Source of the DNA: Sandaracinaceae bacterium
GTDB taxonomy: Bacteria; Myxococcota_A; Polyangia; Polyangiales; Sandaracinaceae
Direction of reading: 5' to 3'
Length of the DNA: 64,000 bases
Assembly: GCA_040218145.1 (NCBI GenBank)
Contig: JAVJQK010000094.1
Span: 1-64,000, forward strand
Position numbers and translations under genes: made by a program
Part shown: piece after piece, positions 1-64,000 of the stretch
Numbering within the stretch: position 1 is the first letter of the stretch
Layout of the letters: the number at the start of each line of letters is the position of its first letter
The notes under the pieces: model-generated
Seen by the model: the letters and a program-made list of their open reading frames with translations, nothing else
Databases searched by the model: none
What the model was told of the DNA's origin: nothing

Positions 1-140
1 ATGCATCGCCGAGCGCGACGGCGTGTCCAGCGCGCCGGGCCGACGACGAAATGCTGAAGCATTTCGGAGGAGCGACTGGCGCGCTGGGCGCGCTGTCCCG
101 CCGGCGAGGCGCGCGCAGTCATCTTTGCCGGACACTGCTA
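1..140 (-). repeat. Palindromic intergenic element, copy 1 (cut by window edge)
   Basis: This is a non-coding stretch read best on the minus strand. It contains the perfect palindrome GAAATGCTGAAGCATTTC at 48-65, flanked by GCTCCTC on one side and GTCGTCGG on the other. The same core and flanks recur at 24754-24772 and 26123-26141. On the minus strand the element begins with TAG at 140-138, which is also the stop codon of the DUF4230 gene. The far end lies outside the window, so pairing of the outer arms cannot be tested here. Confidence 0.65.
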
Positions 141-851
141 GTCCTCGATCTCACGGAACTGCACCGTGACCGAGTCGAAGCCGAGCGAGCGGATCAGGGT
201 CTCGACCGTGCGGGCGGCGTTGCGCTCGGCGCGCGCGATGATCCCCCCGTCGATGGCCGCCTGCTCGAGCGTGCGCTCCGCCTCGCGGCGCGCGCGGGTC
301 TCGAGGCTCTCGCGGCGTCGGGCCAGCAGATCGGTCTCCCGCGTGTGCACGTAGGTGCGCTCGTTGTCGAGCCGGGCGCTGAAGATCTCGACCGGCGGCA
401 GCGTGATCGTGGCGTTGCGCCCCGTCGCGTCGATCACCACGTCCGTGTCGCGCAGCTGGCTCAGGTCCACCCCGGCCACCACGTCGGCCGCGGCGACGAG
501 CAGGATCGAGTCCTCCGCCTCGACGAGCCCGAACACGCGCCGCTGGCGGCTCTCGAGGTCGATGACGCGCTCGACGTGATAGGAGGCGCTCTCGAGCCGG
601 GCCAGATCGCGCACGGCCACGATGACGTTCGGGGTGGGGCGGACCTCGATCACCTCGGCCGGGGGCGGCTCGTCGGGGGAGAGCGCCATCGCGACCCAGC
701 GCACCAGGACGCCCCCGAGGCAGCCGCCCACGAGCACGAGCAGCCCGATGGCGCCGTAGCGCAGGGCGGGGCCCGTGACGCGCGACGGGCTGGGCTCCGC
801 GTGCTCCGCGTCTCGCGCGTCGTCTTCGGCGCTCGTCTCGTCTTCGCTCAT
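138..851 (-). CDS. DUF4230 domain membrane protein
   Basis: This 237-residue protein has an acidic cytoplasmic N-terminus, one membrane segment at about residues 32-57, and an extracytoplasmic region matching the DUF4230 pattern. That pattern is a VIVAVRDLARLES start, a beta-rich middle and a C-terminal helix rich in Arg/Glu ending near LIRSLGF. The family has no established biochemical function. The ATG was chosen because it overlaps the stop of the upstream lipoprotein gene (ATGA, 848-851), which implies translational coupling. Its TAG stop coincides with the end of a repeated palindromic element. The family assignment is by eye. Confidence 0.8.
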   Translation of the reverse strand: MSEDETSAEDDARDAEHAEPSPSRVTGPALRYGAIGLLVLVGGCLGGVLVRWVAMALSPDEPPPAEVIEVRPTPNVIVAVRDLARLESASYHVERVIDLESRQRRVFGLVEAEDSILLVAAADVVAGVDLSQLRDTDVVIDATGRNATITLPPVEIFSARLDNERTYVHTRETDLLARRRESLETRARREAERTLEQAAIDGGIIARAERNAARTVETLIRSLGFDSVTVQFREIED

Positions 852-1342
852 CGACCCTCGAACGCGCGGAGGCGGGCCTCCCATTCGGGGCAACCGTAGA
901 GATCGACGTAGACCTCGAGCGGCCCGCTCGGGCACGGCACGCGGTAGAGGTCGATGATGTGGCCCGAGCCGTTGGCGCCCACGTTCCCGACCCGCGCCTG
1001 CTGGCCGGCCTCGGGATCCCCGCCGAGCGGGTTGCCGCCGCCGGGGCACTGCACCTCGGACGCGACGAAGACGTAGCTGTCCATCGGGCCGCACGCGAGG
1101 ACCGGGTCCTCGAGGCTCGTCCCGGAGCCGCGCCGCCCCGGGTAGGCGACGCCCGGCGCGCCCGTCGGGACGGGCGCAGCCACGGCCACACCCGCGCCCA
1201 CGGGCTCCGGCGGAGGCGCGTTCTGGTTGGAGCGCGCCTCCCCGCCGGCCGTGCCGTCCGCGCGCGCGTACGTCACCTCGTCGCCCCCGCCGCAGCCGAC
1301 CAGGCACGCGGCGAGCGCGAGCCCGAAGAGAGTCCGGTGCAT
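848..1342 (-). CDS. Putative lipoprotein, unknown function
   Basis: This is a 164-residue protein with a lipoprotein signal: a hydrophobic run followed by LVGC, with the predicted lipidated Cys at residue 17. A Gly/Pro/Ala-rich linker follows, then a small C-terminal domain with four Cys residues that could form two disulfides. No family was recognised. It is the first gene of a two-gene unit and overlaps the DUF4230 gene by four bases, so the pair is probably co-transcribed and may work together at the envelope. Confidence 0.75.
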   Translation of the reverse strand: MHRTLFGLALAACLVGCGGGDEVTYARADGTAGGEARSNQNAPPPEPVGAGVAVAAPVPTGAPGVAYPGRRGSGTSLEDPVLACGPMDSYVFVASEVQCPGGGNPLGGDPEAGQQARVGNVGANGSGHIIDLYRVPCPSGPLEVYVDLYGCPEWEARLRAFEGR

Positions 1343-1382
1343 GCCCCGGAGTCTAACAGCCCCGCGAGGGACGCGACCCGCC

Positions 1383-3182
<1,800 letters not shown>

Positions 3183-3271
3183 CGTCTCCCCGCTCTGGGC
3201 GCGCACCGCCCCCAAAAAAGCCGGCGGAGCCTATCACGTGCCTCCGATGGTTCAATCTGCGGGCCGCGAGC

Positions 3272-4090
3272 TCATTCCGGTCTGAGCTGGACGGTGCGCT
3301 GAATGGTCTCGCCGCGGCGGTTAAGGGTCACCGACACGCGCTCGCCCGCGCGGAGGCGGCCGTAGGCGGCGAGGGCCTCGTCGGGGCTGCCGATCGGGGC
3401 GCCGTCGAGGGCCTGCACGGTGTCGCCGTTCTCGAGCCCGAGGGCCCCGGACCAGCTGCCGCGCCGCACGCCGAAGACGCGGAAGCCGCCGGACGGGGCG
3501 GGGATCACGCGGAGGGGGCTGCGCATGACCTCGTCGAGGAGCTCGGGGGCGACGCGCACGTTGCCCTGGCCGAGCTGGTCGACGCGCGGGTCGGTGGAGG
3601 CCGCGACGGGGGTGGGCGTGGGATCGGCGCTGCGCGCGGCGGCCTCGCCCATGATGATCGTGCAGCGCTGCGCGTCCTCGAGCTCGAGCTCCGCCTCGCG
3701 CGCGTCGAGCCGGACCAGGGTCGCGCCGCTCCAGGCCTGGGAGACGCGGAGGGCGGCGGCTCCCTCGGGGCCGCGCAGGGCGGCGACGGAGCGCTCGGGG
3801 TGCAGGGGATCCACCACCGCGCCGACGAGGCGCCAGGACGGCGCGCAGGGGTTGGCGGGCTCGCCGCATTCGTCTCCTTCGCAAGCCGGAGGGGGCGGCG
3901 GGTCCGGCGCGGGCGGGCCGAACATCCCGAGCTGCACGCCGGGGTGCGAGTGGGTGGGCGGCGGCGCCTCGGGGAGCGGGGCCATGGAGGCGTCGAGGGG
4001 GAGGAGCCGCGCGGCGAGGAGCGCGGAGGCGCCCGAGCCGACGAGGCTCCCGGAGATCCCGAGGGTGGAGAGGATGAGCAGGGCACGCAT
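3272..4090 (-). CDS. GspC-like protein with PDZ domain
   Basis: This 272-residue protein has a layout typical of type II secretion inner-membrane protein C: an N-terminal hydrophobic segment at about 5-28, a Pro-rich linker, and an HR-like beta domain (WRLVGAVVDP...SVAALRG, about 85-150). A C-terminal PDZ domain follows, with GVRRGSWSGALGLENGDTV. No other gsp genes are nearby, so it is an orphan: either a partner of a secretion system encoded elsewhere or a related PDZ protein with another role. It is transcribed divergently from the ThrE-family gene. The 179-bp gap between them shows nothing distinctive. Confidence 0.75.
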   Translation of the reverse strand: MRALLILSTLGISGSLVGSGASALLAARLLPLDASMAPLPEAPPPTHSHPGVQLGMFGPPAPDPPPPPACEGDECGEPANPCAPSWRLVGAVVDPLHPERSVAALRGPEGAAALRVSQAWSGATLVRLDAREAELELEDAQRCTIIMGEAAARSADPTPTPVAASTDPRVDQLGQGNVRVAPELLDEVMRSPLRVIPAPSGGFRVFGVRRGSWSGALGLENGDTVQALDGAPIGSPDEALAAYGRLRAGERVSVTLNRRGETIQRTVQLRPE

Positions 4091-4269
4091 GCGGAGCTGA
4101 GCTGCACGACGCGTTCCGCCACACGTTCGAGCGCGCCCACGTCGCCCGGCCCCACGCCGAGGACAGGCTGGCGAGGGTCCGCCCCGCGTGGCGACAACGT
4201 GTCAGCCCGCGCCCCCTCACAGCCCGACACTGGCGGATCGGTCCCCCGGGTTTTAGGGGTGCTGGCATC

Positions 4270-5583
4270 GTGGAGACGTGGATCCTGCAAGCTGGTCGCC
4301 TCTTCGAGCCGCTCCGGCGCCCGCGCGCCGAGAGCACGCTCGACGCGCTCGTGCGCGAGGCGGCGAGCGAGGATCCGCAGATCGTCCAGCTCGGTGAGTC
4401 GTTCGGCTTCCTGCTGCGGCTCGGGCGCGCGCTCCTGCGCTTCGGGCTACCGGCGCAGCGGCTCGAGGAGGCGCTGACGCGGCTCGCCGAGTCGCTCGGG
4501 CTCCACGCGGACTGCTTCTCGACCCCCACCGCGCTCATCGTCACGCTCAGCGACGGCTACCGCCGACGGACCCGCGTGGTGCGGGTGGAGCCCGGGGAGA
4601 CCGACCTCGAGCGGCTCAACGCGCTGCACGGCCTCGTCGGCCGGGTGGAGCGCCGCGAGCTGTCGCCGCTGGACGCCTCCCGGCGCCTCGACCGCATCCT
4701 CGCGCGGCCCGAGCGCTACTCCAACGCCGTGCTGGTGATCTGCTACGGGCTCGCGTCCGCCGCGGCGTCCGTCCTGCTGGGCGGGCGACTCCACGACATC
4801 GGCCCCGCCGCCGCGCTCGGCCTCTTCGTCGGCCTGCTCACGCGCGCCTCTCCGCACGCGCCGAACTTCGCGCGCATCCTGCCCGCCATCGCCGCCGCGG
4901 CGTGCACCTTCGCGTCGGCCGCCTTCGGCACGGCGCTGCCCATCCAGGAGCCGATCCTCGTGCTCTCGGCGGTCATCGTGTTGCTCCCCGGCTTCACGCT
5001 CACGGTCGCGACGATGGAGCTCGCCACCGCGAACGTGGTCTCGGGCACGTCGCGGCTGATCGGCGCGCTGGCGACCCTGGTCCAGCTCGGCTTCGGGGTG
5101 GCCCTCGGGCACCAGCTCGCGGAGGCGCTGCCGCTCGTGGAGGTGGGCCGCGCGACGCCGAGCCCGGAGTGGCTCGTGTGGGTCGCCTACGCGCTGGCCG
5201 CGCTGGCGTTCACCGTGCTCCTGCGCGCCGCGCCGCGCGATCTGCCGGCCATCCTGCTCGCGGCCATCGTGTCGGTGGTGGGGGCGCGGCTCGGCAAGCT
5301 CTGGCTCGGGCCGGAGCTCGGCGCGCTGATCGGCGCGATCGTCATCGGCGTCTGGAGCCACGTCTGGGCGCGGCGCTTCGACAAGCCGACCCTGCTCTTG
5401 CTCACGCCGGGCATCCTGATGCTCGTGCCCGGCAGCGTCGGCTTCTTGAGCGTCGCCTCCATGGTCGAGGCCGACATCACGGGCGCGCTGCAGACCGGCT
5501 TCCGCATGCTGCTCATCGCGACCTCGCTCGCGGCCGGCGTGCTGATCGCGACCGTGGCCGTCCCGCCTCGCCGCGCGCTCTGA
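4270..5583 (+). CDS. Threonine/serine exporter (ThrE) family membrane protein
   Basis: This 437-residue protein starts at GTG. Residues about 1-165 form the soluble N-terminal ThrE (formerly DUF1212) part, with the family features RLGRALLRFGLPAQRLEE and STPTALIVTL. The remaining two thirds is a run of about ten hydrophobic segments, including the ThrE_2-like C-terminal half. Characterised members export L-threonine and L-serine; the actual substrate here is unknown. Its TGA directly abuts the TGA of the convergent glycosyltransferase gene with no spacer. Confidence 0.87.
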   Translation: METWILQAGRLFEPLRRPRAESTLDALVREAASEDPQIVQLGESFGFLLRLGRALLRFGLPAQRLEEALTRLAESLGLHADCFSTPTALIVTLSDGYRRRTRVVRVEPGETDLERLNALHGLVGRVERRELSPLDASRRLDRILARPERYSNAVLVICYGLASAAASVLLGGRLHDIGPAAALGLFVGLLTRASPHAPNFARILPAIAAAACTFASAAFGTALPIQEPILVLSAVIVLLPGFTLTVATMELATANVVSGTSRLIGALATLVQLGFGVALGHQLAEALPLVEVGRATPSPEWLVWVAYALAALAFTVLLRAAPRDLPAILLAAIVSVVGARLGKLWLGPELGALIGAIVIGVWSHVWARRFDKPTLLLLTPGILMLVPGSVGFLSVASMVEADITGALQTGFRMLLIATSLAAGVLIATVAVPPRRAL

Positions 5584-6291
5584 TCAGACGAGCCCGAGGC
5601 GGAGCTTCCAGACCATCGCGACCGCCTCGAGGAAGATCGCGCGGCTCATCTTGCTCTTGCCGGCCCGGCGGTCGACGAAGACGATCGGCTGCTCGACGAC
5701 GCGGAAGCCGCGCTGCACGGCGCGCCAGGTCATCTCGATCTGGAAGGAGTAGCCCTCCGAGCGCACCGTCGTCAGGTCGATCCCGATGAGCACGGGCGCG
5801 CGCCACGCCTTGTAGCCGCTCGTGAGATCGTGGATGGGCAGGCCGAGGATGGTGCGGCTGTAGAGGCTGCCGCCCTTGCTGAGCACGTGGCGCCCGACGC
5901 CCCAGCCCTCGACGCCGCCGCCGGAGATGTTGCGCGAGCCGAGCACGACGTCCGCGCCGTCCTCGATGTGGTCGAGGAACGCGCGCAGGTACTTCGGATC
6001 GTGCGAGAGATCGGTGTCCATCTGGACGAGCACGTCGTAGCCCTCGCGCAGCCCCTCGCGGAACCCCTCGATGTAGGCCGAGCCGATGCCGAGCTTGCCG
6101 CCGCGGTGGAGCACCCGGACCCGCTCGTCCTCGCCGGCCAGCCGGTCCGCGATGCGCCCGGTGCCGTCGGGCGACGCGTCGTCGACCACGAGCACGTGCA
6201 CCTCGGGCACCGCCTCGAACACCGCGCGCACGAACGCCTCGAGGTTGTCCCGCTCGTTGTAGGTAGGCGTGACGACGAGGACGCGCGTCAT
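5584..6291 (-). CDS. Polyprenol-phosphate mannosyltransferase-like GT2 glycosyltransferase
   Basis: This 235-residue GT-A fold enzyme has the family-2 motifs VVTPTYNERDNL (about 6-17), VVDDASPDGTG (about 35-45), the metal-binding QMDTDLSHDP (about 90-99) and DLTSGYKAWR. It resembles dolichol/polyprenol-phosphate mannosyltransferases lacking the C-terminal membrane domain. It probably transfers a sugar from a nucleotide donor to polyprenyl phosphate at the cytoplasmic face of the membrane. The donor sugar is inferred from the family. It converges with the ThrE gene with adjacent stop codons. Confidence 0.88.
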   Translation of the reverse strand: MTRVLVVTPTYNERDNLEAFVRAVFEAVPEVHVLVVDDASPDGTGRIADRLAGEDERVRVLHRGGKLGIGSAYIEGFREGLREGYDVLVQMDTDLSHDPKYLRAFLDHIEDGADVVLGSRNISGGGVEGWGVGRHVLSKGGSLYSRTILGLPIHDLTSGYKAWRAPVLIGIDLTTVRSEGYSFQIEMTWRAVQRGFRVVEQPIVFVDRRAGKSKMSRAIFLEAVAMVWKLRLGLV

Positions 6292-6374
6292 GGCGGCGCG
6301 GACCCTAGACTAGGGAGGGAGGTCGAGCAATCGCCGGGGTTGCAACCGCCGCCTCGGCCCTGCAGGGTCCCGCG

Positions 6375-7679
6375 ATGCTCACCCTGACGAGGGCGCTCCC
6401 CGCGCTGTCGCTCGCGCTCCTCGCGGCGGCCTGCGGAGACGATCGCGGCGACGGCGACGACGCCGGCATCCGGGACGCGGGAGCGGGCGACGCCGCGATC
6501 GCGGACGCGGGCCTCGACGCGGGAGCGGGCGACGCTGGCCCCCAGCGCTGCGAGGACGCGCTCCGCGAGGCCCGCTTCGCGCTCGACCCCGACGGGCCAC
6601 GCACCCAGATCCACCCCGTCGCGCGGTGGGACGGCGAGGCGATCTGGGTCGTGTACGTGCGGCCCGAGCCCGGCGGCGGGAACTTCGACGTCTGGGCCAC
6701 CCGGGTCGGCTGCGGCGGCGAGCCGCTCGTGGCGCCGTTCCTCGTGCAGGAGGCGCCCGAGGGCAACGACATCGACCCGGAGCTCGCCATCGCGGGCGAC
6801 GCCATGCTCGTCGCCTGGCAGACCGACGACGGCACGGGCGGCACCGACAACCTCCAGATCCGCTACCGCCTCTTCGACCGCGAGGGCACCCCGCGCTCGG
6901 GCGACCGCACCCTCCAGAGCCTGCGCATGGGCGCGCCCATCACCGACAACCACATGATGCCGAAGCTCGCGGTCACCCCCGACGGCGACTTCGTCGTGGC
7001 GGGCATCCGCGCGGTGGAGGAGGTCGGCCGCTTCGCCGCCTTCGCGCAGCCCCTGTCGGCGAGCGGCGACCTCGCGGGCGACGCGCTCGAGCCGGGCCCG
7101 GAGCTGGAGGTCACCCAGAGCAACGTCGCCGTCGCCGTCACGCCCGACGGAACCGTCTGGCTCACCTGGGACCGGCAGCCCGACGTGGGCGCGAGCGAGA
7201 CGTGGATGCGCTCCTTCGGTGGCGACACCTCCGAGCGCGTGCTGGACGGCCTCGACAGCTCGGCCGGCTCCGACGTCATCGCGACCGACGACGTCGTCTA
7301 CGCCGCCTTCACCGGGGAGACCGCGATCGGCACCGACCTGCGCCTCGTCGCGCTCTCCGCCTCCCCCCGCGAGGCCACGACGGTGGGCATCGCGCGCCGC
7401 GTCGAGAGCTCCCCCCGCTGGGCCCAGGGCCCGGACGGCCAGCTCGCCCTTGCCTTCTTCCGCCAGATCCGCGGCTTCACCATGGAGCTCCTCGCCGTCT
7501 CCGTGACCCCCGGCAGCCCGCCCACCGCGGCCGAGCCCGTGCTCGTCCAGGGCTCCCCCGGCGTCCCCGCCTACCAGCCCGCCCTCACCCACGTCAGCGG
7601 CGACTGGTGGTTCCTCGCCCACGCCGAAGGCGACAGCCCCGACTTCCGCCTCATCGGCCGCTTCGTCGAGCTCCCGTAG
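6375..7679 (+). CDS. Secreted lipoprotein, probable beta-propeller
   Basis: This 434-residue protein has a signal sequence ending in a lipobox (LAAAC, Cys near 20), then a low-complexity Asp-Ala-Gly linker to about residue 55. The rest contains recurring short blades such as GEAIWVVYVRP, GDAMLVAWQTD, PDGDFVVAG and PDGTVWLTWD. This spacing is typical of sialidase-like or other beta-propellers, but no catalytic motif is visible. It is monocistronic and divergent from the mannosyltransferase gene. The linker style is common among myxobacterial surface lipoproteins. Specific function is unknown. Confidence 0.75.
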   Translation: MLTLTRALPALSLALLAAACGDDRGDGDDAGIRDAGAGDAAIADAGLDAGAGDAGPQRCEDALREARFALDPDGPRTQIHPVARWDGEAIWVVYVRPEPGGGNFDVWATRVGCGGEPLVAPFLVQEAPEGNDIDPELAIAGDAMLVAWQTDDGTGGTDNLQIRYRLFDREGTPRSGDRTLQSLRMGAPITDNHMMPKLAVTPDGDFVVAGIRAVEEVGRFAAFAQPLSASGDLAGDALEPGPELEVTQSNVAVAVTPDGTVWLTWDRQPDVGASETWMRSFGGDTSERVLDGLDSSAGSDVIATDDVVYAAFTGETAIGTDLRLVALSASPREATTVGIARRVESSPRWAQGPDGQLALAFFRQIRGFTMELLAVSVTPGSPPTAAEPVLVQGSPGVPAYQPALTHVSGDWWFLAHAEGDSPDFRLIGRFVELP

Positions 7680-7875
7680 CCGCCGCGAGGCGTCCGCACG
7701 CGCACGGCGTACTCCGCCCCTGCTGCGTCGTGCCCTCGGCCCCGAGCTCGCGAGAGGACTCGCGCCAGGACGCGGCGCAATCGAGAGGGCGCAGAAAGAA
7801 TGCGTCCATCCCCGGAGGACCCCGTCTTTCTCTCCGAGAGCGCGATACGCGCCAACAACACGGAGAAGAAGAACC

Positions 7876-8115
7876 ATGTCCAACCGCAAATTCATTGTCG
7901 ACCCCGACGGGGTGTACGATCCCACCGGCGAGGCTCACGCGCGGGCGCGCTTCACCGAGGGCGGTGGTTGCTGCGACCCCGCCGCGGATCGGCAACCGCC
8001 CGCGACGCCCAGCTGCTGCGACGGCGCTGACCAGGGAGACCTGTCCAGCGCCGGTGGCTCGGGCGACAACGACCCTGGCGGGTCGAGTGGCTGCTGTGGG
8101 GGAGGTGCGCGATGA
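7876..8115 (+). CDS. Small Cys-Cys-rich peptide, first gene of a three-gene cassette
   Basis: This 79-residue protein has no signal peptide. A conserved-looking N-terminus (MSNRKFIVDPDGVYDP) is followed by three vicinal cysteine pairs at 32-33, 47-48 and 73-74, set in Gly/Asp/Ser-rich disordered sequence. The ATG has a purine-rich GGAGAAG about nine bases upstream. Its stop overlaps the flavoprotein ATG (ATGA, 8112-8115), so the two are translationally coupled. Vicinal cysteines suggest binding of a soft metal or metalloid, such as As(III), Cu(I) or Hg(II), or a leader-core peptide for modification. Both are inference. I do not recognise the family. Confidence 0.72.
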   Translation: MSNRKFIVDPDGVYDPTGEAHARARFTEGGGCCDPAADRQPPATPSCCDGADQGDLSSAGGSGDNDPGGSSGCCGGGAR

Positions 8116-9380
8116 GCGAGAGCCCCCTCCCCGTCGCGGTCATCGGCGCAGGTCCCATCGGCCTGGCCGCCGCCGCGAACCTCCTCGAGCGCGGCCTCGA
8201 GCCTCTCGTGCTCGAAGCGGGACCGCGGGTCGGCGCCAGCATCCGGGACTGGGGTCACGTCGAGTTGTTCACCCCCTGGTCCTACCTGGTCGACCCGGCG
8301 AGCCGGCGTCTGCTCGAAGCCCGCTCGAGCTGGCGCGCACCGCCTGAAGACCGGACTCCTCGCGGCGAGGAGCTCGTCGAATCCTACCTGGACCCGCTCG
8401 CCCGGCTCGGCACGATGTCCGACCGAATCCACCTGTCGCACGAGGTCACCAACGTCAGCCGGGTGGGCCATGACCGCATGAAGGAGGGTCGCCGGGGGAA
8501 GGCCCCGTTCATGCTCGTGGTGGACACGCCCGAGGGGCGACGACGCTTCACCGCGCGCGCTGTGATCGACGCCTCCGGAACCTGGACGACGCCCAACCCG
8601 ATGGGCGCGGGAGGCGTCGAAGCGGACGGTGAGCGCGAGCACCGAGACCGGATCCGCTACGGCATTCCCGATGTTCTCGGGCGGGAGCGCGCCCGATATG
8701 CAGGCAAGCGCACCGTGGTCGTCGGCTCGGGTCACTCGGCCATCGGTACGGTGCTCGCGCTCGTCGAGCTCGGGCGGAGGGAGCCGGGCACGCTGGTGGC
8801 ATGGGCCGTTCGTCGCGAACAGCCGTCGCGGCTCTGGGGAGGCGGCGACGCAGACGAGCTATCCGGGCGCGGCGCGCTGGGCACCCGTGTCCACGCCGCG
8901 GTGCACTCGGGGGAGGTGGCGCTGCTGACGGGGTTGTCCATCTCGGCGGTGAGGAAGCACCGGGAGGGCCTCGAGGTCCTCGACGACACCGGAAAGGCGC
9001 GCCTCGAGGTGGACGAGATCGTCGTAGCAACCGGTGGCCGCCCGAACGTGGCCATGCTCAGGGAGCTCCGCCTCGATCTGGACCTCGCCACGGAGTCGAC
9101 GAAGGCGCTCGGGCCGCTCATCGATCCCAATCACCACAGCTGTGGATCCGTCCGACCCCATGGTGCCGCCGAGCTCGCGCACCCCGAACAGGACTTCTAC
9201 GTCGTCGGCATGAAGAGCTACGGCCGAGCGCCGACCTTCCTCCTGCCCACCGGCTACGAGCAGGCGCGCTCGGTCGTAGCGGCTCTCGCGGGAGACCATG
9301 AGGCGGCCGGCCGCGTGGAGCTCGTCCTACCGCAGACCGGAGTGTGCTCCACCGACGCGGCCGGCGGCCCGTGCTGCTGA
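8112..9380 (+). CDS. FAD/NAD(P)-dependent oxidoreductase with C-terminal Cys-Cys tail
   Basis: This 422-residue two-dinucleotide-fold flavoprotein has the FAD-binding GAGPIG at 12-17, the NAD(P)-binding VVGSGHSAIG near 203-212, and a third ATGG motif (IVVATGGRPN) near 302. It resembles flavin monooxygenase/thioredoxin-reductase-like proteins and lacks a CxxC redox pair inside the folds. The C-terminus is a separate tail with Cys412 and a terminal Cys421-Cys422. Proteins of this kind are known to me from arsenic gene clusters (ArsO-type flavoproteins), but no arsR, arsB or acr3 is present here, so that role is inference. It lies between the Cys-Cys peptide and the MFS gene. Confidence 0.85.
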   Translation: MSESPLPVAVIGAGPIGLAAAANLLERGLEPLVLEAGPRVGASIRDWGHVELFTPWSYLVDPASRRLLEARSSWRAPPEDRTPRGEELVESYLDPLARLGTMSDRIHLSHEVTNVSRVGHDRMKEGRRGKAPFMLVVDTPEGRRRFTARAVIDASGTWTTPNPMGAGGVEADGEREHRDRIRYGIPDVLGRERARYAGKRTVVVGSGHSAIGTVLALVELGRREPGTLVAWAVRREQPSRLWGGGDADELSGRGALGTRVHAAVHSGEVALLTGLSISAVRKHREGLEVLDDTGKARLEVDEIVVATGGRPNVAMLRELRLDLDLATESTKALGPLIDPNHHSCGSVRPHGAAELAHPEQDFYVVGMKSYGRAPTFLLPTGYEQARSVVAALAGDHEAAGRVELVLPQTGVCSTDAAGGPCC

Positions 9381-9381
9381 G

Positions 9382-10551
9382 ATGATGTCGCCGGCGGCTT
9401 GGCGCACCACGGCCAAGCTCTCGCTGACGCAGCTGTTCGCATGGGGGGTTCTCTACTACACGTTCGCAGTGTGCATGCCCTTCATGCACGCGGAGCTGGG
9501 CTGGTCCGAAGCACGGCTCTCTCTGGGGTTCTCGCTGGCTCTCCTGCTGTCCGGTCTGGCGGCTCCACAGGTCGGCGGCTGGATCGACCGGCGAGGATCC
9601 CGGGGCGTGATGGTCGGTGGGGTTCTCGTCGGATCATTGGGCGTGGCGGTGTGGAGCATTTCGCAGAGCCTGCCGCAGTACCTGGCCGCCTGGGCGCTGA
9701 TCGGCGTGGCGATGGCGACGACGCTCTACGAACCGGCCTTCGCCACCGTGATTCACACGCACCCCGGTGAGAGCCGGAGAGCGATCATCTGGATCACGCT
9801 CGTCGGAGCGCTGGCCGCGACGCTCTTCATGCCGGCGTCGGAGGCGCTCTTCCGGGTCTTCGGCTGGCGCCCCGGACTGCAGATCATGGCCCTCGGCCTC
9901 GCGATAGCGGCCGTGCCGGCGAGCGCAGCCCTTCCGCGCCCGACGGGGGCGTCCGAGACCGGAGGACGGGCAGTCGAGCCCGTTTCGGCGCGCCCCCGCT
10001 CGTTCTGGATCCTCGGCGCGGTCTTGATGCTCGCAAATGCCGTGGCCGTGGCGGTGACCACGCACGCCGTGGCGTTCCTGATGCACCATGGGCAGAGCGT
10101 GCAGGCCGCCGCCGGCATCGTGGGGCTGACGGGGCTGGCCAAGCTCGCGGGCAGGCTCGTCATGGCCGGCGGTCGGCTCCCGGCCGCGGCGATCCTTCAG
10201 GGAACACTGCTCCTACAAGGGATCACGCTCGTGCTGCCCCTCGTGCTGCCGTCCGTGACGGCGCTCGTCGCGATGGTCCTGGTCTTCGGGGCGACCTCCG
10301 GCGCGCACACGATCTTGCGCCCGGTCCTCGTGGTGGAGACCTTCGGCACCGCCAGGTTCGGGAAGAACAACGGCGTCCTCCAGCTGATCACGACTGTCGC
10401 GAAGTCGACGGCACCGCTGGGAGTTGGATTCGCAGCCGGGTGGGTTGGCTACGACGGCGCGTGGATGGGGCTGGCGCTCCTGGCGTGTACGAGCAGCGGG
10501 CTGCTCTTCTTGCTCCCGAGGCCCGTGTCGAAACGGGCTCCAACCCGATGA
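9382..10551 (+). CDS. MFS transporter
   Basis: This is a 389-residue, 12-segment major facilitator protein. The conserved loop 2-3 signature GGWIDRRGSRGVMVGG follows the second membrane segment, and a hydrophilic centre (about 185-205) separates two six-helix halves. It starts at one of two tandem ATGs two bases after the flavoprotein stop, so the three genes from 7876 form a single operon. The substrate is not evident. From context it probably exports or imports the product of the flavoprotein, or a metal(loid) species. It is followed by a long non-coding repeat region. Confidence 0.9.
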   Translation: MMSPAAWRTTAKLSLTQLFAWGVLYYTFAVCMPFMHAELGWSEARLSLGFSLALLLSGLAAPQVGGWIDRRGSRGVMVGGVLVGSLGVAVWSISQSLPQYLAAWALIGVAMATTLYEPAFATVIHTHPGESRRAIIWITLVGALAATLFMPASEALFRVFGWRPGLQIMALGLAIAAVPASAALPRPTGASETGGRAVEPVSARPRSFWILGAVLMLANAVAVAVTTHAVAFLMHHGQSVQAAAGIVGLTGLAKLAGRLVMAGGRLPAAAILQGTLLLQGITLVLPLVLPSVTALVAMVLVFGATSGAHTILRPVLVVETFGTARFGKNNGVLQLITTVAKSTAPLGVGFAAGWVGYDGAWMGLALLACTSSGLLFLLPRPVSKRAPTR

Positions 10552-10625
10552 GGACGGTCGGGAATGGGTTCGCGCGGCTCGGGATCCCGACGTGCGCGGC
10601 ACGATGAACGATCTCGTCCTCAACG

Positions 10626-11400
10626 GCGCGCGGTCGTGTCGGGACGCGGGAGCGAGCGAAGCGAAGCGCGCTGCCTCCACCCCGCCAGGGCGGCCAGCGA
10701 GCGCGTAGCGCGAGCGCGAGCCGGCCAACGGCGTGGGTTGCTGTCGTGTCGGAGGAGCGAGCGAAGCGAAGCGCGCAGTCTCCATCGCGCCATGGCGGCC
10801 AGCGAGCGAGGGCGTAGCGCCAGCGTAGCCGGCCGACGGCGTGGGTTGCTGTCGTGTCGGGGGAGCGAGCGAAGCGAAGCGCGCAGTCTCCATCGCGCCA
10901 TGGCGGCCAGCGAGCGAGGGCGTAGCGCCAACGAAGCCGTCCGACGGCGTGGGTTGCTGTCGTGTCGGGGGAGCGAGCGAAGCGAAGCGTGCAGCCTCCA
11001 CCCCGCCAGGGCGGCCAGCGAGCGAGGGCGTAGCGCGAACGAGAGCCGTCCGACGGCGTGGGTTGCTGTCGTATCGGGGGAGCGAGCGAAGCGAAGCGCG
11101 CAGCCTCCAGCCCGCCAGGGCGGCCAGCGAGCGAGGGCGTAGGGCGAACGAAAGCCGGCCGACGGCGTGGGTTGCTGTCGTGTCGGGGGAGCGAGCGAAG
11201 CGAAGCGCGTTGTCTCCCTCGCGCCAGGCAGCGAGGGAGGCGCGTTGCGAGCGATGGCGTAGGGCGAACGAAAGCCGTCCGACGGCGTGGGTTGCTGTCG
11301 TATCGCGGGAGCGAGCAAAGCGAAGCGCGCTGCCTCCATCGCGCCAGGGCGGCCAGCGAGCGCGAAGCGCGAGCGCGAGCCGCGGGGGCCCCAGTGCCCC
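10626..11400. repeat. Tandem array of 108-120-bp non-coding units
   Basis: The motif GCGTGGGTTGCTGTCGT recurs at 10731, 10839, 10947, 11056, 11165 and 11285, preceded by a degenerate unit near 10626, giving about seven units of 108, 108, 109, 109 and 120 bp. Each unit carries a run of GAGCGAGCGAAGCGAAGCG and a small inverted repeat. The inverted repeat is CGCCATGGCG in some units and CCGCCAGGGCGG in others. The variable unit length and the absence of ribosome sites argue against coding, although GC richness leaves long open frames on both strands. It fills the gap after the MFS gene. Confidence 0.8.
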
Positions 11401-11461
11401 GTCGCTGGGGTCGGCGTGGGAGCGCGCGGAGCGCGCGACCCGCCGTAGTCCGGGAGGGGGG

Positions 11462-11558
11462 CCCCATTGGCGCTTTGCCCAATGGGGGGAGGGCCTGCAT
11501 TCAGGCCCTCCAGAAGATAAAGAACCCCCCAGGCGGTGGATGGCCGCCTGGGGGGTTC
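11462..11558. terminator. Cluster of three consecutive strong hairpins
   Basis: Three perfect inverted repeats follow one another. The first is CCCCATTGG/CCAATGGGG (11462-11487, 8-nt loop). The second is GGAGGGCCTG/CAGGCCCTCC (11488-11511, 4-nt loop). The third is GAACCCCCCAGGCGG with its complement (11522-11558, 15-bp stem, 7-nt loop). None has a long T tract, so these may be rho-independent-like or bidirectional stops, or a structured RNA. They lie between the repeat array (MFS side) and the convergent gene ending at 11661. A weaker hairpin GGTGG/CCACC is at 11590-11604. Confidence 0.6.
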
Positions 11559-11660
11559 GCGCATCTGGAGGATGTGTGGATGGATGGATGGTGGAACAAC
11601 CACCCATTCAGCAGGCGCCGTGCCATCGCCCGGGGCGGGGATCGGCGGCGCGGTGGCGTG

Positions 11661-12743
11661 TCACGGTGTGCCAGGGGTGGGCGCGCTCGGCTCGGTCGGG
11701 TCGGTAGGCGCGCCTGGCTCGGTGGGCGCCTGCTCGGTGGGCGGCTCGTCGGTGGCGGACGCGTCCGCGGGCGCAGCTCCCTCGGGGAGGCGCATGTCGC
11801 GCAGACGCCAGAACCACTCGCCGGCGTCCGCGTCGACGTGCACCAGCGGGCAGCCCTGCTCGTCGACGCCGATCAGCGTCGTGATGCGAGCGGTCTGGCC
11901 CACGAAGGCCTCCATCTCTTCGACCCAGTTCGACTCGCCGGCCACGCTGCGGTGCCGGCCGAGGATCACCTCGGTGCCCACCGCGACGGGGCCGAAGTCG
12001 GCGTTCTCGTCGGTCATGCCGCAGGCCTGCGGGATGCGCTGATCGGGCTCGGGCTCGGGGGCGACGGGCCGGCCGTGATCGCTGGCGAGGCCCGGGCGGT
12101 AGGCCACGCCGCCGCCCTCGTCGGCGGAGAGCGTCAGGTCACGAACCCGCCAGAACCACTGGCGGCCGTCCGCGTCCACGTTGACGCCCGCGCAGCCGCT
12201 GTCGTCGGTCCCGGCCAGCTCCACCACCCGCGCGGTGCGGCCCACGAAGGCGGTCATCTGGGGCGTCCAGTTGTCGTCGCCGGAGACCGGGCGGTGTCGG
12301 CCCAGCACCACCACCGCGCCGACCTCCAGGCCATAGTCGACGGTGGCGTCGGTCTGCCCGCACTGCTGGGGGATCGGCGAGGCGCTGTGGGTGATCACCG
12401 GCTCGGTCGGCCGGCCGTGGCCGACGTTCAGGTCGCGGAGGCGCCAGAACCAGCGCCCGCCGTCGACGTCGAGGCGCACGCCGGGGCAGCCTCGGTCGTC
12501 GACCCCGCTGAGTCGGATCACGCGACCGGGCATGCCCAGGTAGCGGCCCATGCGGCCGTCCCAGTTCGGATCGCCGCCGATGAAGCGGTGACGCTGCGGC
12601 ACGACCTCGGAGCCGACGCGCACCGACCCGTAGTCCGCGCTCGCGGCGTCCTGGCCGCAGGCCTGCGGGCCCGCCTCCTGCGCGCTGACGCCGGGCGCCG
12701 CGAGGAGGGTCAGGAGGAAGCAAGCCGAGCGGACCGCGCGCAT
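11661..12743 (-). CDS. Secreted protein with three SH3-like (Mind-bomb-type) repeats
   Basis: This 360-residue protein has an N-terminal signal peptide (cleavage near VSAQ, about 21). Three repeats of about 80 residues follow, starting near 28, 127 and 236. Each has the pattern CG...ADYG, vGxEVxxxRHR, NWxxxM, a G-R-x-A turn, GxDxxGCxxVxxDxDG and WFWRxRDL. The W...M...G pattern recalls the SH3-type repeats of Mind-bomb proteins, a tentative link. The C-terminus is a Pro/Thr/Glu-rich tail. Conserved Cys pairs in each repeat suggest disulfides. No function is known; a carbohydrate- or protein-binding role would be a guess. Confidence 0.75.
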   Translation of the reverse strand: MRAVRSACFLLTLLAAPGVSAQEAGPQACGQDAASADYGSVRVGSEVVPQRHRFIGGDPNWDGRMGRYLGMPGRVIRLSGVDDRGCPGVRLDVDGGRWFWRLRDLNVGHGRPTEPVITHSASPIPQQCGQTDATVDYGLEVGAVVVLGRHRPVSGDDNWTPQMTAFVGRTARVVELAGTDDSGCAGVNVDADGRQWFWRVRDLTLSADEGGGVAYRPGLASDHGRPVAPEPEPDQRIPQACGMTDENADFGPVAVGTEVILGRHRSVAGESNWVEEMEAFVGQTARITTLIGVDEQGCPLVHVDADAGEWFWRLRDMRLPEGAAPADASATDEPPTEQAPTEPGAPTDPTEPSAPTPGTP

Positions 12744-12777
12744 GGGGCGGATGGTAGCAGCCTGTCTCGTCGGCGGA

Positions 12778-13911
12778 CTACCCGCCGCCCGCGGGCGACT
12801 CCGCGCAGCGCGCCGGCATGGGCTCGAGGTCGCGCACGAAGGTCGAGATGCGACCCTCGATCCGGATCGTCGCGTCTCCGCGTCGGAGCGTCCCCGAGAA
12901 CGAGCCCGTGATCGCGCCGCCGCGGCGCGGCTCGAAGGCGTCGAGCTGCAGGCTCCCCTCGGCGCCGCTGACCGACGTGAGCCCGCCGTGGCGGGGCAGG
13001 GCGAGCGAGAGCACCGCGTCGCTCGCGTTCAGGGGCAGCGTGATCGGGCGCGCGTCGCCCGGGGGCACGGCGAGCTCGAGGAAGAACGTCGGCGCGAAGG
13101 CGCCCGGGGACAGCGGCGCCGGAAGCTCGCCCGTCGGCCGCATGAGGCGCACCGCCCAGCGGCACGCGCGCGGGGTCAGCGTCACGCCGCGATCGAGCGC
13201 GTCGCGCTCCACCGTCACCGCGTCGTGCCCCTCCTCGGTCGCGGTGAGCTGGAAGACGGCCTCCTCCTCCGCGGCCGGGCTCCGCTGGCGCTCTCCGCCG
13301 AGCGCGTCGGCGTAGCGCCGGACCGCCGCCTCGCAGCGCACCCGATCGCCGCCGCGCAGGCGCGCGCAGCGCGCGACGTCCCCCGACAGCACCGCCTCGC
13401 AGCGCCCTCGCGCGGAGACCGGCGCGGCGCGGCAGAGCGAGGCGTCGCGCGCGGCCCACGCCACGCACTCGGGCTCGCGGCCCTCGTCCACGCGATCCTC
13501 CGGGCACGCGGCGGGGCGGCCGTGGAGCAGGGCCAGCCTGCGCCGGCAGCCCGCGCGGGTGGTGGACGGACCGAGCGCGTCGCAGGCCTCGGCGTCGCCC
13601 GCCTTCACCGCGGCGAGGCTCTCGCAGACCTCGTCGAAGAAGCCGTCGTAGGCCAGGTCGGCCACCGCCTCCGCGACGGCGGTCGGCGTCTCCGCCTGCA
13701 GCGACGCGAGGCACGCCTCCACGGTGGTGAACGCATCGACCGAGGCGCGCAGCCCCTCGACGTCGCTCGGCCAGCTCGCGGAGGGCGGCGGCGGCTCGTC
13801 GGGCGCCTCCATCGCGGGGCGCGTCGGGGCCGGGACGGGCGGCGGCCGCGGGGGCGCCTCCGCCTCCGAGCAGGCGGTCACGAGCAGCAGAGCCATCAGA
13901 TGGCGAGCCAT
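12778..13911 (-). CDS. Putative Cys-rich lipoprotein
   Basis: This is a 377-residue protein. I start it at the ATG at 13911, because it gives a compact lipoprotein signal (LLLVTAC, Cys at about 14) that a longer in-frame start would bury. A Pro-rich linker is followed by a helical segment with regularly spaced cysteines (ACLAS, VCESL, ACDAL, CRRRL, and so on to about 220), then a beta-rich C-terminal domain. No family was recognised. It is divergent from the outer-membrane protein gene at 14030; the 118-bp gap must hold both promoters. Confidence 0.7.
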   Translation of the reverse strand: MARHLMALLLVTACSEAEAPPRPPPVPAPTRPAMEAPDEPPPPSASWPSDVEGLRASVDAFTTVEACLASLQAETPTAVAEAVADLAYDGFFDEVCESLAAVKAGDAEACDALGPSTTRAGCRRRLALLHGRPAACPEDRVDEGREPECVAWAARDASLCRAAPVSARGRCEAVLSGDVARCARLRGGDRVRCEAAVRRYADALGGERQRSPAAEEEAVFQLTATEEGHDAVTVERDALDRGVTLTPRACRWAVRLMRPTGELPAPLSPGAFAPTFFLELAVPPGDARPITLPLNASDAVLSLALPRHGGLTSVSGAEGSLQLDAFEPRRGGAITGSFSGTLRRGDATIRIEGRISTFVRDLEPMPARCAESPAGGG

Positions 13912-14029
13912 GGCGCCGGAGCGTAGCGGGGAGCAGGTGGGATCGGGAGCGATGGGGGAGTCGAGGCGTGGATGGGCGGGGGATGGAGAGCGCATCGCTG
14001 CGCCGCGCGCACGCTGCTATCCTCCGGCG

Positions 14030-15253
14030 GTGTTTCGCTTCGCGCTGCTGACCGCGCTCGTCTGGGGGACGCCCCTCGTGGCCCTTGGCCAGGGCCCCGA
14101 TGCGCAGGTGCCCGACGAGTTCGCCGATGACGACGCGTTCGACGCGCTGGGCGAGCCCGACCCGCCCGCGCCGCCGGCCACGCCTGCGCCGCCATCCCAG
14201 CCCGCGCCGCCGGCCGAGGACGGCTTCGACGAGTTCGCCGACCCCGCGCCCGAGACGCCGCCCGCCGCGCCGAGCGACGCGGGGGACGCGCCGCCTCCCG
14301 AGGATGGCGAGCGCATGCGAATGCTCGTCGTCGACGCCGCCACCTTCGGCATCGACCCCGTCGTCGGGCGCGTGGCGAGCGCGACCATGCGCGAGACCGC
14401 GGCCGACATGGGCTACCGGGTGCTGACCCCCGAGGAGACCGTCGCCGCCGCGCAGCAGCTCCGCATGCCGTACCCGCCGACCCCCGCCGATCTGTGGCGC
14501 GTCTCGTGGGTCGCGCGCGTGCACCGCGGCGCCTTCGCCCGCGTCTGGGCGCACGCCGGGCAGTACGTGGTGGAGATCAGCGTGGCCAGCCTCGACGGCG
14601 CGGGCCCCTTCTTCGCGCGCGGGACCGCGGGCGCCGACGACCTGCGCGCCGTCATCGAGCGGCTGATGCGCAACGCCCTGCCGCCGCCGAGCGCGTGGAA
14701 CGTGACCGGCGCCCAGGCCGTCGACCGCGCGGCCGCGGGTGAGCCCGAGGCGCCCGTCGACGAGCTCGACGGCTCCACCGCGCCGACCGATCCCGAGCCC
14801 CCCGAGGAGCCGGAGCCCGAGGCCGAGCTGCGCCGCTGGTCGCTCACCTTGCAGACCGAGTCCGCCTTCGGCGCCTCGCAGGAGTTCTTCTACAACCACC
14901 TGATCGGCGCGCGCCTCGACTTCCGCATCACGCGCACCATCCTGCTCGGCGCCTACGTCGCCTACGCGAACCTCAACGGGCGCGACGGTCGGTCCGACAA
15001 CCTGCTCTTCATGCTCCAGTTCGAGAACCGCATCGTGCTCTCGAACGAGCTGGACCTGACCATCCCGCTCCGCGGCGCGGTGGGCTACCTGCCCTTCAAC
15101 GGGCCCGTGATCCGGCTCGCGGCGGGCTTGAACCTCGCGCTCAGCCCGCAGTGGGAGATCGGCGCGGATCTGCTCGTGCCGACCTTCTGGTTCATCCCCG
15201 GCCGGACGATCATCAGCCTGGACGTCGGCCTCGAGGCCACCTACCGCTTCTGA
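14030..15253 (+). CDS. Putative outer-membrane protein with acidic/Pro-rich linker
   Basis: This 407-residue protein is best started at GTG 14030, which gives a signal peptide (VFRFALLTALVWGTPLVALG). An Asp/Pro/Ala-rich region runs to about residue 95. A small alpha/beta domain (MLVVDAATFGIDP...IERLMRNAL, about 100-225) could be a TolB-N-like or LpoB-like fold. A second acidic linker and a C-terminal barrel-like part (about 270-407) follow, with alternating aromatic strands ending in LEATYRF, a typical outer-membrane C-terminal Phe. Function is unknown. A longer upstream open frame was not used, since it would run through the divergent promoter region. Confidence 0.72.
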   Translation: MFRFALLTALVWGTPLVALGQGPDAQVPDEFADDDAFDALGEPDPPAPPATPAPPSQPAPPAEDGFDEFADPAPETPPAAPSDAGDAPPPEDGERMRMLVVDAATFGIDPVVGRVASATMRETAADMGYRVLTPEETVAAAQQLRMPYPPTPADLWRVSWVARVHRGAFARVWAHAGQYVVEISVASLDGAGPFFARGTAGADDLRAVIERLMRNALPPPSAWNVTGAQAVDRAAAGEPEAPVDELDGSTAPTDPEPPEEPEPEAELRRWSLTLQTESAFGASQEFFYNHLIGARLDFRITRTILLGAYVAYANLNGRDGRSDNLLFMLQFENRIVLSNELDLTIPLRGAVGYLPFNGPVIRLAAGLNLALSPQWEIGADLLVPTFWFIPGRTIISLDVGLEATYRF

Positions 15254-15297
15254 GCGAGCGCGCATTCCCCGCTTGCGGACGCCCCGCTTGCGGAGGA

Positions 15298-15402
15298 GGG
15301 GACGGTGTTCGGTTGTTAAGTTCTGGTATGCAAACCGTGCATACCCGCAGGTGGAGGTGCGCAAAAAGTCCGTCCACAAGTTTACAACCGAACACCGTCC
15401 CC
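15298..15402. repeat. 105-bp inverted-repeat element (REP/MITE-like)
   Basis: The left arm GGGGACGGTGTTCGGTTGT (15298-15316) is exactly matched by its complement at 15384-15402, giving 19 bp perfect with partial continuation inward. Inside is a second hairpin GGTATGC/GCATACC (15325-15345, 7-nt loop) and a weaker GTGGA/TCCAC (15351-15377). The element is visibly less GC-rich than its surroundings. GGGGAC-type termini of this style occur in repeats mobilised by REP-associated tyrosine transposases; that attribution is inference. It ends 57 bp upstream of ttcA, so it may form part of its leader. Confidence 0.7.
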
Positions 15403-15459
15403 TGGTCCTCGTTCGGCGACGGGGGGCGCGTCGGGGTCTCCTCGGCTACGTTCGAGCGG

Positions 15460-16302
15460 ATGTCGGACGTCGTGGAACGAAAGCTGTACCGCCAGCTCAA
15501 GCGGAGCTGTGAGCGCTACGCGCTGCTCGCGGAGGGAGATCGCGTCATGGTCGCGCTCAGCGGCGGCAAGGACAGCTACACCATGCTGACCCTGCTCGAC
15601 CGGCTGGTGCCGCGCCTGCCCTTCTCGGTGGAGCTGGTCGCGGTGCACCTCGACCAGGTCCAGCCCGGCTACGACGGCGCGCCGCTGGTCGAGTGGCTCG
15701 AGGCGCGCGGCGGCCGCTGGGAGGTCCTGCGCGAGGACACCTACTCGGTGGTGACCGACAAGCTCGACGCGGGCGCGACCTACTGCTCGCTCTGCTCCCG
15801 GCTCCGGCGCGGCATCCTCTACTCGGCCGCGGAGCGCCTGGGCTGCAACAAGATCGCGCTCGGTCACCACCGCGACGACGCGCTCGAGACCTTCCTGATG
15901 AACCTGCTCTACAGCGGCAAGCTCCAGGCGATGCCGCCGTCGTACCGCACCAACTGCGACCGCTTCGACGTGATCCGCCCGCTCATCGAGTGCGAGGAGG
16001 ACCGCATCCGCAGCTACGCCGAGGCGCAGGCGTTCCCGATCATCCCGTGCAACCTCTGCGGCTCCCAGCCCGGGCTCAAGCGCGACAAGATGGCCGAGCT
16101 GCTCGAGACGCTCGAGGCGCAGATCCCCAACGTGCGCAGCGTGATGTTCAACGCGCTCTCGAACGTCCGCGCCAGCCACCTCCTCGACCCCGAGGTCGCC
16201 GCCTGGTGGGCCCAGCGCCCCGCCTCGCTCCGCCCCGATCCCTCGCCCCGCGACGACGCCCCGCGTCACGCCCGCGCGCTCCCGGTGCTCGGGCAGTCCT
16301 GA
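15460..16302 (+). CDS. ttcA: tRNA 2-thiocytidine(32) biosynthesis protein TtcA
   Basis: This 280-residue PP-loop ATPase is predicted to thiolate cytidine 32 of tRNA. The ATP pyrophosphatase loop SGGKDS is at 34-39. The two family CxxC motifs, CSLC (about 109-112) and CNLC (about 194-197), ligate the iron-sulfur cluster. HHRDDALETFLMNL is also characteristic. The ATG at 15460 matches the usual N-terminus (short helix before the PP-loop); the open frame extends upstream but without family similarity. A structured repeat element lies in its leader. Confidence 0.93.
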   Translation: MSDVVERKLYRQLKRSCERYALLAEGDRVMVALSGGKDSYTMLTLLDRLVPRLPFSVELVAVHLDQVQPGYDGAPLVEWLEARGGRWEVLREDTYSVVTDKLDAGATYCSLCSRLRRGILYSAAERLGCNKIALGHHRDDALETFLMNLLYSGKLQAMPPSYRTNCDRFDVIRPLIECEEDRIRSYAEAQAFPIIPCNLCGSQPGLKRDKMAELLETLEAQIPNVRSVMFNALSNVRASHLLDPEVAAWWAQRPASLRPDPSPRDDAPRHARALPVLGQS

Positions 16303-16319
16303 CTGCGCCAGATGGGCTC

Positions 16320-16351
16320 GCGCCAAGGCGCAAAGACGCCAAAGGGGCCGC
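16320..16351. repeat. Short GCCAAGGCGCAAAGACGCCAAAG-type intergenic motif
   Basis: A run built from repeated CGCCAA/GCGCAAAG words lies between ttcA and the next gene. Similar CGCCAAGGCGCAAAG strings are common intergenic repeats in high-GC genomes. It shows no ORF and no clear hairpin. It is immediately upstream of the GTG chosen for the zinc-ribbon protein. Confidence 0.4.
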
Positions 16352-16370
16352 GAGATGAACGCTTGCGATC

Positions 16371-16940
16371 GTGCAGGCGCTGGACGAGCCTGCCGGCGTG
16401 GGCAGCTACTTCCAGGTCGTGGCGTTCCCCGAGGTGCCCGCGGCCGAGGCCGCGGATCTGGCGCAGACGCTGGTCGCCAAGCTCGTGGCGCGAGGCGTCG
16501 TGCTCGCCGCGCCACGCGGCGACGAGCTCTCCCCCGGGTATCCACCGGGACCGCGCGCGCACGAGCACACGGAGCCCGACTTCGAGCACACCCGCCAGAC
16601 CTCGCACAACGGTCTGGTGGTCGAGACGAAGCGGAGCGTGTTCCACGCGGGGCAGAACGGCATCGAGCTGGCCTGCCGCGGTTGCGCCGTGGAGTTCGAG
16701 CCGGACGGCACGTTCGGCGACCGGGTCGGGGAGTGGTTCGACGGCGACGACGACGCCTCGTTCTCCTGCCCGGTGTGCGGTCACCGTGAGCGGCTGACCG
16801 ACTGGGACGGGCCTCAGCCATGGGTGTTCGGGCACCTCGGCCTCACGTTCTGGAACTGGCCGCCCCTGCTCCCCGCGTTCGTCCGCTCGCTCGAGGACAC
16901 GATCGGTCATCCCGCGCGCGTCGTGCACGGCAAGCTCTGA
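16371..16940 (+). CDS. Protein with a zinc-ribbon-like CxxC pair, unknown function
   Basis: This 189-residue soluble protein starts at GTG. It has an N-terminal alpha/beta part, a charged linker and, between about residues 102 and 142, two CxxC motifs (CRGC and CPVC) separated by about 30 residues, consistent with a zinc ribbon. The C-terminal part is aromatic-rich (LTFWNWPPL). I do not recognise a named family. It sits alone between ttcA and a convergent hypothetical gene, with a 16-bp gap to the latter. Confidence 0.7.
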   Translation: MQALDEPAGVGSYFQVVAFPEVPAAEAADLAQTLVAKLVARGVVLAAPRGDELSPGYPPGPRAHEHTEPDFEHTRQTSHNGLVVETKRSVFHAGQNGIELACRGCAVEFEPDGTFGDRVGEWFDGDDDASFSCPVCGHRERLTDWDGPQPWVFGHLGLTFWNWPPLLPAFVRSLEDTIGHPARVVHGKL

Positions 16941-16956
16941 CCCCAGCGATACGCGC

Positions 16957-17658
16957 TCAGCCCCAGACGCCGAGCGGGCGACCCGAGCGGGACGCCTCTT
17001 CGACGTGGAAGGCGAGCAGGCGAAGGTTGTAGAGGATCCCGTCGAGGGCTTCGGACATCTCTCCGTCGTGCGAGTCCTCCTCCAGGAGCGCTGGCGAGAG
17101 GGAGAGCCGTCCGGTCAGCGCGGTCAGGAACGCGCGGCCCTCACCGACCGAGCTCACGGCGATCCGACCCACCGCGAACGACTCCGGCGCCTCCGTGGGG
17201 AACACGAGCGCGTTGCCCCGCTCGACCGCGCGCGCGAAGGCGATGCCCGGGAAGCCGTCCCACGCGGCGTCGAGGAAGCCCGCCTCGAAGCTGCCGTCGG
17301 GCTCGATGGAGGCCAGCGCGTCTTCCGCGCTGGTCCCCTGCTCGGCCGCGAGCGCGACCGCCTGAAGCACGTGCCATCGCCGCGCGTCGAGCGCGTCCGG
17401 ATCCTGATGAAGGAACGGGCCGGTCGAACCGAGCGGGTTCCCGGCCGCGATCTCCAGGGCTCGCCCCACGCGCCGAGCGAGCAGGTATGCCCTGACGAAG
17501 TCGAGTCGGCCCGAGCCCGGACCCGCGGCCGCGGAAGCCGCCTGAAGCCCCTCTCGCGTCAGGGGATGCCGGTCGCCCGCGCGGAGCGCCGAGGCGGTGG
17601 CGCCGTCGACGTTCCGAAGGTGTACTGCCAGGTCGGCGGTGTAGACGTCGATCCCCAC
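16957..17658 (-). CDS. Hypothetical soluble protein
   Basis: This is a 233-residue, mostly helical protein with a GTG start (MGIDVYTADLAVHLRNVDG). No signal peptide, membrane segment or catalytic motif stands out. The middle contains a helical region, and the C-terminal helix (EALDGILYNLRLLAFHVEEA) is amphipathic. It may belong to a lineage-restricted family. It converges with the zinc-ribbon gene and diverges from the VOC-family gene at 17757. Confidence 0.65.
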   Translation of the reverse strand: MGIDVYTADLAVHLRNVDGATASALRAGDRHPLTREGLQAASAAAGPGSGRLDFVRAYLLARRVGRALEIAAGNPLGSTGPFLHQDPDALDARRWHVLQAVALAAEQGTSAEDALASIEPDGSFEAGFLDAAWDGFPGIAFARAVERGNALVFPTEAPESFAVGRIAVSSVGEGRAFLTALTGRLSLSPALLEEDSHDGEMSEALDGILYNLRLLAFHVEEASRSGRPLGVWG

Positions 17659-17756
17659 CGAGCCGGTCCTATCACGCGAGGGGAGGCCGCGGCACCAAGC
17701 GCGTTGTCGGCTTCGCGGCCAGGCGATACCGTCGGCCCCGAAGGGGAGGGCGCGCG

Positions 17757-18188
17757 ATGAAGATGCATCCGTACTTGAACTTCGCCGGCGAGGCGGAGGC
17801 GGCGTTCGGGTTCTACGCGAAGGTGCTCGGCGGCGAGCTGACGCAGGTCATGCGTTACAGCGACCTGCCTCCGGGCGCGGCCGATCTGACGGAAGCGCAG
17901 CAGAAGCTGGTGCTGCACGTGGGGCTGCAGCTCCCGGGCGGGCTGCAGATGATGGCCAGCGACACCGTGCCGGGCATGGGCCCCGACCACCAGGCCGGCA
18001 ACAACGTGCACATCATGATCAACCCGGACAGCCGGGCCGAGGCGGACCGCCTGATGAAGGAGCTGTCGGCCGACGGCGGCACGATCACGATGCCGATCGA
18101 AGACCAGTTCTGGGGCGACTACCACGGTCAGGTCACGGACCGCTTCGGCGTGCACTGGATGATCAACTTCGGCGCGCCACAGCCGTAG
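17757..18188 (+). CDS. VOC family (PhnB/glyoxalase-like) protein
   Basis: This 143-residue protein matches the PhnB-type subgroup of the vicinal-oxygen-chelate superfamily. Typical features are YLNFAGEAEAAFGFYAKVLGGE at the start, HVGLQLPGGLQMMASD in the middle and WGDYHGQVTDRFGVHWMINF at the end. These proteins form dimers of beta-alpha-beta-beta-beta units and are usually annotated only as VOC proteins, with no reaction assigned. The canonical metal ligands cannot be assigned with confidence. Confidence 0.9.
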   Translation: MKMHPYLNFAGEAEAAFGFYAKVLGGELTQVMRYSDLPPGAADLTEAQQKLVLHVGLQLPGGLQMMASDTVPGMGPDHQAGNNVHIMINPDSRAEADRLMKELSADGGTITMPIEDQFWGDYHGQVTDRFGVHWMINFGAPQP

Positions 18189-18204
18189 CGAGGCGAGCGC
18201 GCGC

Positions 18205-18612
18205 TCAGCGCGGACACACGCCGGCCACACATCGGGAGCCCTGCCCCGGCGGGGCGCCGAGGTCGTCCAGCCTCGCGCCGACAATCCTCCCTCGCTCGAC
18301 GGACAGCACCAGCGCGCAGCCGTCGATGGAGAGGAGCGTGGCACAACCGTCGGCGACGTCGTACGCGAGGGTGTGATCTCGCGAGCGGTCCGGCTCACCG
18401 AGCAGCGCCAGCGACTCTCGGACGCTGGCGCCTTGGACTCGTGAAGCCATGAGCTCGGCCAGGTCGGCGTCGCGGTGCATGGCACCTCGCCGCCACCGCT
18501 CCGCGTTCGACGGAAGCAGATACGCGACCCAGCACAGGCCGAGCCCGAACAGCGCCAGGGCTGCCAGCGTCATCAGCTCGGGATGTCGCGTTGCGAGTCG
18601 CTTCGAGGCCAT
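18205..18612 (-). CDS. Small single-pass membrane protein
   Basis: This 135-residue protein has one hydrophobic segment near residues 14-34 (LMTLAALALFGLGLCWVAYLL). A C-terminal extracytoplasmic domain contains a helix-turn (SVRESLALLGEPDRS) followed by short strands, faintly reminiscent of the BamE/SmpA fold. Four Cys residues in the C-terminal part could pair. The upstream region is an 800-bp non-coding stretch with a tandem array. Confidence 0.65.
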   Translation of the reverse strand: MASKRLATRHPELMTLAALALFGLGLCWVAYLLPSNAERWRRGAMHRDADLAELMASRVQGASVRESLALLGEPDRSRDHTLAYDVADGCATLLSIDGCALVLSVERGRIVGARLDDLGAPPGQGSRCVAGVCPR

Positions 18613-18927
18613 GGAACAGGTCTCTCAGTGTACACAGGTCGCCTGGGATGGGGACGATGGCGACGAGGAACCCGAGGTCCACGCGGTCAGAACGCGCTGG
18701 GCATCACACGGGGCGGTTCATGAGTGCCATGTGCACCTCGGAGGTGAGGCGGCTCCTCGGGCCGGGCCATTCGCCTCTCGCCACCGCGCTCCGCCGACGC
18801 TCCTCAGGTGAGAATGTGTCGCGGAGGCTCCAAGAAGCGGCGTCTGTCGTGCTCAGGCTCCGAAGTCTCAGCTCCGACGCCGACGACCCGCGCGCAAAGT
18901 GAAAGTTCGGCGTTCCAACTGGGTCAG
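18613..18927. other. Intergenic region upstream of the membrane-protein gene and before the 41-bp array
   Basis: No convincing coding sequence was found. Short open frames here lack ribosome sites and continue antisense to the neighbouring gene. The last 35 or so bases (for example TTCCAACTGGGTCAG) already resemble degenerate units of the following array. Promoters for the minus-strand gene at 18612 are expected here but none is distinctive. Confidence 0.5.
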
Positions 18928-19417
18928 CTCAGTCCACTCGAAGATCGCACCGGCTGCACTCTGGAAACTCAGTCCAGTTGATAACGGGAATCGACTGAAC
19001 TCTGGAAACTCAGTCCAGTTGATAACGGGAATCGACTGGTCTGTGGAAACTCAGTCCAGTTGATAACGGGAATCGACTGAACTGGGAAATCTCAGTCCAG
19101 TTGAGAACGGGAATCGGCTGGTCTCTGGAAACTCAGTCCAGTTGATAACGGGAATCGACTGAACTCTGAAAACTCAGTCCAGTTGATAATGAAAAGCAAC
19201 TGGGCTCTGTAGACAGAGTAAAAACGGTTCCGGTTTCACTTTCGACTCTGGAGGCTCAGTCCAGTTGATAATGAAGAGCAACTGGGCTCTGTAGACTCAG
19301 TGAAAACGGTTCCGGTTCCACTTTCGACTCTGGAAGCTCAGTCCAGTTGATGGTGAATGGCAACGGACTCTGGAGTCTCGGTTCAGTTGGCAGCGCGTAT
19401 CGTTTTGTCTCTGTTCA
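18928..19417. repeat. 41-bp tandem repeat array with 82-bp higher-order part
   Basis: CTCAGTCCAGTTGATAAC-type units start at 18928, 18968, 19009, 19050, 19091, 19132, 19173, 19214, 19255, 19296, 19337 and 19377, a period of 40-41 bp over 12 units. From 19173 two diverged unit types alternate. Type A contains CAGTTGATAATGAA and CAACTG; type B contains AAAACGGTTCCGGTT. This gives an 82-bp period. Type A units carry an inverted repeat CAGTTG/CAACTG; in the earlier units CAGTTGA faces TCGACTG, still pairable through a G-U. The array is much richer in A and T than its surroundings and not in multiples of three. It lies downstream of galT. Confidence 0.9.
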
Positions 19418-20302
19418 GCTCTGCCGGAGGGCGCGGGCGGCGTCTTCGGGGGGGACGACGACGATCATGTCGCCGGTGCTGAGCTCGAAGCCGGCGTCGC
19501 CGCCGGTGCGGGGGAGGAGCTCGAGGTGCCACCAGGCGTCGACCTGGCGGAGCACGAGGTTGTAGTCGCGCACGCCCACGGCCTTCAGGCGGCGGATCGC
19601 GTCGCCGACCCGGCGGGAGAGCGCGCGGAGCTCGGCGTCGGTGGCGTCGGCGAAGCGGCCGCGGGGCGCGGTGGGGACGAAGCGGACCTCGTAGGGGCGG
19701 GTCGGGGCGAAGGGGCAGTGCGTGAGGAGGGCCTCGTCGTCCCAGAGCACGCGCTCGGAGGCGCGCTCACGCTCGAGCTCGGTCGCGTGGAGCGGGGCGC
19801 CGCGCTCGCGCTCGTGGGCGCGGGCGAGGGCGCGGCGGGTCGCGAGGTCCGCGGGCTCCCAGTCGATGGCCACGATCTGCGAGTGCGGGTGGGGCTGGCT
19901 GCTGCCCGCGCGGCGGCCGCGGTTGCGGAAGAAGAGCACCTCGGGGTGACGCGCCGACAGGGCGGCGACGCGGTCCCGGTAGAGGCGCCACAGCGCGAGC
20001 GCGTGGTCGGGGGAGAGATCGTCGAGATCGGTGCCGTGCGCGGCGTCGTCGATGCCGATCTCGTGGTCGCCGCCCGGCAGCGACGCGAGCGGGTACTTGT
20101 TGCGCACCACGCGCACTCTCCACGCGCCGTCCTCGGGCCAGCGCGCGAGGGTCTCTTCGGTGTCGGCCTCGTGGCCGGGGCAGAAGGGGCAGCGGCCGGC
20201 GGGCTCGGGCAGGCCCCCGGGCTTGGCGGCGCCGAGCCCGCGGCGGCCGGGCGCGAGCACGATGGAGCGGCCGGTGAACGGGTCGAAGCGGCGCTCGCTC
20301 AT
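19415..20302 (-). CDS. galT: Galactose-1-phosphate uridylyltransferase family (GalT)
   Basis: This 295-residue HIT-superfamily protein shows the catalytic HPHSQ at 138-142 (His at 140 would carry UMP) and a zinc-type CPFC at 38-41. A second conserved region HLELLPRTG lies near 268. This is slightly shorter than the classical ~350-residue GalT and similar to the archaeal/actinobacterial forms, so a related nucleotidylyltransferase activity is possible. Its ATG overlaps the stop of the upstream ligase gene (ATGA), implying coupled expression. Its 3' end touches the 41-bp array. Confidence 0.87.
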   Translation of the reverse strand: MSERRFDPFTGRSIVLAPGRRGLGAAKPGGLPEPAGRCPFCPGHEADTEETLARWPEDGAWRVRVVRNKYPLASLPGGDHEIGIDDAAHGTDLDDLSPDHALALWRLYRDRVAALSARHPEVLFFRNRGRRAGSSQPHPHSQIVAIDWEPADLATRRALARAHERERGAPLHATELERERASERVLWDDEALLTHCPFAPTRPYEVRFVPTAPRGRFADATDAELRALSRRVGDAIRRLKAVGVRDYNLVLRQVDAWWHLELLPRTGGDAGFELSTGDMIVVVPPEDAARALRQS

Positions 20303-21744
20303 ACGGGCCCGAGGAGGCGCGGCTTCATCACCTTGCCCATCGCGTTGCGGGGGAGGGCGTCGACGAAGCGGACCTCGCGCGGGCGCTTGTGCGGGGTGAG
20401 CTGCGCGGCGACCAGCTCGGTCAGGGCCTCGCCCGCCACCGGCTCGCGCGCGACCACGAAGGCCACGATGCGCTCGCCCAGGTCGTCGTCGGGCACGCCG
20501 AGCACGGCCACCTCGGCCACCGCGGGGTGCTCGAGGATCGCCGCCTCCACCTCGCCCGCGCCGACCTTGTAGCCGCCGGTCTTGATGAGGTCGGTCGCCC
20601 GACGGCCGACGATGCGGATGGCGCCGTCCGCGGTCCGGGTCGCGAGGTCGCCGGTGTAGAACCAGCCCTCGTCGTCGATCACCTTCGCGGTCGCGTCGGG
20701 GCGGTTCAGGTAGCCGGGGAAGACGTTGGCGCCCCGCACCGCGATCTCGCCGAGGGTGGCGTCGTCGTGCGCGTCGAGGGTCGCGCGCGCGTCGTCGACG
20801 AGCTTCAGCTCGATGCCGGGCAAGGGAGGACCGACGTACCCGGGGCGCGGGCCGCCCGCGGCGGGCACGGCGCAGTTGATCAGGGTCTCGGTCAGCCCGT
20901 AGCGCTCGAGCACGCCCCGGCCCGCGATCGCCTCGATGCGTCGATGCTCCCGGACGGGCAGGCCCGCCGAACCGCTCACGAGGAGGCGCGCCGCGCGCAG
21001 CCCGGCCGCGACCTCGGGATCCCCCTCGGCCGCCTCGGCGAGCCGGTGGTACATGGTCGGCACGGCGAAGAACATCGTCTGGCCGCGCCGGAGCGCCGCG
21101 CTGACCGCCTCGGGCGAGAAGCGCGGCAGCCAGTCGAGCGCGCCCCCGACGCGCAGGGCGCCGAAGAGGCCGAGCACCAGGCCGTGCACGTGAAAGAGCG
21201 GCAGCGCGTGCACCACGGTGTCCAGCGCGCTCCAGCCCCAGGCCTCGATGAGGCCGTCCAGGCAGGTCGCGGCGTTCTCGCGGGTGAGCACCGCGCCCTT
21301 CGGCGCGCCGGTGGTGCCCGAGGTGTACAGGACCAGCAGCGGCGCGCCGTCGCAAGGCGCGCTCGGCATCGCGCCCTCGGCCGGCCGCAGCTCGATCGCG
21401 ACCGCGTCGGGGGTGCGGTCGACGACGGCGGCGAGGTCGGAGGCGAGCACGCACCTCGGCGCCGCGTCCGAGAGGATGTGGCCCAGCTCGCGCGGCCCGA
21501 GCTTGGGGTTGAGCGGCACGCTCACCACGCCGCCGGCCGCGTGCGCGGCGAGCGCGACCATCGTCTCGAGCGAGGGCTGCGTCCAGACGGCGACGCGATC
21601 TCCCTCGCCGATTCCGTCCGCGCGCAGGCGGGCCAGGTGGCCGACGATGGCGGCGGCGAGCGCGCGGTGGCTCAGCTGCGCGTCGTCGAGGCGAAGCGCG
21701 GGGCGGTCGTCCGGCTCGTGCAGGCGCGGAAAGAGCTCGTTCAC
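20299..21744 (-). CDS. AMP-forming acyl-CoA ligase, malonyl-CoA-synthetase-like
   Basis: This 481-residue ANL enzyme is started at GTG 21744 (VNELFPRL), as the frame upstream shows no similarity. The P-loop is LYTSGTTGAPKG (about 148-159). The motifs RYGLTET (about 282), YTGDLATRTADG (about 365) and GRRATDLIKTGGYKVGAGEVE follow. The C-terminal catalytic Lys lies in NAMGKVMKP. Its size and motifs are close to MatB-type and related short-carboxylate ligases; the true acid is unknown. It overlaps galT by four bases, an unexpected pairing of acyl activation with sugar nucleotidyl transfer. Confidence 0.88.
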   Translation of the reverse strand: MNELFPRLHEPDDRPALRLDDAQLSHRALAAAIVGHLARLRADGIGEGDRVAVWTQPSLETMVALAAHAAGGVVSVPLNPKLGPRELGHILSDAAPRCVLASDLAAVVDRTPDAVAIELRPAEGAMPSAPCDGAPLLVLYTSGTTGAPKGAVLTRENAATCLDGLIEAWGWSALDTVVHALPLFHVHGLVLGLFGALRVGGALDWLPRFSPEAVSAALRRGQTMFFAVPTMYHRLAEAAEGDPEVAAGLRAARLLVSGSAGLPVREHRRIEAIAGRGVLERYGLTETLINCAVPAAGGPRPGYVGPPLPGIELKLVDDARATLDAHDDATLGEIAVRGANVFPGYLNRPDATAKVIDDEGWFYTGDLATRTADGAIRIVGRRATDLIKTGGYKVGAGEVEAAILEHPAVAEVAVLGVPDDDLGERIVAFVVAREPVAGEALTELVAAQLTPHKRPREVRFVDALPRNAMGKVMKPRLLGPV

Positions 21745-21921
21745 GCGCGGCACGCTGTCAGATGAACGAAGGCGCAGCAAGCGTCCGAGGTGGGCTTGGA
21801 AAAACGGTCCGCCCGCGACGACCCAGTCCAGCCAACTCGCGCGCGGGTGGCGAACGCACGGGAGCTCGTCGATGTGGAGTGATACGTTGCGCAACGTTCG
21901 AGACCCACGGACAGGGAGCGG

Positions 21922-23127
21922 ATGATGAAGAGAGCTTGTCTCGGCCTGATCGGCGTGCTGCTCGCGAGCGGCTGCTACGACTCGACCGACCTCGGCGCCG
22001 ACGGGTCGACGCCGCCGGTGCGACCCGGGACGCCCGACACGGGCCCGACGCGGCCTCCGCCTCCTCCACCGCCGCCGGTCCGGCGCGCGATCGACCTGCT
22101 CGCCATGGTGGACAACTCCAACTCCATGACGGAGGAGCAGGCGTCCTTCGCGCTGGCGCTGCCGGAGATCGTGGCCGCGCTCGCGGACGGGGACCTCGAC
22201 CGCGACGGCGTGCCCGACGTCGAGCCCGTCGAGTCGCTGACCTTCGGGGTCGTGACGAGCGACATGGGCACGGGCGGCTTCACGGTGCCGACCTGCTTGC
22301 GCTCCGATCTCGGCGACGACGGGACCCTGAGGACGCAGGGCGCGACCGAGGTGCCCGGCTGCATGGCCATCTATCCCAGCTTCCTCGAGTTCCGACCCGA
22401 GCTCGGGCGCGACCCCGCCGAGTTCGGCCAGGACGCGCGGTGCGTCGCGCGCGTCGGGACGGGGGGCTGCGGCTTCGAGCAGCAGCTCGAGGCGGCGCTC
22501 AAGGCGCTGAGCCCGAGCGCGCCGACGCCCGGGACCGCGCCCGGCTACGCGCCGCCCGTGTTCTTCCGGGGCTCGCTCGGGCACGGCGACGGTGACAACG
22601 CCGGCTTCTTGGGCGACGACTCCGTGCTCGCGGTCGTGTTGCTGACCGACGAGGAGGACTGCTCCGCGATCGATCCGGAGCTGTTCAACCCCTCGAGCGC
22701 GACCTACGGCGCGACCGACCTGAACCTGCGCTGCTTCGCGCACGCCGACCGCGCGCTTCACCCGATCCGGCGCTACGTCGACGGCCTGCTCCAGCTGCGG
22801 CCGCTCCCCGGCCGCCTGGTGTTCGTCCCCATCGCCGGGGTGCCAGCCGATCTCGCGCCGGCTCCTGGCGCGCCCGTCGACTGGGAGGCGCTCGTCGGGC
22901 CCCCCGGGATGCGCGACCCGCGCATGGAGGAGCGCGTCGATCCGAGCAGTCCCAACCGCCTGATCCCGTCCTGCAGCTCCCCCGGACGAGGCCAGGCGTT
23001 TCCGCCGATCCGCATCCTCCGCGTGGCGCGAGATCTGGAGAGCCGCGGCGCGCACGTGCGCGTGGGCAGCATCTGTCAGGACGAGCTCGCGAGCGTCATC
23101 CTCGACGGGCTGTTCTCGGCGCTGTAG
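21922..23127 (+). CDS. VWA-domain lipoprotein
   Basis: This 401-residue protein has a lipoprotein signal (LLASGC, Cys near 18), a Pro-rich linker to about 52, then a von Willebrand A-like domain. The metal-ion site is MVDNSNSM (about 61-68), a DxSxS-type motif with Asn in place of one Ser. DEEDC (about 235) is the second acidic segment. Similar VWA lipoproteins are abundant in myxobacteria and have no assigned role; adhesion or complex assembly is plausible. A ribosome site ACAGGGAG precedes the tandem ATGs. Confidence 0.85.
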   Translation: MMKRACLGLIGVLLASGCYDSTDLGADGSTPPVRPGTPDTGPTRPPPPPPPPVRRAIDLLAMVDNSNSMTEEQASFALALPEIVAALADGDLDRDGVPDVEPVESLTFGVVTSDMGTGGFTVPTCLRSDLGDDGTLRTQGATEVPGCMAIYPSFLEFRPELGRDPAEFGQDARCVARVGTGGCGFEQQLEAALKALSPSAPTPGTAPGYAPPVFFRGSLGHGDGDNAGFLGDDSVLAVVLLTDEEDCSAIDPELFNPSSATYGATDLNLRCFAHADRALHPIRRYVDGLLQLRPLPGRLVFVPIAGVPADLAPAPGAPVDWEALVGPPGMRDPRMEERVDPSSPNRLIPSCSSPGRGQAFPPIRILRVARDLESRGAHVRVGSICQDELASVILDGLFSAL

Positions 23128-23193
23128 CAGCTGCTATGGGAGCCCCTGTGGGAGCACTGTCGCGAGCGTTGGCCGCGGTGGTACAACCTCGCG

Positions 23194-24684
23194 ATGGCGT
23201 TCGCGGAGTACGACGCATACGACGGGCTGGGGCTGGCCGAGCTCGTGCGGGAGGGCGAGGTCACCGCGAGCGAGCTGCTCGAGGAGGCCATCGCGCGGGC
23301 GACCCGGCTCAACCCGCGGCTCAACGCGATCGTGCTCGAGATGTACGCCATCGCGCGCGAGCGGGTGAAGTCGCCGCTGCCCGATGGGCCGTTCCGCGGG
23401 GTGCCGTTCCTGCTCAAGGACCTGCACGCGGCGTATCCGGGCGTGCCGTGTCAGGCCGGCAGCCGGCTCTATCGCGGCTACCTGCCCGAGGCGCCCGCGG
23501 AGCTGGTGCGGCGCTACCTCGAGGCGGGCGTGGTGATCTTCGGGCGCACCAACACGCCCGAGCTCGGCATCGTGCCGACCACCGAGCCGGAGCTCTACGG
23601 GCCCACGCACAACCCGTGGCGTCACGGGGTCTCGCCCGGAGGCTCGAGCGGGGGCTCCGCGGCGGCGGTGGCGGCGGGCATCGTGCCCATGGCGCACGGC
23701 GGCGACGGCGGCGGCTCGATCCGGATCCCCGCGAGCTGCTGCGGGCTGTATGGTCTCAAGCCGTCTCGACTGCGGACGCCGCCCGGGCCGGAGGACTCCG
23801 AGGTCTTCTACGGGTTCGCGGTGGAGCACGTGCTCACCCGGAGCGTGCGCGACAGCGCGGCGATGCTCGACGCGACGGCGGGGCCCGAGCCGCACGGCAT
23901 CTACTTCCCTCCGCCCGGCGGGAGCTTCCTGCGCGCGCTCGACCGCCCGCTCGAGACGCTGCGCGTCGCCTACACCGCCGACCCGATCCTGCCCGGCGAG
24001 CCGAACGTGGACGCGACGCGCGCGGTCGAGGCGGCGGCGAGCCTCTGCGAGTCGCTCGGGCACCAGGTGGACATCGCGAGCCCGCGGATCGACGCGCTCG
24101 GCTTCGCGCGGGCGTTCTTCTATCACTTCGCGGCCGGCGTCGCGTCGGAGCTGACGGCGGCCGAGGCGTTCCTGCGGCGGCCCGCGGGCCCGAGCGACTG
24201 CGAGCGGACCACGTGGCTGCTCGCGCTGGCCGGACGCTCCATCGACGCGGGCGCGTTCACGACGATGCGGCGGAAGCTCCACGCGGAGTCGCGCAAGATC
24301 GTCGCGTTCTTCGACGACTACGACGTGCTGATCACGCCGACCACGGGCCGGCCGCCCATGAAGCACGGCGAGCTGGATCCGGTCGGCTTCGAGGCGCAGC
24401 TGCACGACCTGATGGGCGCGCTCGGCACGCCCGCGCTGTTGAAGATCCCCGGCCTCGTCGACCGCGCCGCCTCCCGCGCCTACGCGTTCGCGCCGTACTC
24501 GCCGCTCTTCAACGTGACCGGGCAGCCGTCGGCGAGCGTGCCCGTGCACTGGAGCGACGACGGCCTGCCGATGGGCGCGATGATCACCGCGCGCCCCGGC
24601 GCGGACGCGCTCGTCTTGCAGCTCTCGGCGCAGCTCGAGCAAGCCGCGCCCTGGTTCGACCGGCGGCCCCCGACCCGCGCTTAG
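23194..24684 (+). CDS. Amidase (amidase signature family)
   Basis: This 496-residue enzyme has the Ser-cisSer-Lys triad: Lys in FLLKDL (about 75), the Gly/Ser-rich loop [16 protein letters not shown] (about 148-163) and the nucleophile region [13 protein letters not shown] (about 169-181). It resembles 6-aminohexanoate-cyclic-dimer hydrolase-like amidases rather than GatA, and no gatB or gatC lies nearby. It hydrolyses an amide of unknown identity, probably in the cytoplasm. Its TAG stop is the first triplet of a palindromic repeated element. Confidence 0.9.
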
Positions 24685-24846
24685 CAGTCCGTTGAAGAAC
24701 CTCGCTCCTCGTCTCTCGGGCGGGACGACCCGTCTCTCGGCCCGTGTCTCCTCGAAAATGCTGAAGCATTTCCTCGTCGCCCAGAACCGAGAACCGGGCC
24801 GTCGCGCTCCGAGATCCTTCGGGCTCGGTACTTCAACGGCCTGCTA
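24682..24846 (+). repeat. Palindromic intergenic element, copy 2
   Basis: The outer arms TAGCAGTCCGTTGAAGAACC (24682) and the complement of TAGCAGGCCGTTGAAGTACC (ending 24846) pair with two mismatches. The centre has GAAAATGCTGAAGCATTTC (24754-24772) flanked by CTCCTC and CTCGTCG, as in copies 1 and 3. The outer arms differ between copies while remaining self-complementary within each copy. The first TAG is the stop codon of the amidase gene. Confidence 0.75.
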
Positions 24847-24905
24847 GCTAGTCGGGCCTCGCCGCCGTCTGGCGCATTTTGCTCCGCTTCGGGTAGGCTG
24901 CGCAC

Positions 24906-25418
24906 ATGCGACACCTGCTGCTCACCGCCTCCTTGCTTCTCATCGCCTCGCCCGCCTTCGCCGACGACGAAGACATCGGCACGGGGAGCTCCCCGATCTG
25001 CTGCGGCGCGAACTGCTGCCTCATCGCCGGGACCTGCTTCTCCCGGGGTGAGACCAACCCGGACAACGAGTGCGAGGCGTGCGACCCGTCCTCGACCCAG
25101 ACCGCGTTCACGGCGGTCCCCGGCTGCACCCCGGCCGACTCCGGCGTGGCGCCCGCGGACTCCGGCGTGGAGCCGGCCGACTCCGGGGTCACGCCGACCG
25201 AGGACTCGGGCGTGGGCCCCGCCGTCGACTCCGGCACCTCGACGCCCGCGGACAGCGGCACCTCGACGCCCATGGACAGCGGCACGTCGGGCGGCGATGA
25301 CGCCGGGACCACGGGCGGCGGCGACGGCGGCTGCAGCGTCGGCGCGGGCCAGGCGGCGGCGCCGGGCGCGCTGATGTTCCTCGCGATGCTCGGCCTGCTC
25401 TGGCGCCGTCGCGCGTGA
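24906..25418 (+). CDS. Secreted Cys-rich protein with MYXO-CTERM-like tail
   Basis: This 170-residue protein has a signal peptide (cleavage near AFAD, about 20) and a small Cys-rich domain with CC pairs (ICCGANCC, about 36-43). A repetitive Asp-Ser-Gly linker follows, with units of the type PADSGV and TSTPADSG. The C-terminus has a Cys in GGCSVG, a hydrophobic segment and a final RRR, the layout of MYXO-CTERM sorting tails for surface anchoring. No enzymatic motif is visible. Its stop overlaps the GTG of the next gene (GTGA, 25415-25418). Confidence 0.8.
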   Translation: MRHLLLTASLLLIASPAFADDEDIGTGSSPICCGANCCLIAGTCFSRGETNPDNECEACDPSSTQTAFTAVPGCTPADSGVAPADSGVEPADSGVTPTEDSGVGPAVDSGTSTPADSGTSTPMDSGTSGGDDAGTTGGGDGGCSVGAGQAAAPGALMFLAMLGLLWRRRA

Positions 25419-26056
25419 GCCTGCGCGTCGCGGTCCGCTGTGGGCTCGCGCTGCTGGGCGCGCTGATCGGCGGCTGTGACGGAGGCGGGACGGACGACGC
25501 GTCCGTGCCCGACGACGCGATGCCCGACGACGCGATGGCCGCGGCGGACTCGGGCGCCGAGCCCGCCGACGCGGGCGAGACCGGGCCCGCGCACTGCCTG
25601 GGCGCGGACCTGTTCATCGAGGCCTTCGAGCCGGGGACCAGCGTCACGCTGTTCAACCCCACCGCGGCGCCGATCGACTCGAGCGACGGCTACGTCTTCT
25701 GCCAGCAGCCCATCTACCCCGCCGTCGCGTCGCTCGAGGCCGACGTGGTGATCGGCCCGAACGAGCGGCACGTCTTCCCGTGGCCCTCCGGCTTCACCCG
25801 CAACCTCGACGGCGGCGAGATCGCGCTCTACCGCCGGGGCGCGTTCCTGGACCCGGAGTCGCAGCTCGACTTCATCTGCTGGGGCACGGGGCACTCGCCG
25901 AGCCGCAAGAACGTGGCCGAGATGGACGGCGACTGGATCGGCGACTGCACGGGCCCGATCACCGGCGCGTCGATGCGTCGCCTCCCGGACACCGAGGGCG
26001 GGGGCGCCGACGACTACGACGTGACGGGCGTGGCCGAGCCGCTCGCGTGCCCCTGA
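25415..26056 (+). CDS. Lipoprotein with lamin-tail-like domain
   Basis: This 213-residue protein is coupled to the preceding gene by GTGA. It has a lipobox LIGGC near residue 21, an Asp/Ala-rich linker to about 55 and a beta-rich domain. The sequence DLFIEAFEPGTSVTLFNPTAAPIDSSDGY is reminiscent of lamin-tail domains found in many secreted myxobacterial proteins; the match is tentative. It is likely co-expressed with the MYXO-CTERM-like protein. The palindromic element begins two bases after its stop. Confidence 0.72.
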   Translation: MSLRVAVRCGLALLGALIGGCDGGGTDDASVPDDAMPDDAMAAADSGAEPADAGETGPAHCLGADLFIEAFEPGTSVTLFNPTAAPIDSSDGYVFCQQPIYPAVASLEADVVIGPNERHVFPWPSGFTRNLDGGEIALYRRGAFLDPESQLDFICWGTGHSPSRKNVAEMDGDWIGDCTGPITGASMRRLPDTEGGGADDYDVTGVAEPLACP

Positions 26057-26057
26057 G

Positions 26058-26214
26058 TAGAGCACATCTCAAACCCCTCCCGTCGCCTGGCCGGCGGGAC
26101 GGGCCGCGGCCGGTCGCTCCTCGAAAATACTCCGGCATTTCCTCGTCGCGCCCAACCACGGCTGGGACCCGTCGCGCTCGGCCACGCTCGGTCCGAGTCT
26201 CGAGATGTGCTCTA
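26058..26214 (+). repeat. Palindromic intergenic element, copy 3
   Basis: The outer arms TAGAGCACATCTC (26058-26070) and GAGATGTGCTCTA (26202-26214) are perfectly complementary over 13 bp. The core GAAAATACTCCGGCATTTC (26123-26141) and its flanks GTCGCTCCTC and CTCGTCGC match the other copies. The arm sequence differs from copies 1 and 2. Its right-hand end supplies the TAG stop (26212-26214) of the minus-strand membrane-protein gene. Confidence 0.75.
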
Positions 26215-26592
26215 ACTGACGCGCGGCTTGATCGACGACTCGAAGCAGCGGATCGAGTCGTCGTCCGCCCAGCACACCCAGTAGGCGTACATCGCGTAGA
26301 CGGTGCCGACCGGGAAGCTCATCAGCTGGGTGCTGGCGAGCCAGGTCTGCGCGGCGCGCCCGCGCCCGCTGCCGACCAGGTAGCCGACGACGACGTGCGC
26401 GGCGCCGAGGCCGCCGATGAGCAGGAAGGCCAGGACGCCGACCAGCATGAACACGAGGCCGGGCGTCTCGCCGTCCTGCCAGCCGAGCCAGCCGCCGAAG
26501 ACGAACATCACCAGGAAGAGCAGGCCGAAGACGAACGTGTAGGCGCCGAGCGCGAAGTTCGCCCACTTCAGGCGGCGGAGGTGCGGGGTCAT
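26212..26592 (-). CDS. Small multi-pass membrane protein
   Basis: This 126-residue protein has about three membrane segments (near 12-35, 45-68 and 85-108) and a cytoplasmic or periplasmic C-terminus. No family was recognised. It is the gene downstream of the dioxygenase at 26603, with a gap of ten bases, so the two are probably co-transcribed. Its TAG stop lies in the terminal arm of the palindromic element. Confidence 0.72.
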   Translation of the reverse strand: MTPHLRRLKWANFALGAYTFVFGLLFLVMFVFGGWLGWQDGETPGLVFMLVGVLAFLLIGGLGAAHVVVGYLVGSGRGRAAQTWLASTQLMSFPVGTVYAMYAYWVCWADDDSIRCFESSIKPRVS

Positions 26593-26602
26593 CGACCCCA
26601 GT

Positions 26603-27763
26603 CTACGCCTTCGGCTCGGCCTTGCTCCCCCGCTCCGCCGCGTGGATCTCCGCGAGCCGCCCGTAGTGTCGGTAGCCGAGCTTCTGGAGCGCCTCGGGCG
26701 GCGCGAGCCCGATGTCGACGAGCGTCTTGATCGCGTAGGTGCCCGCGAGCACGGGGGGCGCGTAGGCGGCGATGTTCTCCTGGGTCCGCAGCCGCTCGAG
26801 GGGGAAGACCATCTCGTGCGCGTGCAGGTGGATGAAGTGCGCGCCGCTCATGCGCGTGTAGCCCGGCGTCTTGGGCGCGGTGATCACGTGGGGCGTCGCG
26901 AGCAGGTCCCCGCCCGTGAGGATCTCGAGCTGCTGGCCGACCTGCGCGACGATGCAGCCCTCGGGGGCCTTGCCGCGGATGAGCTGACCGCGGGGGTGCG
27001 CCTTCGACGGGCGCGTGCGGAGGTAGAGCCCGCTCTCGTCGTCCGGGCGCTCGCTCGGCGCGTTGTCGGGCGAGAAGAACTGCCCGCCGGGGAGCAGCGT
27101 CAGCAGGTTGAAGTCGGTGTGCTCCTCGCCCCAGACCACGCCCGAGCCGACCTGGGCCGCGTCGAGCGCGAGGTAGCGCAGGAGCCGGAAGACGTGCGCG
27201 CCGCCCTCGACCTTGCGCTCGAAGGTGCGCTCGGGGAGCCCGAGCGACATCGCGACGCCGTGCAGCAGGCTCAGCCCGGCCTCGTGCAGCTGGCGGCCGA
27301 GGCGGAGGTAGTCCTCGCGGAACTCGGCCCCCTCTTCGGCGCCCTCGGCGGGCCAGACGTTGTCGGCGAAGATCTGCGGGTACTCGATCTGCAGGTTCGC
27401 GTCGGTGGGCACGGGGGCGGCGAACCAGCACTCCTTGAAGTCGGGCTGCCCGCCGGCCGCGACGGCGCGCTCGGTGTTCGGAGGCGTCCAGCCGCGCTGG
27501 AACCAGATGTCGCCGCGGTTGAAGGGCTGCTTCTCTTCGTCGGGGCGCTCGGTGAAGTCCACGAAGCGCTGGAAGAGCCGGTCGCGCAGCGCGAAGTCGA
27601 CGCCGTGGTTCGCGACGTAGGCCAATCCGTAGGTGCCGAAGGCCTCCCGGAGGGTGGCGGCGGCGGCGTCACGGACGGCGCGGTCGTGATGCACCAGCTC
27701 GGCCAGGTCGACGGTGGGGATGGAGAGGGGCTCTTCCGCGGCGGTGCTGCTGGAACTCGTCAT
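26603..27763 (-). CDS. 2-oxoglutarate/Fe(II)-dependent oxygenase, isopenicillin-N-synthase-like
   Basis: This 386-residue enzyme is started at ATG 27763, ahead of a Ser-rich N-terminus and the typical IPTVDL opening. The iron site is His215-x-Asp217 (EEHTDFN) with the distal His in ATPHVIT. YTRMSGAHF supplies the Arg-x-Ser that binds the co-substrate carboxylate. The N-terminal non-haem dioxygenase domain (AFGTYGLAYVANHGV) is also present. The oxidised substrate is unknown. The gene is divergent from dnaK across a 97-bp gap. Confidence 0.88.
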   Translation of the reverse strand: MTSSSSTAAEEPLSIPTVDLAELVHHDRAVRDAAAATLREAFGTYGLAYVANHGVDFALRDRLFQRFVDFTERPDEEKQPFNRGDIWFQRGWTPPNTERAVAAGGQPDFKECWFAAPVPTDANLQIEYPQIFADNVWPAEGAEEGAEFREDYLRLGRQLHEAGLSLLHGVAMSLGLPERTFERKVEGGAHVFRLLRYLALDAAQVGSGVVWGEEHTDFNLLTLLPGGQFFSPDNAPSERPDDESGLYLRTRPSKAHPRGQLIRGKAPEGCIVAQVGQQLEILTGGDLLATPHVITAPKTPGYTRMSGAHFIHLHAHEMVFPLERLRTQENIAAYAPPVLAGTYAIKTLVDIGLAPPEALQKLGYRHYGRLAEIHAAERGSKAEPKA

Positions 27764-27823
27764 GAGGCGGCGGAGCATGCGTCGGGCGACGCGCTCCTTC
27801 AACTGGAGGGCGCAGGCGCGTGA

Positions 27824-27841
27824 CTTTGCTGGCAAAGCCAG
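27824..27841. promoter_or_regulatory. Overlapping palindromes between divergent oxygenase and dnaK genes
   Basis: CTTTGCTGGCAAAG (27824-27837) is a 6-bp inverted repeat, overlapped by CTGGCAAAGCCAG (27829-27841, 5-bp arms). They lie 20-37 bases upstream of the dnaK GTG in the 97-bp divergent promoter region, so an operator for one or both genes is plausible. No CIRCE-type heat-shock element was seen. Confidence 0.35.
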
Positions 27842-27860
27842 ACACAATCGCAGGCCTCAC

Positions 27861-29687
27861 GTGTCCCGAATCGTCGGAATCGACCTCGGAACGACGAACT
27901 GCTGCGTCGCCGTGATCGACGGCTTCAAGCCGCACGTCATCCCGAACAAGCACGGCTACAACACGACGCCGAGCGTCCTCGCGGTGACGGAGGACGGATC
28001 ACGCGTGGTGGGGCAGATCGCCGTGCGCCAGGCGATCACCAACCCGGAGAACACCGTCTACGGGGCCAAGCGCCTCATGGGCCGGATCTGGGGCAGCGAA
28101 GAGGTCGAGCACGCGCGCCAGCACTCGAGCTTCGACATCAGGGAGGGGCCGCGCGGCGACCTCCGCATCCTGCTCGCGGGCCGGGAGCACTCGGTGCCGG
28201 AGCTGAGCGCGATGTTCCTGCAGGAGATGCGGGTGGTGGCCGAGGACTTCCTCGGCGAGGCGGTGGACCGCGCGGTGGTCACCGTGCCCGCGTACTTCAA
28301 CGACAACCAGCGCCAGGCGGTGCGGGACGCGGGCCGGATCGCGGGCCTCGACGTGGTGCGCATCCTCAACGAGCCGACCGCGGCCGCCCTCGCCTACGGG
28401 TTCGGCAAGACCGAGCCGAAGACCCTCGCCGTCTACGACCTCGGGGGCGGCACCTTCGACATCTCGATCGTGCGGATCGACGAGGCGGGCGAGTTCCACG
28501 TCGTCTCGACCACGGGGGACAGCTTCCTCGGCGGGGAGGACTTCGACGAGCGGCTGATGGACTTCCTGATGGCCGCGTTCGAGCGCGACCACGGGGTGAA
28601 CCTGCGGGACGCGGCCATCTCGCTCCAGCGCGTGCGTCAGGCCGCGCAGAAGGCGAAGGCGGACCTCAGCAGCCTCGACCGCGTGGACCTGAACCTCCCC
28701 TTCATCGTCTCGAGCGGCCCGGACGGCCCGCTGCACCTCGAGTACGAGGTGACGCGCGAGCAGCTCGAGCAGCTGACGGCGGACCTCGTGACCCGCACGC
28801 TCCAGATCTGCGAGGTGGGGCTGCAGTACGCACAGATGGCGCCGTCCGACGTGGACGAGGTGGTCCTGGTGGGCGGGATGACCCGCATGCCCGCCATCCA
28901 GCGGGCGGTCGCGGGGTACTTCGAGCGCGAGCCCTGCAAGGGCGTGCACCCGGACGAGGTCGTCGCGCTCGGGGCCGCCATCGCCGCCGACGCGATCGCC
29001 GAGGATCGCCAGGACGTGCAGCTGCACGACGTGACCGCGCACTCGCTCGGCATCATGACCGCGGGGGGCGGCTTCGATCCCTTGATCGCCGCGAACACCG
29101 CCGTCCCGACCACCCAGAAGGAGGTCTTCGGCACGAGCCGCGATGGGCAGAACACGGTGAAGATCGTGGTGCTCCAGGGCGAGAGCGCGAGCGCGCTCGA
29201 GAACGAGGTGCTCGGGCGCTTCGCGCTGACCGGGCTCCGCGAGGCGCGCGCGGGCGAGGTCGAGGTGGAGGTCACCTTCCGCATCGACGAGGACGGCATC
29301 TTCAGCGTCGGCGCGAAGGACCTCGAGACGGGCGAGGAGAAGGTGATCGACGTGCTGGCCTCGAGCGGGCTGAGCGACGAAGAGATCGCCGACATGATGG
29401 AGGACAGCGCCGAGTACCTGGCCCACCGCCGGGCGCAGGAGGCGGCGGAGAAGAACCGTCAGCAGTGCCTGATCGCCATCCGGCGCATCCAGGACCGGCT
29501 GCCCGAGGCGGAGAAGCGCATGGCCTGGACGCCCGTCGGCGCCAACGCGGTGAAGAAAGCGCGCCAGGCCGTGCAGCGGGTCGAGGAGTCGCTGTCGGAG
29601 GCGGACCCGCAGCAGGTCGAGAAGCACCTGAGCTTGCTGGTGCGCGTCGAGACCATGATCGAGAAGGTCATGTCGAAGGTCGAGTGA
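27861..29687 (+). CDS. dnaK: Hsp70 chaperone (DnaK family)
   Basis: This 608-residue protein starts at GTG 27861, one codon before SRIVGIDLGTTN. The ATPase domain carries IDLGTTNCCVAV, VYDLGGGTFDISIV and VVLVGGMTRMPAIQ. The substrate-binding beta domain follows from about 385, then a helical lid. The C-terminus lacks the usual acidic EEVD-like DnaK tail, and no grpE or dnaJ is adjacent, so this is probably an additional Hsp70 rather than the housekeeping copy. A sigma-54 activator gene starts three bases after the stop, which indicates an operon. Confidence 0.92.
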   Translation: MSRIVGIDLGTTNCCVAVIDGFKPHVIPNKHGYNTTPSVLAVTEDGSRVVGQIAVRQAITNPENTVYGAKRLMGRIWGSEEVEHARQHSSFDIREGPRGDLRILLAGREHSVPELSAMFLQEMRVVAEDFLGEAVDRAVVTVPAYFNDNQRQAVRDAGRIAGLDVVRILNEPTAAALAYGFGKTEPKTLAVYDLGGGTFDISIVRIDEAGEFHVVSTTGDSFLGGEDFDERLMDFLMAAFERDHGVNLRDAAISLQRVRQAAQKAKADLSSLDRVDLNLPFIVSSGPDGPLHLEYEVTREQLEQLTADLVTRTLQICEVGLQYAQMAPSDVDEVVLVGGMTRMPAIQRAVAGYFEREPCKGVHPDEVVALGAAIAADAIAEDRQDVQLHDVTAHSLGIMTAGGGFDPLIAANTAVPTTQKEVFGTSRDGQNTVKIVVLQGESASALENEVLGRFALTGLREARAGEVEVEVTFRIDEDGIFSVGAKDLETGEEKVIDVLASSGLSDEEIADMMEDSAEYLAHRRAQEAAEKNRQQCLIAIRRIQDRLPEAEKRMAWTPVGANAVKKARQAVQRVEESLSEADPQQVEKHLSLLVRVETMIEKVMSKVE

Positions 29688-29690
29688 GCC

Positions 29691-31052
<1,362 letters not shown>

Positions 31053-31058
31053 CGCCGC

Positions 31059-32222
31059 TCAGCGCGTCACGCGGCAGGCGACGACCTTGAGGTAGTCCCC
31101 CTCGGGGAAGGCGAGCAGGCGCGGGTGATCCGGCGCCGCGCCCCAGCGGCCGATGACCTGGAGCACCACGTTGGCCTTCTCGGCCGCGTCGGCGATGGTG
31201 CGCTCGAAGGCCTCGCGATCGATCTGGCTCGAGCAGCTGGCCGCGAGGTAGAGGCCGCCGTCGGAGATCATGCGCAGGCAGCTCCGGTGGAGGGCTCGAT
31301 AGGCGCGCAAGGCGGAGGAGCGCGCCTCCTTCTTGGGCGCGAACGACGGGGGATCGCTGACGATCAGATCCCAGGTCTCCTTCTTCGCGCGCGCCTTCTC
31401 CAGGAACTTGGGCACGTCCTCCGTGAAGGTCTCGTGCTGGCTCGGGGGCAGGCCGTTCTGCGTCCAGCTGCGCCGCGCGAAGTCGAGCGCCGCGTCGGCG
31501 ACGTCGACCGTCTGCACCGCGCGCGCGCCGCCGAGCCCGGCCGCGATCGAGAACCCGCCCGTGTAGCCGTAGAGGTTGAGCACCCGCATGCCCTCGGCCG
31601 CCTGCCGGACCCACCGGCGGGACTCGCGGTGGTCGAGGAAGAGCCCCGTCTTCTGGCCGCGGTGCACGTCCACGAGCAGGCGCATGCCGTGCTCTTCGAC
31701 CTCGATGGGCGCGTCCGGGACCTCGCCGCGCAGGACCTCCACCGACGTGTCGCCGCGCCGGCCGCGCTTGACGAGCAGCGCCTCGAGGCGCCCCTCCTCG
31801 ACGAGCGCCTCGGCGATGGGATCGAGCCAGCGCTCGCTCGCGGCGCCGTCGAGCCGCAGCACGCCGACCGACTCGTAGGCGTCACAGACCGCGCCGCCCA
31901 GGCGGTCGCCCTCGCCGTGGAGCAAGCGCAGGGCCGTCGTCGCCGGGGGCGCGAGCCGGCGGCGCAGCGCGATCGCGTCGCGGATCCGGCGCCGGATGAA
32001 GCCCGCGTCGATGGGCTCGTCGTTCGTGGTCCAGAGGCGCACCGCGATCGGGCCGCGCTCGGCGACCCCGCGCCCGACCAGCTTGCGTCGCGGGTCCCGC
32101 ACCGTGACGACGGTCCCCGGGGCCGCCTCGAAGCGCTCGAGCGCGTCCCGGTACACCCAGGGATGTCCCGCCCGGAGCGAGCGGGAGATGTCCTTGCGCA
32201 GGGCGACGGTGATGCTTTCCAC
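31059..32222 (-). CDS. Class I SAM-dependent rRNA methyltransferase, RlmI-like
   Basis: This 387-residue protein starts at GTG 32222. An N-terminal PUA-like RNA-binding domain (SLRAGHPWVYRDALERF) is followed by a Rossmann methyltransferase domain. That domain has NLYGYTGGFSIAA (about 205) binding S-adenosylmethionine and the catalytic SDPPSFAPKK (about 285). Family members methylate cytosine C5 in 23S rRNA. It is convergent with the FHA regulator gene. The open frame continues far upstream, but only into the antisense of neighbours. Confidence 0.9.
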   Translation of the reverse strand: MESITVALRKDISRSLRAGHPWVYRDALERFEAAPGTVVTVRDPRRKLVGRGVAERGPIAVRLWTTNDEPIDAGFIRRRIRDAIALRRRLAPPATTALRLLHGEGDRLGGAVCDAYESVGVLRLDGAASERWLDPIAEALVEEGRLEALLVKRGRRGDTSVEVLRGEVPDAPIEVEEHGMRLLVDVHRGQKTGLFLDHRESRRWVRQAAEGMRVLNLYGYTGGFSIAAGLGGARAVQTVDVADAALDFARRSWTQNGLPPSQHETFTEDVPKFLEKARAKKETWDLIVSDPPSFAPKKEARSSALRAYRALHRSCLRMISDGGLYLAASCSSQIDREAFERTIADAAEKANVVLQVIGRWGAAPDHPRLLAFPEGDYLKVVACRVTR

Positions 32223-32245
32223 GCGCGGACCATAGCCCGCCGCGT

Positions 32246-33430
32246 CTACATTGCCTCCACCGGGCGCGCGGCGCCGTGCACCACGCCGACCTCGGCCGCG
32301 AAGATGCCCGCGACGCCCGGGTCGGCGATCCAGAGGCTGTTCTCGTTGTTCGACCAGGCGTTGCGGCTCCAGTTCGCCGAGCCGGTCACGACCACCTCGG
32401 CGTCCACCACGAGCACCTTGTCGTGCACGTTGTCGCGCCGGACGTCGATCCCCGCCGCCAGGAGCGCCTGCGCGGGCGCGTCGTCCGCGTAGAGGTGGCT
32501 CACCACGGCCCGCACCCGCACCCCGCGCATGTGCGCGCGGACCAGCGCGTCGGAGATCTCGGTGCGGGTCCACGCGTTCGTCAGGACGTCGACCTCGGTC
32601 ACGGCGCCGTCGATCGCGGCGACCATCGCGGTCAGCCACGCGGGCGCCATCGTGGTCGGGCTCTCGGGGCTGAAGTAGACGGTGTACGCGCCCGCCGTCG
32701 TCGGCTCCTCGGGCGCGACCGGGCCGAAGGTCCCCTCCGTCGCCATGCGCTCGAAGATCTCGCGGTAGCGGGCGACGATCTCCGGCTGCTCGATCACGAG
32801 GGCGTCGTTGTGGTCGACGCAGAAGGAGCGCTCGGTCCAGTTCGCGCTCCCGACCCAGAGCCGCGCGCCGTCGGCGATCACCCACTTGTGGTGCATCAGC
32901 CCACTCCGGTCGTCGCGGACCACCGTGACGCGATCGGCGGGCGTGATCTCGTCGATCACGCAGCTGCCGGGCCCGCAGTTGTCGTCGTCGACCACCACGC
33001 GCACGGTCAGGTCGGGGTCCCGGGCGAGCTGCGCCTCGATCGCGCCCGAGATGCAGTCCCACTCGGCCTCGTAGATGGCGATCTCGAGGGTCGAGTCGGC
33101 GCAGGCGATGACGTCGAAGAGCTGCTCGATCATGCCGCCGGACGGCGTGAACGTGGGGGTGTCGGCGACGGGCGCGGTGCACGTGGTCGGGAACGCGGGG
33201 CACGCGCAGGGCGGGGGACCCGAGTCGATGGGGCCGCTGTCCACGACGACGCCGGAGTCGTCCGGCGGGAGCCCGGAGTCCTCCTCCGTCCCGCCGTCCA
33301 TCGTCATCACCCCGCCGTCCTCCTGGGGGACGACCCCGCTGTCCGCGGGCGGCGCGACCATCCGGCCGCTGCACCCCAACCCGAACACGGAGACCAAGAC
33401 CAGGACCAAGCTCGAAGCCGCGCTGCGCAT
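32246..33430 (-). CDS. Phospholipase-D-like lipoprotein
   Basis: This 394-residue secreted lipoprotein has a lipobox FGLGC (Cys near 20) and an acidic Asp-Ser-Gly-rich linker to about 75. Two PLD domains each carry an HxK(x4)D motif: HHKWVIAD (about 175) and HDKVLVVD (about 335), each followed by GSANW. Both active-site halves appear intact, so it should act as a phosphodiesterase/phospholipase-D-superfamily enzyme at the envelope or outside the cell. The substrate may be phospholipid or nucleic acid. Confidence 0.9.
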   Translation of the reverse strand: MRSAASSLVLVLVSVFGLGCSGRMVAPPADSGVVPQEDGGVMTMDGGTEEDSGLPPDDSGVVVDSGPIDSGPPPCACPAFPTTCTAPVADTPTFTPSGGMIEQLFDVIACADSTLEIAIYEAEWDCISGAIEAQLARDPDLTVRVVVDDDNCGPGSCVIDEITPADRVTVVRDDRSGLMHHKWVIADGARLWVGSANWTERSFCVDHNDALVIEQPEIVARYREIFERMATEGTFGPVAPEEPTTAGAYTVYFSPESPTTMAPAWLTAMVAAIDGAVTEVDVLTNAWTRTEISDALVRAHMRGVRVRAVVSHLYADDAPAQALLAAGIDVRRDNVHDKVLVVDAEVVVTGSANWSRNAWSNNENSLWIADPGVAGIFAAEVGVVHGAARPVEAM

Positions 33431-33509
33431 GGCCGCATCCTACCCGAGTCGCGCCTGGAAATTCCCACCCTCGCTCCTCCGCCGGGCGTGGGCTATGTGC
33501 GGGGCACGG

Positions 33510-34817
33510 ATGCGAACTCTGCGCCTCATCCCCCGCTTCCTCTGGATCGGGCTGGTCTTCGCGTCGGCGCTGGTCGGCTATCTCTTCCGGCGCGTGACGG
33601 CGGGGCGGCTCGACGAGACGGGCCGCGAGCGGCTCCGCGGGAGCGTGCTCGCCTCGACGCTCGAGCGGCTGGGGGCGACCTTCGTCAAGTTCGGGCAGAT
33701 CCTCGGGAGCCGGCCGGATCTGCTCGGCCCCGGCTACATCGAGGCGCTCGCCCGGCTCCAGGACGACGTGCCGTCGATGCCGTTCGAGACGGTCGAGCGG
33801 GTGCTCGCGGCCGAGCTGTCCACCGCGGAGCGGGCGCGCCTGCGCGACATCGACCCGACGCCGATCGCCGCCGCCTCGGTGGCCCAGGTCCACGAGGCGC
33901 GCCTCGACTCGGGCGAGGCGGTGGCCCTGAAGATCCAGCGCCCCGAGGCCCGCGCGCAGATCGAGCGCGATCTGGCGCTCCTCGGCATCGGCGCTCGTCT
34001 GCTCGACGTGATCCCGTCCCTGCACCTGCTCGCGCTCCCGGGGGCGGTCGAGCGCTTCGGCCACGCGCTCGCCAGCCAGCTCGACTTCCGTCTCGAGGCC
34101 GCGAACAACCGCCGGCTCGGCGAGAACTTCGCGGACTTCAAGGGCGTGCGCGTCCCCGATCTCCACGAGGAGCTCTGCACCGAGCGGCTGCTCGTCATGG
34201 AGCTGATCGTCGGCCACAAGGCCACCCACCCGGAGAAGGTGAAGGAGCGCAAGGCGCGGCGTCGCATCGCGGCCCGCGGCGGAGAGGCCATCCTCAAGAT
34301 GGTCTTCGAGGACGGCTTCGTTCACGCCGATCTCCACCCCGGGAACATCCTGCTCCAGGAGGACGGGACGCTGGTCTTCATCGACCTCGGCATGGTGGCC
34401 GAGATCCCGTCCGACCTCATGCGGCCGTGGATCGAGACCTTCCAGGCCCTCGGCTCGAACGACGGCAAGGCCGCCGCGCGCCTGTTCTACGCCTACTCAC
34501 CGTACGTGGCCACGAAGGACTACGCCGCCTACGAGCGGGACACGATGGCCTTCTTCGGCCGCTTCGCCGACAAGGTGCTGGGCGAGGTCGAGGTGAGCGA
34601 GGTGGTCGGCGGCATGATGAACATCCTGCGGCGTCACCGGGTCCAGGTGGAGCCCGTGTTCACGGTCGTGAACCTCGGCGTGCTCGTGGCCGAGGGGCTC
34701 GGCAAGCAGCTCGACCCGGACATCGACATCGTGCAGATGGCGCTGCCCTACCTGGGTCAGTGTCTCGCCAACGCGCCCGAGGGCCGCCCCCCGCGGCGCG
34801 AGCCCCCGACGGCGTAG
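33510..34817 (+). CDS. AarF/ABC1/UbiB family atypical kinase
   Basis: This 435-residue protein has an N-terminal membrane segment and the family motifs TFVKFGQILGSRPDLL, AAASVAQVHEA and ALKIQRP (the ATP-site Lys). FVHADLHPGNILL (catalytic) and VFIDLGMVAE (metal-binding Asp) follow. Known relatives support ubiquinone biosynthesis or membrane lipid homeostasis; the role here is inferred only from the family. I chose ATG 33510; an in-frame ATG five codons upstream is possible. It is convergent with fxsA, with a two-base gap. Confidence 0.9.
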   Translation: MRTLRLIPRFLWIGLVFASALVGYLFRRVTAGRLDETGRERLRGSVLASTLERLGATFVKFGQILGSRPDLLGPGYIEALARLQDDVPSMPFETVERVLAAELSTAERARLRDIDPTPIAAASVAQVHEARLDSGEAVALKIQRPEARAQIERDLALLGIGARLLDVIPSLHLLALPGAVERFGHALASQLDFRLEAANNRRLGENFADFKGVRVPDLHEELCTERLLVMELIVGHKATHPEKVKERKARRRIAARGGEAILKMVFEDGFVHADLHPGNILLQEDGTLVFIDLGMVAEIPSDLMRPWIETFQALGSNDGKAAARLFYAYSPYVATKDYAAYERDTMAFFGRFADKVLGEVEVSEVVGGMMNILRRHRVQVEPVFTVVNLGVLVAEGLGKQLDPDIDIVQMALPYLGQCLANAPEGRPPRREPPTA

Positions 34818-34819
34818 CG

Positions 34820-35356
34820 CTAAGGCTTCAGCGAGCCGGCCGGATCGTTGCGGCGGCGCTCCTCGACCACCTCGCCCTCGACGTCGATGACGTTCGGGTC
34901 GCGGCTGCTCGAGGAGGGGCCGCGGCGCGTCTCGACGCGATCGACCACGCGACCGCCGCCGAGGTCCACGCGGTAGCGGACCGTGTGGCTGCCCTGCTGG
35001 AAGCGCTCCTCGAGCCGCGCCCGCACGTGCTTGGCGATGAAGCGCCGGCTCGGCGGCACCAGGAGCAGCATGCCCGTCACGTCCGTCAGCACGCCCGGGG
35101 TCACCAGGAGCACGCCGCCCACCAGCACGAGCACGCCGCCGAGGATCCCCTCCTCCGGCATGCGCGCCTCCGCGAGCGCCTCGCTCCAGGAGCGCCAGAC
35201 CTTGAGCCCCTCGCGCTTGGCGAGCGCCGCGCCCAGCACGCCGGTGAAGACCACCAGGAGCAGGGTGGGCAGCCAGCCCATGTACCGCCCCATCAGATAG
35301 AGGAGGTACGTCTCCGCGATCGGGACCAGCGTGAAGAGCAGGAAGAGCTTGCCCAC
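34820..35356 (-). CDS. fxsA: FxsA family cytoplasmic-membrane protein
   Basis: This 178-residue protein has the FxsA architecture: two short N-terminal membrane segments (FLLFTLVPIAETYLLYL, then TLLLVVFTGVLGAALAKREGL), a third hydrophobic pair GVLVLVGGVLLVTPGVLTDVTGMLLL, and a charged C-terminal tail. In E. coli FxsA influences exclusion of phage T7 by the F plasmid; its general role is unclear. The start is GTG. Its stop and that of the AarF gene lie inside the small palindrome TAGCGCTA. Confidence 0.88.
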   Translation of the reverse strand: MGKLFLLFTLVPIAETYLLYLMGRYMGWLPTLLLVVFTGVLGAALAKREGLKVWRSWSEALAEARMPEEGILGGVLVLVGGVLLVTPGVLTDVTGMLLLVPPSRRFIAKHVRARLEERFQQGSHTVRYRVDLGGGRVVDRVETRRGPSSSSRDPNVIDVEGEVVEERRRNDPAGSLKP

Positions 35357-35412
35357 GTCCCTCTAGTGCGTCTTCCGGGGACGCGCGGCAAGCCCTCGAC
35401 CGAGCGCGGGGC

Positions 35413-36216
35413 TCAGCCGCGCTTGAGAACGCACGCGGCCTTCGGGTCGTCGAGCCGCAGCACGACGGCGCTCGAGATCGTGAACGCGACCGCGTGCTCG
35501 CGGACGTCGAGGAAGCCGACCTGCAGGTCCTGCGCGCAGACGACCGGGCCCAGGTCCGGTGAGACCAGCACGCCCTCGTCCTTCAGCACGTGGCACTTGT
35601 AGATGCCGCCCGTCGCGAGCCGCCGGAGGTGGTCGAGCGCGAGCACGTCGCTGCCCTCGTACTTGCGGAAGAGCTGGTTGTAGAGCGCGGGCGCGAGCAC
35701 GAGCGCGAACGGCCCGTGCGTTTGCGCCGAGTCGAGCGCGTCGGCCGCCGCGATGACGTCGCCGATCGCGCCGTTGGCCTTGGACCAGTCGGAGAGCGGG
35801 ACGCTCTGGGCGCCCGGGTGGCTGACGATGCCGTCCACGCCGAGCTCCGGGACGCCGTGGTAGAGCAGGTGCTCCTCGGCCAGCGCGACCTCCTCGGCCG
35901 CGTCCTCCGCCGGCCCGGTGTCGAGCGGCAGGCCGGGGTGCACGGCGCCCTCGATCTCGCGCCGCGGCAGCTCGAAGGTGGAGTACAGCGTGGGGATGGG
36001 GATCGCGCGCCGCGCGCTCACCCTGGCGCCCGTGCCGTCGATCTCCGCGTGGTGCACGGGGCCGACCTGGAGCGACTCGATGCCGCCGCCGAGCGGGCCC
36101 TCGAAGTCGAGGAAGCGCCGCGCCGTCATCACGGCCTTGGCCTTGTCCAGGATCGATCCCTCGATCTGGCTGACGATCGTGTCGGTCAGCCCGGCGGGGT
36201 GTACGGGACGAATCAT
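35413..36216 (-). CDS. Encapsulin (family 1 nanocompartment shell protein)
   Basis: This 267-residue HK97-fold shell protein has the usual family-1 length. Characteristic stretches include ARRFLDFEGPLGGGIESLQVG, the A-domain region GPFALVLAPALYNQLFRKYEG and the C-terminal QDLQVGFLDVREHAVAFTISSAVVLRLDDP. It would self-assemble into an icosahedral protein shell enclosing the ferritin-like cargo encoded just upstream. Its ATG overlaps the cargo gene stop (ATGA, 36213-36216), so shell and cargo are translationally coupled. The Linocin/encapsulin identity is strong. Confidence 0.93.
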   Translation of the reverse strand: MIRPVHPAGLTDTIVSQIEGSILDKAKAVMTARRFLDFEGPLGGGIESLQVGPVHHAEIDGTGARVSARRAIPIPTLYSTFELPRREIEGAVHPGLPLDTGPAEDAAEEVALAEEHLLYHGVPELGVDGIVSHPGAQSVPLSDWSKANGAIGDVIAAADALDSAQTHGPFALVLAPALYNQLFRKYEGSDVLALDHLRRLATGGIYKCHVLKDEGVLVSPDLGPVVCAQDLQVGFLDVREHAVAFTISSAVVLRLDDPKAACVLKRG

Positions 36217-36602
36217 CGCTCCTCCTTCAGCGCGCCGATGGTGCTGCGCTGCGGGCTGACCGCGTCCGCGACGTCTTCTTCCTTCGGACGCGCGAGGCCG
36301 GCCTCGGTCGCTTCGTCCTCGACGTTCAGGATGTCGCCCTCGGTGAACATGTAGGTGCGGAGCTGCTCGGCGAAGTCGGCGTCGTTCCGTCGGCACCACT
36401 CGAGCAGCATTGCGAAGTGCTCGATCTCCTCGCGCTGGTGGTGATCGAGGATCGCGCGCAGTGACGGATCCGTGCACGCCTGCGCGCGCTGTCGATACCA
36501 GTCGACCGCCTCGAGCTCCTCCATCATCGAGTCGATCGCGCGCTTGATGTCGAGCGACTTCTCGCTGAGCCGCTCCCGCGGCTCGTGGTACTGGCCTGCC
36601 AT
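36213..36602 (-). CDS. Encapsulated ferritin-like protein (EncFtn) cargo
   Basis: This 129-residue two-helix protein is closely similar in pattern to EncFtn of Rhodospirillum and Haliangium: MEELEAVDWYRQRA, then HHQREEIEHFAMLLEWCRRND and LRTYMFTEG. By eye alignment the ferroxidase ligands are Glu29, Glu59 and His62. The extreme C-terminus STIGALKE matches the short hydrophobic targeting peptide that docks cargo to the encapsulin inner wall. It would oxidise Fe(II) and deliver iron for mineral storage inside the shell. It is the first gene of the two-gene operon. Confidence 0.93.
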   Translation of the reverse strand: MAGQYHEPRERLSEKSLDIKRAIDSMMEELEAVDWYRQRAQACTDPSLRAILDHHQREEIEHFAMLLEWCRRNDADFAEQLRTYMFTEGDILNVEDEATEAGLARPKEEDVADAVSPQRSTIGALKEER

Positions 36603-37070
36603 CACGCCTCCCTCGTCGAGCGTCCGGGCCCTACCTAGCCTCCCGCGCGGGTTTTCACAATCCTCGCCGTCCGTGCAGTGTCGCCCTGGCCCCACCGGAT
36701 TCGACGGGCTCGGGCGGGGACTGTCATCGAAGATTGCAAAGATGTAGCGCGCTCGTCGGGGCCGACCCTTCGGGCGCGGGCGCTGGGTCGGGGACAAATA
36801 TGGTTGTTGTATTCGGGTTGACTCGGTGTGCTGACCCGGCCATACCTCGGGCGCTCCGAATCATCGCCGGGTCGGGGCGCGACGGGGGTGAGGACGTCCC
36901 GGGCTGGGGTATGGCTCAAGCGTCCGAATTCAATGGGCTTTTGGGGTGTATCGACCGTGTCTCCCCACACCCGAGAACTCCCTGTCGTGGACGCCCGAAC
37001 GGGGGTCAGGAAATCTCCTCTCAAACCTGGCATACATGGGGTGGATCCTGGCGGTCCAAGGGGGGTTGAG
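36603..37070. other. Intergenic region between EncFtn and response-regulator genes
   Basis: This 468-bp region must hold the divergent promoters. Part of it (about 36795-36830, with ATATGGTTGTTGTATT) is markedly AT-rich for this genome and could hold a promoter. An inverted pair GGGTGT/ACACCC brackets 36937-36971. No iron-box (Fur-like 19-bp palindrome) was recognised. No convincing ORF was found: the long open frames lack ribosome sites. The response regulator has a strong GGGGGG ribosome site. Confidence 0.45.
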
Positions 37071-37517
37071 ATGGGGGACGAGACACACCGCGTCTGGCTG
37101 ATCGATGATGAGCGACGCCTCGTCGAAGTGCTCGCGGAGCTGTTCCGAGCCGAAGGTTGGGAGGCCCGCGCGTTCGGCGACGCGCGGCTCGCGTTGAGTG
37201 AATGCCTGCGAGGAGAGCCCCCGCCCGTGATCGTCACGGACTACGACATGCCGTACCTCGACGGTGGAAGCTTCGTGGCGGAGCTCGTCGCGCGGCTCGG
37301 GAGCGACGCCCCCCCGGTGGTCTGCATCACGGGCTACCCGGGCAAGATCGATCTCGACGAAGAGGCGTCCTTCGCGAACATCCTGGTCAAGCCGTTCCGG
37401 TTCGGGGAGCTCTTCGCCGTCGTCGACGAGGTACGCAATCGACCCCAGGGGCGGGAGTCGGAGCTGAGGATCAAGGCGACGCCTGCCGACGGTGAGAAGC
37501 GCAAGAAGGCGGTCTGA
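37071..37517 (+). CDS. Single-domain response regulator
   Basis: This 148-residue protein consists of a receiver domain: acidic pair in LIDDERR (about 10-12), phosphoacceptor Asp in VTDYDMPYLDGG (about 55), the Thr switch in CITGYPG (about 85) and the conserved Lys in LVKPFRFGEL (about 105). A short charged tail with no output domain follows. It is like CheY or a phosphorelay intermediate. No histidine kinase is nearby, so its partner is encoded elsewhere. AAGGGGGG precedes the ATG. Confidence 0.88.
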   Translation: MGDETHRVWLIDDERRLVEVLAELFRAEGWEARAFGDARLALSECLRGEPPPVIVTDYDMPYLDGGSFVAELVARLGSDAPPVVCITGYPGKIDLDEEASFANILVKPFRFGELFAVVDEVRNRPQGRESELRIKATPADGEKRKKAV

Positions 37518-37568
37518 GCGGGCTGCGTCGCCCCCCTCGACGCGGTCTCGCCATGTCGACGCGATCGC

Positions 37569-39497
37569 TCAGGGAGCGATGGGCGCGAGCTGCACCTCGA
37601 GCCGGACGCTCGCGTCGCCGCCGCGGCGCGTGTCCACCACCAGCGTGTAGTCGACGTTCGGCTCGAGCCGCGCCGCCAGGCTCGCTCGCCCGGCGGTCGC
37701 GTCGCACGCGACCACGCGGTGCCCCCGTGAGCACCCGGTGCGCAGCTCGAGCACGGGCTCGTGCGGCGACTCGGCCGTGATCTGGAGCCGCGACGGCTCG
37801 CTGACGCGGATCCGGCGGACGCCCTCCGCGCCGGGCCCGAACGCGCCGCAGCTGGTCCGGGCGTGCGCCTCGGCCGCAGGGATCTCCACCGTCTGCACGC
37901 CCGCCGCGAGGGTGGGCATCGCGCCGCAGCGCGCCTCGAGCGCGGTGATGTTCTCGACGCGCGGCCCCGCCGGCGGAGGAGGTGGCGGGGGAGCGCCCTG
38001 CGCGCTCAGCACCATGGAGTACGACCCCGCCTGCCCGCGGTACCCGTCGACCACGACGCGGTAGGTCTGTCCGGCGGTCATCGTGACTTGCACCTGTGAG
38101 GCGCGGGTGCTGCCGTGGTCGTCGTTGCACGCGAGCTCCTGGCCGTTCGCGTCCAGCACCGCCAGCACCGAGTCGTACTGGGCCGTCACGTCGATCTGGT
38201 AGAGCTGGGTCTCCGTCGGCGTGAAGGTCCAGACCTCGTCCGCGCTCCCCGCGCTGGCCCCGCAGCTCGGCGTCTCGTGGTCCGTGCCCCCCGCCGTGTT
38301 GCCCCGGACCTCGCGGCCGAGCGTCAGCGCGCCCCCGCCCGCCGTCCCGGCCTCGTCCACCCGCAGGCGATAGCTCCCGGCCCGGCCGGCCCAGCCGTCG
38401 ACGACGACCTCGTAGCGCTGCCCGGCGATCAGCGGCACGCGCACCTCGGACTCCGTGGTGGCGCCCGCGTCGTCGTTGCAGTCGATCGGCTCCGGCACGC
38501 CCTCGCGGTAGACGGCGAGGAGCCCGTCGTAGTCGGCGCTCAGGTGCACGACGTAGGTCGCGCTCCGCGGCGGGACGAAGACCCACACGTCGTCCGGGCT
38601 GCCCGCGCGAGCGCCGCAAGGGGGCGTGCGTCCGTCCGCGCCGCCCGTGGTGTCCCCGGTGGCCTCCTCGCCGACGCGCAGCGCGCGCGCGTCCTCGGCC
38701 GCCGCGCGACGGGCGGCGATTCGATAGCGACCGGTCGCGCCTTGGTAGCCGTCGACGACGACCGAATACGCGCGCCCCGCCTCGAGCTGCGCGACCACCT
38801 GCGACCTCCGGGTCGAGCCGTGATCGTCGTTGCACTCCAGCGGCGTCTCCCCGTCGGGCGCGTAGACGGCCAGCACCCCGTCGAAGGCGGCGGCGAGGTC
38901 GAACTGATAGCGCCCCGTCTCGGGCGGCGTGAAGAGCCACGTCTCGTCGGGGCTGCCCTCGGTCGCGCCGCAGCTCGGCGTGCGGGTATCCGTCCCGGCG
39001 CTCGTGTCGCCGGTGCGGCGCCCATCGAGCGGCAGCGCGCGCTCGTCCGGAGGGCTCGCCTCTTCGCCCGTCGCGGTCACGCGCAAAGTGAAGCCGCCGG
39101 TCGCGCCCCGGTATCCGTCGACGACGACCGTGTAGCGCTGGCCGGCCTCGAAGCGCCGCACCACGCGGGAGTGGGTGGTCCGGTCGTGATCGTCGTTGCA
39201 CTCGAGCGCGCCGCCGTCGGCGTCGAAGACGGCGAGCACGCTGTCGTAGTCGGCGTCCACGTCGAGCTGGTACGCGCCGCTCTCGGGCGGGATGAAGACA
39301 TAGGCGCGGTCGCCGCCGCCGGCCGGGGCGCCGCACGCCGGCTGCCAGCGATCGCCCGCGCCGCGCGTGGAGCCGCGGACCTCGCCGCCGGGCACCAGCG
39401 CGCCGCCGTCGCTCTGGGCCGCGCGCACCACGAGCCCGATCAGGGGAGAGCAGCCCGACGCGAGGAGCGCGACGGCGACGGCGAGCGCGCGCGTCAC
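37569..39497 (-). CDS. Lipoprotein with four pre-peptidase C-terminal (PPC)-like repeats
   Basis: This 642-residue lipoprotein has a lipobox LLASGC (Cys near 16). It then has four clear tandem repeats of about 110-115 residues starting near 38, 153, 269 and 385. Each shows CGA...G, FxPPxxxxYxxDxxADYDxVLAV, ECNDDHxSTxxS and YxVVVDGYxGxxGxYxxRV. This CNDD/VVVDGY pattern is the bacterial PPC fold. A fifth degenerate copy ends the protein. The repeats are similar at the DNA level too, so recent duplication is likely. Its ATG overlaps the stop of the barrel gene upstream, so both probably form one surface complex. Confidence 0.85.
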   Translation of the reverse strand: MTRALAVAVALLASGCSPLIGLVVRAAQSDGGALVPGGEVRGSTRGAGDRWQPACGAPAGGGDRAYVFIPPESGAYQLDVDADYDSVLAVFDADGGALECNDDHDRTTHSRVVRRFEAGQRYTVVVDGYRGATGGFTLRVTATGEEASPPDERALPLDGRRTGDTSAGTDTRTPSCGATEGSPDETWLFTPPETGRYQFDLAAAFDGVLAVYAPDGETPLECNDDHGSTRRSQVVAQLEAGRAYSVVVDGYQGATGRYRIAARRAAAEDARALRVGEEATGDTTGGADGRTPPCGARAGSPDDVWVFVPPRSATYVVHLSADYDGLLAVYREGVPEPIDCNDDAGATTESEVRVPLIAGQRYEVVVDGWAGRAGSYRLRVDEAGTAGGGALTLGREVRGNTAGGTDHETPSCGASAGSADEVWTFTPTETQLYQIDVTAQYDSVLAVLDANGQELACNDDHGSTRASQVQVTMTAGQTYRVVVDGYRGQAGSYSMVLSAQGAPPPPPPPAGPRVENITALEARCGAMPTLAAGVQTVEIPAAEAHARTSCGAFGPGAEGVRRIRVSEPSRLQITAESPHEPVLELRTGCSRGHRVVACDATAGRASLAARLEPNVDYTLVVDTRRGGDASVRLEVQLAPIAP

Positions 39498-40093
39498 AGG
39501 CCGAAACGCAGCCCGACCGAGAGCTCGGCCCAGAAGTCCGGCACCCGCCCGTCGTCCGAGAGCCGGACGTGACTGGCGAGGACCGCGGCCACGCCGAACC
39601 CGTCCGCGAAGTACACGTCGAGGCCGAGCCCCGAGGAGAGGAGGGCGCCGAAGCGCTCGTCGGCCGCGAAGCGCAGCTCCGCCGTGGCCGGGGTGCCGTC
39701 GGGCACGAGGAAGACCTCACGCGGCTCCGAGCGCTGCTCCGGGAGCGACGCGTAGTACATCCCGCCGCCGAGGAAGATGTACGGCCTGGCCGCGCCGTGG
39801 CCGTCGTTCAGGGCGACCTTCACGCGGAGGAAGTCGATGGCCAGCAGCCAGTCCTGTCGCTGGCCGACGTCGGATCCGTCCTCCCCGAGGAACGCGAACG
39901 TCGCCGCGGGGCCCACGCTGAGCACGCGATCGCCCGTGAGGTAGATGTCGAGGTCGTAGCCGAGGCTCAGCGCCGCGCCGGGCTCGAGCCGGACGCCGAC
40001 GAAGACGCCGTCGCTCGCGAGGGTGGGGTGATCGTCCGCGCGCGCCGGGGAGGCGGAGACCAGGAGAGCCGCGATGAGCAACAGAGCCCGCAT
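39494..40093 (-). CDS. Outer-membrane beta-barrel protein
   Basis: This 199-residue protein has a signal peptide (cleavage near ARAD, about 20) and alternating hydrophobic strands typical of a small eight-stranded barrel (VGVRLEPGAALSLGYDLDIYL, YIFLGGGMYYASL, GLGLDVYFADGFGVAAVLASHV). The C-terminal strand LSVGLRFGL is consistent with BAM recognition, although it ends in Leu rather than Phe. It is coupled to the PPC-repeat lipoprotein by an ATGA overlap. Function is unknown. Confidence 0.8.
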   Translation of the reverse strand: MRALLLIAALLVSASPARADDHPTLASDGVFVGVRLEPGAALSLGYDLDIYLTGDRVLSVGPAATFAFLGEDGSDVGQRQDWLLAIDFLRVKVALNDGHGAARPYIFLGGGMYYASLPEQRSEPREVFLVPDGTPATAELRFAADERFGALLSSGLGLDVYFADGFGVAAVLASHVRLSDDGRVPDFWAELSVGLRFGL

Positions 40094-40114
40094 GAGTTCT
40101 TTCTGCAGTGACGG

Positions 40115-40657
40115 TCAACGATACGGATGGCTGCGTCGACCGAGGAGCGCGACCGAGATCGCGTCGGTGGTCACGCGTCGGCGGAAGCAGTCGGCCAGCG
40201 CGCCATGCGCCGCCGCGTGGGCGCGGTCGTACTGATCCGAGATCGCCTCGACGTGCGCGCGCTGCTTCCAGCGCTCGGCCTCGCGGAGCTTCCCGGCGAG
40301 GGCGCGCACGTCGGGCTCGGACTCCACCATCGCGCGCAGGATCGCGGCCAGCGCGTGCGCGTCCTCCTGCCACGCGTCGAGCGCGTCCGGCGCCTGCTCC
40401 GCGCCCCAGTCGCGGCCCGCGCGCGCGATCTCCGCCAGGCCCTCGCGCACCAGCTGGGGCTCCACCCGCGCCGCGAGCGAGAGATCGACGGCCCAGTCCA
40501 CGCGAGGGCACCGGGCCCAGGCGTCTCCGAGGGTCGCGTGCCGGGTCAGGGCGTCCGCGAGCAGCGGGTCGAGGTCGAGGCGAGCCACGGCGCGCCGCCA
40601 GAGCTGGACCGAGCCTCGGCGCCGCCCCACGAGCCTTCGCATCCACGCGGCCAGCAT
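40115..40657 (-). CDS. Hypothetical protein, Arg-rich, mostly helical
   Basis: This 180-residue protein is started at ATG 40657 (MLAAWMRRLVGRRRGSV). An in-frame start 28 codons upstream is possible, but it would overlap the divergent lipoprotein start. It has no signal peptide or known motif. It is rich in Ala, Arg and Glu with long predicted helices. It lies upstream of the barrel gene with a gap of 21 bases and may be transcribed with it. Confidence 0.55.
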   Translation of the reverse strand: MLAAWMRRLVGRRRGSVQLWRRAVARLDLDPLLADALTRHATLGDAWARCPRVDWAVDLSLAARVEPQLVREGLAEIARAGRDWGAEQAPDALDAWQEDAHALAAILRAMVESEPDVRALAGKLREAERWKQRAHVEAISDQYDRAHAAAHGALADCFRRRVTTDAISVALLGRRSHPYR

Positions 40658-40731
40658 CTCTGTTCGTTGTACGTCATCGCGGCTCGCATGTCCCCCGCGG
40701 AAGCGGTACCCACAGAGGCGAGGGAGGGCGA

Positions 40732-41622
40732 GTGCGCGCACGGCGGCTCCACATCGCGTTCGCGGCCACGATGCTCGGCGGGTGTCTGCTCGAGAGTCAC
40801 CCCGTGACCGATCCGCTGCCGCTGACCTCGTTCTGCGGCGCGTTCTTCGACGCGATCTGCGAGCCGCTCGAGACGTGTGACTGTCCGGACGCGGCGCTGC
40901 GCGCGTGTCGGGCCGAGGAGGCCTCGCTGTGCCCCGGCTTTCCCTCCGCCGCGCTCGCCCGCGCGGTGGAGGCGGGGACGGTTCGCTACGACGGCGAGGC
41001 GGCGAGCGCGCTCGTCCGCCGCATGCGGGCGCGGGCCGACGGCTGCCAGGGCTTCGTCTCGGCGCTCGACTGGCAGGTCCGCGATCTCTTCGCGCTCGGC
41101 GGGGTGTTCGAAGGCACGCTCGACGCGGGCGAGGTCTGCGAGCCGCTCGGCTTCGAGCTGGTGAGCGAGTGTCGGCTCGGCGCGTGCGCCCCGACCGCCG
41201 ACGGACCTCTCTGCCGCGTGAGCGTGCCCGAGGGGGCGCGCTGCGATCGGCTCCACCAGTGCGTCGACCTCGACGGAGCGCTCACCCCCGAGCGCGGCAT
41301 CGAGCGTCTGGCGCTCCGCTGCGCGTCCGACACCCCGGGCTCCGACGAGGGCACGTGCGTGCGCTGGATCGATCTCGGCGGCCCCTGCGACGCGAGCGCG
41401 GAGTGCTGGTCGAGCCGCTGCGAGATGGGTCGATGCGTGGCGGGCGCGGACGGCGCCGCGTGCCTCGGCGGCCGGGATTGCGACAGCGGGCATTGTGACG
41501 CTTCGGGCCGCTGCGCCCCGGCGAACGCGCCCGTCGGCGCGGCCTGCGCGACGGACGCGGCGTGCGCGTCCTACGTCTGCGTCGACGGGAGCTGCCTCGA
41601 CGCGGCGTGCGGCGTCTTCTGA
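40732..41622 (+). CDS. Cys-rich secreted lipoprotein
   Basis: This 296-residue protein starts at GTG with AGGGAGGG upstream. It has a lipobox LGGC (Cys near 18), then more than 20 Cys residues arranged as repeated short modules (for example CDASAECWSSRCEMGRC and CDSGHCDASGRC). These resemble the EGF-like or Dickkopf-type disulfide knots found in many myxobacterial surface lipoproteins. No catalytic motif was seen. It ends in a palindrome shared with the convergent NUDIX gene. Confidence 0.8.
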   Translation: MRARRLHIAFAATMLGGCLLESHPVTDPLPLTSFCGAFFDAICEPLETCDCPDAALRACRAEEASLCPGFPSAALARAVEAGTVRYDGEAASALVRRMRARADGCQGFVSALDWQVRDLFALGGVFEGTLDAGEVCEPLGFELVSECRLGACAPTADGPLCRVSVPEGARCDRLHQCVDLDGALTPERGIERLALRCASDTPGSDEGTCVRWIDLGGPCDASAECWSSRCEMGRCVAGADGAACLGGRDCDSGHCDASGRCAPANAPVGAACATDAACASYVCVDGSCLDAACGVF

Positions 41623-41635
41623 GCCGAGGCTCAGA
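41618..41635. terminator. Bidirectional hairpin at convergent gene ends
   Basis: TCTGAGCCGAGGCTCAGA has perfect 8-bp arms and a two-base centre. It contains both stop codons: TGA 41620-41622 of the Cys-rich lipoprotein and TGA of the NUDIX gene on the other strand. There is no T tract, so its role as a terminator is inferred. Confidence 0.5.
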
Positions 41636-42089
41636 GCTCGCCGCGAGCGAAGCGGCCGATGAGCTCGCTCGTCACCTCTCCCGCCAGGCCAGAGGGGAGC
41701 ATCGCTTCTGCGAGGCGCGCCTCCTCCCGGGAGACCCATCGCGCGTCCACGTGCTCGTCCGAGAGGATCACCCGGCGATGGGGGGCGCTGCCGACGAAGG
41801 TGTGGATGTGAAAGTCGAGCGCGCGCTGCACGATGGTGATCCGGCGCGGGCCGAGGAACTCTTCGATGAGGGGTGCGATGCCCGTCTCCTCCTCGGCTTC
41901 GCGGATGGCCGTCTCCTTGGGTGACTCGCCGCGCTCGATCCGCCCGCCCGGGAGACACCACTTGTGCGCGAAGGACCGGTCGTCGGGGCGGCGTCGGAGC
42001 AGGAGCGCGTGGTCGTCATGGCGCATGAGCACCACCGACGCCTCGACGAGACGTCGCGTGATCTCTCGAGATCGAGAGGCGAAGCCCAT
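41631..42089 (-). CDS. NUDIX hydrolase
   Basis: This 152-residue protein has a complete Nudix box GGRIERGESPKETAIREAEEETGI (about 48-71), matching Gx5Ex7REUxEExGU, so metal-dependent diphosphatase activity is expected. It would act on a nucleoside diphosphate linked to another moiety; the substrate (oxidised nucleotide, ADP-sugar or similar) is unknown. The ATG at 42089 was chosen over an in-frame upstream extension because it gives the standard beta-strand start. It probably follows the M23 gene in the same transcript. Confidence 0.9.
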   Translation of the reverse strand: MGFASRSREITRRLVEASVVLMRHDDHALLLRRRPDDRSFAHKWCLPGGRIERGESPKETAIREAEEETGIAPLIEEFLGPRRITIVQRALDFHIHTFVGSAPHRRVILSDEHVDARWVSREEARLAEAMLPSGLAGEVTSELIGRFARGEL

Positions 42090-42103
42090 GAGAACGAGCG
42101 TAG

Positions 42104-43309
42104 TCACCCGCGTGCGTGCGCGCCTGTCCCCGCTCCGTGACGCGGCAAAAGGCGTCGGCGTCTCGTGACAGTCAGGGCGGCGAACAGCAGCAGCCCGAGC
42201 GCGCCTCCGCCGCGGCCGGAGGTGGCCGCGCGGCAGCCGCACCCGCCGACGATCGAGGTCGGTCGAGAGGTGTCCGACGCGTCGGCGGCGGCCGCGTCGA
42301 TGGCGCTCGAGGCGTCGCGCGGAGGGGTCGCCGCGTCGATCGGCGCCGGGACCCCCGCGTCCACGCCGGGGCAGGCGAGATCTTCGCCGTCACAGTCCTG
42401 GTCGACGCCGTCTCCGCAGCGCTCCATCGCGCCCGGGTGTCGCGTGGGATCGTCGTCGTTGCAGTCCTCGTCCGCCGGGGAGCCGTCTCCGTCGGCGTCG
42501 GGGGGCGGGGCGCACTCGTCGTCGGTGCCGACGGGCATGGAGACGCAGCCGTGCGCGCAGGGCTCGGTCTCGTCCACGCCGTCGATGCAGCGCCGCCGCT
42601 CGGTGCGCGCCGCGTCGCAGGTCCAGATCGAGAAGGTGCCCGCGGGGCAGGTCGGGGTGGGCGCGCCGCAGCCGCGGCCGGGCATGCCGCGATGGGTCCC
42701 TTGCGTCGTCCAGCGCGTCGGAGAGGTGGCGGAGCACCCGCCGGCGAAGGGGTCGAAGGCGGTGGTGAACGCCCCGCCGAGGGGCCGCGTCTCGAAGTGC
42801 AGGTGCGCGCCGGTGGAGCAGCCGCTGGACGCGATCTGCCCGATCACGTCGCCGCAGCGCACCGCGTCCCCGGGCCCCACCCGCACGCTGCCGGTGCGCA
42901 TGTGCGCGTAGATGACGCGGTAGCTGCCGTGGTTGATCACCACGTGGTTGCCGTAGCCGAAGCCGAAGCCGGTCCCGCAGCGCGCGTCGACGCTCGACGA
43001 GCAGGTGTTGCAGTGGTCGTAGTGCCCGTCCTGCGTGCTGACGACCGTGCCGTCGGCCGCCGCGACGACGTCCCAGCCGCGCGTGATCACGGCGTTGCCC
43101 CCCGCGAGGCTGAAGTCGCTCCCGCGGTGGTACTCGTAGCTCGAGCTGGCGCAGCTCCAGTCCTCGACCCCGCCGCCCTCGCCGGTGCCGTCGAAGTAGT
43201 ACCAGTTCGCGATGCAGCCATCGCAGCCGACGGGGTTGCTGAAGGTCTGCGCCCCCGCGGTCGTGGGAGCGAGCGCGAAGAGCGCGAGGCCGAGGGCGAC
43301 GCGCCTCAT
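42104..43309 (-). CDS. M23-type peptidase with MopE-like motif and MYXO-CTERM-like tail
   Basis: This 401-residue secreted protein has a signal peptide (cleavage near AGAQ, about 21), then an M23 domain with the zinc ligands HRGSD (about 62) and HLHFE (about 169), and YAHM in between. A Cys-rich segment follows, then a MopE-type DADGDG...CNDDD...CGDGVDQDCDG metal-binding repeat (about 272-312). The C-terminus has GCGC, a hydrophobic stretch GGALGLLLFAALTV and RRRR, as in MYXO-CTERM anchors, but is extended by about 15 residues. It probably cleaves peptidoglycan cross-links or binds at the cell surface. Its start overlaps the upstream lipoprotein gene (ATGA). Confidence 0.85.
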   Translation of the reverse strand: MRRVALGLALFALAPTTAGAQTFSNPVGCDGCIANWYYFDGTGEGGGVEDWSCASSSYEYHRGSDFSLAGGNAVITRGWDVVAAADGTVVSTQDGHYDHCNTCSSSVDARCGTGFGFGYGNHVVINHGSYRVIYAHMRTGSVRVGPGDAVRCGDVIGQIASSGCSTGAHLHFETRPLGGAFTTAFDPFAGGCSATSPTRWTTQGTHRGMPGRGCGAPTPTCPAGTFSIWTCDAARTERRRCIDGVDETEPCAHGCVSMPVGTDDECAPPPDADGDGSPADEDCNDDDPTRHPGAMERCGDGVDQDCDGEDLACPGVDAGVPAPIDAATPPRDASSAIDAAAADASDTSRPTSIVGGCGCRAATSGRGGGALGLLLFAALTVTRRRRLLPRHGAGTGAHARG

Positions 43310-43944
43310 CGCGCCTCCTCGGTCGCGAAGACGCCGCCGAGATCGGCGGGGGGCGGCGTGAAGCGATCGCCCCAGCGCTCGCCCGTTCGAAGGTCACAAT
43401 TCGTCTGGCAGGCCGCGCCGTCGGGGCCGGCGACCCACACCCCGGCCACTCCGCCGTTGCGCGCGCCCACGAAGGCCACGCGCGCTCCCGTCGGGTCGAA
43501 GCGCAGCGCGCCGATCGAGACGAAGCCCTCCGCGAGCGTGCGCGCGACTTCGCCGTCGTGGACGCGGAGCGAGCCGTCGCTGCGCACCGCGAAGGCGAGG
43601 CGCGACAGATCGTCCGAGACCGCGAGCGCCGTCACGCCGGCCGCGAGCATGCGGCGCTGGCCGTCGGGCCAGACCTGATAGAGGCGGCCTTCGGGGTCGA
43701 CGAGGGCGGCGCCATCTCGCCAGCGCGGCACGAAGCGAGCGGCCCGCCGGTCGACGGGGCGAAGGGCGCCGTCGGGGGATCGAAACGCGACCGCGTGCGT
43801 GGGCAGCGCGTCCGGGCCGGCGGGGGCCTCGAGACCGAGGGCCACCAGCTCGAGCGGCGCCTCGAGCGGCGCCGACCGCGCACGCTCCGCGGCGGGCTGA
43901 CACGCGATCAGGGCGAGGGAGAGGAGCGCGGCGCACCGGTTCAC
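43306..43944 (-). CDS. Lipoprotein with short beta-propeller-like repeats
   Basis: This 212-residue protein starts at GTG 43944. Its lipobox is LALIAC (Cys near 15). The remaining sequence holds WD40/TolB-like strand repeats (for example DLSRLAFAVRSDGSLRVHDG and ARVAFVGARNGGVAGVWVAG), too few for a complete propeller. Its TGA overlaps the ATG of the M23 peptidase gene, so it may cooperate with it. The family is unknown. Confidence 0.7.
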   Translation of the reverse strand: MNRCAALLSLALIACQPAAERARSAPLEAPLELVALGLEAPAGPDALPTHAVAFRSPDGALRPVDRRAARFVPRWRDGAALVDPEGRLYQVWPDGQRRMLAAGVTALAVSDDLSRLAFAVRSDGSLRVHDGEVARTLAEGFVSIGALRFDPTGARVAFVGARNGGVAGVWVAGPDGAACQTNCDLRTGERWGDRFTPPPADLGGVFATEEAR

Positions 43945-43993
43945 GCGACCAAGGTAGCCCAGAAGGACCAGTCGCCGAAACGCAGGCGCGCCG

Positions 43994-44503
43994 ATGCCCA
44001 GGCTGCGGGGTAGGCTCTCCGACGTGCGCCGCGCCTTCTTCGCGTTCTTCTGGCTCGCCTGGGTCTCGACCGCCGTCGCCGCGCCGGCCGATCTGGTCGG
44101 CGGCGCCGCCCCCTCCGTGCGGGCCCGCGCGCTCGACGGCGGAGGCGAGGTGAGCCTCGACGACCACCGAGATCGTCCCGTCGTGCTCGCGTTCGTGGCG
44201 AGCTGGTGCGGCTCGTGCCGGCGCATCGCCCCGGCCTTGCGCGCCCTCGCGGAGCGCCACGCGTCCGAGGGCCTCGTGCTCCTCGCGCTGAGCCACGAGC
44301 CCCGCGCGCGTCTTCGCCGCCACGCGCCCGAGATGGGGCTGCCCCTCTTCCAGTGCACCGGGCGCACGGCGGTGAGCTACGAGGCGGACGCGGTGCCGAC
44401 CCTCGTGCTGATCGATCGCGCGCGCACGGTGAGGTTCGCCGGCAGCGGGGCGAGCGCGCTGCGCGGCCTGCGCGCGAGCCTGACCCGTGTGCTCGAGCGC
44501 TGA
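43994..44503 (+). CDS. TlpA/ResA-like thioredoxin-fold protein
   Basis: This 169-residue secreted or membrane-anchored thioredoxin-like protein has an N-terminal hydrophobic segment (FFAFFWLAWVSTAVAAP, about 15-31). The redox motif WCGSC is at about 72-76 within a TlpA-like fold, and a cis-Pro is in ADAVPTLVLID. It is likely to reduce disulfides in the periplasm, for example for cytochrome c maturation or as part of oxidative protein folding. An in-frame GTG at 44024 is an alternative start. Confidence 0.88.
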   Translation: MPRLRGRLSDVRRAFFAFFWLAWVSTAVAAPADLVGGAAPSVRARALDGGGEVSLDDHRDRPVVLAFVASWCGSCRRIAPALRALAERHASEGLVLLALSHEPRARLRRHAPEMGLPLFQCTGRTAVSYEADAVPTLVLIDRARTVRFAGSGASALRGLRASLTRVLER

Positions 44504-44509
44504 GTGCGC

Positions 44510-45061
44510 TCAGTACTGGCTGGCCATGTTTCCCATGACCCCGAGCGCGAGCAGGATGGTCGAGATGATGGCGAGGACGATCGAGACCGCCCCGAGCGCG
44601 ATCCCGACGATGGCCAGCTCCTTGCCCTTCAGCTTGTCCGGCTCCTTCTTGATCCGGACGAGCGAGAAGGCGCCGAGGCCGATCCCGACGAGGCCGACGG
44701 GCGCGCCGCCGACGAGGCTCCCGAAGAGCGGCAGGATGCTGCTGCAGCAGAAGCAAGTGATCAGGCTGAGGAAGCTGACCCCCAGCGAGACGAGCGCGAG
44801 CGGATCGATCCCCGGGCCGCTCATGCCGCCGCCGCCACCGGGGGCGCCGAAGCCGGGTCCTCCGGGAGGCTGACCGAAGCCGGGCTGGCTCGGCGGGCCG
44901 AAGCCGCCCGCGCCGGGAGGCTGACCGCTGGGGGGCGCCCCGCCGAATCCGCCGGGGGGCTGGCCGCCGGGAGGCCCGCCGCCGAAACCACCGGGAGGCT
45001 GGCCTCCACCGGGCGGTTGGCCGAATCCTCCGCCGCTGGGCGGCTGTCCGAAGTCACTCAT
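44510..45061 (-). CDS. DUF4190-like membrane protein with Gly/Pro-rich N-terminus
   Basis: This 183-residue protein starts at ATG 45061. The first 80 or so residues are low complexity (repeats of GQPPGGFG). The C-terminal part contains two or three hydrophobic segments: LVSLGVSFLSLITCFCCSSILPLFGS, GLVGIGLGAFSLVR and VGIALGAVSIVLAIISTILLALG. This resembles DUF4190-type proteins. The low-complexity arm likely interacts with a partner in the cytoplasm. No function is known. Confidence 0.78.
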   Translation of the reverse strand: MSDFGQPPSGGGFGQPPGGGQPPGGFGGGPPGGQPPGGFGGAPPSGQPPGAGGFGPPSQPGFGQPPGGPGFGAPGGGGGMSGPGIDPLALVSLGVSFLSLITCFCCSSILPLFGSLVGGAPVGLVGIGLGAFSLVRIKKEPDKLKGKELAIVGIALGAVSIVLAIISTILLALGVMGNMASQY

Positions 45062-45157
45062 CGCTTCTCCCCTCCGCGCCTCGCGCGCGCAGACCATGCA
45101 CCATCCCCGGGTGGCCTGCAAAACGAGGGCGCAGGTTGGCAGTCGAAGTTGCGCGCT

Positions 45158-45844
45158 CTATTGCTGCGCGAGCTGCGCTGGCGTCACCTGCGGCAGCTCC
45201 GTGAAGCCGATCACGTAGGGCGCCACCGCGTTCGCCTGGTAGTGGCCGACCCACACGCTGTAGACGCCGGGCGCGAACGGACCGTCGACGATCGGGTTCA
45301 GCTCACCGTTCGCGTCGTCCACGCAGCGGAAGCTCCCGTCGGGGGCGCGGATCACGAGCGTCGTGTCCTGCGGCGAGCTGACCACGACGCGCAATCGCGG
45401 GAAGGCGCCCCCGAGCTGGAGCACGTGGTTGGGCTGCTGCGCGAGGTGCCCGAGGCAGCTCGGGTTCAGGCTCTGCGCGGGCACGGGTCCGCCGGCCATG
45501 CCGCGCGCGACCCGCGGGTCGGGCATGAAGCCGGGGGTGAGCGCGATCGGCGCGCCGGCCTGACCCGGCATGCCCGGCTGCATGCCCGGCTGCATGCCCG
45601 GCGGCATCGGCGGGGGCGGCGGATCCGGCAGCGTCGCGTAGCCCGGCACCGCGAGGGCGGGGGCGAAGTCCGTCTGCGCCGCGCCGGGGGGCAACATGCC
45701 GGGCTGCATGCCCGCCGGCATCCCGGGCGGCGCCTCGGGCACGGTCTGGCCCGGCACGGCGAGCGGCGGATCGTCCGGCAGATCCGCTTCGTCTTCGCAA
45801 CCGGCCAGGGCGAGCAGCGAGACCACGATCAGAAGGCGTCGCAT
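45158..45844 (-). CDS. Lipoprotein with Pro/Met/Gly-rich linker
   Basis: This 228-residue lipoprotein (lipobox LALAGC, Cys near 16) has a long linker with repeats of PGMQPGM type encoded by 12-bp DNA repeats. A C-terminal beta-rich domain (HVLQLGGAFPRLRVVVSSPQDTTLVIRAPDGSFRCVDD...PGVYSVWVGHY) resembles a pre-peptidase/PPC-like fold. It diverges from the aminopeptidase gene across 56 bp. Function is unknown. Confidence 0.75.
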   Translation of the reverse strand: MRRLLIVVSLLALAGCEDEADLPDDPPLAVPGQTVPEAPPGMPAGMQPGMLPPGAAQTDFAPALAVPGYATLPDPPPPPMPPGMQPGMQPGMPGQAGAPIALTPGFMPDPRVARGMAGGPVPAQSLNPSCLGHLAQQPNHVLQLGGAFPRLRVVVSSPQDTTLVIRAPDGSFRCVDDANGELNPIVDGPFAPGVYSVWVGHYQANAVAPYVIGFTELPQVTPAQLAQQ

Positions 45845-45900
45845 CGGCGCGATGATACACGAGCCGCCCCCTCCGGATACGAGCCTGCTATACGAGCGCC

Positions 45901-48666
45901 ATGCGCAACGCTCTCGCTCTCCTCGGCGCCCTCTCGCTCGCGTGTTCGGGCGGCGCCGGTCATCACGACGAGTACTCCGCCGCAGAGGGCCGCGGCGGCG
46001 GCGGCGACGAGTCGTCGGACACCCCGGCCGACGAGAGCATCCCTCTCGGTCGCCTGCCCGAGGGCGTCACCCCGCTCCACTACACGATCTACCTCGAGGT
46101 CGTGCCCAGTCGGGATCGCTTCACGGGCCGGGTCGACATTCGCACCCGCCTCGACGAGGCGCGCCGCGTGATCTGGATGCACGGCCAGGACATGAACGTG
46201 AGCGAGGCGGAGGTCCTGCCCGAGGGTGCGGAGCCGGTGCGAGGGACCTTCGAGCAGGTCGACGACAGCGGCGTCGCCGCGCTCCGCCTCGACGAGCGCG
46301 TCGGGCCGGGCGAGGTGACGATCAGCCTCACCTACGACGCGCCCTTCGATCGACAGCTCAAGGGGCTCTACCGCGTCGACGCGGGCGGCGAGGCCTACGC
46401 CTTCACCCAGTTCGAGGCGACGAGCGCGCGGCTGGCCTTCCCGAGCTTCGACGAGCCGCGATTCAAGACGCCCTTCGACATGACCCTGAGCGTGCAGCCC
46501 GATCACGAGGCGATCGGCAACACCACCGTCGCGAGCACGCGCGAGGTCGCCGGGATGAAGGAGGTGCGCTTCACCGAGACCGAGCCGCTCCCGACCTACC
46601 TCGTGGCGATGGCCGTCGGGCCGCTCGACGTGGTCGAGCACGCGGCGATCCCCGCCAACGACGTGCGAGACCGTCCGCTACCCTTCCGCGGCGTCGCGGC
46701 GCGCGGTCAGGGCCCCCGGCTCGCCTACGCGCTCGAGCACACCGCGGCGCTCCTCGAGTACCTCGAGGGCTACTTCGGCATCGCCTACCCCTACGACAAG
46801 CTCGACATCATCGCGGTGCCGGACTTCGCCTCGGGCGCGATGGAGAACGCCGGCGCGATCACCTTCCGCGAGACCCTCCTGCTGCTGGACGACGAGGAGG
46901 CGCCCGAGGAGCAGCGCCGCGCCTTCGCGTACGTGATGGCCCACGAGCTGGCCCACCAGTGGTTCGGCAACCTGGTCACCATGCCCTGGTGGGACGACAT
47001 CTGGCTCAACGAGGCCTTCGCCACCTGGATGGGCAACAAGACCGTGCGGCAGGTGCACCCCGAGTACCACGCCGACGTCGGCATGGTCGGCTCGGTCCAG
47101 GGCGCCATGGGCGCCGACAGCCTGGTGAGCGCGCGCCAGATCCGTCAGCCGATCGAGAGCAACCACGACATCCGCAACGCCTTCGACGCCATCACCTACC
47201 GCAAGGGAGGTGGCGTGCTCGAGATGTTCGAGCGCTGGCTCGGCGAGGAGACCTTCCGGGAGGGGATCCGCGAGTACATGAGCCGGCACCGCTTCGCGAC
47301 CGCGACGGCGGACGACCTGCTGGACGCGCTCAGCCAGATGGCGGGGCGGGACGTGGGCACGCCGTTCCGCACGTTCCTGATGCAGCCGGGGGTGCCGCTC
47401 CTGACCGTGGAGCGGCAGTGCGCCTCGGCAGACGCGGAAGAAGGCGCGGAGGCGGGCAACCGACTCTCCATCCGGCAGAGCCGCTACTTCCCCGTCGGCT
47501 CCGGCGGCGACGCCGACGCGAGCTGGCAGATCCCGGTCTGCGTCCGGCACGGGGACCGGCGCGCGGCGAACGACACGTGCGAGCTCGTCACCGAGGCGGA
47601 GGCGTCGATCGACCTCGGCGAGACCTGCCCCGAGTGGGTCATGCCCAACGCCGACGCGGCCGGCTACTACCGCTTCGCGATGCCCGCCGACGACGTCGCG
47701 CGGCTCATGCGGACGGGCTGGCGGCACCTGACCGAGCGCGAGAAGCTGAGCGTCGCGAACAACCTCGCGGCGGGCTTCTCCGCGGACGCGATCGAGGCGG
47801 CCACGGTCTTCGCCACCTTCGACCAGATCGCCGCCGACGACAGCCGCGCGGTCGCCACCGAGCCGATGGGCCTGATCCGCTTCACCCGCGACCACCTCGC
47901 GACCGAGGAGCGCGTCCCGACCCTCGAGCGCTGGGCGAGCGGGCTCTACGCCAGCCGCGCGCGGCGCCTCGGCTGGAGCGCGCGCCGCAGCGACGACGGG
48001 GAGACGGCGCTCCTGCGGGCGGAGCTGCTCGGGTTCCTGGCCGAGACGGCCCGGGACGCGCGCACCCGGCGCGAGGCGGCGGAGCGCGGTCGCCGCTACA
48101 TCGGGTTCGGTGGGGACGGCGCGCTGCACACCGACGCGGTGGAGCCGAGCCTGGTGGGGCTGGTGCTCTCGATGGCCGTTCAGGAGGGGGACGCCGCGTT
48201 CTTCGACGCCTTGCTCTCCAAGGTGCTCGAGAGCGACGACGCGCTCTTCCGTCGCCACGGCATCCACGCCCTGGGCTCGGCCCGGCAGCCCGCCCTGGCG
48301 GAGCGCGCGCGGGCGCTGTCGCTGGACGCCCGTTTGCGGGTGAACGAGGTCACCGATCCGCTGGGTGTGCAGCTCTCCATGCCGGAGACCCGCGCCGACG
48401 CCTGGGCCTTCATGCAGGCCCACTTCGACGAGATCTTCGCCCGCGTGGCCACGACCCGCGCGGGGTATGCTCCCTGGTACGTCTCGGGCTTCTGCTCGGA
48501 GGCGCAGGCGGCGGAGGTCGAGTCCTTCTTCGCGGAGCGGATCGAGGCGCTCCCGGGCGGGCCGAGAAACCTCGCGGGCGCGCTCGAGGCCATCCGCCTC
48601 TGCGCGGCGCGCGCCGACGCCCAGCGGGAGAGCGCGAACGCGTTCCTCGCCGCGCGTCGTCGTTGA
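45901..48666 (+). CDS. M1 family zinc aminopeptidase (lipoprotein)
   Basis: This 921-residue gluzincin has an exopeptidase motif GAMENAG (about 312-318), the zinc site HELAHQWFGN (348-357) and the downstream zinc Glu in NEAFATW (about 371). A helical ERAP1_C-like C-terminal domain follows from about 590. The N-terminus carries a lipoprotein-like signal (LSLAC, Cys near 15) and an Asp/Glu/Gly linker, so it is probably exported to the periplasm or surface and trims N-terminal residues from peptides. Unlike cytosolic PepN, it is predicted to be secreted. Confidence 0.93.
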   Translation: MRNALALLGALSLACSGGAGHHDEYSAAEGRGGGGDESSDTPADESIPLGRLPEGVTPLHYTIYLEVVPSRDRFTGRVDIRTRLDEARRVIWMHGQDMNVSEAEVLPEGAEPVRGTFEQVDDSGVAALRLDERVGPGEVTISLTYDAPFDRQLKGLYRVDAGGEAYAFTQFEATSARLAFPSFDEPRFKTPFDMTLSVQPDHEAIGNTTVASTREVAGMKEVRFTETEPLPTYLVAMAVGPLDVVEHAAIPANDVRDRPLPFRGVAARGQGPRLAYALEHTAALLEYLEGYFGIAYPYDKLDIIAVPDFASGAMENAGAITFRETLLLLDDEEAPEEQRRAFAYVMAHELAHQWFGNLVTMPWWDDIWLNEAFATWMGNKTVRQVHPEYHADVGMVGSVQGAMGADSLVSARQIRQPIESNHDIRNAFDAITYRKGGGVLEMFERWLGEETFREGIREYMSRHRFATATADDLLDALSQMAGRDVGTPFRTFLMQPGVPLLTVERQCASADAEEGAEAGNRLSIRQSRYFPVGSGGDADASWQIPVCVRHGDRRAANDTCELVTEAEASIDLGETCPEWVMPNADAAGYYRFAMPADDVARLMRTGWRHLTEREKLSVANNLAAGFSADAIEAATVFATFDQIAADDSRAVATEPMGLIRFTRDHLATEERVPTLERWASGLYASRARRLGWSARRSDDGETALLRAELLGFLAETARDARTRREAAERGRRYIGFGGDGALHTDAVEPSLVGLVLSMAVQEGDAAFFDALLSKVLESDDALFRRHGIHALGSARQPALAERARALSLDARLRVNEVTDPLGVQLSMPETRADAWAFMQAHFDEIFARVATTRAGYAPWYVSGFCSEAQAAEVESFFAERIEALPGGPRNLAGALEAIRLCAARADAQRESANAFLAARRR

Positions 48667-48857
48667 GGGTCGGGGCGTCCCCCCTTGATCGCGCGTCCGT
48701 GGGGGCATAGGTGTGTTCGTCAGGCCTCGCGCGGTTCTCCGTGCGAAGCCATCGCGTCTCCGGACGCGAAGAAGAGACCGGCGGAGCGGTCGATCGCCCG
48801 CCAACACGACCCATCCAAAACGACCCATCCATCACCAAGAATCGGGGGATTCGAGAC

Positions 48858-49241
48858 ATGTCGCTCACCAGCACGCTCCTCAAGGCCGGCGCTCTCTACG
48901 CGCTCGGCCGCATGACCACCAACATCAGCGGCGATGACATCTCGCGGCTGACCGGCATCTCGGGCGACGACGTCCGGCGATACGGGATGAGCCGCGCCGA
49001 CGCGCTCCTCGGCACCATGGGCCTGACCCGCGCGGCCTCCGTGCCCAGCTCCACCGCTCTCGTGCTCAGCGGCTTCGCCGCGGGCGCCGTCGTCGGCGCG
49101 GGCGCGACCTTCCTGTTCTACTCGGAGCAGGGCAAGGACGTCCGCAAGAAGATCGCGGAGTACTTCACCTCGTCGGAGGACGAGACCGAGGCGGCCGACG
49201 CGAACGTCCCGGGCAACGGGGGGGTCAAGGCCCGCGCCTGA
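48858..49241 (+). CDS. Small membrane protein, unknown function
   Basis: This 127-residue protein starts at ATG 48858. A helical N-terminal part (SLTSTLLKAGALYALGRM) is followed by one hydrophobic segment rich in Gly/Ala (ALVLSGFAAGAVVGAGATFLF, about 69-90) and a charged tail (SEQGKDVRKKIAEYFTSSEDETEAAD), similar in layout to YtxH-type proteins. It is followed by a strong hairpin and then ettA. The upstream 190 bp contain nothing conspicuous. Confidence 0.7.
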   Translation: MSLTSTLLKAGALYALGRMTTNISGDDISRLTGISGDDVRRYGMSRADALLGTMGLTRAASVPSSTALVLSGFAAGAVVGAGATFLFYSEQGKDVRKKIAEYFTSSEDETEAADANVPGNGGVKARA

Positions 49242-49260
49242 TCCCACGCCGTGAATCGAA

Positions 49261-49295
49261 GGAGCCCCTGCCAGACGTGGTCTGGCGGGGGCTTC
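49261..49295 (+). terminator. Strong hairpin between small membrane-protein gene and ettA
   Basis: AGCCCCTGCCAGAC (49263-49276) pairs with GTCTGGCGGGGGCT (49280-49293), 14 bp with one T-G wobble and a three-base loop, extendable by one G-T and one G-C pair. No T run follows. It probably terminates the preceding gene, or acts in the ettA leader, as ettA starts 25 bases later. Confidence 0.55.
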
Positions 49296-49319
49296 GTCGT
49301 CGTGGCACAACCGCGCGCC

Positions 49320-50996
<1,677 letters not shown>

Positions 50997-51107
50997 GCGC
51001 CGGCCCACACGTTTCTTCACGCCTTCGGGGTGGCGACCTGGGTCCATTCGACCCAAGTCCGTCCCGTGGCCGCGGCGTGCGCGGTGCGCATGTCCCGAGG
51101 GGGAAAC

Positions 51108-51677
51108 GTGAGCAAGGAACGGAGCGGCGGGCGCTGGGCATGGGTCGCGGGCATGGCCTTCGGGCTGACGCTGGCCCTCGCCGCCATGCCCGCGCCGAGC
51201 GCGCGCTCGCAGACGGCGTCGGTCGAGCGGTTCGAGGGGGCCTGGCGCTACGTGGGCGGCGAGCGGGACCAGCGCGGTCTCCACGCGGCGATCGATCGCG
51301 TGGTGGACGAGCTGGATCTCTTCACTCGCGAGATCGCGCGGGTCGCCATCCGCCGCAGCCTCGTCCCCGAGCCGACGCTCCACGTGCGCGTCCGCGACGC
51401 GCGTCACCTGTCCCTCCAGCTCGGCGACTGGGTGAGCCACGAGGTCGAGCTGGGCCGGGCCGCCACGCAGATGCCCGGGCCCGACGGGAACCCGACCCGA
51501 TTTCGCGCCGACTTCGACGGCGGTCGAATCGTGACGCACGAGACCAGCGCGCGCGGGAGCCGGGTCAACCAGCTCTCGCTCAGCCCCGACGGCGGCCACC
51601 TGTTCATGCACGTGCGGGTGCGAGCCCCGCAGCTGCCGGCCGACATCCGCTACGCGCTGACGTACCGGCGGCTCTGA
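51108..51677 (+). CDS. Secreted protein, unknown function
   Basis: This 189-residue protein is best started at GTG 51108, because GAGGGGG lies five bases before it. An upstream ATG at 51090 is less well placed. The signal peptide spans the hydrophobic WAWVAGMAFGLTLALAAMPA, cleaving near 33. The mature domain of about 155 residues is beta-rich with no motif known to me (FEGAWRYVGGERDQRGL...FRADFDGGRIVTHE). Its shape suggests a lipocalin-like or similar small barrel. Confidence 0.7.
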   Translation: MSKERSGGRWAWVAGMAFGLTLALAAMPAPSARSQTASVERFEGAWRYVGGERDQRGLHAAIDRVVDELDLFTREIARVAIRRSLVPEPTLHVRVRDARHLSLQLGDWVSHEVELGRAATQMPGPDGNPTRFRADFDGGRIVTHETSARGSRVNQLSLSPDGGHLFMHVRVRAPQLPADIRYALTYRRL

Positions 51678-51744
51678 CCGCATCCCCGCTCTCGCAGAGG
51701 GCCGTTGTGCTTCGGTGAGAGTTCGATAAAGAAGCGGGCGCAGC

Positions 51745-54279
51745 ATGCAGCCCCTCCCCATCGACGCGCACCTGCCGGACCTGGTCGCCAAGGCGAAGGC
51801 GTCGAAGGGGCTCGTGCTCGTCGCGGAGCCGGGCGCGGGCAAGACCACGCGGGTGCCGAGGGCGCTGCTCGACGCTTCGGTGGCCAGCGCGGGGGAGATC
51901 CTCGTCGCGGAGCCCCGCCGCATCGCGGCGCGCATGGCGGCCAAGCGGGTTGCGGAGGAGCTGGGGGAGCCCGTCGGGCGGACCATCGGCTATCGCGTCC
52001 GCTTCGACAGCGCCGTCTCCAGGGACACCCGGGTCACGTTCGTCACCGAGGGCGTGCTGGCCCGGCGCTTCCAGTCCGATCCCTCGCTGAGCGGGGTGGC
52101 GGCGCTGGTCTTCGACGAGCTGCACGAGCGCCACCTGGACACCGACCTGGCGCTGGCGCGCGCGCGCCGGCTGCGGGACACGTCGCGACCCGAGCTGATC
52201 CTCGTCGCGATGAGCGCGACCCTCGAGGCGGAGCCGGTCGGGGCCTTCCTCGACGCGCCGATCGTGCACGTCGAGGGGCGGACCTTCCCGATCGAGCTGC
52301 GCCACGCGGAGCAGCCCGACGACCGCCCGCTCGAGAGGCAGGTCCGCGCGGCGGTGGTGCGCCTCCTGGACGAGGGCGTCGGCGGAGACCTCCTCGTGTT
52401 CTTGCCCGGCGCGCGCGAGATCCGGCGCGCGATGGAGGCGTGCGAGGGCCCCGCCAAGGCGCACGGCGTCGATCTGGTGCCGCTCCACGGAGACCTGCCC
52501 GCCGACGCGCAGGATCGCGCGGTGCGGCCGGGGCCGCGCCCCAAGGTGATCTTCTCGACGAACGTGGCCGAGACCTCGCTCACCATCGACGGCGTGGTCG
52601 CGGTGATCGACTCCGGGCTCGCGCGCGTGGCCCGGCACTCACCCTGGACGGGGATGCAGAGCCTGCTCACCGCCCCGATCAGCCGGGCCTCGGCGGCGCA
52701 GCGCGCGGGCCGCGCCGGGCGGACGCGCGCGGGCATCTGCGTGCGCCTCTACACGTCGCGCGAGCACGACGCGCGGCCGCTCCGCGACGCGCCGGAGGTG
52801 CAGCGCGCCGACCTGGCCGAGGCCGCGCTCGGGCTGCTGGCGGCGGGAGAGGACCCGCGCGCGTTCCCGTGGTTCGAGACCCCTCCAGAGGCCGCGCTCG
52901 ACGCCGCGATGAGCCTGCTCGAGAAGCTGGGCGCGGCGGAGGAGGGCGCGATCACGCGGCTCGGCGAGCATCTGGTCGCGCTGCCCGCCCACCCGCGCGT
53001 GGCGCGGATCGCGATCGAGGCGAAGCGACGCGGGTTCGAGGAGGCGGGCGCCGCGCTGGCCGCGCTGGTGGCGGAGCGCGAGATCCGGCTCGCGTCGCGC
53101 ACGCGCTTCGGCCACGGCTCGGGGCCCCGCGACGACGAAGTGGGCGCGTCGGATCTCCTCGCGCGCCTGGACGAGCTCGAGGCGGTCGGGCCGCGCCCGT
53201 CCCACGGGAGCCTGCGCCACGCGGGGCTGGACGGGCGGGCCGTGCGCACGGTGATCGAGGCCAAGCGTCAGCTCGAGCGCGCGCTGCGCCGACGCGACGT
53301 CGAGGTCGAGCCGGGCTTCGACGAGGAGGAGGCGCTGCTCGTCGCCACGCTCGCCGGCTTCCCCGACCGCGTGGCGCGGCGCCGGAAGGAGGGCGGCCGG
53401 GAGCTCGCGCTCGCGGGCGGCGGCGCGACCCTCGACGAGGCGAGCGTGGTGAAGGACGCCGCGCTGATGGTTGCGGTCGAGGCCCAGGAGCACGCGGGCC
53501 GCACCTTCGTCCGGCAGGCGAGCGCAGTCTCGCTCGAGCACCTGATGGAGCTCTTCCTCGATCGCCTCGAGGACCACGTGGGGGCGCGCTTCGACCCCAA
53601 GCTCGAGCGGATCTTCGGCGTGCGGGAGCTGACCTTCGACGGCCTGGTGGTCGAGCGGGGCGACGCGGAGATCGACGACGCGACCGCGGCCCAGGCCCTC
53701 GCGACGGCGGCGCTCCAGAAGGGCGTCGGTCGCTTCTGCGACGCGGACGCGCTCGAGGCGCTCACGCTGCGGCTCCGCTTCGCGCGCGAGCACGACGAGC
53801 GGCTGCCGACGATCGACGACGCGTGGCTCGAGGCGCTGCTCGTGAAGCTCTGCGCCGGGCGTCGCTCCTTCGCGGAGCTGCGGGACGCGGGGCTCCTCGA
53901 CTGGATCCGGGCGGAGCTCACGCCGCACCGCGCGCGCCTCGACGCGCTGGCCCCCGAGCACGTGGCCATCCCCGGTCGCGCGCGCGTCCCGGTCACCTAC
54001 GAGGTCGACCGCCCGCCGTGGATCGCCTCACGCTTGCAAGACTTCTTCTCGGCTGCGGAGGGCCCGAAGGTCGCCGACGGACGGCAGCCGCTCGTCCTGC
54101 ACCTGCTCGCCCCCAACCGCCGCGCGGTCCAGGTGACGACCGATCTCGCGGGCTTCTGGGAGCGACACTACCCGGAGATCCAGCGGGAGCTCCGGCGACG
54201 CTATCCGAGGCACGCCTGGCCCGACGACCCGCTCAGCGCGCCGCCCTCACGACCCGGGCGGGGCCGCGGGCGACGGTAG
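51745..54279 (+). CDS. hrpB: ATP-dependent helicase HrpB
   Basis: This 844-residue DEAH-box helicase has Walker A GAGKTT (30-35), motif DELHERH (124-130), SAT in AMSATLE, and a RecA2 domain with TNVAETSLTIDGV and QRAGRAGR. The HrpB-specific C-terminal region follows. HrpB is widespread and non-essential; its RNA substrate is not firmly known. It is the largest helicase gene in the window apart from recQ. Its last 33 bases overlap the convergent outer-membrane gene. Confidence 0.93.
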   Translation: MQPLPIDAHLPDLVAKAKASKGLVLVAEPGAGKTTRVPRALLDASVASAGEILVAEPRRIAARMAAKRVAEELGEPVGRTIGYRVRFDSAVSRDTRVTFVTEGVLARRFQSDPSLSGVAALVFDELHERHLDTDLALARARRLRDTSRPELILVAMSATLEAEPVGAFLDAPIVHVEGRTFPIELRHAEQPDDRPLERQVRAAVVRLLDEGVGGDLLVFLPGAREIRRAMEACEGPAKAHGVDLVPLHGDLPADAQDRAVRPGPRPKVIFSTNVAETSLTIDGVVAVIDSGLARVARHSPWTGMQSLLTAPISRASAAQRAGRAGRTRAGICVRLYTSREHDARPLRDAPEVQRADLAEAALGLLAAGEDPRAFPWFETPPEAALDAAMSLLEKLGAAEEGAITRLGEHLVALPAHPRVARIAIEAKRRGFEEAGAALAALVAEREIRLASRTRFGHGSGPRDDEVGASDLLARLDELEAVGPRPSHGSLRHAGLDGRAVRTVIEAKRQLERALRRRDVEVEPGFDEEEALLVATLAGFPDRVARRRKEGGRELALAGGGATLDEASVVKDAALMVAVEAQEHAGRTFVRQASAVSLEHLMELFLDRLEDHVGARFDPKLERIFGVRELTFDGLVVERGDAEIDDATAAQALATAALQKGVGRFCDADALEALTLRLRFAREHDERLPTIDDAWLEALLVKLCAGRRSFAELRDAGLLDWIRAELTPHRARLDALAPEHVAIPGRARVPVTYEVDRPPWIASRLQDFFSAAEGPKVADGRQPLVLHLLAPNRRAVQVTTDLAGFWERHYPEIQRELRRRYPRHAWPDDPLSAPPSRPGRGRGRR

Positions 54280-55911
54280 CGCCGAGCGCTGCTCCGGGAC
54301 CTCGCGCGCCGCGTCCTCGGCCGCCTCCTCGATGATCTCCTCCTCGGCCTGGTTCTGGTACGCCTCGCGGATCCAGCTCGGGAGGTCGTCCATGTCGGGC
54401 GAGGTCGAGTAGAGATCGACGGAGATGTCGGACGGCGTCGGGTCCTCGTTCGGCCGCAGAGACGGGTCGGGCTCGTCGTCAATGGAGCTGCCCGTCACCG
54501 CCTGATAGCCGTCCATCGCGAGCTGCGTGGCGGCGCCGGTCACGCCGCTCAGGTACACGCTGATCTCGTGCACGGTGACCGAGGTGGGCACGTACGCGCT
54601 CACGTTCGCGTCCACGGGCCGCAGCCCGGTGCCGAAGCCGTGCGTGTACCCGACGCCGAGGCCGAAGTCGTAGCGGTCGGTCTGCACGCCGACGCCGACC
54701 GTGCCGCCGACGCGGTGCACGCGGTCCGGCGTGTAGACCTCGGTGCGATCTTCGTGCGGGCTCATGCCGGAGAGCTCGACGAAGGAGCCCACGCGGAGCG
54801 GGATCTCGCGAGAGAACCAGATCTCCCCACCCAGCGCGGCGTCGAACGAGACGTCGGAGGCGTACTCGCCCGCGTAATAGGTCGCGGCCGGTCGGTCGCC
54901 GTCGCGCGGCACCGGGCGGCCGATGGGCAGCACCGGATCGTTCTCGCTCCCGTAGGAGCCCGTGATCCCGATGTCGGCCGCGATCGCGAAGCTCGTGTCG
55001 AGGCGGAGGTAGGTGCCCAGGCGCGCCTGCCACGGCACCGGAGCGTCGCTGCGGACCTCCTGATTGTCGTCGCGGAAGAAGTCGCCGCCCCCTTGCTCGT
55101 TCACGCTGACCGACTGGAAGAGCGCGCGGCCCCCGCCGCCGATCTGCACGCCCGGGGTCTGCAGCGTGAGGCCGATCTGCGCCCAGGACGTCGGCCGCCA
55201 GGAGGCCCCGAAGCGCAGCAGCAGGTGCGAGGCGCTGTTGTCGATGATGACGTCTCGTGACGTGAGCGCGCTCCCCGGCCCGCCGAGCATGCCGCCCCCG
55301 GGCGACGTCGCCTGCGTCCAGGACTCGCGGTACTCCTGGTCGTAGAGCGAGAGCGCCGCGGTGACGCCGAGCGAGAAGCTCGGGTCGACGCGCAGCGCGT
55401 ACGAGGCGTAAAACCAGCGCGTCTCCTGGTCGTCGACGACCTCGAGCGTGCTCAGCGCGCCGCGCGCCGCGTCCGCCTCGTCGTCGAGCAGCTCCCGGTC
55501 GAGGAAGTGGCGGGTCAACATGCCCGCCGCGAGCGCGTGCTGGCGCACGTCGCTCGCGTCACGGTCACCGAACTTCAGGACCGCGCCCACGAAGACCGGC
55601 ACCGACAGCAGCGCGCTGTCGTTCAGGTCGTCGAAGCCCACCACCGAGACGTAGCCGTCGTGCAGTGTGTAGGATCGAAAGGTACGTAGCGAGAGGCTCG
55701 CCCCCGCCGCGGTCCCGGGCGTGTCGGCGAGGCCGGCGGGGTTGTAGTACGCGGCGGAGGGGCCCGCGGCGGAGCCCACCACCGCGCCGCCCAGCCCGAA
55801 CGCGCGCTCGGAGAGCATCGGCTCGCGCTGGCCTCGCTGCGCCTCCGCGGGCAGCGCGCTCAGCAGCGAGCACAGGAACACGAGGAGCACGAGTCGGGGG
55901 GAGGGCACCAC
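54247..55911 (-). CDS. Outer-membrane protein, FadL/OmpP1-like barrel
   Basis: This 554-residue protein starts at one of two tandem GTG codons (55911 or 55908), preceded by AGGGGC. Its signal peptide is LVLLVFLCSLLSALPAEAQ. The mature N-terminus SERAFGLGGAVVGSAAGPSAAYYNPAGLA has the conserved NPAG motif of the OmpP1/FadL family of long-chain-fatty-acid-type transporters. Strand repeats run to about 490. The C-terminal acidic tail (about 500-554) is unusual for the family and probably periplasmic. It overlaps the convergent hrpB by 33 bp. Confidence 0.85.
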   Translation of the reverse strand: MVPSPRLVLLVFLCSLLSALPAEAQRGQREPMLSERAFGLGGAVVGSAAGPSAAYYNPAGLADTPGTAAGASLSLRTFRSYTLHDGYVSVVGFDDLNDSALLSVPVFVGAVLKFGDRDASDVRQHALAAGMLTRHFLDRELLDDEADAARGALSTLEVVDDQETRWFYASYALRVDPSFSLGVTAALSLYDQEYRESWTQATSPGGGMLGGPGSALTSRDVIIDNSASHLLLRFGASWRPTSWAQIGLTLQTPGVQIGGGGRALFQSVSVNEQGGGDFFRDDNQEVRSDAPVPWQARLGTYLRLDTSFAIAADIGITGSYGSENDPVLPIGRPVPRDGDRPAATYYAGEYASDVSFDAALGGEIWFSREIPLRVGSFVELSGMSPHEDRTEVYTPDRVHRVGGTVGVGVQTDRYDFGLGVGYTHGFGTGLRPVDANVSAYVPTSVTVHEISVYLSGVTGAATQLAMDGYQAVTGSSIDDEPDPSLRPNEDPTPSDISVDLYSTSPDMDDLPSWIREAYQNQAEEEIIEEAAEDAAREVPEQRSALPSPAAPPGS

Positions 55912-56029
55912 CGAGCCCCTCGCAATCCTGACGCCACAGGGGAGATCGCCACGGTGTGCGCGTCTTCCCCCCGATCGTGACGTCACACGTAGGACACACG
56001 TGGCGAAGCGCCACGGGGGCTCGGCCCTC

Positions 56030-58324
56030 TCAGTCGGCGGTCATCGAGAGGCGGAGCGTGGCGCCCGGGCGGACGACGGCGTGAGGCAGCCGGAGGTCCT
56101 CGAGCGGCGCGCCGTCGAGCTCCGCCGTGGCCACGATCGGCGCGCGCTCGCTCGCCTCCGCGGCCTCGATGACGAACGTCCCGCCGTCGATGGTCAGCTC
56201 CGCCCGGGTCACGCGCGGCGAGCCGAGGAGGTAGTCGTCGCCGCCCGCGAAGGGGAAGAACCCGAGCCCGGAGAACACGTACCAGGCGCTCATGGTGCCG
56301 CCGTCGTCGTTGCCGGGCAGCCCCGTGGGGCCGTCCCCGTAGAACGCGTCCGCCACCCAGCGCACCCAGCGCGCGCTCTCCGCCGGCTCGCCCACCGCGG
56401 TGAAGAGATAGGCGGCGTGCATGTCCGGCTCGTTGCCGTGCCAGTACCACTCGGGCGGCGTGAAGTTGCGGCGCTCGCGCGCGGACTGCTCGAAGAAGTT
56501 GCGCAGCGTGGCCAGGAACGGCTCACGCCCTCCGAGCTGCTCGACCAGCCCGGGGACGTCGTGCGGCACGAGCCAGAGATACTGCCGCGCGTTCCCCTCG
56601 CTGTAGAACTCCTGCCATCGGTCCTCGCGGAACTCGCTCACGAACGAGCCGTCCTCGTGGCGGCCGACGAACATGCCCCGCTCGGGATCGAAGGTGTTGC
56701 GCCAGCTGCCCGCGCGCTCGCGGAAGCGAACGGCGTCGGCGTCTTCCGAGAGCGCCTCGGCCAGGTGCGCGAGCGCGCCGTCGGCGTAGGCGAACTCCAT
56801 CGTCTTGCTCGTGCTCCAGCCGCCCGTCTCCACCGGGACGTAGCCCAGCCGGTCGTAGACCTCCGCGTGCCCTCGGCCGCCGAACGCGGGCGACGCCTCT
56901 CCGAACGCGCCGCGGCGCATCGCGTCGTAGGCCGCGCGCAGGTCGAAGTCGGTCAGCCCCTTGCGCCACGAGTCCGCCATCACGATCGCGGCCGGCTCCC
57001 CGAGCATGCCGCCCGTGTAGCCGTGGCCGAGCGGCCAGCGCGGCATCGCGCCGCCGTCGACCGCCATCGCGGTGAGGCTGCGCAGGAAGTCGAGCTGGAT
57101 CTCCGGGTAGAGCAGCGTCAACAATGGATGCAGGGTGCGGTACGTGTCCCAGAGCGAGAAGTCGGTGTAGTAGGTGAAGCCATCCGCCGTGTGGATGGCG
57201 TCGTCCAGCCCGCGGTAGCGCCCGTCGACGTCCGTCGCGAGGGTCGGCATCAACAGCGAGTGGTAGAGCGCGGTGTAGAAGCGGCGGAAGAAGCCCGGGT
57301 CGCGCCCCTCGATGCGCACGCGCCCGAGCAGCGTCTCCCACGCCGCCTCGGTCTCCGTCCGCGCGGTCTCGAAGTCGGTCAGCTCCGCGTCGAGGTTCGC
57401 GCGCGCGCCCTCCAGATCGACGAAGCTCATCGCGACCGCCACCTCGACCGCCTCGGCGTCGGCGCCGAAGCGCACCCAGGCGCCGCTCTGCGCGCCGATG
57501 GCCTCGGCCACGCCCTCGCGCCGCGCCTCGCCCTCCCAGGTGCCGAAGCCCTCGAAGGCGCGGTCGAAGCGCGCCACGAAGTACATGCGCACGCCCCCGA
57601 AGCGACCGGAGTAGCCGCCGTCGACGCGCGCCATGCCGTACACCTCCCTCGCGTCGGGATCGACGGTGACCGAGCCGTCGACCACCTCGACGTCGTTGGC
57701 GAGGTGGTGTCCCACGTCGACGAGCACCGCCTGCGGTCCGTCGCCGAAGGTGTAGCGATGCAGCGCCACGCGCTCGGTCGCGGTCAGCTCCGCCCGGATC
57801 TCGCCGCGCTCGAGGGTGACCGCGTAGTAGCCGGGCGAGGCCTCCTCGTCGGACTTCCGGGTCATCGCGCCTTCCTGCGTGACGAACGCGTCCTCCATCT
57901 CCGGCACCGGGAGGAGCGCGACGTGGCCGTAGTCGGCGATGCCCGTGCCGTGCATCCGGGTCTGGGAGAAGCCGGTGATGAAGTCGTCGTCGAAGGCGTA
58001 GCCCGCGCAGTGCGTGAAGACGGGGGCGCCGCCCGGCTCCATCGTGTCGGGGCTGGGGCGCACCATGCCGAAGGGCCGCTGCGGGCCCGGGAACGCGCTG
58101 CCGAGGTCGTTGTAGCCGGAGCCGCCCGTGCCGAGGAACGGGTCGACGTACTGGACGAGCGGCGGCGCGGCGGGCGCGCTGGGGGGCGGGGGCCCCGCGT
58201 CCACGCGGCCCGCGTCGGCGCCGCCATCTCGATCGACCCCGGCGTCCGCGTCGGGAGAGGGGCCACAGCCGTGGAGCGCCGAGCCGATCAGGGCCGAGCC
58301 GAGCAGGTAGACGAGCGAGCGCAT
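56030..58324 (-). CDS. GH92 family glycosidase (alpha-mannosidase-type)
   Basis: This 764-residue secreted enzyme has a lipoprotein-like N-terminus (ALHGC, Cys near 20) and an Asp/Gly linker. The GH92 N-terminal domain follows (YVDPFLGTGGSGYNDLGSAFPGPQRPFGM, about 59-87), then the (alpha/alpha)6 catalytic domain with DFSLWDTYRTLHPLLTLL, WYWHGNEPDMHAAYLF and LPGNDDGGTMSAWYVFSGLGFFP. Family members are Ca-dependent exo-alpha-mannosidases that invert configuration. The substrate here may be external mannan or glycoprotein glycan. There is no linked sugar-uptake gene. Confidence 0.93.
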   Translation of the reverse strand: MRSLVYLLGSALIGSALHGCGPSPDADAGVDRDGGADAGRVDAGPPPPSAPAAPPLVQYVDPFLGTGGSGYNDLGSAFPGPQRPFGMVRPSPDTMEPGGAPVFTHCAGYAFDDDFITGFSQTRMHGTGIADYGHVALLPVPEMEDAFVTQEGAMTRKSDEEASPGYYAVTLERGEIRAELTATERVALHRYTFGDGPQAVLVDVGHHLANDVEVVDGSVTVDPDAREVYGMARVDGGYSGRFGGVRMYFVARFDRAFEGFGTWEGEARREGVAEAIGAQSGAWVRFGADAEAVEVAVAMSFVDLEGARANLDAELTDFETARTETEAAWETLLGRVRIEGRDPGFFRRFYTALYHSLLMPTLATDVDGRYRGLDDAIHTADGFTYYTDFSLWDTYRTLHPLLTLLYPEIQLDFLRSLTAMAVDGGAMPRWPLGHGYTGGMLGEPAAIVMADSWRKGLTDFDLRAAYDAMRRGAFGEASPAFGGRGHAEVYDRLGYVPVETGGWSTSKTMEFAYADGALAHLAEALSEDADAVRFRERAGSWRNTFDPERGMFVGRHEDGSFVSEFREDRWQEFYSEGNARQYLWLVPHDVPGLVEQLGGREPFLATLRNFFEQSARERRNFTPPEWYWHGNEPDMHAAYLFTAVGEPAESARWVRWVADAFYGDGPTGLPGNDDGGTMSAWYVFSGLGFFPFAGGDDYLLGSPRVTRAELTIDGGTFVIEAAEASERAPIVATAELDGAPLEDLRLPHAVVRPGATLRLSMTAD

Positions 58325-58566
58325 CCGACCACAGTACACCCTCTCCGGTGGGCCTGGCAGCGTGCGGGGCGTGAACGCAGGTTGGCGGACGGCCCCCGAT
58401 CCAGCGCCTCCGCCCGAGGAATCGCGATGGCACCGATCCTGTAGGACGCGCCCTCGGGGGAGGCACCCCGGCCGGCGCGCGTAAGCGGAGCGCGCGGCTT
58501 GCGCCAGCGGGCGCGGAGACGAAACAATGGAGCGGGCTCCGGCCCGTGGTCCTCGGGAGGGACGAG

Positions 58567-59187
58567 ATGAAGATGCTTCGATGGTCGGCGCCTTTGGCCG
58601 CGGCGCTCGCGCTGCTCGGTTTCGGTGCCGACGCGCACGCCCAGAGCGTGACGGTGCAGGGACAGGTTCAGTACCAGCCCTATGGGCAACAGCAGCAGCA
58701 GGGGTACGGTCAGCCGCCGCCTGGCTATGGACAGCAGCAACCGTACGCGCAGCCCTACGCGCAGCCGCAGTACCAGCAGCCGGTCTATCAGCAGCCGCAG
58801 GTCCGCTACGTGGAGCGATCGAGCACCATCAAGGGCCTCTGGATCCCGGGCATCATCGTCTTCGGCGTGAGCTACGGCCTCTCGGCCTCGTTCGGGCAGC
58901 TCGGCTGGCGCTCCGAGTACAACACCTGGATGTGGGTCCCGCTCATCGGGCCGTGGGGCGCGCTGACCTACGCGACCAACGAAGACGAGACGGCGGGCGC
59001 GGTGCTCGGCGGCGTCCTCCAGACGGCGGGGCTGACGATGTTCATCCTGGGCCTGAGCCTCCAGCGCACCGTGCGCGTCGCGGTCTACGCGCTGGACGAG
59101 CACGACGAGCGCTCGCCGACGCTGGCGTTCGAGGCGCTGCCGACCGTGGGCGGCGCGCAGCTGGGCGTGACGCTCTCCCACTTCTGA
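58567..59187 (+). CDS. Secreted Gln/Pro-rich protein with membrane segments
   Basis: This 206-residue protein starts at ATG 58567 after GGGAGGGA. It has a signal peptide (cleavage near AHAQ, about 25), then a Gln/Pro/Tyr-rich low-complexity region to about 88. Two hydrophobic stretches follow: GLWIPGIIVFGVSYGLSASFG and AGAVLGGVLQTAGLTMFILGLSL. The C-terminal strands GAQLGVTLSHF end with a Phe, compatible with an outer-membrane location. Function is unknown. Confidence 0.72.
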   Translation: MKMLRWSAPLAAALALLGFGADAHAQSVTVQGQVQYQPYGQQQQQGYGQPPPGYGQQQPYAQPYAQPQYQQPVYQQPQVRYVERSSTIKGLWIPGIIVFGVSYGLSASFGQLGWRSEYNTWMWVPLIGPWGALTYATNEDETAGAVLGGVLQTAGLTMFILGLSLQRTVRVAVYALDEHDERSPTLAFEALPTVGGAQLGVTLSHF

Positions 59188-59229
59188 GTCTGCTCGAGAG
59201 GACCGCGCCGCGTGGAGACACGCCTGCGC

Positions 59230-60015
59230 TCAGGGGAGGGGCGACACTTCGTCCCCTCCAGCGGAGGGCGCCGACCAGCGCATCGGGATCGTCGCCTCGA
59301 AGCTGCGTGGGGTGAGCACCGGATCGTGTCGTACGCTCCGGAGCTCGCCCTCCATGCAGCGCACGACGGCCTCGAAAGGCGCCCCCTCCGGCAGCCCGAC
59401 GCCGGTCAGCGCGAAGCTCCCGTCGCCCTGCAGCGTGGCCCGCACGACGAGCTCCGCGCGCTCCCCGCTCCCCTGACCCGGCACGCACTGGAGCAGCCGG
59501 CCCCGCTCGCGCTGGAGGCGCTGCGCCAGCGCCGCCTCGCTCGGCGGCGGGCCCGGCATGCGCACCACGAAGGCGTGCTCGATCTTGCGCCGCGTGCGGC
59601 CCGCGAAGGGGCGCATGACCGGCTGGATCCGGGTGCGGAGGGAGCTCTGGATGCAGACCTCGAGCCCCCGGCTGCGCGGCCTGGGGGTCGCGCCGCGCCG
59701 CGCCGCGGCCTCGGGCACCTCCATCGTCCAGCGCCCGTTGGGGTAGAGCCAGACCCGCACCCGCAGCCGCCGCCGACGCGGCCCCTCGCGCGGGGCGAAC
59801 CGGACGGCGCAGGTCTGCACCTCGGCTTGCATGGCGCGGAGCGCCTGACGCACCTCGCGCACCGGCGCGCGCCCGGGAGGCAGCGTGGGCGGCGGAGAGC
59901 TGTGCTGAACGGGACCTTGCTCGAACGGCTGGATGAGCCCGCTCGCGGGCGCCGCGGGGCTCAGCGCGAGGAGCGCCGAGGCGAGCGAGAGCAGCGCGAT
60001 CCCGAGGTGACGCAC
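59230..60015 (-). CDS. Secreted protein with paired Cys domains (AgmX/PglI-like)
   Basis: This 261-residue protein starts at GTG 60015 with a signal peptide (LGIALLSLASALLALSPAAPASG). The mature part has two tandem copies of a beta-alpha domain with Cys in each (VQTCAVRF...CIQSSLRTR and LLQCVPGQG...VRCMEGEL). This resembles AgmX/PglI C-terminal domains, which are known from myxobacterial gliding proteins. The relation is tentative, and no other gliding genes are adjacent. Confidence 0.65.
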   Translation of the reverse strand: MRHLGIALLSLASALLALSPAAPASGLIQPFEQGPVQHSSPPPTLPPGRAPVREVRQALRAMQAEVQTCAVRFAPREGPRRRRLRVRVWLYPNGRWTMEVPEAAARRGATPRPRSRGLEVCIQSSLRTRIQPVMRPFAGRTRRKIEHAFVVRMPGPPPSEAALAQRLQRERGRLLQCVPGQGSGERAELVVRATLQGDGSFALTGVGLPEGAPFEAVVRCMEGELRSVRHDPVLTPRSFEATIPMRWSAPSAGGDEVSPLP

Positions 60016-60073
60016 CGCCCCACCGTAGCAAAGCCGAGTGCTACGGACGATCGCGCGCCCGGTGTCGTGCTGC

Positions 60074-61987
60074 TCAGCTGGCGACGACCTCGAGGAAGCG
60101 CTCGCCGTACGCCTCCACGCGGGCCGGGCCCATGCCCGGGACGGCGAGCAAGGCCTGCGCGTCGACCGGCTTCGCGGCCGCGATCTCCATGAGCGTGCGA
60201 TCATGGCAGACCACGTACGCCGGCACGCCCTGCTCCTTGGCCAGCTCGAGGCGCGCCTCGCGCAGCTTCTCGAAGAGCGCGCCGTCCATCCCGGGCGGCG
60301 GCTCGCGCTTGGCCTTGCTGCTCGCGCTCCGGGCCTTCTTCTTGCCGCCCAGCCCCGCGTCCTCCGGCGGGGTGAGCACGCGCGCGGGGGCCTCGCCCTT
60401 CATCACCGCGACGCCCGCCTTCGTCAGCATGAGCATCGGGTACTGGGTCGGCGTGATGTCGAGCAGCCCCGCGGTGATCAGCCGGCGCAGCAGCGCCTGG
60501 ATCCACGGGACAGGATGGTCCGACAACAGGCCGTGCGTGCTCAGGCGGTCGAGGCCCCAGCGCGTGAGCTGCTTGTCGCTCGCGCCGTGGAGCATCTTGG
60601 CCACCCCCGTCATGCCGACCTTCTGCTTGGTCCGGGCCACGCCGCTGAGCGCCTTGCGCACGATGAGCGTGTCGGCCTCGCTGATGGTGCGCTCTTCGCC
60701 GCCCTCGCGCTCGAGCCGCTCGCACACGTCGCAGTGGCCGCAGCCGCCGAGCAGCTCCTGCTCGTCGCCGAAGTAGCGGAGGATGAAGTCGTGTCGGCAG
60801 CTGCCCGCCTCGACGTAGCGGAGCAGATCGCGGAAGAGCCCCCACTGCTGATCGATCCGCTCCTGCGGCGGTCGGTGTCCGTCTCGTCCCCCCAGCTCGA
60901 GCAGCCGACGGCGGAGGCCGATGTCCGCCGCGCCGGTGATGAGGAGCCCATGCGCCGGCTGGCCGTCCCGCCCCGCGCGCCCGACCTCCTGGTAGTAGGC
61001 CTCGATCGAGCCCGGCGCCTGGAAGTGCACCACGGTGCGGATGTCCGGCCGGTCGATGCCCATGCCGAAGGCGTTCGTCGCGACGACCACGTCCAGCTCT
61101 CGGCCCGCGAAGGCGTGGCTGACCCGCGCCCGCTCGTCGGCGTCGAGCCCAGCGTGGTAGGCGCCGGTCCGGTAGCCCTCTCCCTGCACGAGCAGGGCGA
61201 TGTCGTCGGTCTTCTTGCGCGTGCCCGCGTAGACGATCGCGGCGCCGGCCGGCTGGCTCGGAGCGCCGAGCGCCTCCTTCAGCGTGGAGACCACGATGCG
61301 CTTGCGGGCCGAGGCGCCGTCCGCCTCCACCGCCGCGAGGTGCAGGTTCGGCCGCGCGAAGCCGCGCAAGATCTGTCGGGTGTTCTCGCCGAGCCCGAGC
61401 TTCTCGACGATCTCGTCCCGCACCACGGGGGTCGCGGTGGCCGTGCACGCGAGCACCCGCTTGGGGTTCAGCGCGCGCAGCACCTCCCCGAGCCGCAGGT
61501 AGTCGGGCCGGAAGTCGTGACCCCACTGCGAGATGCAGTGCGCCTCGTCGATCGCGAGCAGCGGCGGCTCGAGCGCGCGCAGGCCGTCGATGACCCCAGG
61601 GTGCGCGAGCCGCTCCGGCGCGAAGTAGACCAGCTCGTAGTCGCCGGCGCGCAGCCGCGCGAGCCGCTCGCGCTTCTCTCCCGCGGGGAGGTTGGAGGCC
61701 ACGTAGGTCGCGGCGATGCCGCGCTCGTTGAGGGCGCGGACCTGGTCCTCCATGAGCGCGATCAGCGGCGAGACGACGATGGTGGTCCCAGGGAGCACCG
61801 TGGCCGGGAACTGATAGCAGAGGGACTTGCCCCCACCGGTCGGCGCGATCGCGAGCACGCGGCCGCTCCCCTCGAGCAGCTCGTCGATGGCCTCGCGCTG
61901 CCAGGGCCGAAAGCTGGGTAGGCCGAAGCGCTCCTGCAGGGTCTCTTCGAGTGATTTGCTCCGCATCGATCGCGCCGCACTGTACAT
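60074..61987 (-). CDS. recQ: ATP-dependent DNA helicase RecQ
   Basis: This 637-residue protein starts at ATG 61987, behind GGGGAGGA. Helicase motif I is APTGGGKS (about 49-56) and motif II is DEAH (about 139). Motif VI is QEVGRAGRDG (about 321). A RecQ zinc-binding domain with four Cys (CRHDF...CGHCDVC, about 395-420) follows, then winged helix and a C-terminal HRDC domain (about 555-637). It unwinds DNA during recombination and repair. A later ATG at 61966 is possible. Confidence 0.94.
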   Translation of the reverse strand: MYSAARSMRSKSLEETLQERFGLPSFRPWQREAIDELLEGSGRVLAIAPTGGGKSLCYQFPATVLPGTTIVVSPLIALMEDQVRALNERGIAATYVASNLPAGEKRERLARLRAGDYELVYFAPERLAHPGVIDGLRALEPPLLAIDEAHCISQWGHDFRPDYLRLGEVLRALNPKRVLACTATATPVVRDEIVEKLGLGENTRQILRGFARPNLHLAAVEADGASARKRIVVSTLKEALGAPSQPAGAAIVYAGTRKKTDDIALLVQGEGYRTGAYHAGLDADERARVSHAFAGRELDVVVATNAFGMGIDRPDIRTVVHFQAPGSIEAYYQEVGRAGRDGQPAHGLLITGAADIGLRRRLLELGGRDGHRPPQERIDQQWGLFRDLLRYVEAGSCRHDFILRYFGDEQELLGGCGHCDVCERLEREGGEERTISEADTLIVRKALSGVARTKQKVGMTGVAKMLHGASDKQLTRWGLDRLSTHGLLSDHPVPWIQALLRRLITAGLLDITPTQYPMLMLTKAGVAVMKGEAPARVLTPPEDAGLGGKKKARSASSKAKREPPPGMDGALFEKLREARLELAKEQGVPAYVVCHDRTLMEIAAAKPVDAQALLAVPGMGPARVEAYGERFLEVVAS

Positions 61988-62124
61988 GGGACCAGTCCTC
62001 CCCTCACGTGAAAGGACACATCGCCCCGGGTTCGGCTCGGTTTCGCGCATACGTGCGCGTGGGGAGATCCCCGTACCCCCTGCTTTTTGCATATCGCGTA
62101 TGCTTCGGCCCCATCGGAGGTGGC

Positions 62125-62676
62125 ATGTCGAGAGGTTCCACGTTCGTCCTCGCTTCGCTCCTGGCTCTGCTGGTCTGGTCGGCCGCGCCGACGGAGGCGG
62201 AGGCCCAGGGTTACTTCGGCGTCGGCGTCGGCCCCGCGCTCCGGATCGACGACTGGCCCAACCAGGTCCACATCGAAGCCGAGCTCGGCTACTACTTCAG
62301 CGGCCGCGCGAACGGGTTCTTCATCGCCTTCGCGCCCACGCAGTCCTGGGGCCAGGATTTCTGGGTCCTCCGCTTCCCGTTCCGGCTCGGCGGCATGATC
62401 AACATCGTGCGCCAGCGCGACTTCACGTTTCAGCTCGGCCCGACCGGCACGATCGGGTTCGCGGCCAGCGACCACTTCGACAACGGGCGCGACCCGGACC
62501 CGTGGTTCCACCTGAGCATCGCGTTCATGCTGAGGTTCCTGGTCGCGAACGAGCGCATCGCCTTCTACATCAAGCCCGCCGAGCTCGAGTTCGCCATCGG
62601 CGACACGGGCCGCACCTACTTCGGCAACGAAGCGGTCCGGTACATCCTCACCGGCGGCGCGCAATTCTACTTCTGA
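62125..62676 (+). CDS. Secreted outer-membrane beta-barrel protein
   Basis: This 183-residue protein starts at ATG 62125 with GGAGGTGGC just upstream. It has a signal peptide (cleavage near AEAQ, about 28). The mature part consists of about eight amphipathic strands (YFGVGVGPALRID, IEAELGYYFSG, FFIAFAP, DFTFQLGPTGTIGF) and ends in ...GGAQFYF with a terminal Phe, as expected for BAM-inserted barrels. It is divergent from recQ. The GDPD gene starts two bases after its stop, so both are probably one operon. Confidence 0.83.
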   Translation: MSRGSTFVLASLLALLVWSAAPTEAEAQGYFGVGVGPALRIDDWPNQVHIEAELGYYFSGRANGFFIAFAPTQSWGQDFWVLRFPFRLGGMINIVRQRDFTFQLGPTGTIGFAASDHFDNGRDPDPWFHLSIAFMLRFLVANERIAFYIKPAELEFAIGDTGRTYFGNEAVRYILTGGAQFYF

Positions 62677-62678
62677 CC

Positions 62679-63662
62679 GTGTCGCGCGCCTTCACGGTCC
62701 TCGCGCTCGTCGCCGCCGCGGTCGTCCCCACGCCCGCCGCGGCGCAGTGCGCGTGCCCGGCCGAAGACGCGCTCGTCGTCGGTCACCGAGGCGACGGCAC
62801 GGGCGCGGGTGAGAACACCGTGCCCGCCGCGGAGCGCGCCTTCGCGGCCGGCGCCGACATGATCGAGGTCGACGTCCAGCTCAGCGCGGACGGCGCGGTG
62901 GTGCTCATGCACGACGCGACGGTCGATCGCACGACCGACGGCGCGGGCTGCGTGGGCGCCCTGACGTTCGAGGAGCTGTCTGCGCTCGACGCGGGCGGGG
63001 CGCCGGTCCCGACCCTGTCCGAGCTCTTCGCCGCCACCGACGGCGGCGTCAACGTCGAGGTCAAGCTGCACGACACCGACGGCTGCCCGGCGCAGGATCT
63101 CGACGCGCTCGCCGACGCGGTCGTCGCGGCCATCGAGGCCGACGCGGGCGCCCGACCGATCGTGGTGAGCAGCTTCGAGCTCGGCGTCCTGCAGCGCATC
63201 CGAGCCACGGCTCCGACGGTCCGCATCGCCTTGCTCTCCACCACGCCCGACGCCATCGACGTCGCGGCGAGCGAGGGCTTCGAGCAGGTGAATCTGCTCG
63301 CGGCGGTCGTCAGCGCGCGGACCATGCGCCAGGTCCGGGCGGCCGAGCTGGACGTGCACGTCTGGACGATCGACGGCGACGACACGGTGCGCGACTTCCT
63401 CGGGCGCGGCGTCGACGGGGTGATCACCGACACGGTCCCGGCCGCGGTCGCGGCCCGCGCGGCCTTCTGCGAGGCGTACGTGTGCCCGGTGGCTGACGCG
63501 GGCACGCCATCCCCGGACGACGCCGGCGTGTCGCCCGACGCGGGCGGCGGATGCTCCGTCGGGCGGTCCAGGGCTGCGCCGTGGCTCGCGCTGATCTTGC
63601 TGTTTCCGTGGCTTCGGCGCCGCCTTGGGTATCCTGGGGACAGATGTCCCAGCGAATCCTGA
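62679..63662 (+). CDS. Secreted glycerophosphodiester phosphodiesterase with MYXO-CTERM-like tail
   Basis: This 327-residue protein starts at GTG 62679. It has a signal peptide (cleavage near AAAQ, about 23). The GDPD catalytic features are GHRGDGTGAGENT (about 35-47), MIEVDVQLSADG (about 60) and LMHDATVDRTTDG (about 76). This fits glycerophosphodiester hydrolysis to glycerol-3-phosphate. The C-terminus GGCSVG, hydrophobic segment, RRR is a MYXO-CTERM-type anchor followed by about 12 more residues. Its last 19 bases overlap the following gene, so co-transcription is likely. Confidence 0.88.
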   Translation: MSRAFTVLALVAAAVVPTPAAAQCACPAEDALVVGHRGDGTGAGENTVPAAERAFAAGADMIEVDVQLSADGAVVLMHDATVDRTTDGAGCVGALTFEELSALDAGGAPVPTLSELFAATDGGVNVEVKLHDTDGCPAQDLDALADAVVAAIEADAGARPIVVSSFELGVLQRIRATAPTVRIALLSTTPDAIDVAASEGFEQVNLLAAVVSARTMRQVRAAELDVHVWTIDGDDTVRDFLGRGVDGVITDTVPAAVAARAAFCEAYVCPVADAGTPSPDDAGVSPDAGGGCSVGRSRAAPWLALILLFPWLRRRLGYPGDRCPSES

Positions 63663-64000
63663 TCACCGGCGTCACCGGCTTCGTCGGCGCGCCGCTCGCG
63701 GCCCGGCTCCATGAGACCGGGCACACGCTCGTCGGGCTCTCGCGCAACGCCGTCAAAGCGCGCGCCAAGGTCCCCTCGCTCGAGTGCGCGCACGACTGGG
63801 ACGGCGCCCGCGGCGGCGTCTCGGATGACGCGCTCGACGGCGTCGACGCCGTCATACACCTCGCGGGTGAGCCCGTGGCGGGGCGCTGGACCCCGGAGAA
63901 GAGACACAAGATCGAGTCGAGCCGGGTCGAGGGCACCCGCCGCATCGTCGACGCGATCGAGCGCGCCGACCCGCGGCCCCGCACGCTGATCTGCGCGAGC
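63644..64000 (+). CDS. TIGR01777-type NAD(P)-dependent epimerase (truncated by window end)
   Basis: The visible 119 codons read MSQRILITGVTGFVGAPLAARL, a Rossmann nucleotide-binding start with GxxGxxG. VIHLAGEPVAGRWTPEKRHKIESSRVEGT is the hallmark of the TIGR01777/SulA-like epimerase family. The ATG is set by this N-terminus and overlaps the GDPD gene by 19 bases. Substrates of this family are unknown. The gene continues beyond the window. Confidence 0.88.
   Translation, partial: MSQRILITGVTGFVGAPLAARLHETGHTLVGLSRNAVKARAKVPSLECAHDWDGARGGVSDDALDGVDAVIHLAGEPVAGRWTPEKRHKIESSRVEGTRRIVDAIERADPRPRTLICAS

Follow-up and report, generated by a model that had tools for sequence, protein, structure and literature searches.

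MITEPsy1 of Pseudomonas syringae is a 100-nt miniature inverted-repeat transposable element (MITE) with 18-nt terminal inverted repeats. According to the part of the published account drawn on here, insertion takes place after CTAG or YTAA and brings about a duplication, its movement was caught by an insertion trap, and its ends, GGAAGGTCTGAAAAAGCC, were related by its authors to ISPsy2 (PMC3189936). It is a precedent for both the CTAG target and the size class of the elements described below, although its ends differ, and the same portion of text describes no counterpart to the core with exchangeable arms that is a feature of the present family (PMC3189936). The Correia repeat enclosed elements of Neisseria are mostly 104-108 or 153-157 bp in length, and effects of RNase III and IHF have been described for them (PMC2649163). 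In the sections of that paper used here they resemble the present family in having inverted repeats around a conserved core, variants of the ends, differences between strains and an RNA hairpin, but their target is TA rather than CTAG. REPINs and GTAG REPs are likewise extragenic hairpin-forming repeats that are thought to be mobilised in trans; as far as the consulted excerpts go (PMC3116915, PMC3733652), the present family differs from them in having a target duplication at a clean site.

Here we describe a family of elements of about 165 bp in the genome of a Sandaracinaceae bacterium. We think it likely that these are CTAG-targeting miniature inverted-repeat (foldback) transposable elements that are mobilised in trans. 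No description of the family was found in the literature searched, most subscription journals lying outside its coverage. What is new is the occurrence of a single core with several sets of arms, together with strong covariation.

Three copies within the window

The window, by which we mean the whole 64,000-nucleotide stretch of DNA that was analysed, contains three copies of the element. All are found where a sequence-only reading had placed them, with a common core and with arms that are self-complementary within each copy.

1..141, minus strand: copy 1, subfamily B1, incomplete, truncated by the contig start (locus L051)
138-141: terminal CTAG of copy 1, the TAG within it being the stop codon of the DUF4230 gene
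138-851, minus strand: gene whose TAG stop sits exactly in the end of copy 1
23194-24684, plus strand: gene whose TAG stop sits exactly in the left end of copy 2
24681..24847, plus strand: copy 2, subfamily A, complete, TTAG-CAGTCCGTTGAAG ... CTTCAACGGCCTG-CTAG
24682-24684: left TAG of copy 2, which is the stop codon of the amidase gene
24749..24779, plus strand: conserved core of copy 2 at the hairpin apex, a core-pattern match (locus L025)
26057..26214, plus strand: copy 3, subfamily C, complete, GTAG-AGCACATCTC ... GAGATGTGCT-CTA, the right CTA being the TAG stop of the minus-strand gene that follows
26118..26148, plus strand: conserved core of copy 3 at the hairpin apex, a core-pattern match (locus L026)
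26212-26592, minus strand: gene whose TAG stop sits exactly in the right end of copy 3

Genes were called from codon usage, giving 53 genes in the window and 86% coding sequence. The genes next to the copies had been named as DUF4230, amidase and small membrane protein. Pfam agrees for the first two (138-851, DUF4230; 23194-24684, Amidase) and finds no domain in the third (26212-26592). It had also been proposed that the TAG of each copy is the stop of the adjacent gene. This is true of one end of every copy, but copies 2 and 3, which are complete, each have an opposite end that is no stop. In copy 3 the left TAG comes one base past a TGA, and the right end of copy 2 (CTAG) has a gene start opposite it, not a stop. 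Taken as a whole, the observation of the repeat is partly confirmed.

Distribution of the family

A first core pattern gave 100 matches in the 11-Mb host genome, allowing up to three mismatches, with none for the reversed pattern used as a control; a second core type gave 82, again with no control matches. The union of the two lists is 105 places, and the existence of further copies in the genome is thereby established. Many of these places are half-copies within about 80 bases of contig ends, the assembly having broken within the repeat, and a pair of the 105 may therefore derive from a single copy. The loci that were retrieved exclude the copy at C134:14177. Complete copies measure 158-169 bp after trimming of two over-long extractions, which is too short to hold a transposase gene, and their terminal inverted repeats are conserved in each subfamily. 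An Rfam search of 10 loci gave seven matches up to an E value of 5, none of them near the gathering score (the best having 27.7 bits against a gathering score of 142).

When the core was sought in 56 genomes including that of the host, matches were found in two, the host and a member of another genus of the same family (G002), which has four places. A scan of a contig collection returned 22 records, of which 21 belong to MED-G138 (Sandaracinaceae) and one to a Polyangia MAG, the latter being the G002 contig itself. Matched pieces of at least 400 bases are 94.9-99.7% identical between MED-G138 and the host loci, with the exception of two pieces at 83-84% within one locus. Judging by its sequence, we take MED-G138 to be a second strain of the host species.

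A common core within different arms

The copies fall into subfamilies, distinguished by their ends.

Subfamily A: start CTAGCAGTCCGTTGAAG...
Subfamily B1: start CTAGCAGTGTCCGGCAAAG...
Subfamily B2: start CTAGCAGCGCGCGGCGAAAATG...
Subfamily C: start CTAGAGCGCATCTC...
Subfamily D (L047): start CTAGCAGGGTGAAGAAG...
E, and another B type: both in G002
F (L089): a single divergent copy

The arms had been thought to vary copy by copy. Instead copies are near-identical within a subfamily, while between subfamilies the apex core is common and the arms are different; the arms looked copy-specific because the window has one copy of each of three subfamilies. Replacement of the arms about a common apex is the least expected feature of the family. 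It is seen most directly in element E of G002, which has C-type arms around a B-type core. Its arms are identical to those of C_L014 in 48 of 55 columns and to those of B1_L041 in 21 of 56, and for the core the corresponding figures are 57 of 89 and 80 of 88. This is an apparent symmetric exchange of arms. A different junction occurs in L059, where a B1 left half is joined to a B2 right half.

Folding and compensatory pairing

The whole element folds as one long hairpin with the core at its apex. Calculated energies are -82.6 kcal/mol for copy A of the window (z -6.2) and -81.2 kcal/mol for copy C (z -5.1), with none of 200 shuffles as good in either case, and -115.4 kcal/mol for a B1 copy (z -9.4).

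Covariation was analysed in an alignment of 15 of the 26 extracted elements; a 27th, L091, was left out by the extraction, and L061 and L109 were trimmed. RNAalifold returned 31 pairs for the 15 elements, 22 of which are altered on both sides in one sequence or more. Addition of the apex hairpin by hand gave a 39-pair structure in which 92.3% of cells pair, a percentage biased in favour of the structure, which was derived from the same alignment. Changes on both sides occur in 24 of the 39 pairs, compared with 18.3 in shuffles, none of which reached 24, and the number of cells with such a change is 104 against 35. Versions of the structure slid along the alignment have at most 21 pairs changed on both sides. 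The count of further standard pair types, 38, was attained in 40 of 500 shuffles; no shuffle equalled the other four measures of pairing. The variation of the arms is strongly compensatory, and of the earlier suggestion of a structure-dependent element the conservation of structure between the subfamilies is supported.

The pairing of the outermost helix could be explained by matching ends alone, because a transposase must read both ends. The interior helix 4 is not explained in this way; here 11 of 18 pairs have changed on both sides, and 95.6% of cells are paired.

Palindromes can be corrected by template switching or by conversion between their arms. Complementarity might then have been kept by a mutational process and not by selection for the fold, and a minority lineage of subfamily A with matched CAGCCC/GGGCTG ends (two of 21 complete copies, the common form being mismatched) is consistent with that. 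Yet in 15 of the same 21 copies the mismatch of CAGTCC with GGCCTG stands uncorrected, and unpaired stretches are conserved between subfamilies as well, so that on balance we find such a process somewhat unlikely. A bolder reading, which we hold to be less likely than not, is that the hairpin core is a portable, structure-selected module whose transposase ends have changed more than once, both arms being exchanged together.

Occupied and empty sites

The two strains were compared by searching with the joined flanks of an element in the other strain. Among 21 sites of the host genome, 13 are occupied in MED-G138 (including L007, L041 and L055), five are not occupied (L020, L032, L059, L091 and L104), two gave no result (L014 and L069) and one has a repeat as its flank (L095). 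The sites of copies 2 and 3 of the window are occupied there (L166 and L155, respectively). Six MED-G138 sites, which were chosen for having no match among the host loci retrieved and are not a random sample, proved to be occupied in the host genome in two cases, empty in three, and in one to carry other CTAG elements. Another MED-G138 copy, inside L121, is missing from the host locus L102. Occupied and empty sites in relatives had been put forward as a check on mobility, and presence does differ between the two strains at several sites.

The cleanest pair is the host sequence GGTCTAGTCTC (contig C37), compared with GGTCTAG-CAGTGTCC...GACCCTG-CTAGTCTC in MED-G138 (L134, L132), the MED-G138 halves lying on different contigs and being paired by flanks that are adjacent in the host genome. 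The single CTAG of the empty site becomes CTAG-element-CTAG when occupied, a clean duplication of the target. CTAG is found likewise at L059/L159, while at L091/L170 the empty site is TTAG and the occupied one has CTAG on both sides. Other comparisons are complicated by seven extra bases (L032/L153), by flanks that have diverged (L020/L174) or by unlike sequence on the right side (L104/L160), and the MED-G138 element L131 has CTCG as its site and a dissimilar left flank.

Identical 4-bp flanks are present in only 13 of the 34 complete copies of subfamilies A, B and D, comprising 12 of CTAG/CTAG and one of CCAA/CCAA (L020); the flanks of the remaining 21 differ. CTAG forms the left flank in 22 of the 34 copies and the right in 19, the others being one or two bases off. 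We read the unequal flanks as probable decay of CTAG, a disfavoured tetranucleotide. The 4-bp duplication is frequently decayed or imprecise.

At three places the two strains have different subfamilies by the same flank, B2 versus A at L117/L093, and B1 versus B2 at L121/L102 and L125/L048. This could result from tandem second insertion, replacement or mis-assembly, the MED-G138 contigs ending inside the element. From about position 1650 of L141 several different CTAG-bounded short repeats lie in a row at one CTAG, where MED-G138 has a B1 element.

CTAG and the stop codons of neighbouring genes

The tetranucleotide CTAG is rare, with eight occurrences in the window where 72.9 are expected. End patterns in the retrieved loci of the host genome define 114 element ends, of which 67 face a gene stop and 47 a gene start. 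Exact coincidence with a stop codon occurs at 25 of the 114 (22 TAG, two TAA and one TGA), equivalent to 25 of the 67 stop-facing ends, and one end lies inside a weakly supported gene call. The overlap is real, but it is not universal.

Nor is it particular to the element. Its terminal CTAGs are at stops in 16 of 84 cases (64 intergenic, four genic), compared with 11 of 72 for other CTAGs in the same sequence (53 intergenic, eight genic; Fisher p=0.67), this control set being imperfect in that it lies near elements and includes the ends of other repeats. The plain reading is that the CTAG target explains the stop overlap. Insertion at gene ends, as had been suggested, fits a by-product of the target.

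A bidirectional terminator or RNA-stability hairpin at gene ends, selected for that function and with mobility secondary, would also have covarying arms and very stable folds. Such a role accords further with the 67 of 114 ends facing a stop, above the expectation of 0.48, though the bias is weak (p=0.02 against the intergenic lengths of the window, p=0.07 against one half). Against it, the other 47 ends face gene starts, the hairpin terminates with CTGCTAG and lacks a T run of its own, strains of the same species differ in its presence, and stop overlap is not above that of other nearby CTAGs. We consider a terminator decidedly unlikely. In terms of insertion at CTAG, which we prefer, a transposase acting in trans would insert the element at CTAG or a near match, and the 4-bp duplication would place CTAG at each end. 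Insertions would often leave the stop of the neighbour in place because CTAG is rare in the genome and occurs mainly outside genes or at C+TAG stops.

Candidate transposases

The host genome was searched with one transposase protein and with three transposase families of Pfam, which yielded a single IS1380 (L115), a single IS200 transposase (L113) and, below its curated cut-off, a single RAYT-like gene (L114). Of 377 genomes in the phylum, eight, including the host, have the exact A end, with an estimate of about one chance match at most. PF01609 was then sought in nine genomes (seven of these eight, G002 and MED-G138). It gave 14 matches, and A-like ends are present in two of them, L213 (MED-G138) and L220 (G164).

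In L213 the transposase gene lies between CTAGCAGCCTGTTGA and CTAGCAGCCCGTTGACGAACC. The start of this protein is present at two different sites in the host genome (contigs C60 and C61), where it adjoins the left end of the element, CTAGCAGCCCGTTGATTTAC; the insertion sequence (IS) occurs in that genome as contig-edge pieces only. Its ends in the host species are CTAG-CAGCCYGTTGA, compared with CTAG-CAG(T/G/C)CCGTTGAAG in subfamily A, and in both strains they agree with the left end of A in 9 to 11 of 13 positions. The end of L220, from another family, is within one mismatch of that of A. Both transposases have Pfam DUF772 and DDE_Tnp_1 above cut-off, and IS1182 is the best of all NCBIfam models for each. 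We call them IS1182-like because their scores of 178.7 and 175.9 bits fall below the curated cut-off of 270. ISPsy36, an IS1182 element, has a reported target of GGCC in the part of its description used here (PMC8027508), which differs from the CTAG seen in this family. In both L213 and L220 the transposase frame closes with the TAG that is part of the terminal CTAG (L213:2266-2268 and L220:1267-1269), the target supplying the stop codon.

Given that both strains carry an IS whose ends resemble those of subfamily A, this subfamily is on sequence comparison most plausibly a MITE of the IS1182-like group, and its mobiliser would most likely be an IS1182-like transposase. Subfamily B has only CTAGCAG in common with the IS ends, and the transposases searched included none with ends of type B, C or D. 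Since their ends differ and yet match internally around the common core, B, C, D and the others probably use other transposases.

Other candidates were set aside. The ends of the IS1380 element L115 are CTAG, but its inverted repeats are not those of the family. RAYT and IS200 enzymes are disfavoured, as L114 has its own inverted repeats and neither the core nor the A, B or C ends occur at L113 or L114. Among viral contigs the A end had one match (L207); it is inside a reading frame, the 7-kb locus contains no second end, and the match was taken as chance.

REPIN-like elements would be moved single-stranded by a tyrosine transposase, of RAYT or IS200 type, that reads the hairpin and not specific ends. 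The folding of the entire element as one hairpin with the z scores given above, the presence of one gene of each of these two kinds in the host genome and the unequal flanks of 21 of 34 copies could all be accommodated in that way. The RAYT-like gene, however, is the only one found and is flanked by unrelated inverted repeats, GGGACGGTGTTTACTTGT; in the 34 copies both ends are CTAG or at most two bases off, in place of a GTAG or CGTC tag at one end; there is a 4-bp duplication at a clean empty site; and an IS of the DDE type with A-like ends exists. We regard movement of this kind as very unlikely. Mobilisation in trans by transposases that recognise the ends is what we infer, and a non-autonomous mobile element, one of the two possibilities raised earlier, is supported by the copy number, the terminal inverted repeats, the occupied and empty sites and the IS with similar ends. 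The earlier interpretation as a whole is partly supported.

Related and neighbouring repeats

G110, G331 and G154 contain elements, about 170 bases long or more, that combine the same end with another interior; one of them folds with z -12.8, so foldback elements built on the A-type end are not peculiar to the host species. G020, in which there are 47 matches to the A-type end, has elements of about 150 bp with this end (loci L181-L205), and there each end forms its own small hairpin.

Other repeats lie in the window or beside the elements. An inverted repeat at 15292-15408 of the window, with GGGGACGGTGTT arms, resembles the repeats flanking the RAYT-like gene L114, and may represent a distinct family of repeats belonging to that transposase. 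At 10583-11379 there are seven tandem repeat copies with a spacing of 105-120 bases. A repeat ending in GACCAAGTAGTC and followed by CTA or CCA adjoins several elements, forming the left flanks of L095, L056 and L108, and occurs also in MED-G138 (L158, L162, L165, L167-L169, L171, L173 and L175). The IS1380-family element (L115:1-1846) is bounded by CTAG, and short hairpin relatives of it adjoin the elements of L080 and L139.

Implications

A rare target that coding sequence avoids provides a simple reason why the end of a mobile element should be the stop codon of a gene. If the core is indeed a portable module, the fold has been kept through the exchange of arms, and one non-autonomous lineage could follow different transposases. 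With core and pairing kept while the ends that determine the transposase are replaced, the family offers a natural test of selection for the fold in bacterial MITEs.

Follow-up and report, generated by a model that had tools for sequence, protein, structure and literature searches.

A 41-bp palindromic tandem array in a Sandaracinaceae genome, putatively an orphan of a gene-linked class of intergenic arrays in Polyangiales

At the F-plasmid site sopC, a 43-bp repeat occurs twelve times in tandem; every copy contains an inverted repeat to which a ParB dimer binds, and the site lies near the gene of its binder (PMC9178275). Two other described systems bear on the array reported here: REP/BIME elements, whose copy number usually exceeds 100 per genome (PMC2817692), and TIGR arrays, whose 36-nt RNAs have 9-nt variable spacers and work with a Nop-domain protein (PMC12045711). 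Repeats are normally recognised by their sequence, but what is conserved in the arrays described below is a spacing of four DNA turns together with dyad symmetry. Both outlast the sequence across families, and the arrays are tied to a gene family without known function.

The window analysed is a 64,000-nucleotide stretch of a Sandaracinaceae genome, and the focal array (C94) occupies positions 18928-19419. The original prediction of a twelve-unit 41-bp array proved real: all 12 units are exactly 41 bp long with no indel (unit starts 18928, 18969, 19010, 19051, 19092, 19133, 19174, 19215, 19256, 19297, 19338 and 19379). TRF agrees, reporting period 41 at 18954-19189 (89% matches) and period 82 at 19163-19372 (88%), and the covariance model R1 finds nine matches in the window (E<=0.04). 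Autocorrelation peaks at lag 82 (0.74), followed by lags 164 (0.62), 41 (0.61) and 123 (0.57), with all other lags at or below 0.34. The array is also AT-rich relative to its surroundings, as had been noted (GC 49.5% versus 72.4% for the window), and the proposal that it is non-coding is supported, no ORF of at least 80 aa crossing it. On this ground a coding repeat was rejected, periods 41 and 43 not being multiples of three; that three 42-bp arrays in the wider set have 41-bp relatives also counts against coding, although for some 42-bp arrays, whose period is a multiple of three, a coding reading may remain. An array of terminators found no support, since the single terminator-like site in 18200-20400 lies outside the array and shuffled sequences yield the same number. 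The array sits just beyond the 3' end of a GalP_UDP_transf-like gene (19415-20389, minus strand; PF01087, E 2e-6; start codon uncertain) and upstream of the start of a 135-aa ORF of no family (18205-18612, minus strand). A second, unrelated tandem array is present in the window at 10637-11362 (period 108, 6.6 copies per TRF).

Type A units (18968-19214, plus strand, consensus CTCAGTCCAGTTGATAACGGGAATCGACTGAACTCTGGAAA) carry the pairable inverted repeat CAGTTGA/TCRACTG, confirming an earlier observation, and their dyad axes recur every 20.5 bp (18986.0, 19006.5, 19027.0, 19047.5 and on). Two type B units, at 19215-19255 (plus strand, palindromic core AAAACGGTTCCGGTTTCAC) and 19297-19337 (plus strand), produce an A-B-A-B-A alternation spanning 19174-19378. 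Inverted, the first of them resembles by eye the first unit of three related arrays introduced below (C7, C71 and C68). The first and last units of the array are degenerate, and a degenerate leading unit with GTGAAAGTT..GCGTTCCAACTGGG lies at 18880-18927 (plus strand), the C7 array beginning, by eye, in the same way.

The array has an ortholog in the MAG Sandaracinaceae bacterium MED-G138, a second genome of this species, where it is two units shorter and has a single type B unit; the 82-bp order is therefore recent. The reported alternation is thus present in the focal array but is not stable, and the likening of it to a centromere-like higher-order satellite is not supported, since the alternation reflects a recent local duplication and related arrays occur at many intergenic sites. 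Seven arrays of our genome were traced to the same sites in MED-G138, with copy numbers two units apart at C94 and C122 and at least three apart at C85. Between the strains, 7.5% of aligned sites differ in the focal array, compared with about 1% in its flanks and 0 to 3.4% in the other arrays, in line with the earlier suggestion of a fast-evolving locus.

A search for further arrays placed the focal one in a family. An 82-bp query retrieved related arrays at C80 and C7, and a relaxed pattern allowing up to three mismatches added C68 and C71, together with single or short occurrences at C85, C120 and C122. All of those in our genome are in 41-bp register, share the unit pattern CnCAGTycAGTTGA-N9-TCRACTGnnCTGnG, and have a second dyad across the unit boundary (CTGGGAATTCCCAG, TGTGCGCGCACA, TGTGCTGGCACA) whose sequence varies among arrays while the palindrome is retained. 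Dyad axes in this family fall every 20.5 bp; in identical units one dyad implies another half a period off, and the second axis then adds no independent evidence. Across our genome and MED-G138, eight related arrays lie elsewhere, three of which (C80, C68 and C668 of MED-G138) are upstream of paralogs of a gene we call gene B. A covariance model of 27 units gave 61 matches at 8 loci in our genome and 70 in MED-G138; eight further genomes from the family had none. Similarly, when the unit served as a DNA query against 57 relatives, no match turned up beyond our genome itself, and a pattern scan of genome contigs found arrays in MED-G138 only; because the units diverge, sequence searches are blind to such arrays. 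Single pattern matches in two cyanobacteria, a Brocadiia MAG and two viral contigs had no 41-bp periodicity and were set aside. In 1.26 Mb of our genome, on contigs picked partly for holding arrays, 41 and 82 are the sole recurrent periods not divisible by three.

Two further observations concern arrays in the same genome. An unrelated 42-bp palindromic array (TGTACCTTTGAAGGTACA, CGCAGCCGCGCTGCG) occurs at L144:10956-11123 (G000:C128 near 110,998) with no known gene B adjoining. At C122 (L029:4219-4510 and L065:4000-4340), a 41-bp array keeps mainly GCGGAGTTTYCAGCG, the other roughly 26 bp varying from unit to unit.

Gene B is a multi-copy gene, with about ten copies per genome, encoding an all-helical, DUF6261-like protein of about 270 aa; none is present in the focal 64-kb window. 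A profile of 21 members detected it in 45 of 145 Polyangiales genomes. One member (L247) passes the DUF6261 (PF19775) cut-off with 29.3 versus 27 bits, those at other loci match below it, and Sandaracinaceae members match weakly (best E 0.06). No account of DUF6261 function was found in the literature searched. The predicted structure (mean pLDDT 85) has eleven helices, a low-confidence Pro-rich tail and no recognised DNA-binding domain; in alignment A2, most gene-B proteins have such a C-terminal tail, Pro-rich and acidic, again modelled with low confidence. Foldseek returned no match to the model at E 0.001, and VIA returned no confident neighbour, its best Z of 8.3 being within the chance range for helical bundles. 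One member weakly matches an NCBIfam transcriptional regulator model (E 0.006) and the others do not. PADLOC reported nothing convincing, and a tblastn search of plasmids gave no match.

Linkage was surveyed at 76 gene-B loci, covering 1.2 kb on each side and allowing periods of 25-60, with shorter periods excluded. The question was prompted by the gene-B-linked arrays described above, and the other genomes are independent of that discovery set. An adjacent tandem array was found at 41 of the 76 loci, in five families, and at nearly half no array was detected. The 44 arrays comprise 28 upstream and 13 downstream at 40-43 bp, plus one each at 44, 36 and 58; the 42 with periods of 40-44 (28 upstream, 14 downstream) have a mean of 42.02 (s.d. 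0.89), equal to four times 10.51 bp. These 42 are not all independent, as some G001/G006 pairs are orthologs. In Sandaracinaceae, arrays lie upstream of gene B at 19/36 loci; in the other families they lie upstream (9/36) or downstream (12/38). Seven of 11 gene-B loci in Sandaracinus have an upstream array, versus two unlinked arrays in 400 kb (Fisher p=1e-10), the background density resting on one Sandaracinus genome and our own. In 400 kb of G004, a family member without gene B, every 42-bp repeat seen was either coding or within an open frame, none forming an intergenic array, which, coming from one genome, is at most suggestive. Three of its apparently coding 42-bp repeats (DYPDVTPSLIGVARHYPDVTP) lie within 7 kb (L259:1695, 3850 and 6881).

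Array sequence is less constant than array period. At the C124 gene-B paralog, the upstream array has an 82-bp period and a quite different, GC-rich unit; this array (L160:2640-3010) is built of two different 41-bp halves and folds no better than shuffles. Unit likeness follows gene-B likeness, being found in 12 of 16 pairs of gene-B proteins with at least 50% identity versus 35 of 844 pairs below that. Unit length is held at 40-44 bp, or four turns of B-DNA, while array sequence drifts freely. One might instead suppose a neutral minisatellite, made by slippage and unequal exchange and without function. The shifts by whole units between strains and the fast turnover of sequence are what such a repeat would show, and where units are near-identical, unequal exchange alone could hold the register. 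However, a period that stays at 40-44 though the sequence is lost, and linkage to one gene family across five families, are not expected of neutral repeats, and we regard this explanation as improbable.

The focal array itself scores 34 against the linked C668 array and 31 against the linked C80 array, where the 99% level of the null is 15; scores this far above the null make it an array of the gene-B-linked type, and we favour regarding it, from its sequence, as an unlinked (orphan) copy. The genes flanking orphan arrays occur in every orientation, which gives no sign of a regulatory role. They could alternatively be dispersed copies of a selfish palindromic element, mobilised or maintained by gene B in the manner of REPIN/RAYT. 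Consistent with dispersal, the orphans C94, C7 and C71 resemble linked arrays from their own species in sequence, identity of 86% between the arrays at C68 and C71 extends over 425 bp inside unrelated flanks, and the loops of REP elements are likewise very short (PMC3733652). Yet the seven traced arrays are found at unchanged positions in the sister strain, the covariance model matches no more than about 8 loci per genome, and gene B has no transposase domain per Pfam. Moreover, the sole strong match in the genome to a RAYT-like Y1 transposase (G000:C113:225027-225389, L067; PF01797, E 8e-35) has no R1-type array nearby. We consider this origin unlikely, marginally more so than the RNA explanation weighed next.

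A unit typically contains a single palindrome or two, the two often separated by half a period. Palindromicity exceeds that of tandem arrays of shuffled units in 42 of 49 arrays (KS 1e-10), folding energy falls in the best tenth against shuffled-unit arrays in 24 of 49 (KS 1e-10), and the two strongest dyads lie about half a period apart in 17 of 49, versus 18% expected (p=0.004). These palindromes could act as DNA or as RNA. Under the latter explanation, the tandem hairpins of an array would be transcribed and processed into units of about 42 nt that function together with the gene-B protein, much as in TIGR-Tas or type III toxin-antitoxin arrays. RNA-protein pairs typically show such a fixed unit length next to a single protein family, before or after the gene, and many arrays fold far better than their shuffles (z -13 to -4). 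In our genome's family, as oriented here, G-T mismatches also outnumber A-C mismatches 57:28, the units being related and the orientation chosen by motif. Over 42 arrays, however, sense and antisense strands fold equally well (p=0.62), so that strand asymmetry is absent. The centres of the palindromes also argue against RNA: with palindromes chosen by their outer pairs only, and overlapping palindromes of a few arrays counted more than once, the innermost pair is complementary at chance (13/44) whereas the second innermost is complementary in 28/44 versus 11.8 expected (p 3e-7). The dyads thus run to within 2 bp of the centre, and a centre of two bases leaves too little room for an RNA loop but is compatible with a protein dyad or a DNA hairpin. 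Furthermore, array sense opposes both neighbouring genes at C94 and C71, no match was found among 4227 Rfam families, and several arrays are nearly homogeneous and therefore without variable guides. Covariation was rejected as proof of RNA, as it is clear at about 2 of 14 pairs and shuffles reach nearly equal pairing. Post hoc and weakly, the better-folding strand is opposite the gene in 19 of 28 upstream arrays and is the gene strand in 9 of 14 downstream ones. The structured RNA that had been suggested is thereby weakened, and we hold it unlikely; it nevertheless remains first among the alternatives, followed by the selfish element and then neutral repeats.

Of the functions originally proposed, a protein-binding array is the one we favour, on its period and dyad geometry. 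Phased protein binding is the simplest account because spacing and symmetry are kept while sequence is not, and because linkage to the gene family is strong. We put at just under an even chance the full statement that the focal array is an orphan of a Polyangiales intergenic array class tied to gene B, whose dyads are putative sites for a phased dimeric protein. Period, dyads, linkage and the kinship of orphan to linked arrays are observations. What follows on a bound protein, on which protein it is, on cooperative binding and on any downstream effect is inferred from them. Each dyad would most likely be the binding site of a dimeric protein. Through the four-turn period, dimers that follow one another would share the same face of the helix and so bind cooperatively, as they do at phased operators and at partition sites built as arrays. 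The cognate factor is probably gene B or a partner from its locus, and the focal array, like other orphans, would offer extra sites for the factor of the C80/C68/C668 paralogs. More tentatively, and with the chances leaning against it, we propose a two-part chromosomal system of Polyangiales in which a DUF6261-like helical protein is paired with its own four-turn palindromic array, many diverged pairs coexist in a genome, orphans act in trans, and spacing is selected while sequence is free to diversify. If this is true, DUF6261-like proteins gain a first concrete candidate for a partner, and period plus linkage becomes a rule for finding loci that sequence searches miss.

Compared with known systems, CRISPR arrays are similarly tandem, partly palindromic and intergenic, but homogeneous arrays of the present kind repeat the whole unit and leave no unique spacers, and no cas genes were seen among the flanking proteins scanned. 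TIGR-Tas likewise combines a single protein family with an adjacent array of fixed period whose units hold two elements each (PMC12045711). The present arrays differ in their period of 40-44 and in that several are near homogeneous (e.g. C80 and L195/L215), departing from the TIGR layout of two 8-12 nt repeats with variable spacers of about 9 nt; gene B has no Nop-domain match in Pfam or among the top Foldseek and VIA matches, where absence of a fold match cannot exclude one. REP/BIME elements and REPINs with RAYT are likewise intergenic palindromes, some tandem, some gene-linked, with very short loops (PMC3733652, PMC2817692), whereas these arrays have few loci, a fixed four-turn period and no linked Y1 transposase. 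The 8 loci matching the model in our genome, a count of model-matching sequences only, fall below the REP/BIME copy number, and inspection of our genome's family and of 49 array consensuses revealed no common GTAG or CGTC tag at the palindrome foot. The array class appears to work most like sopC/SopB, with which (as ParBS/SopBC partition sites) it shares four-turn tandem repeats with a dyad per unit. Unlike sopC, these arrays are chromosomal, occupy many loci per genome and are not conserved in sequence; the linked protein is all-helical with no ParA gene seen beside it, and no ParB or HTH Pfam match was found in gene B or among the flanking proteins scanned at 7 arrays of our genome. Because no ParB-type gene is adjacent, we do not count the arrays among partition sites. 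The design itself, in which a palindromic tandem array adjoins the gene of its likely partner, is a known one.
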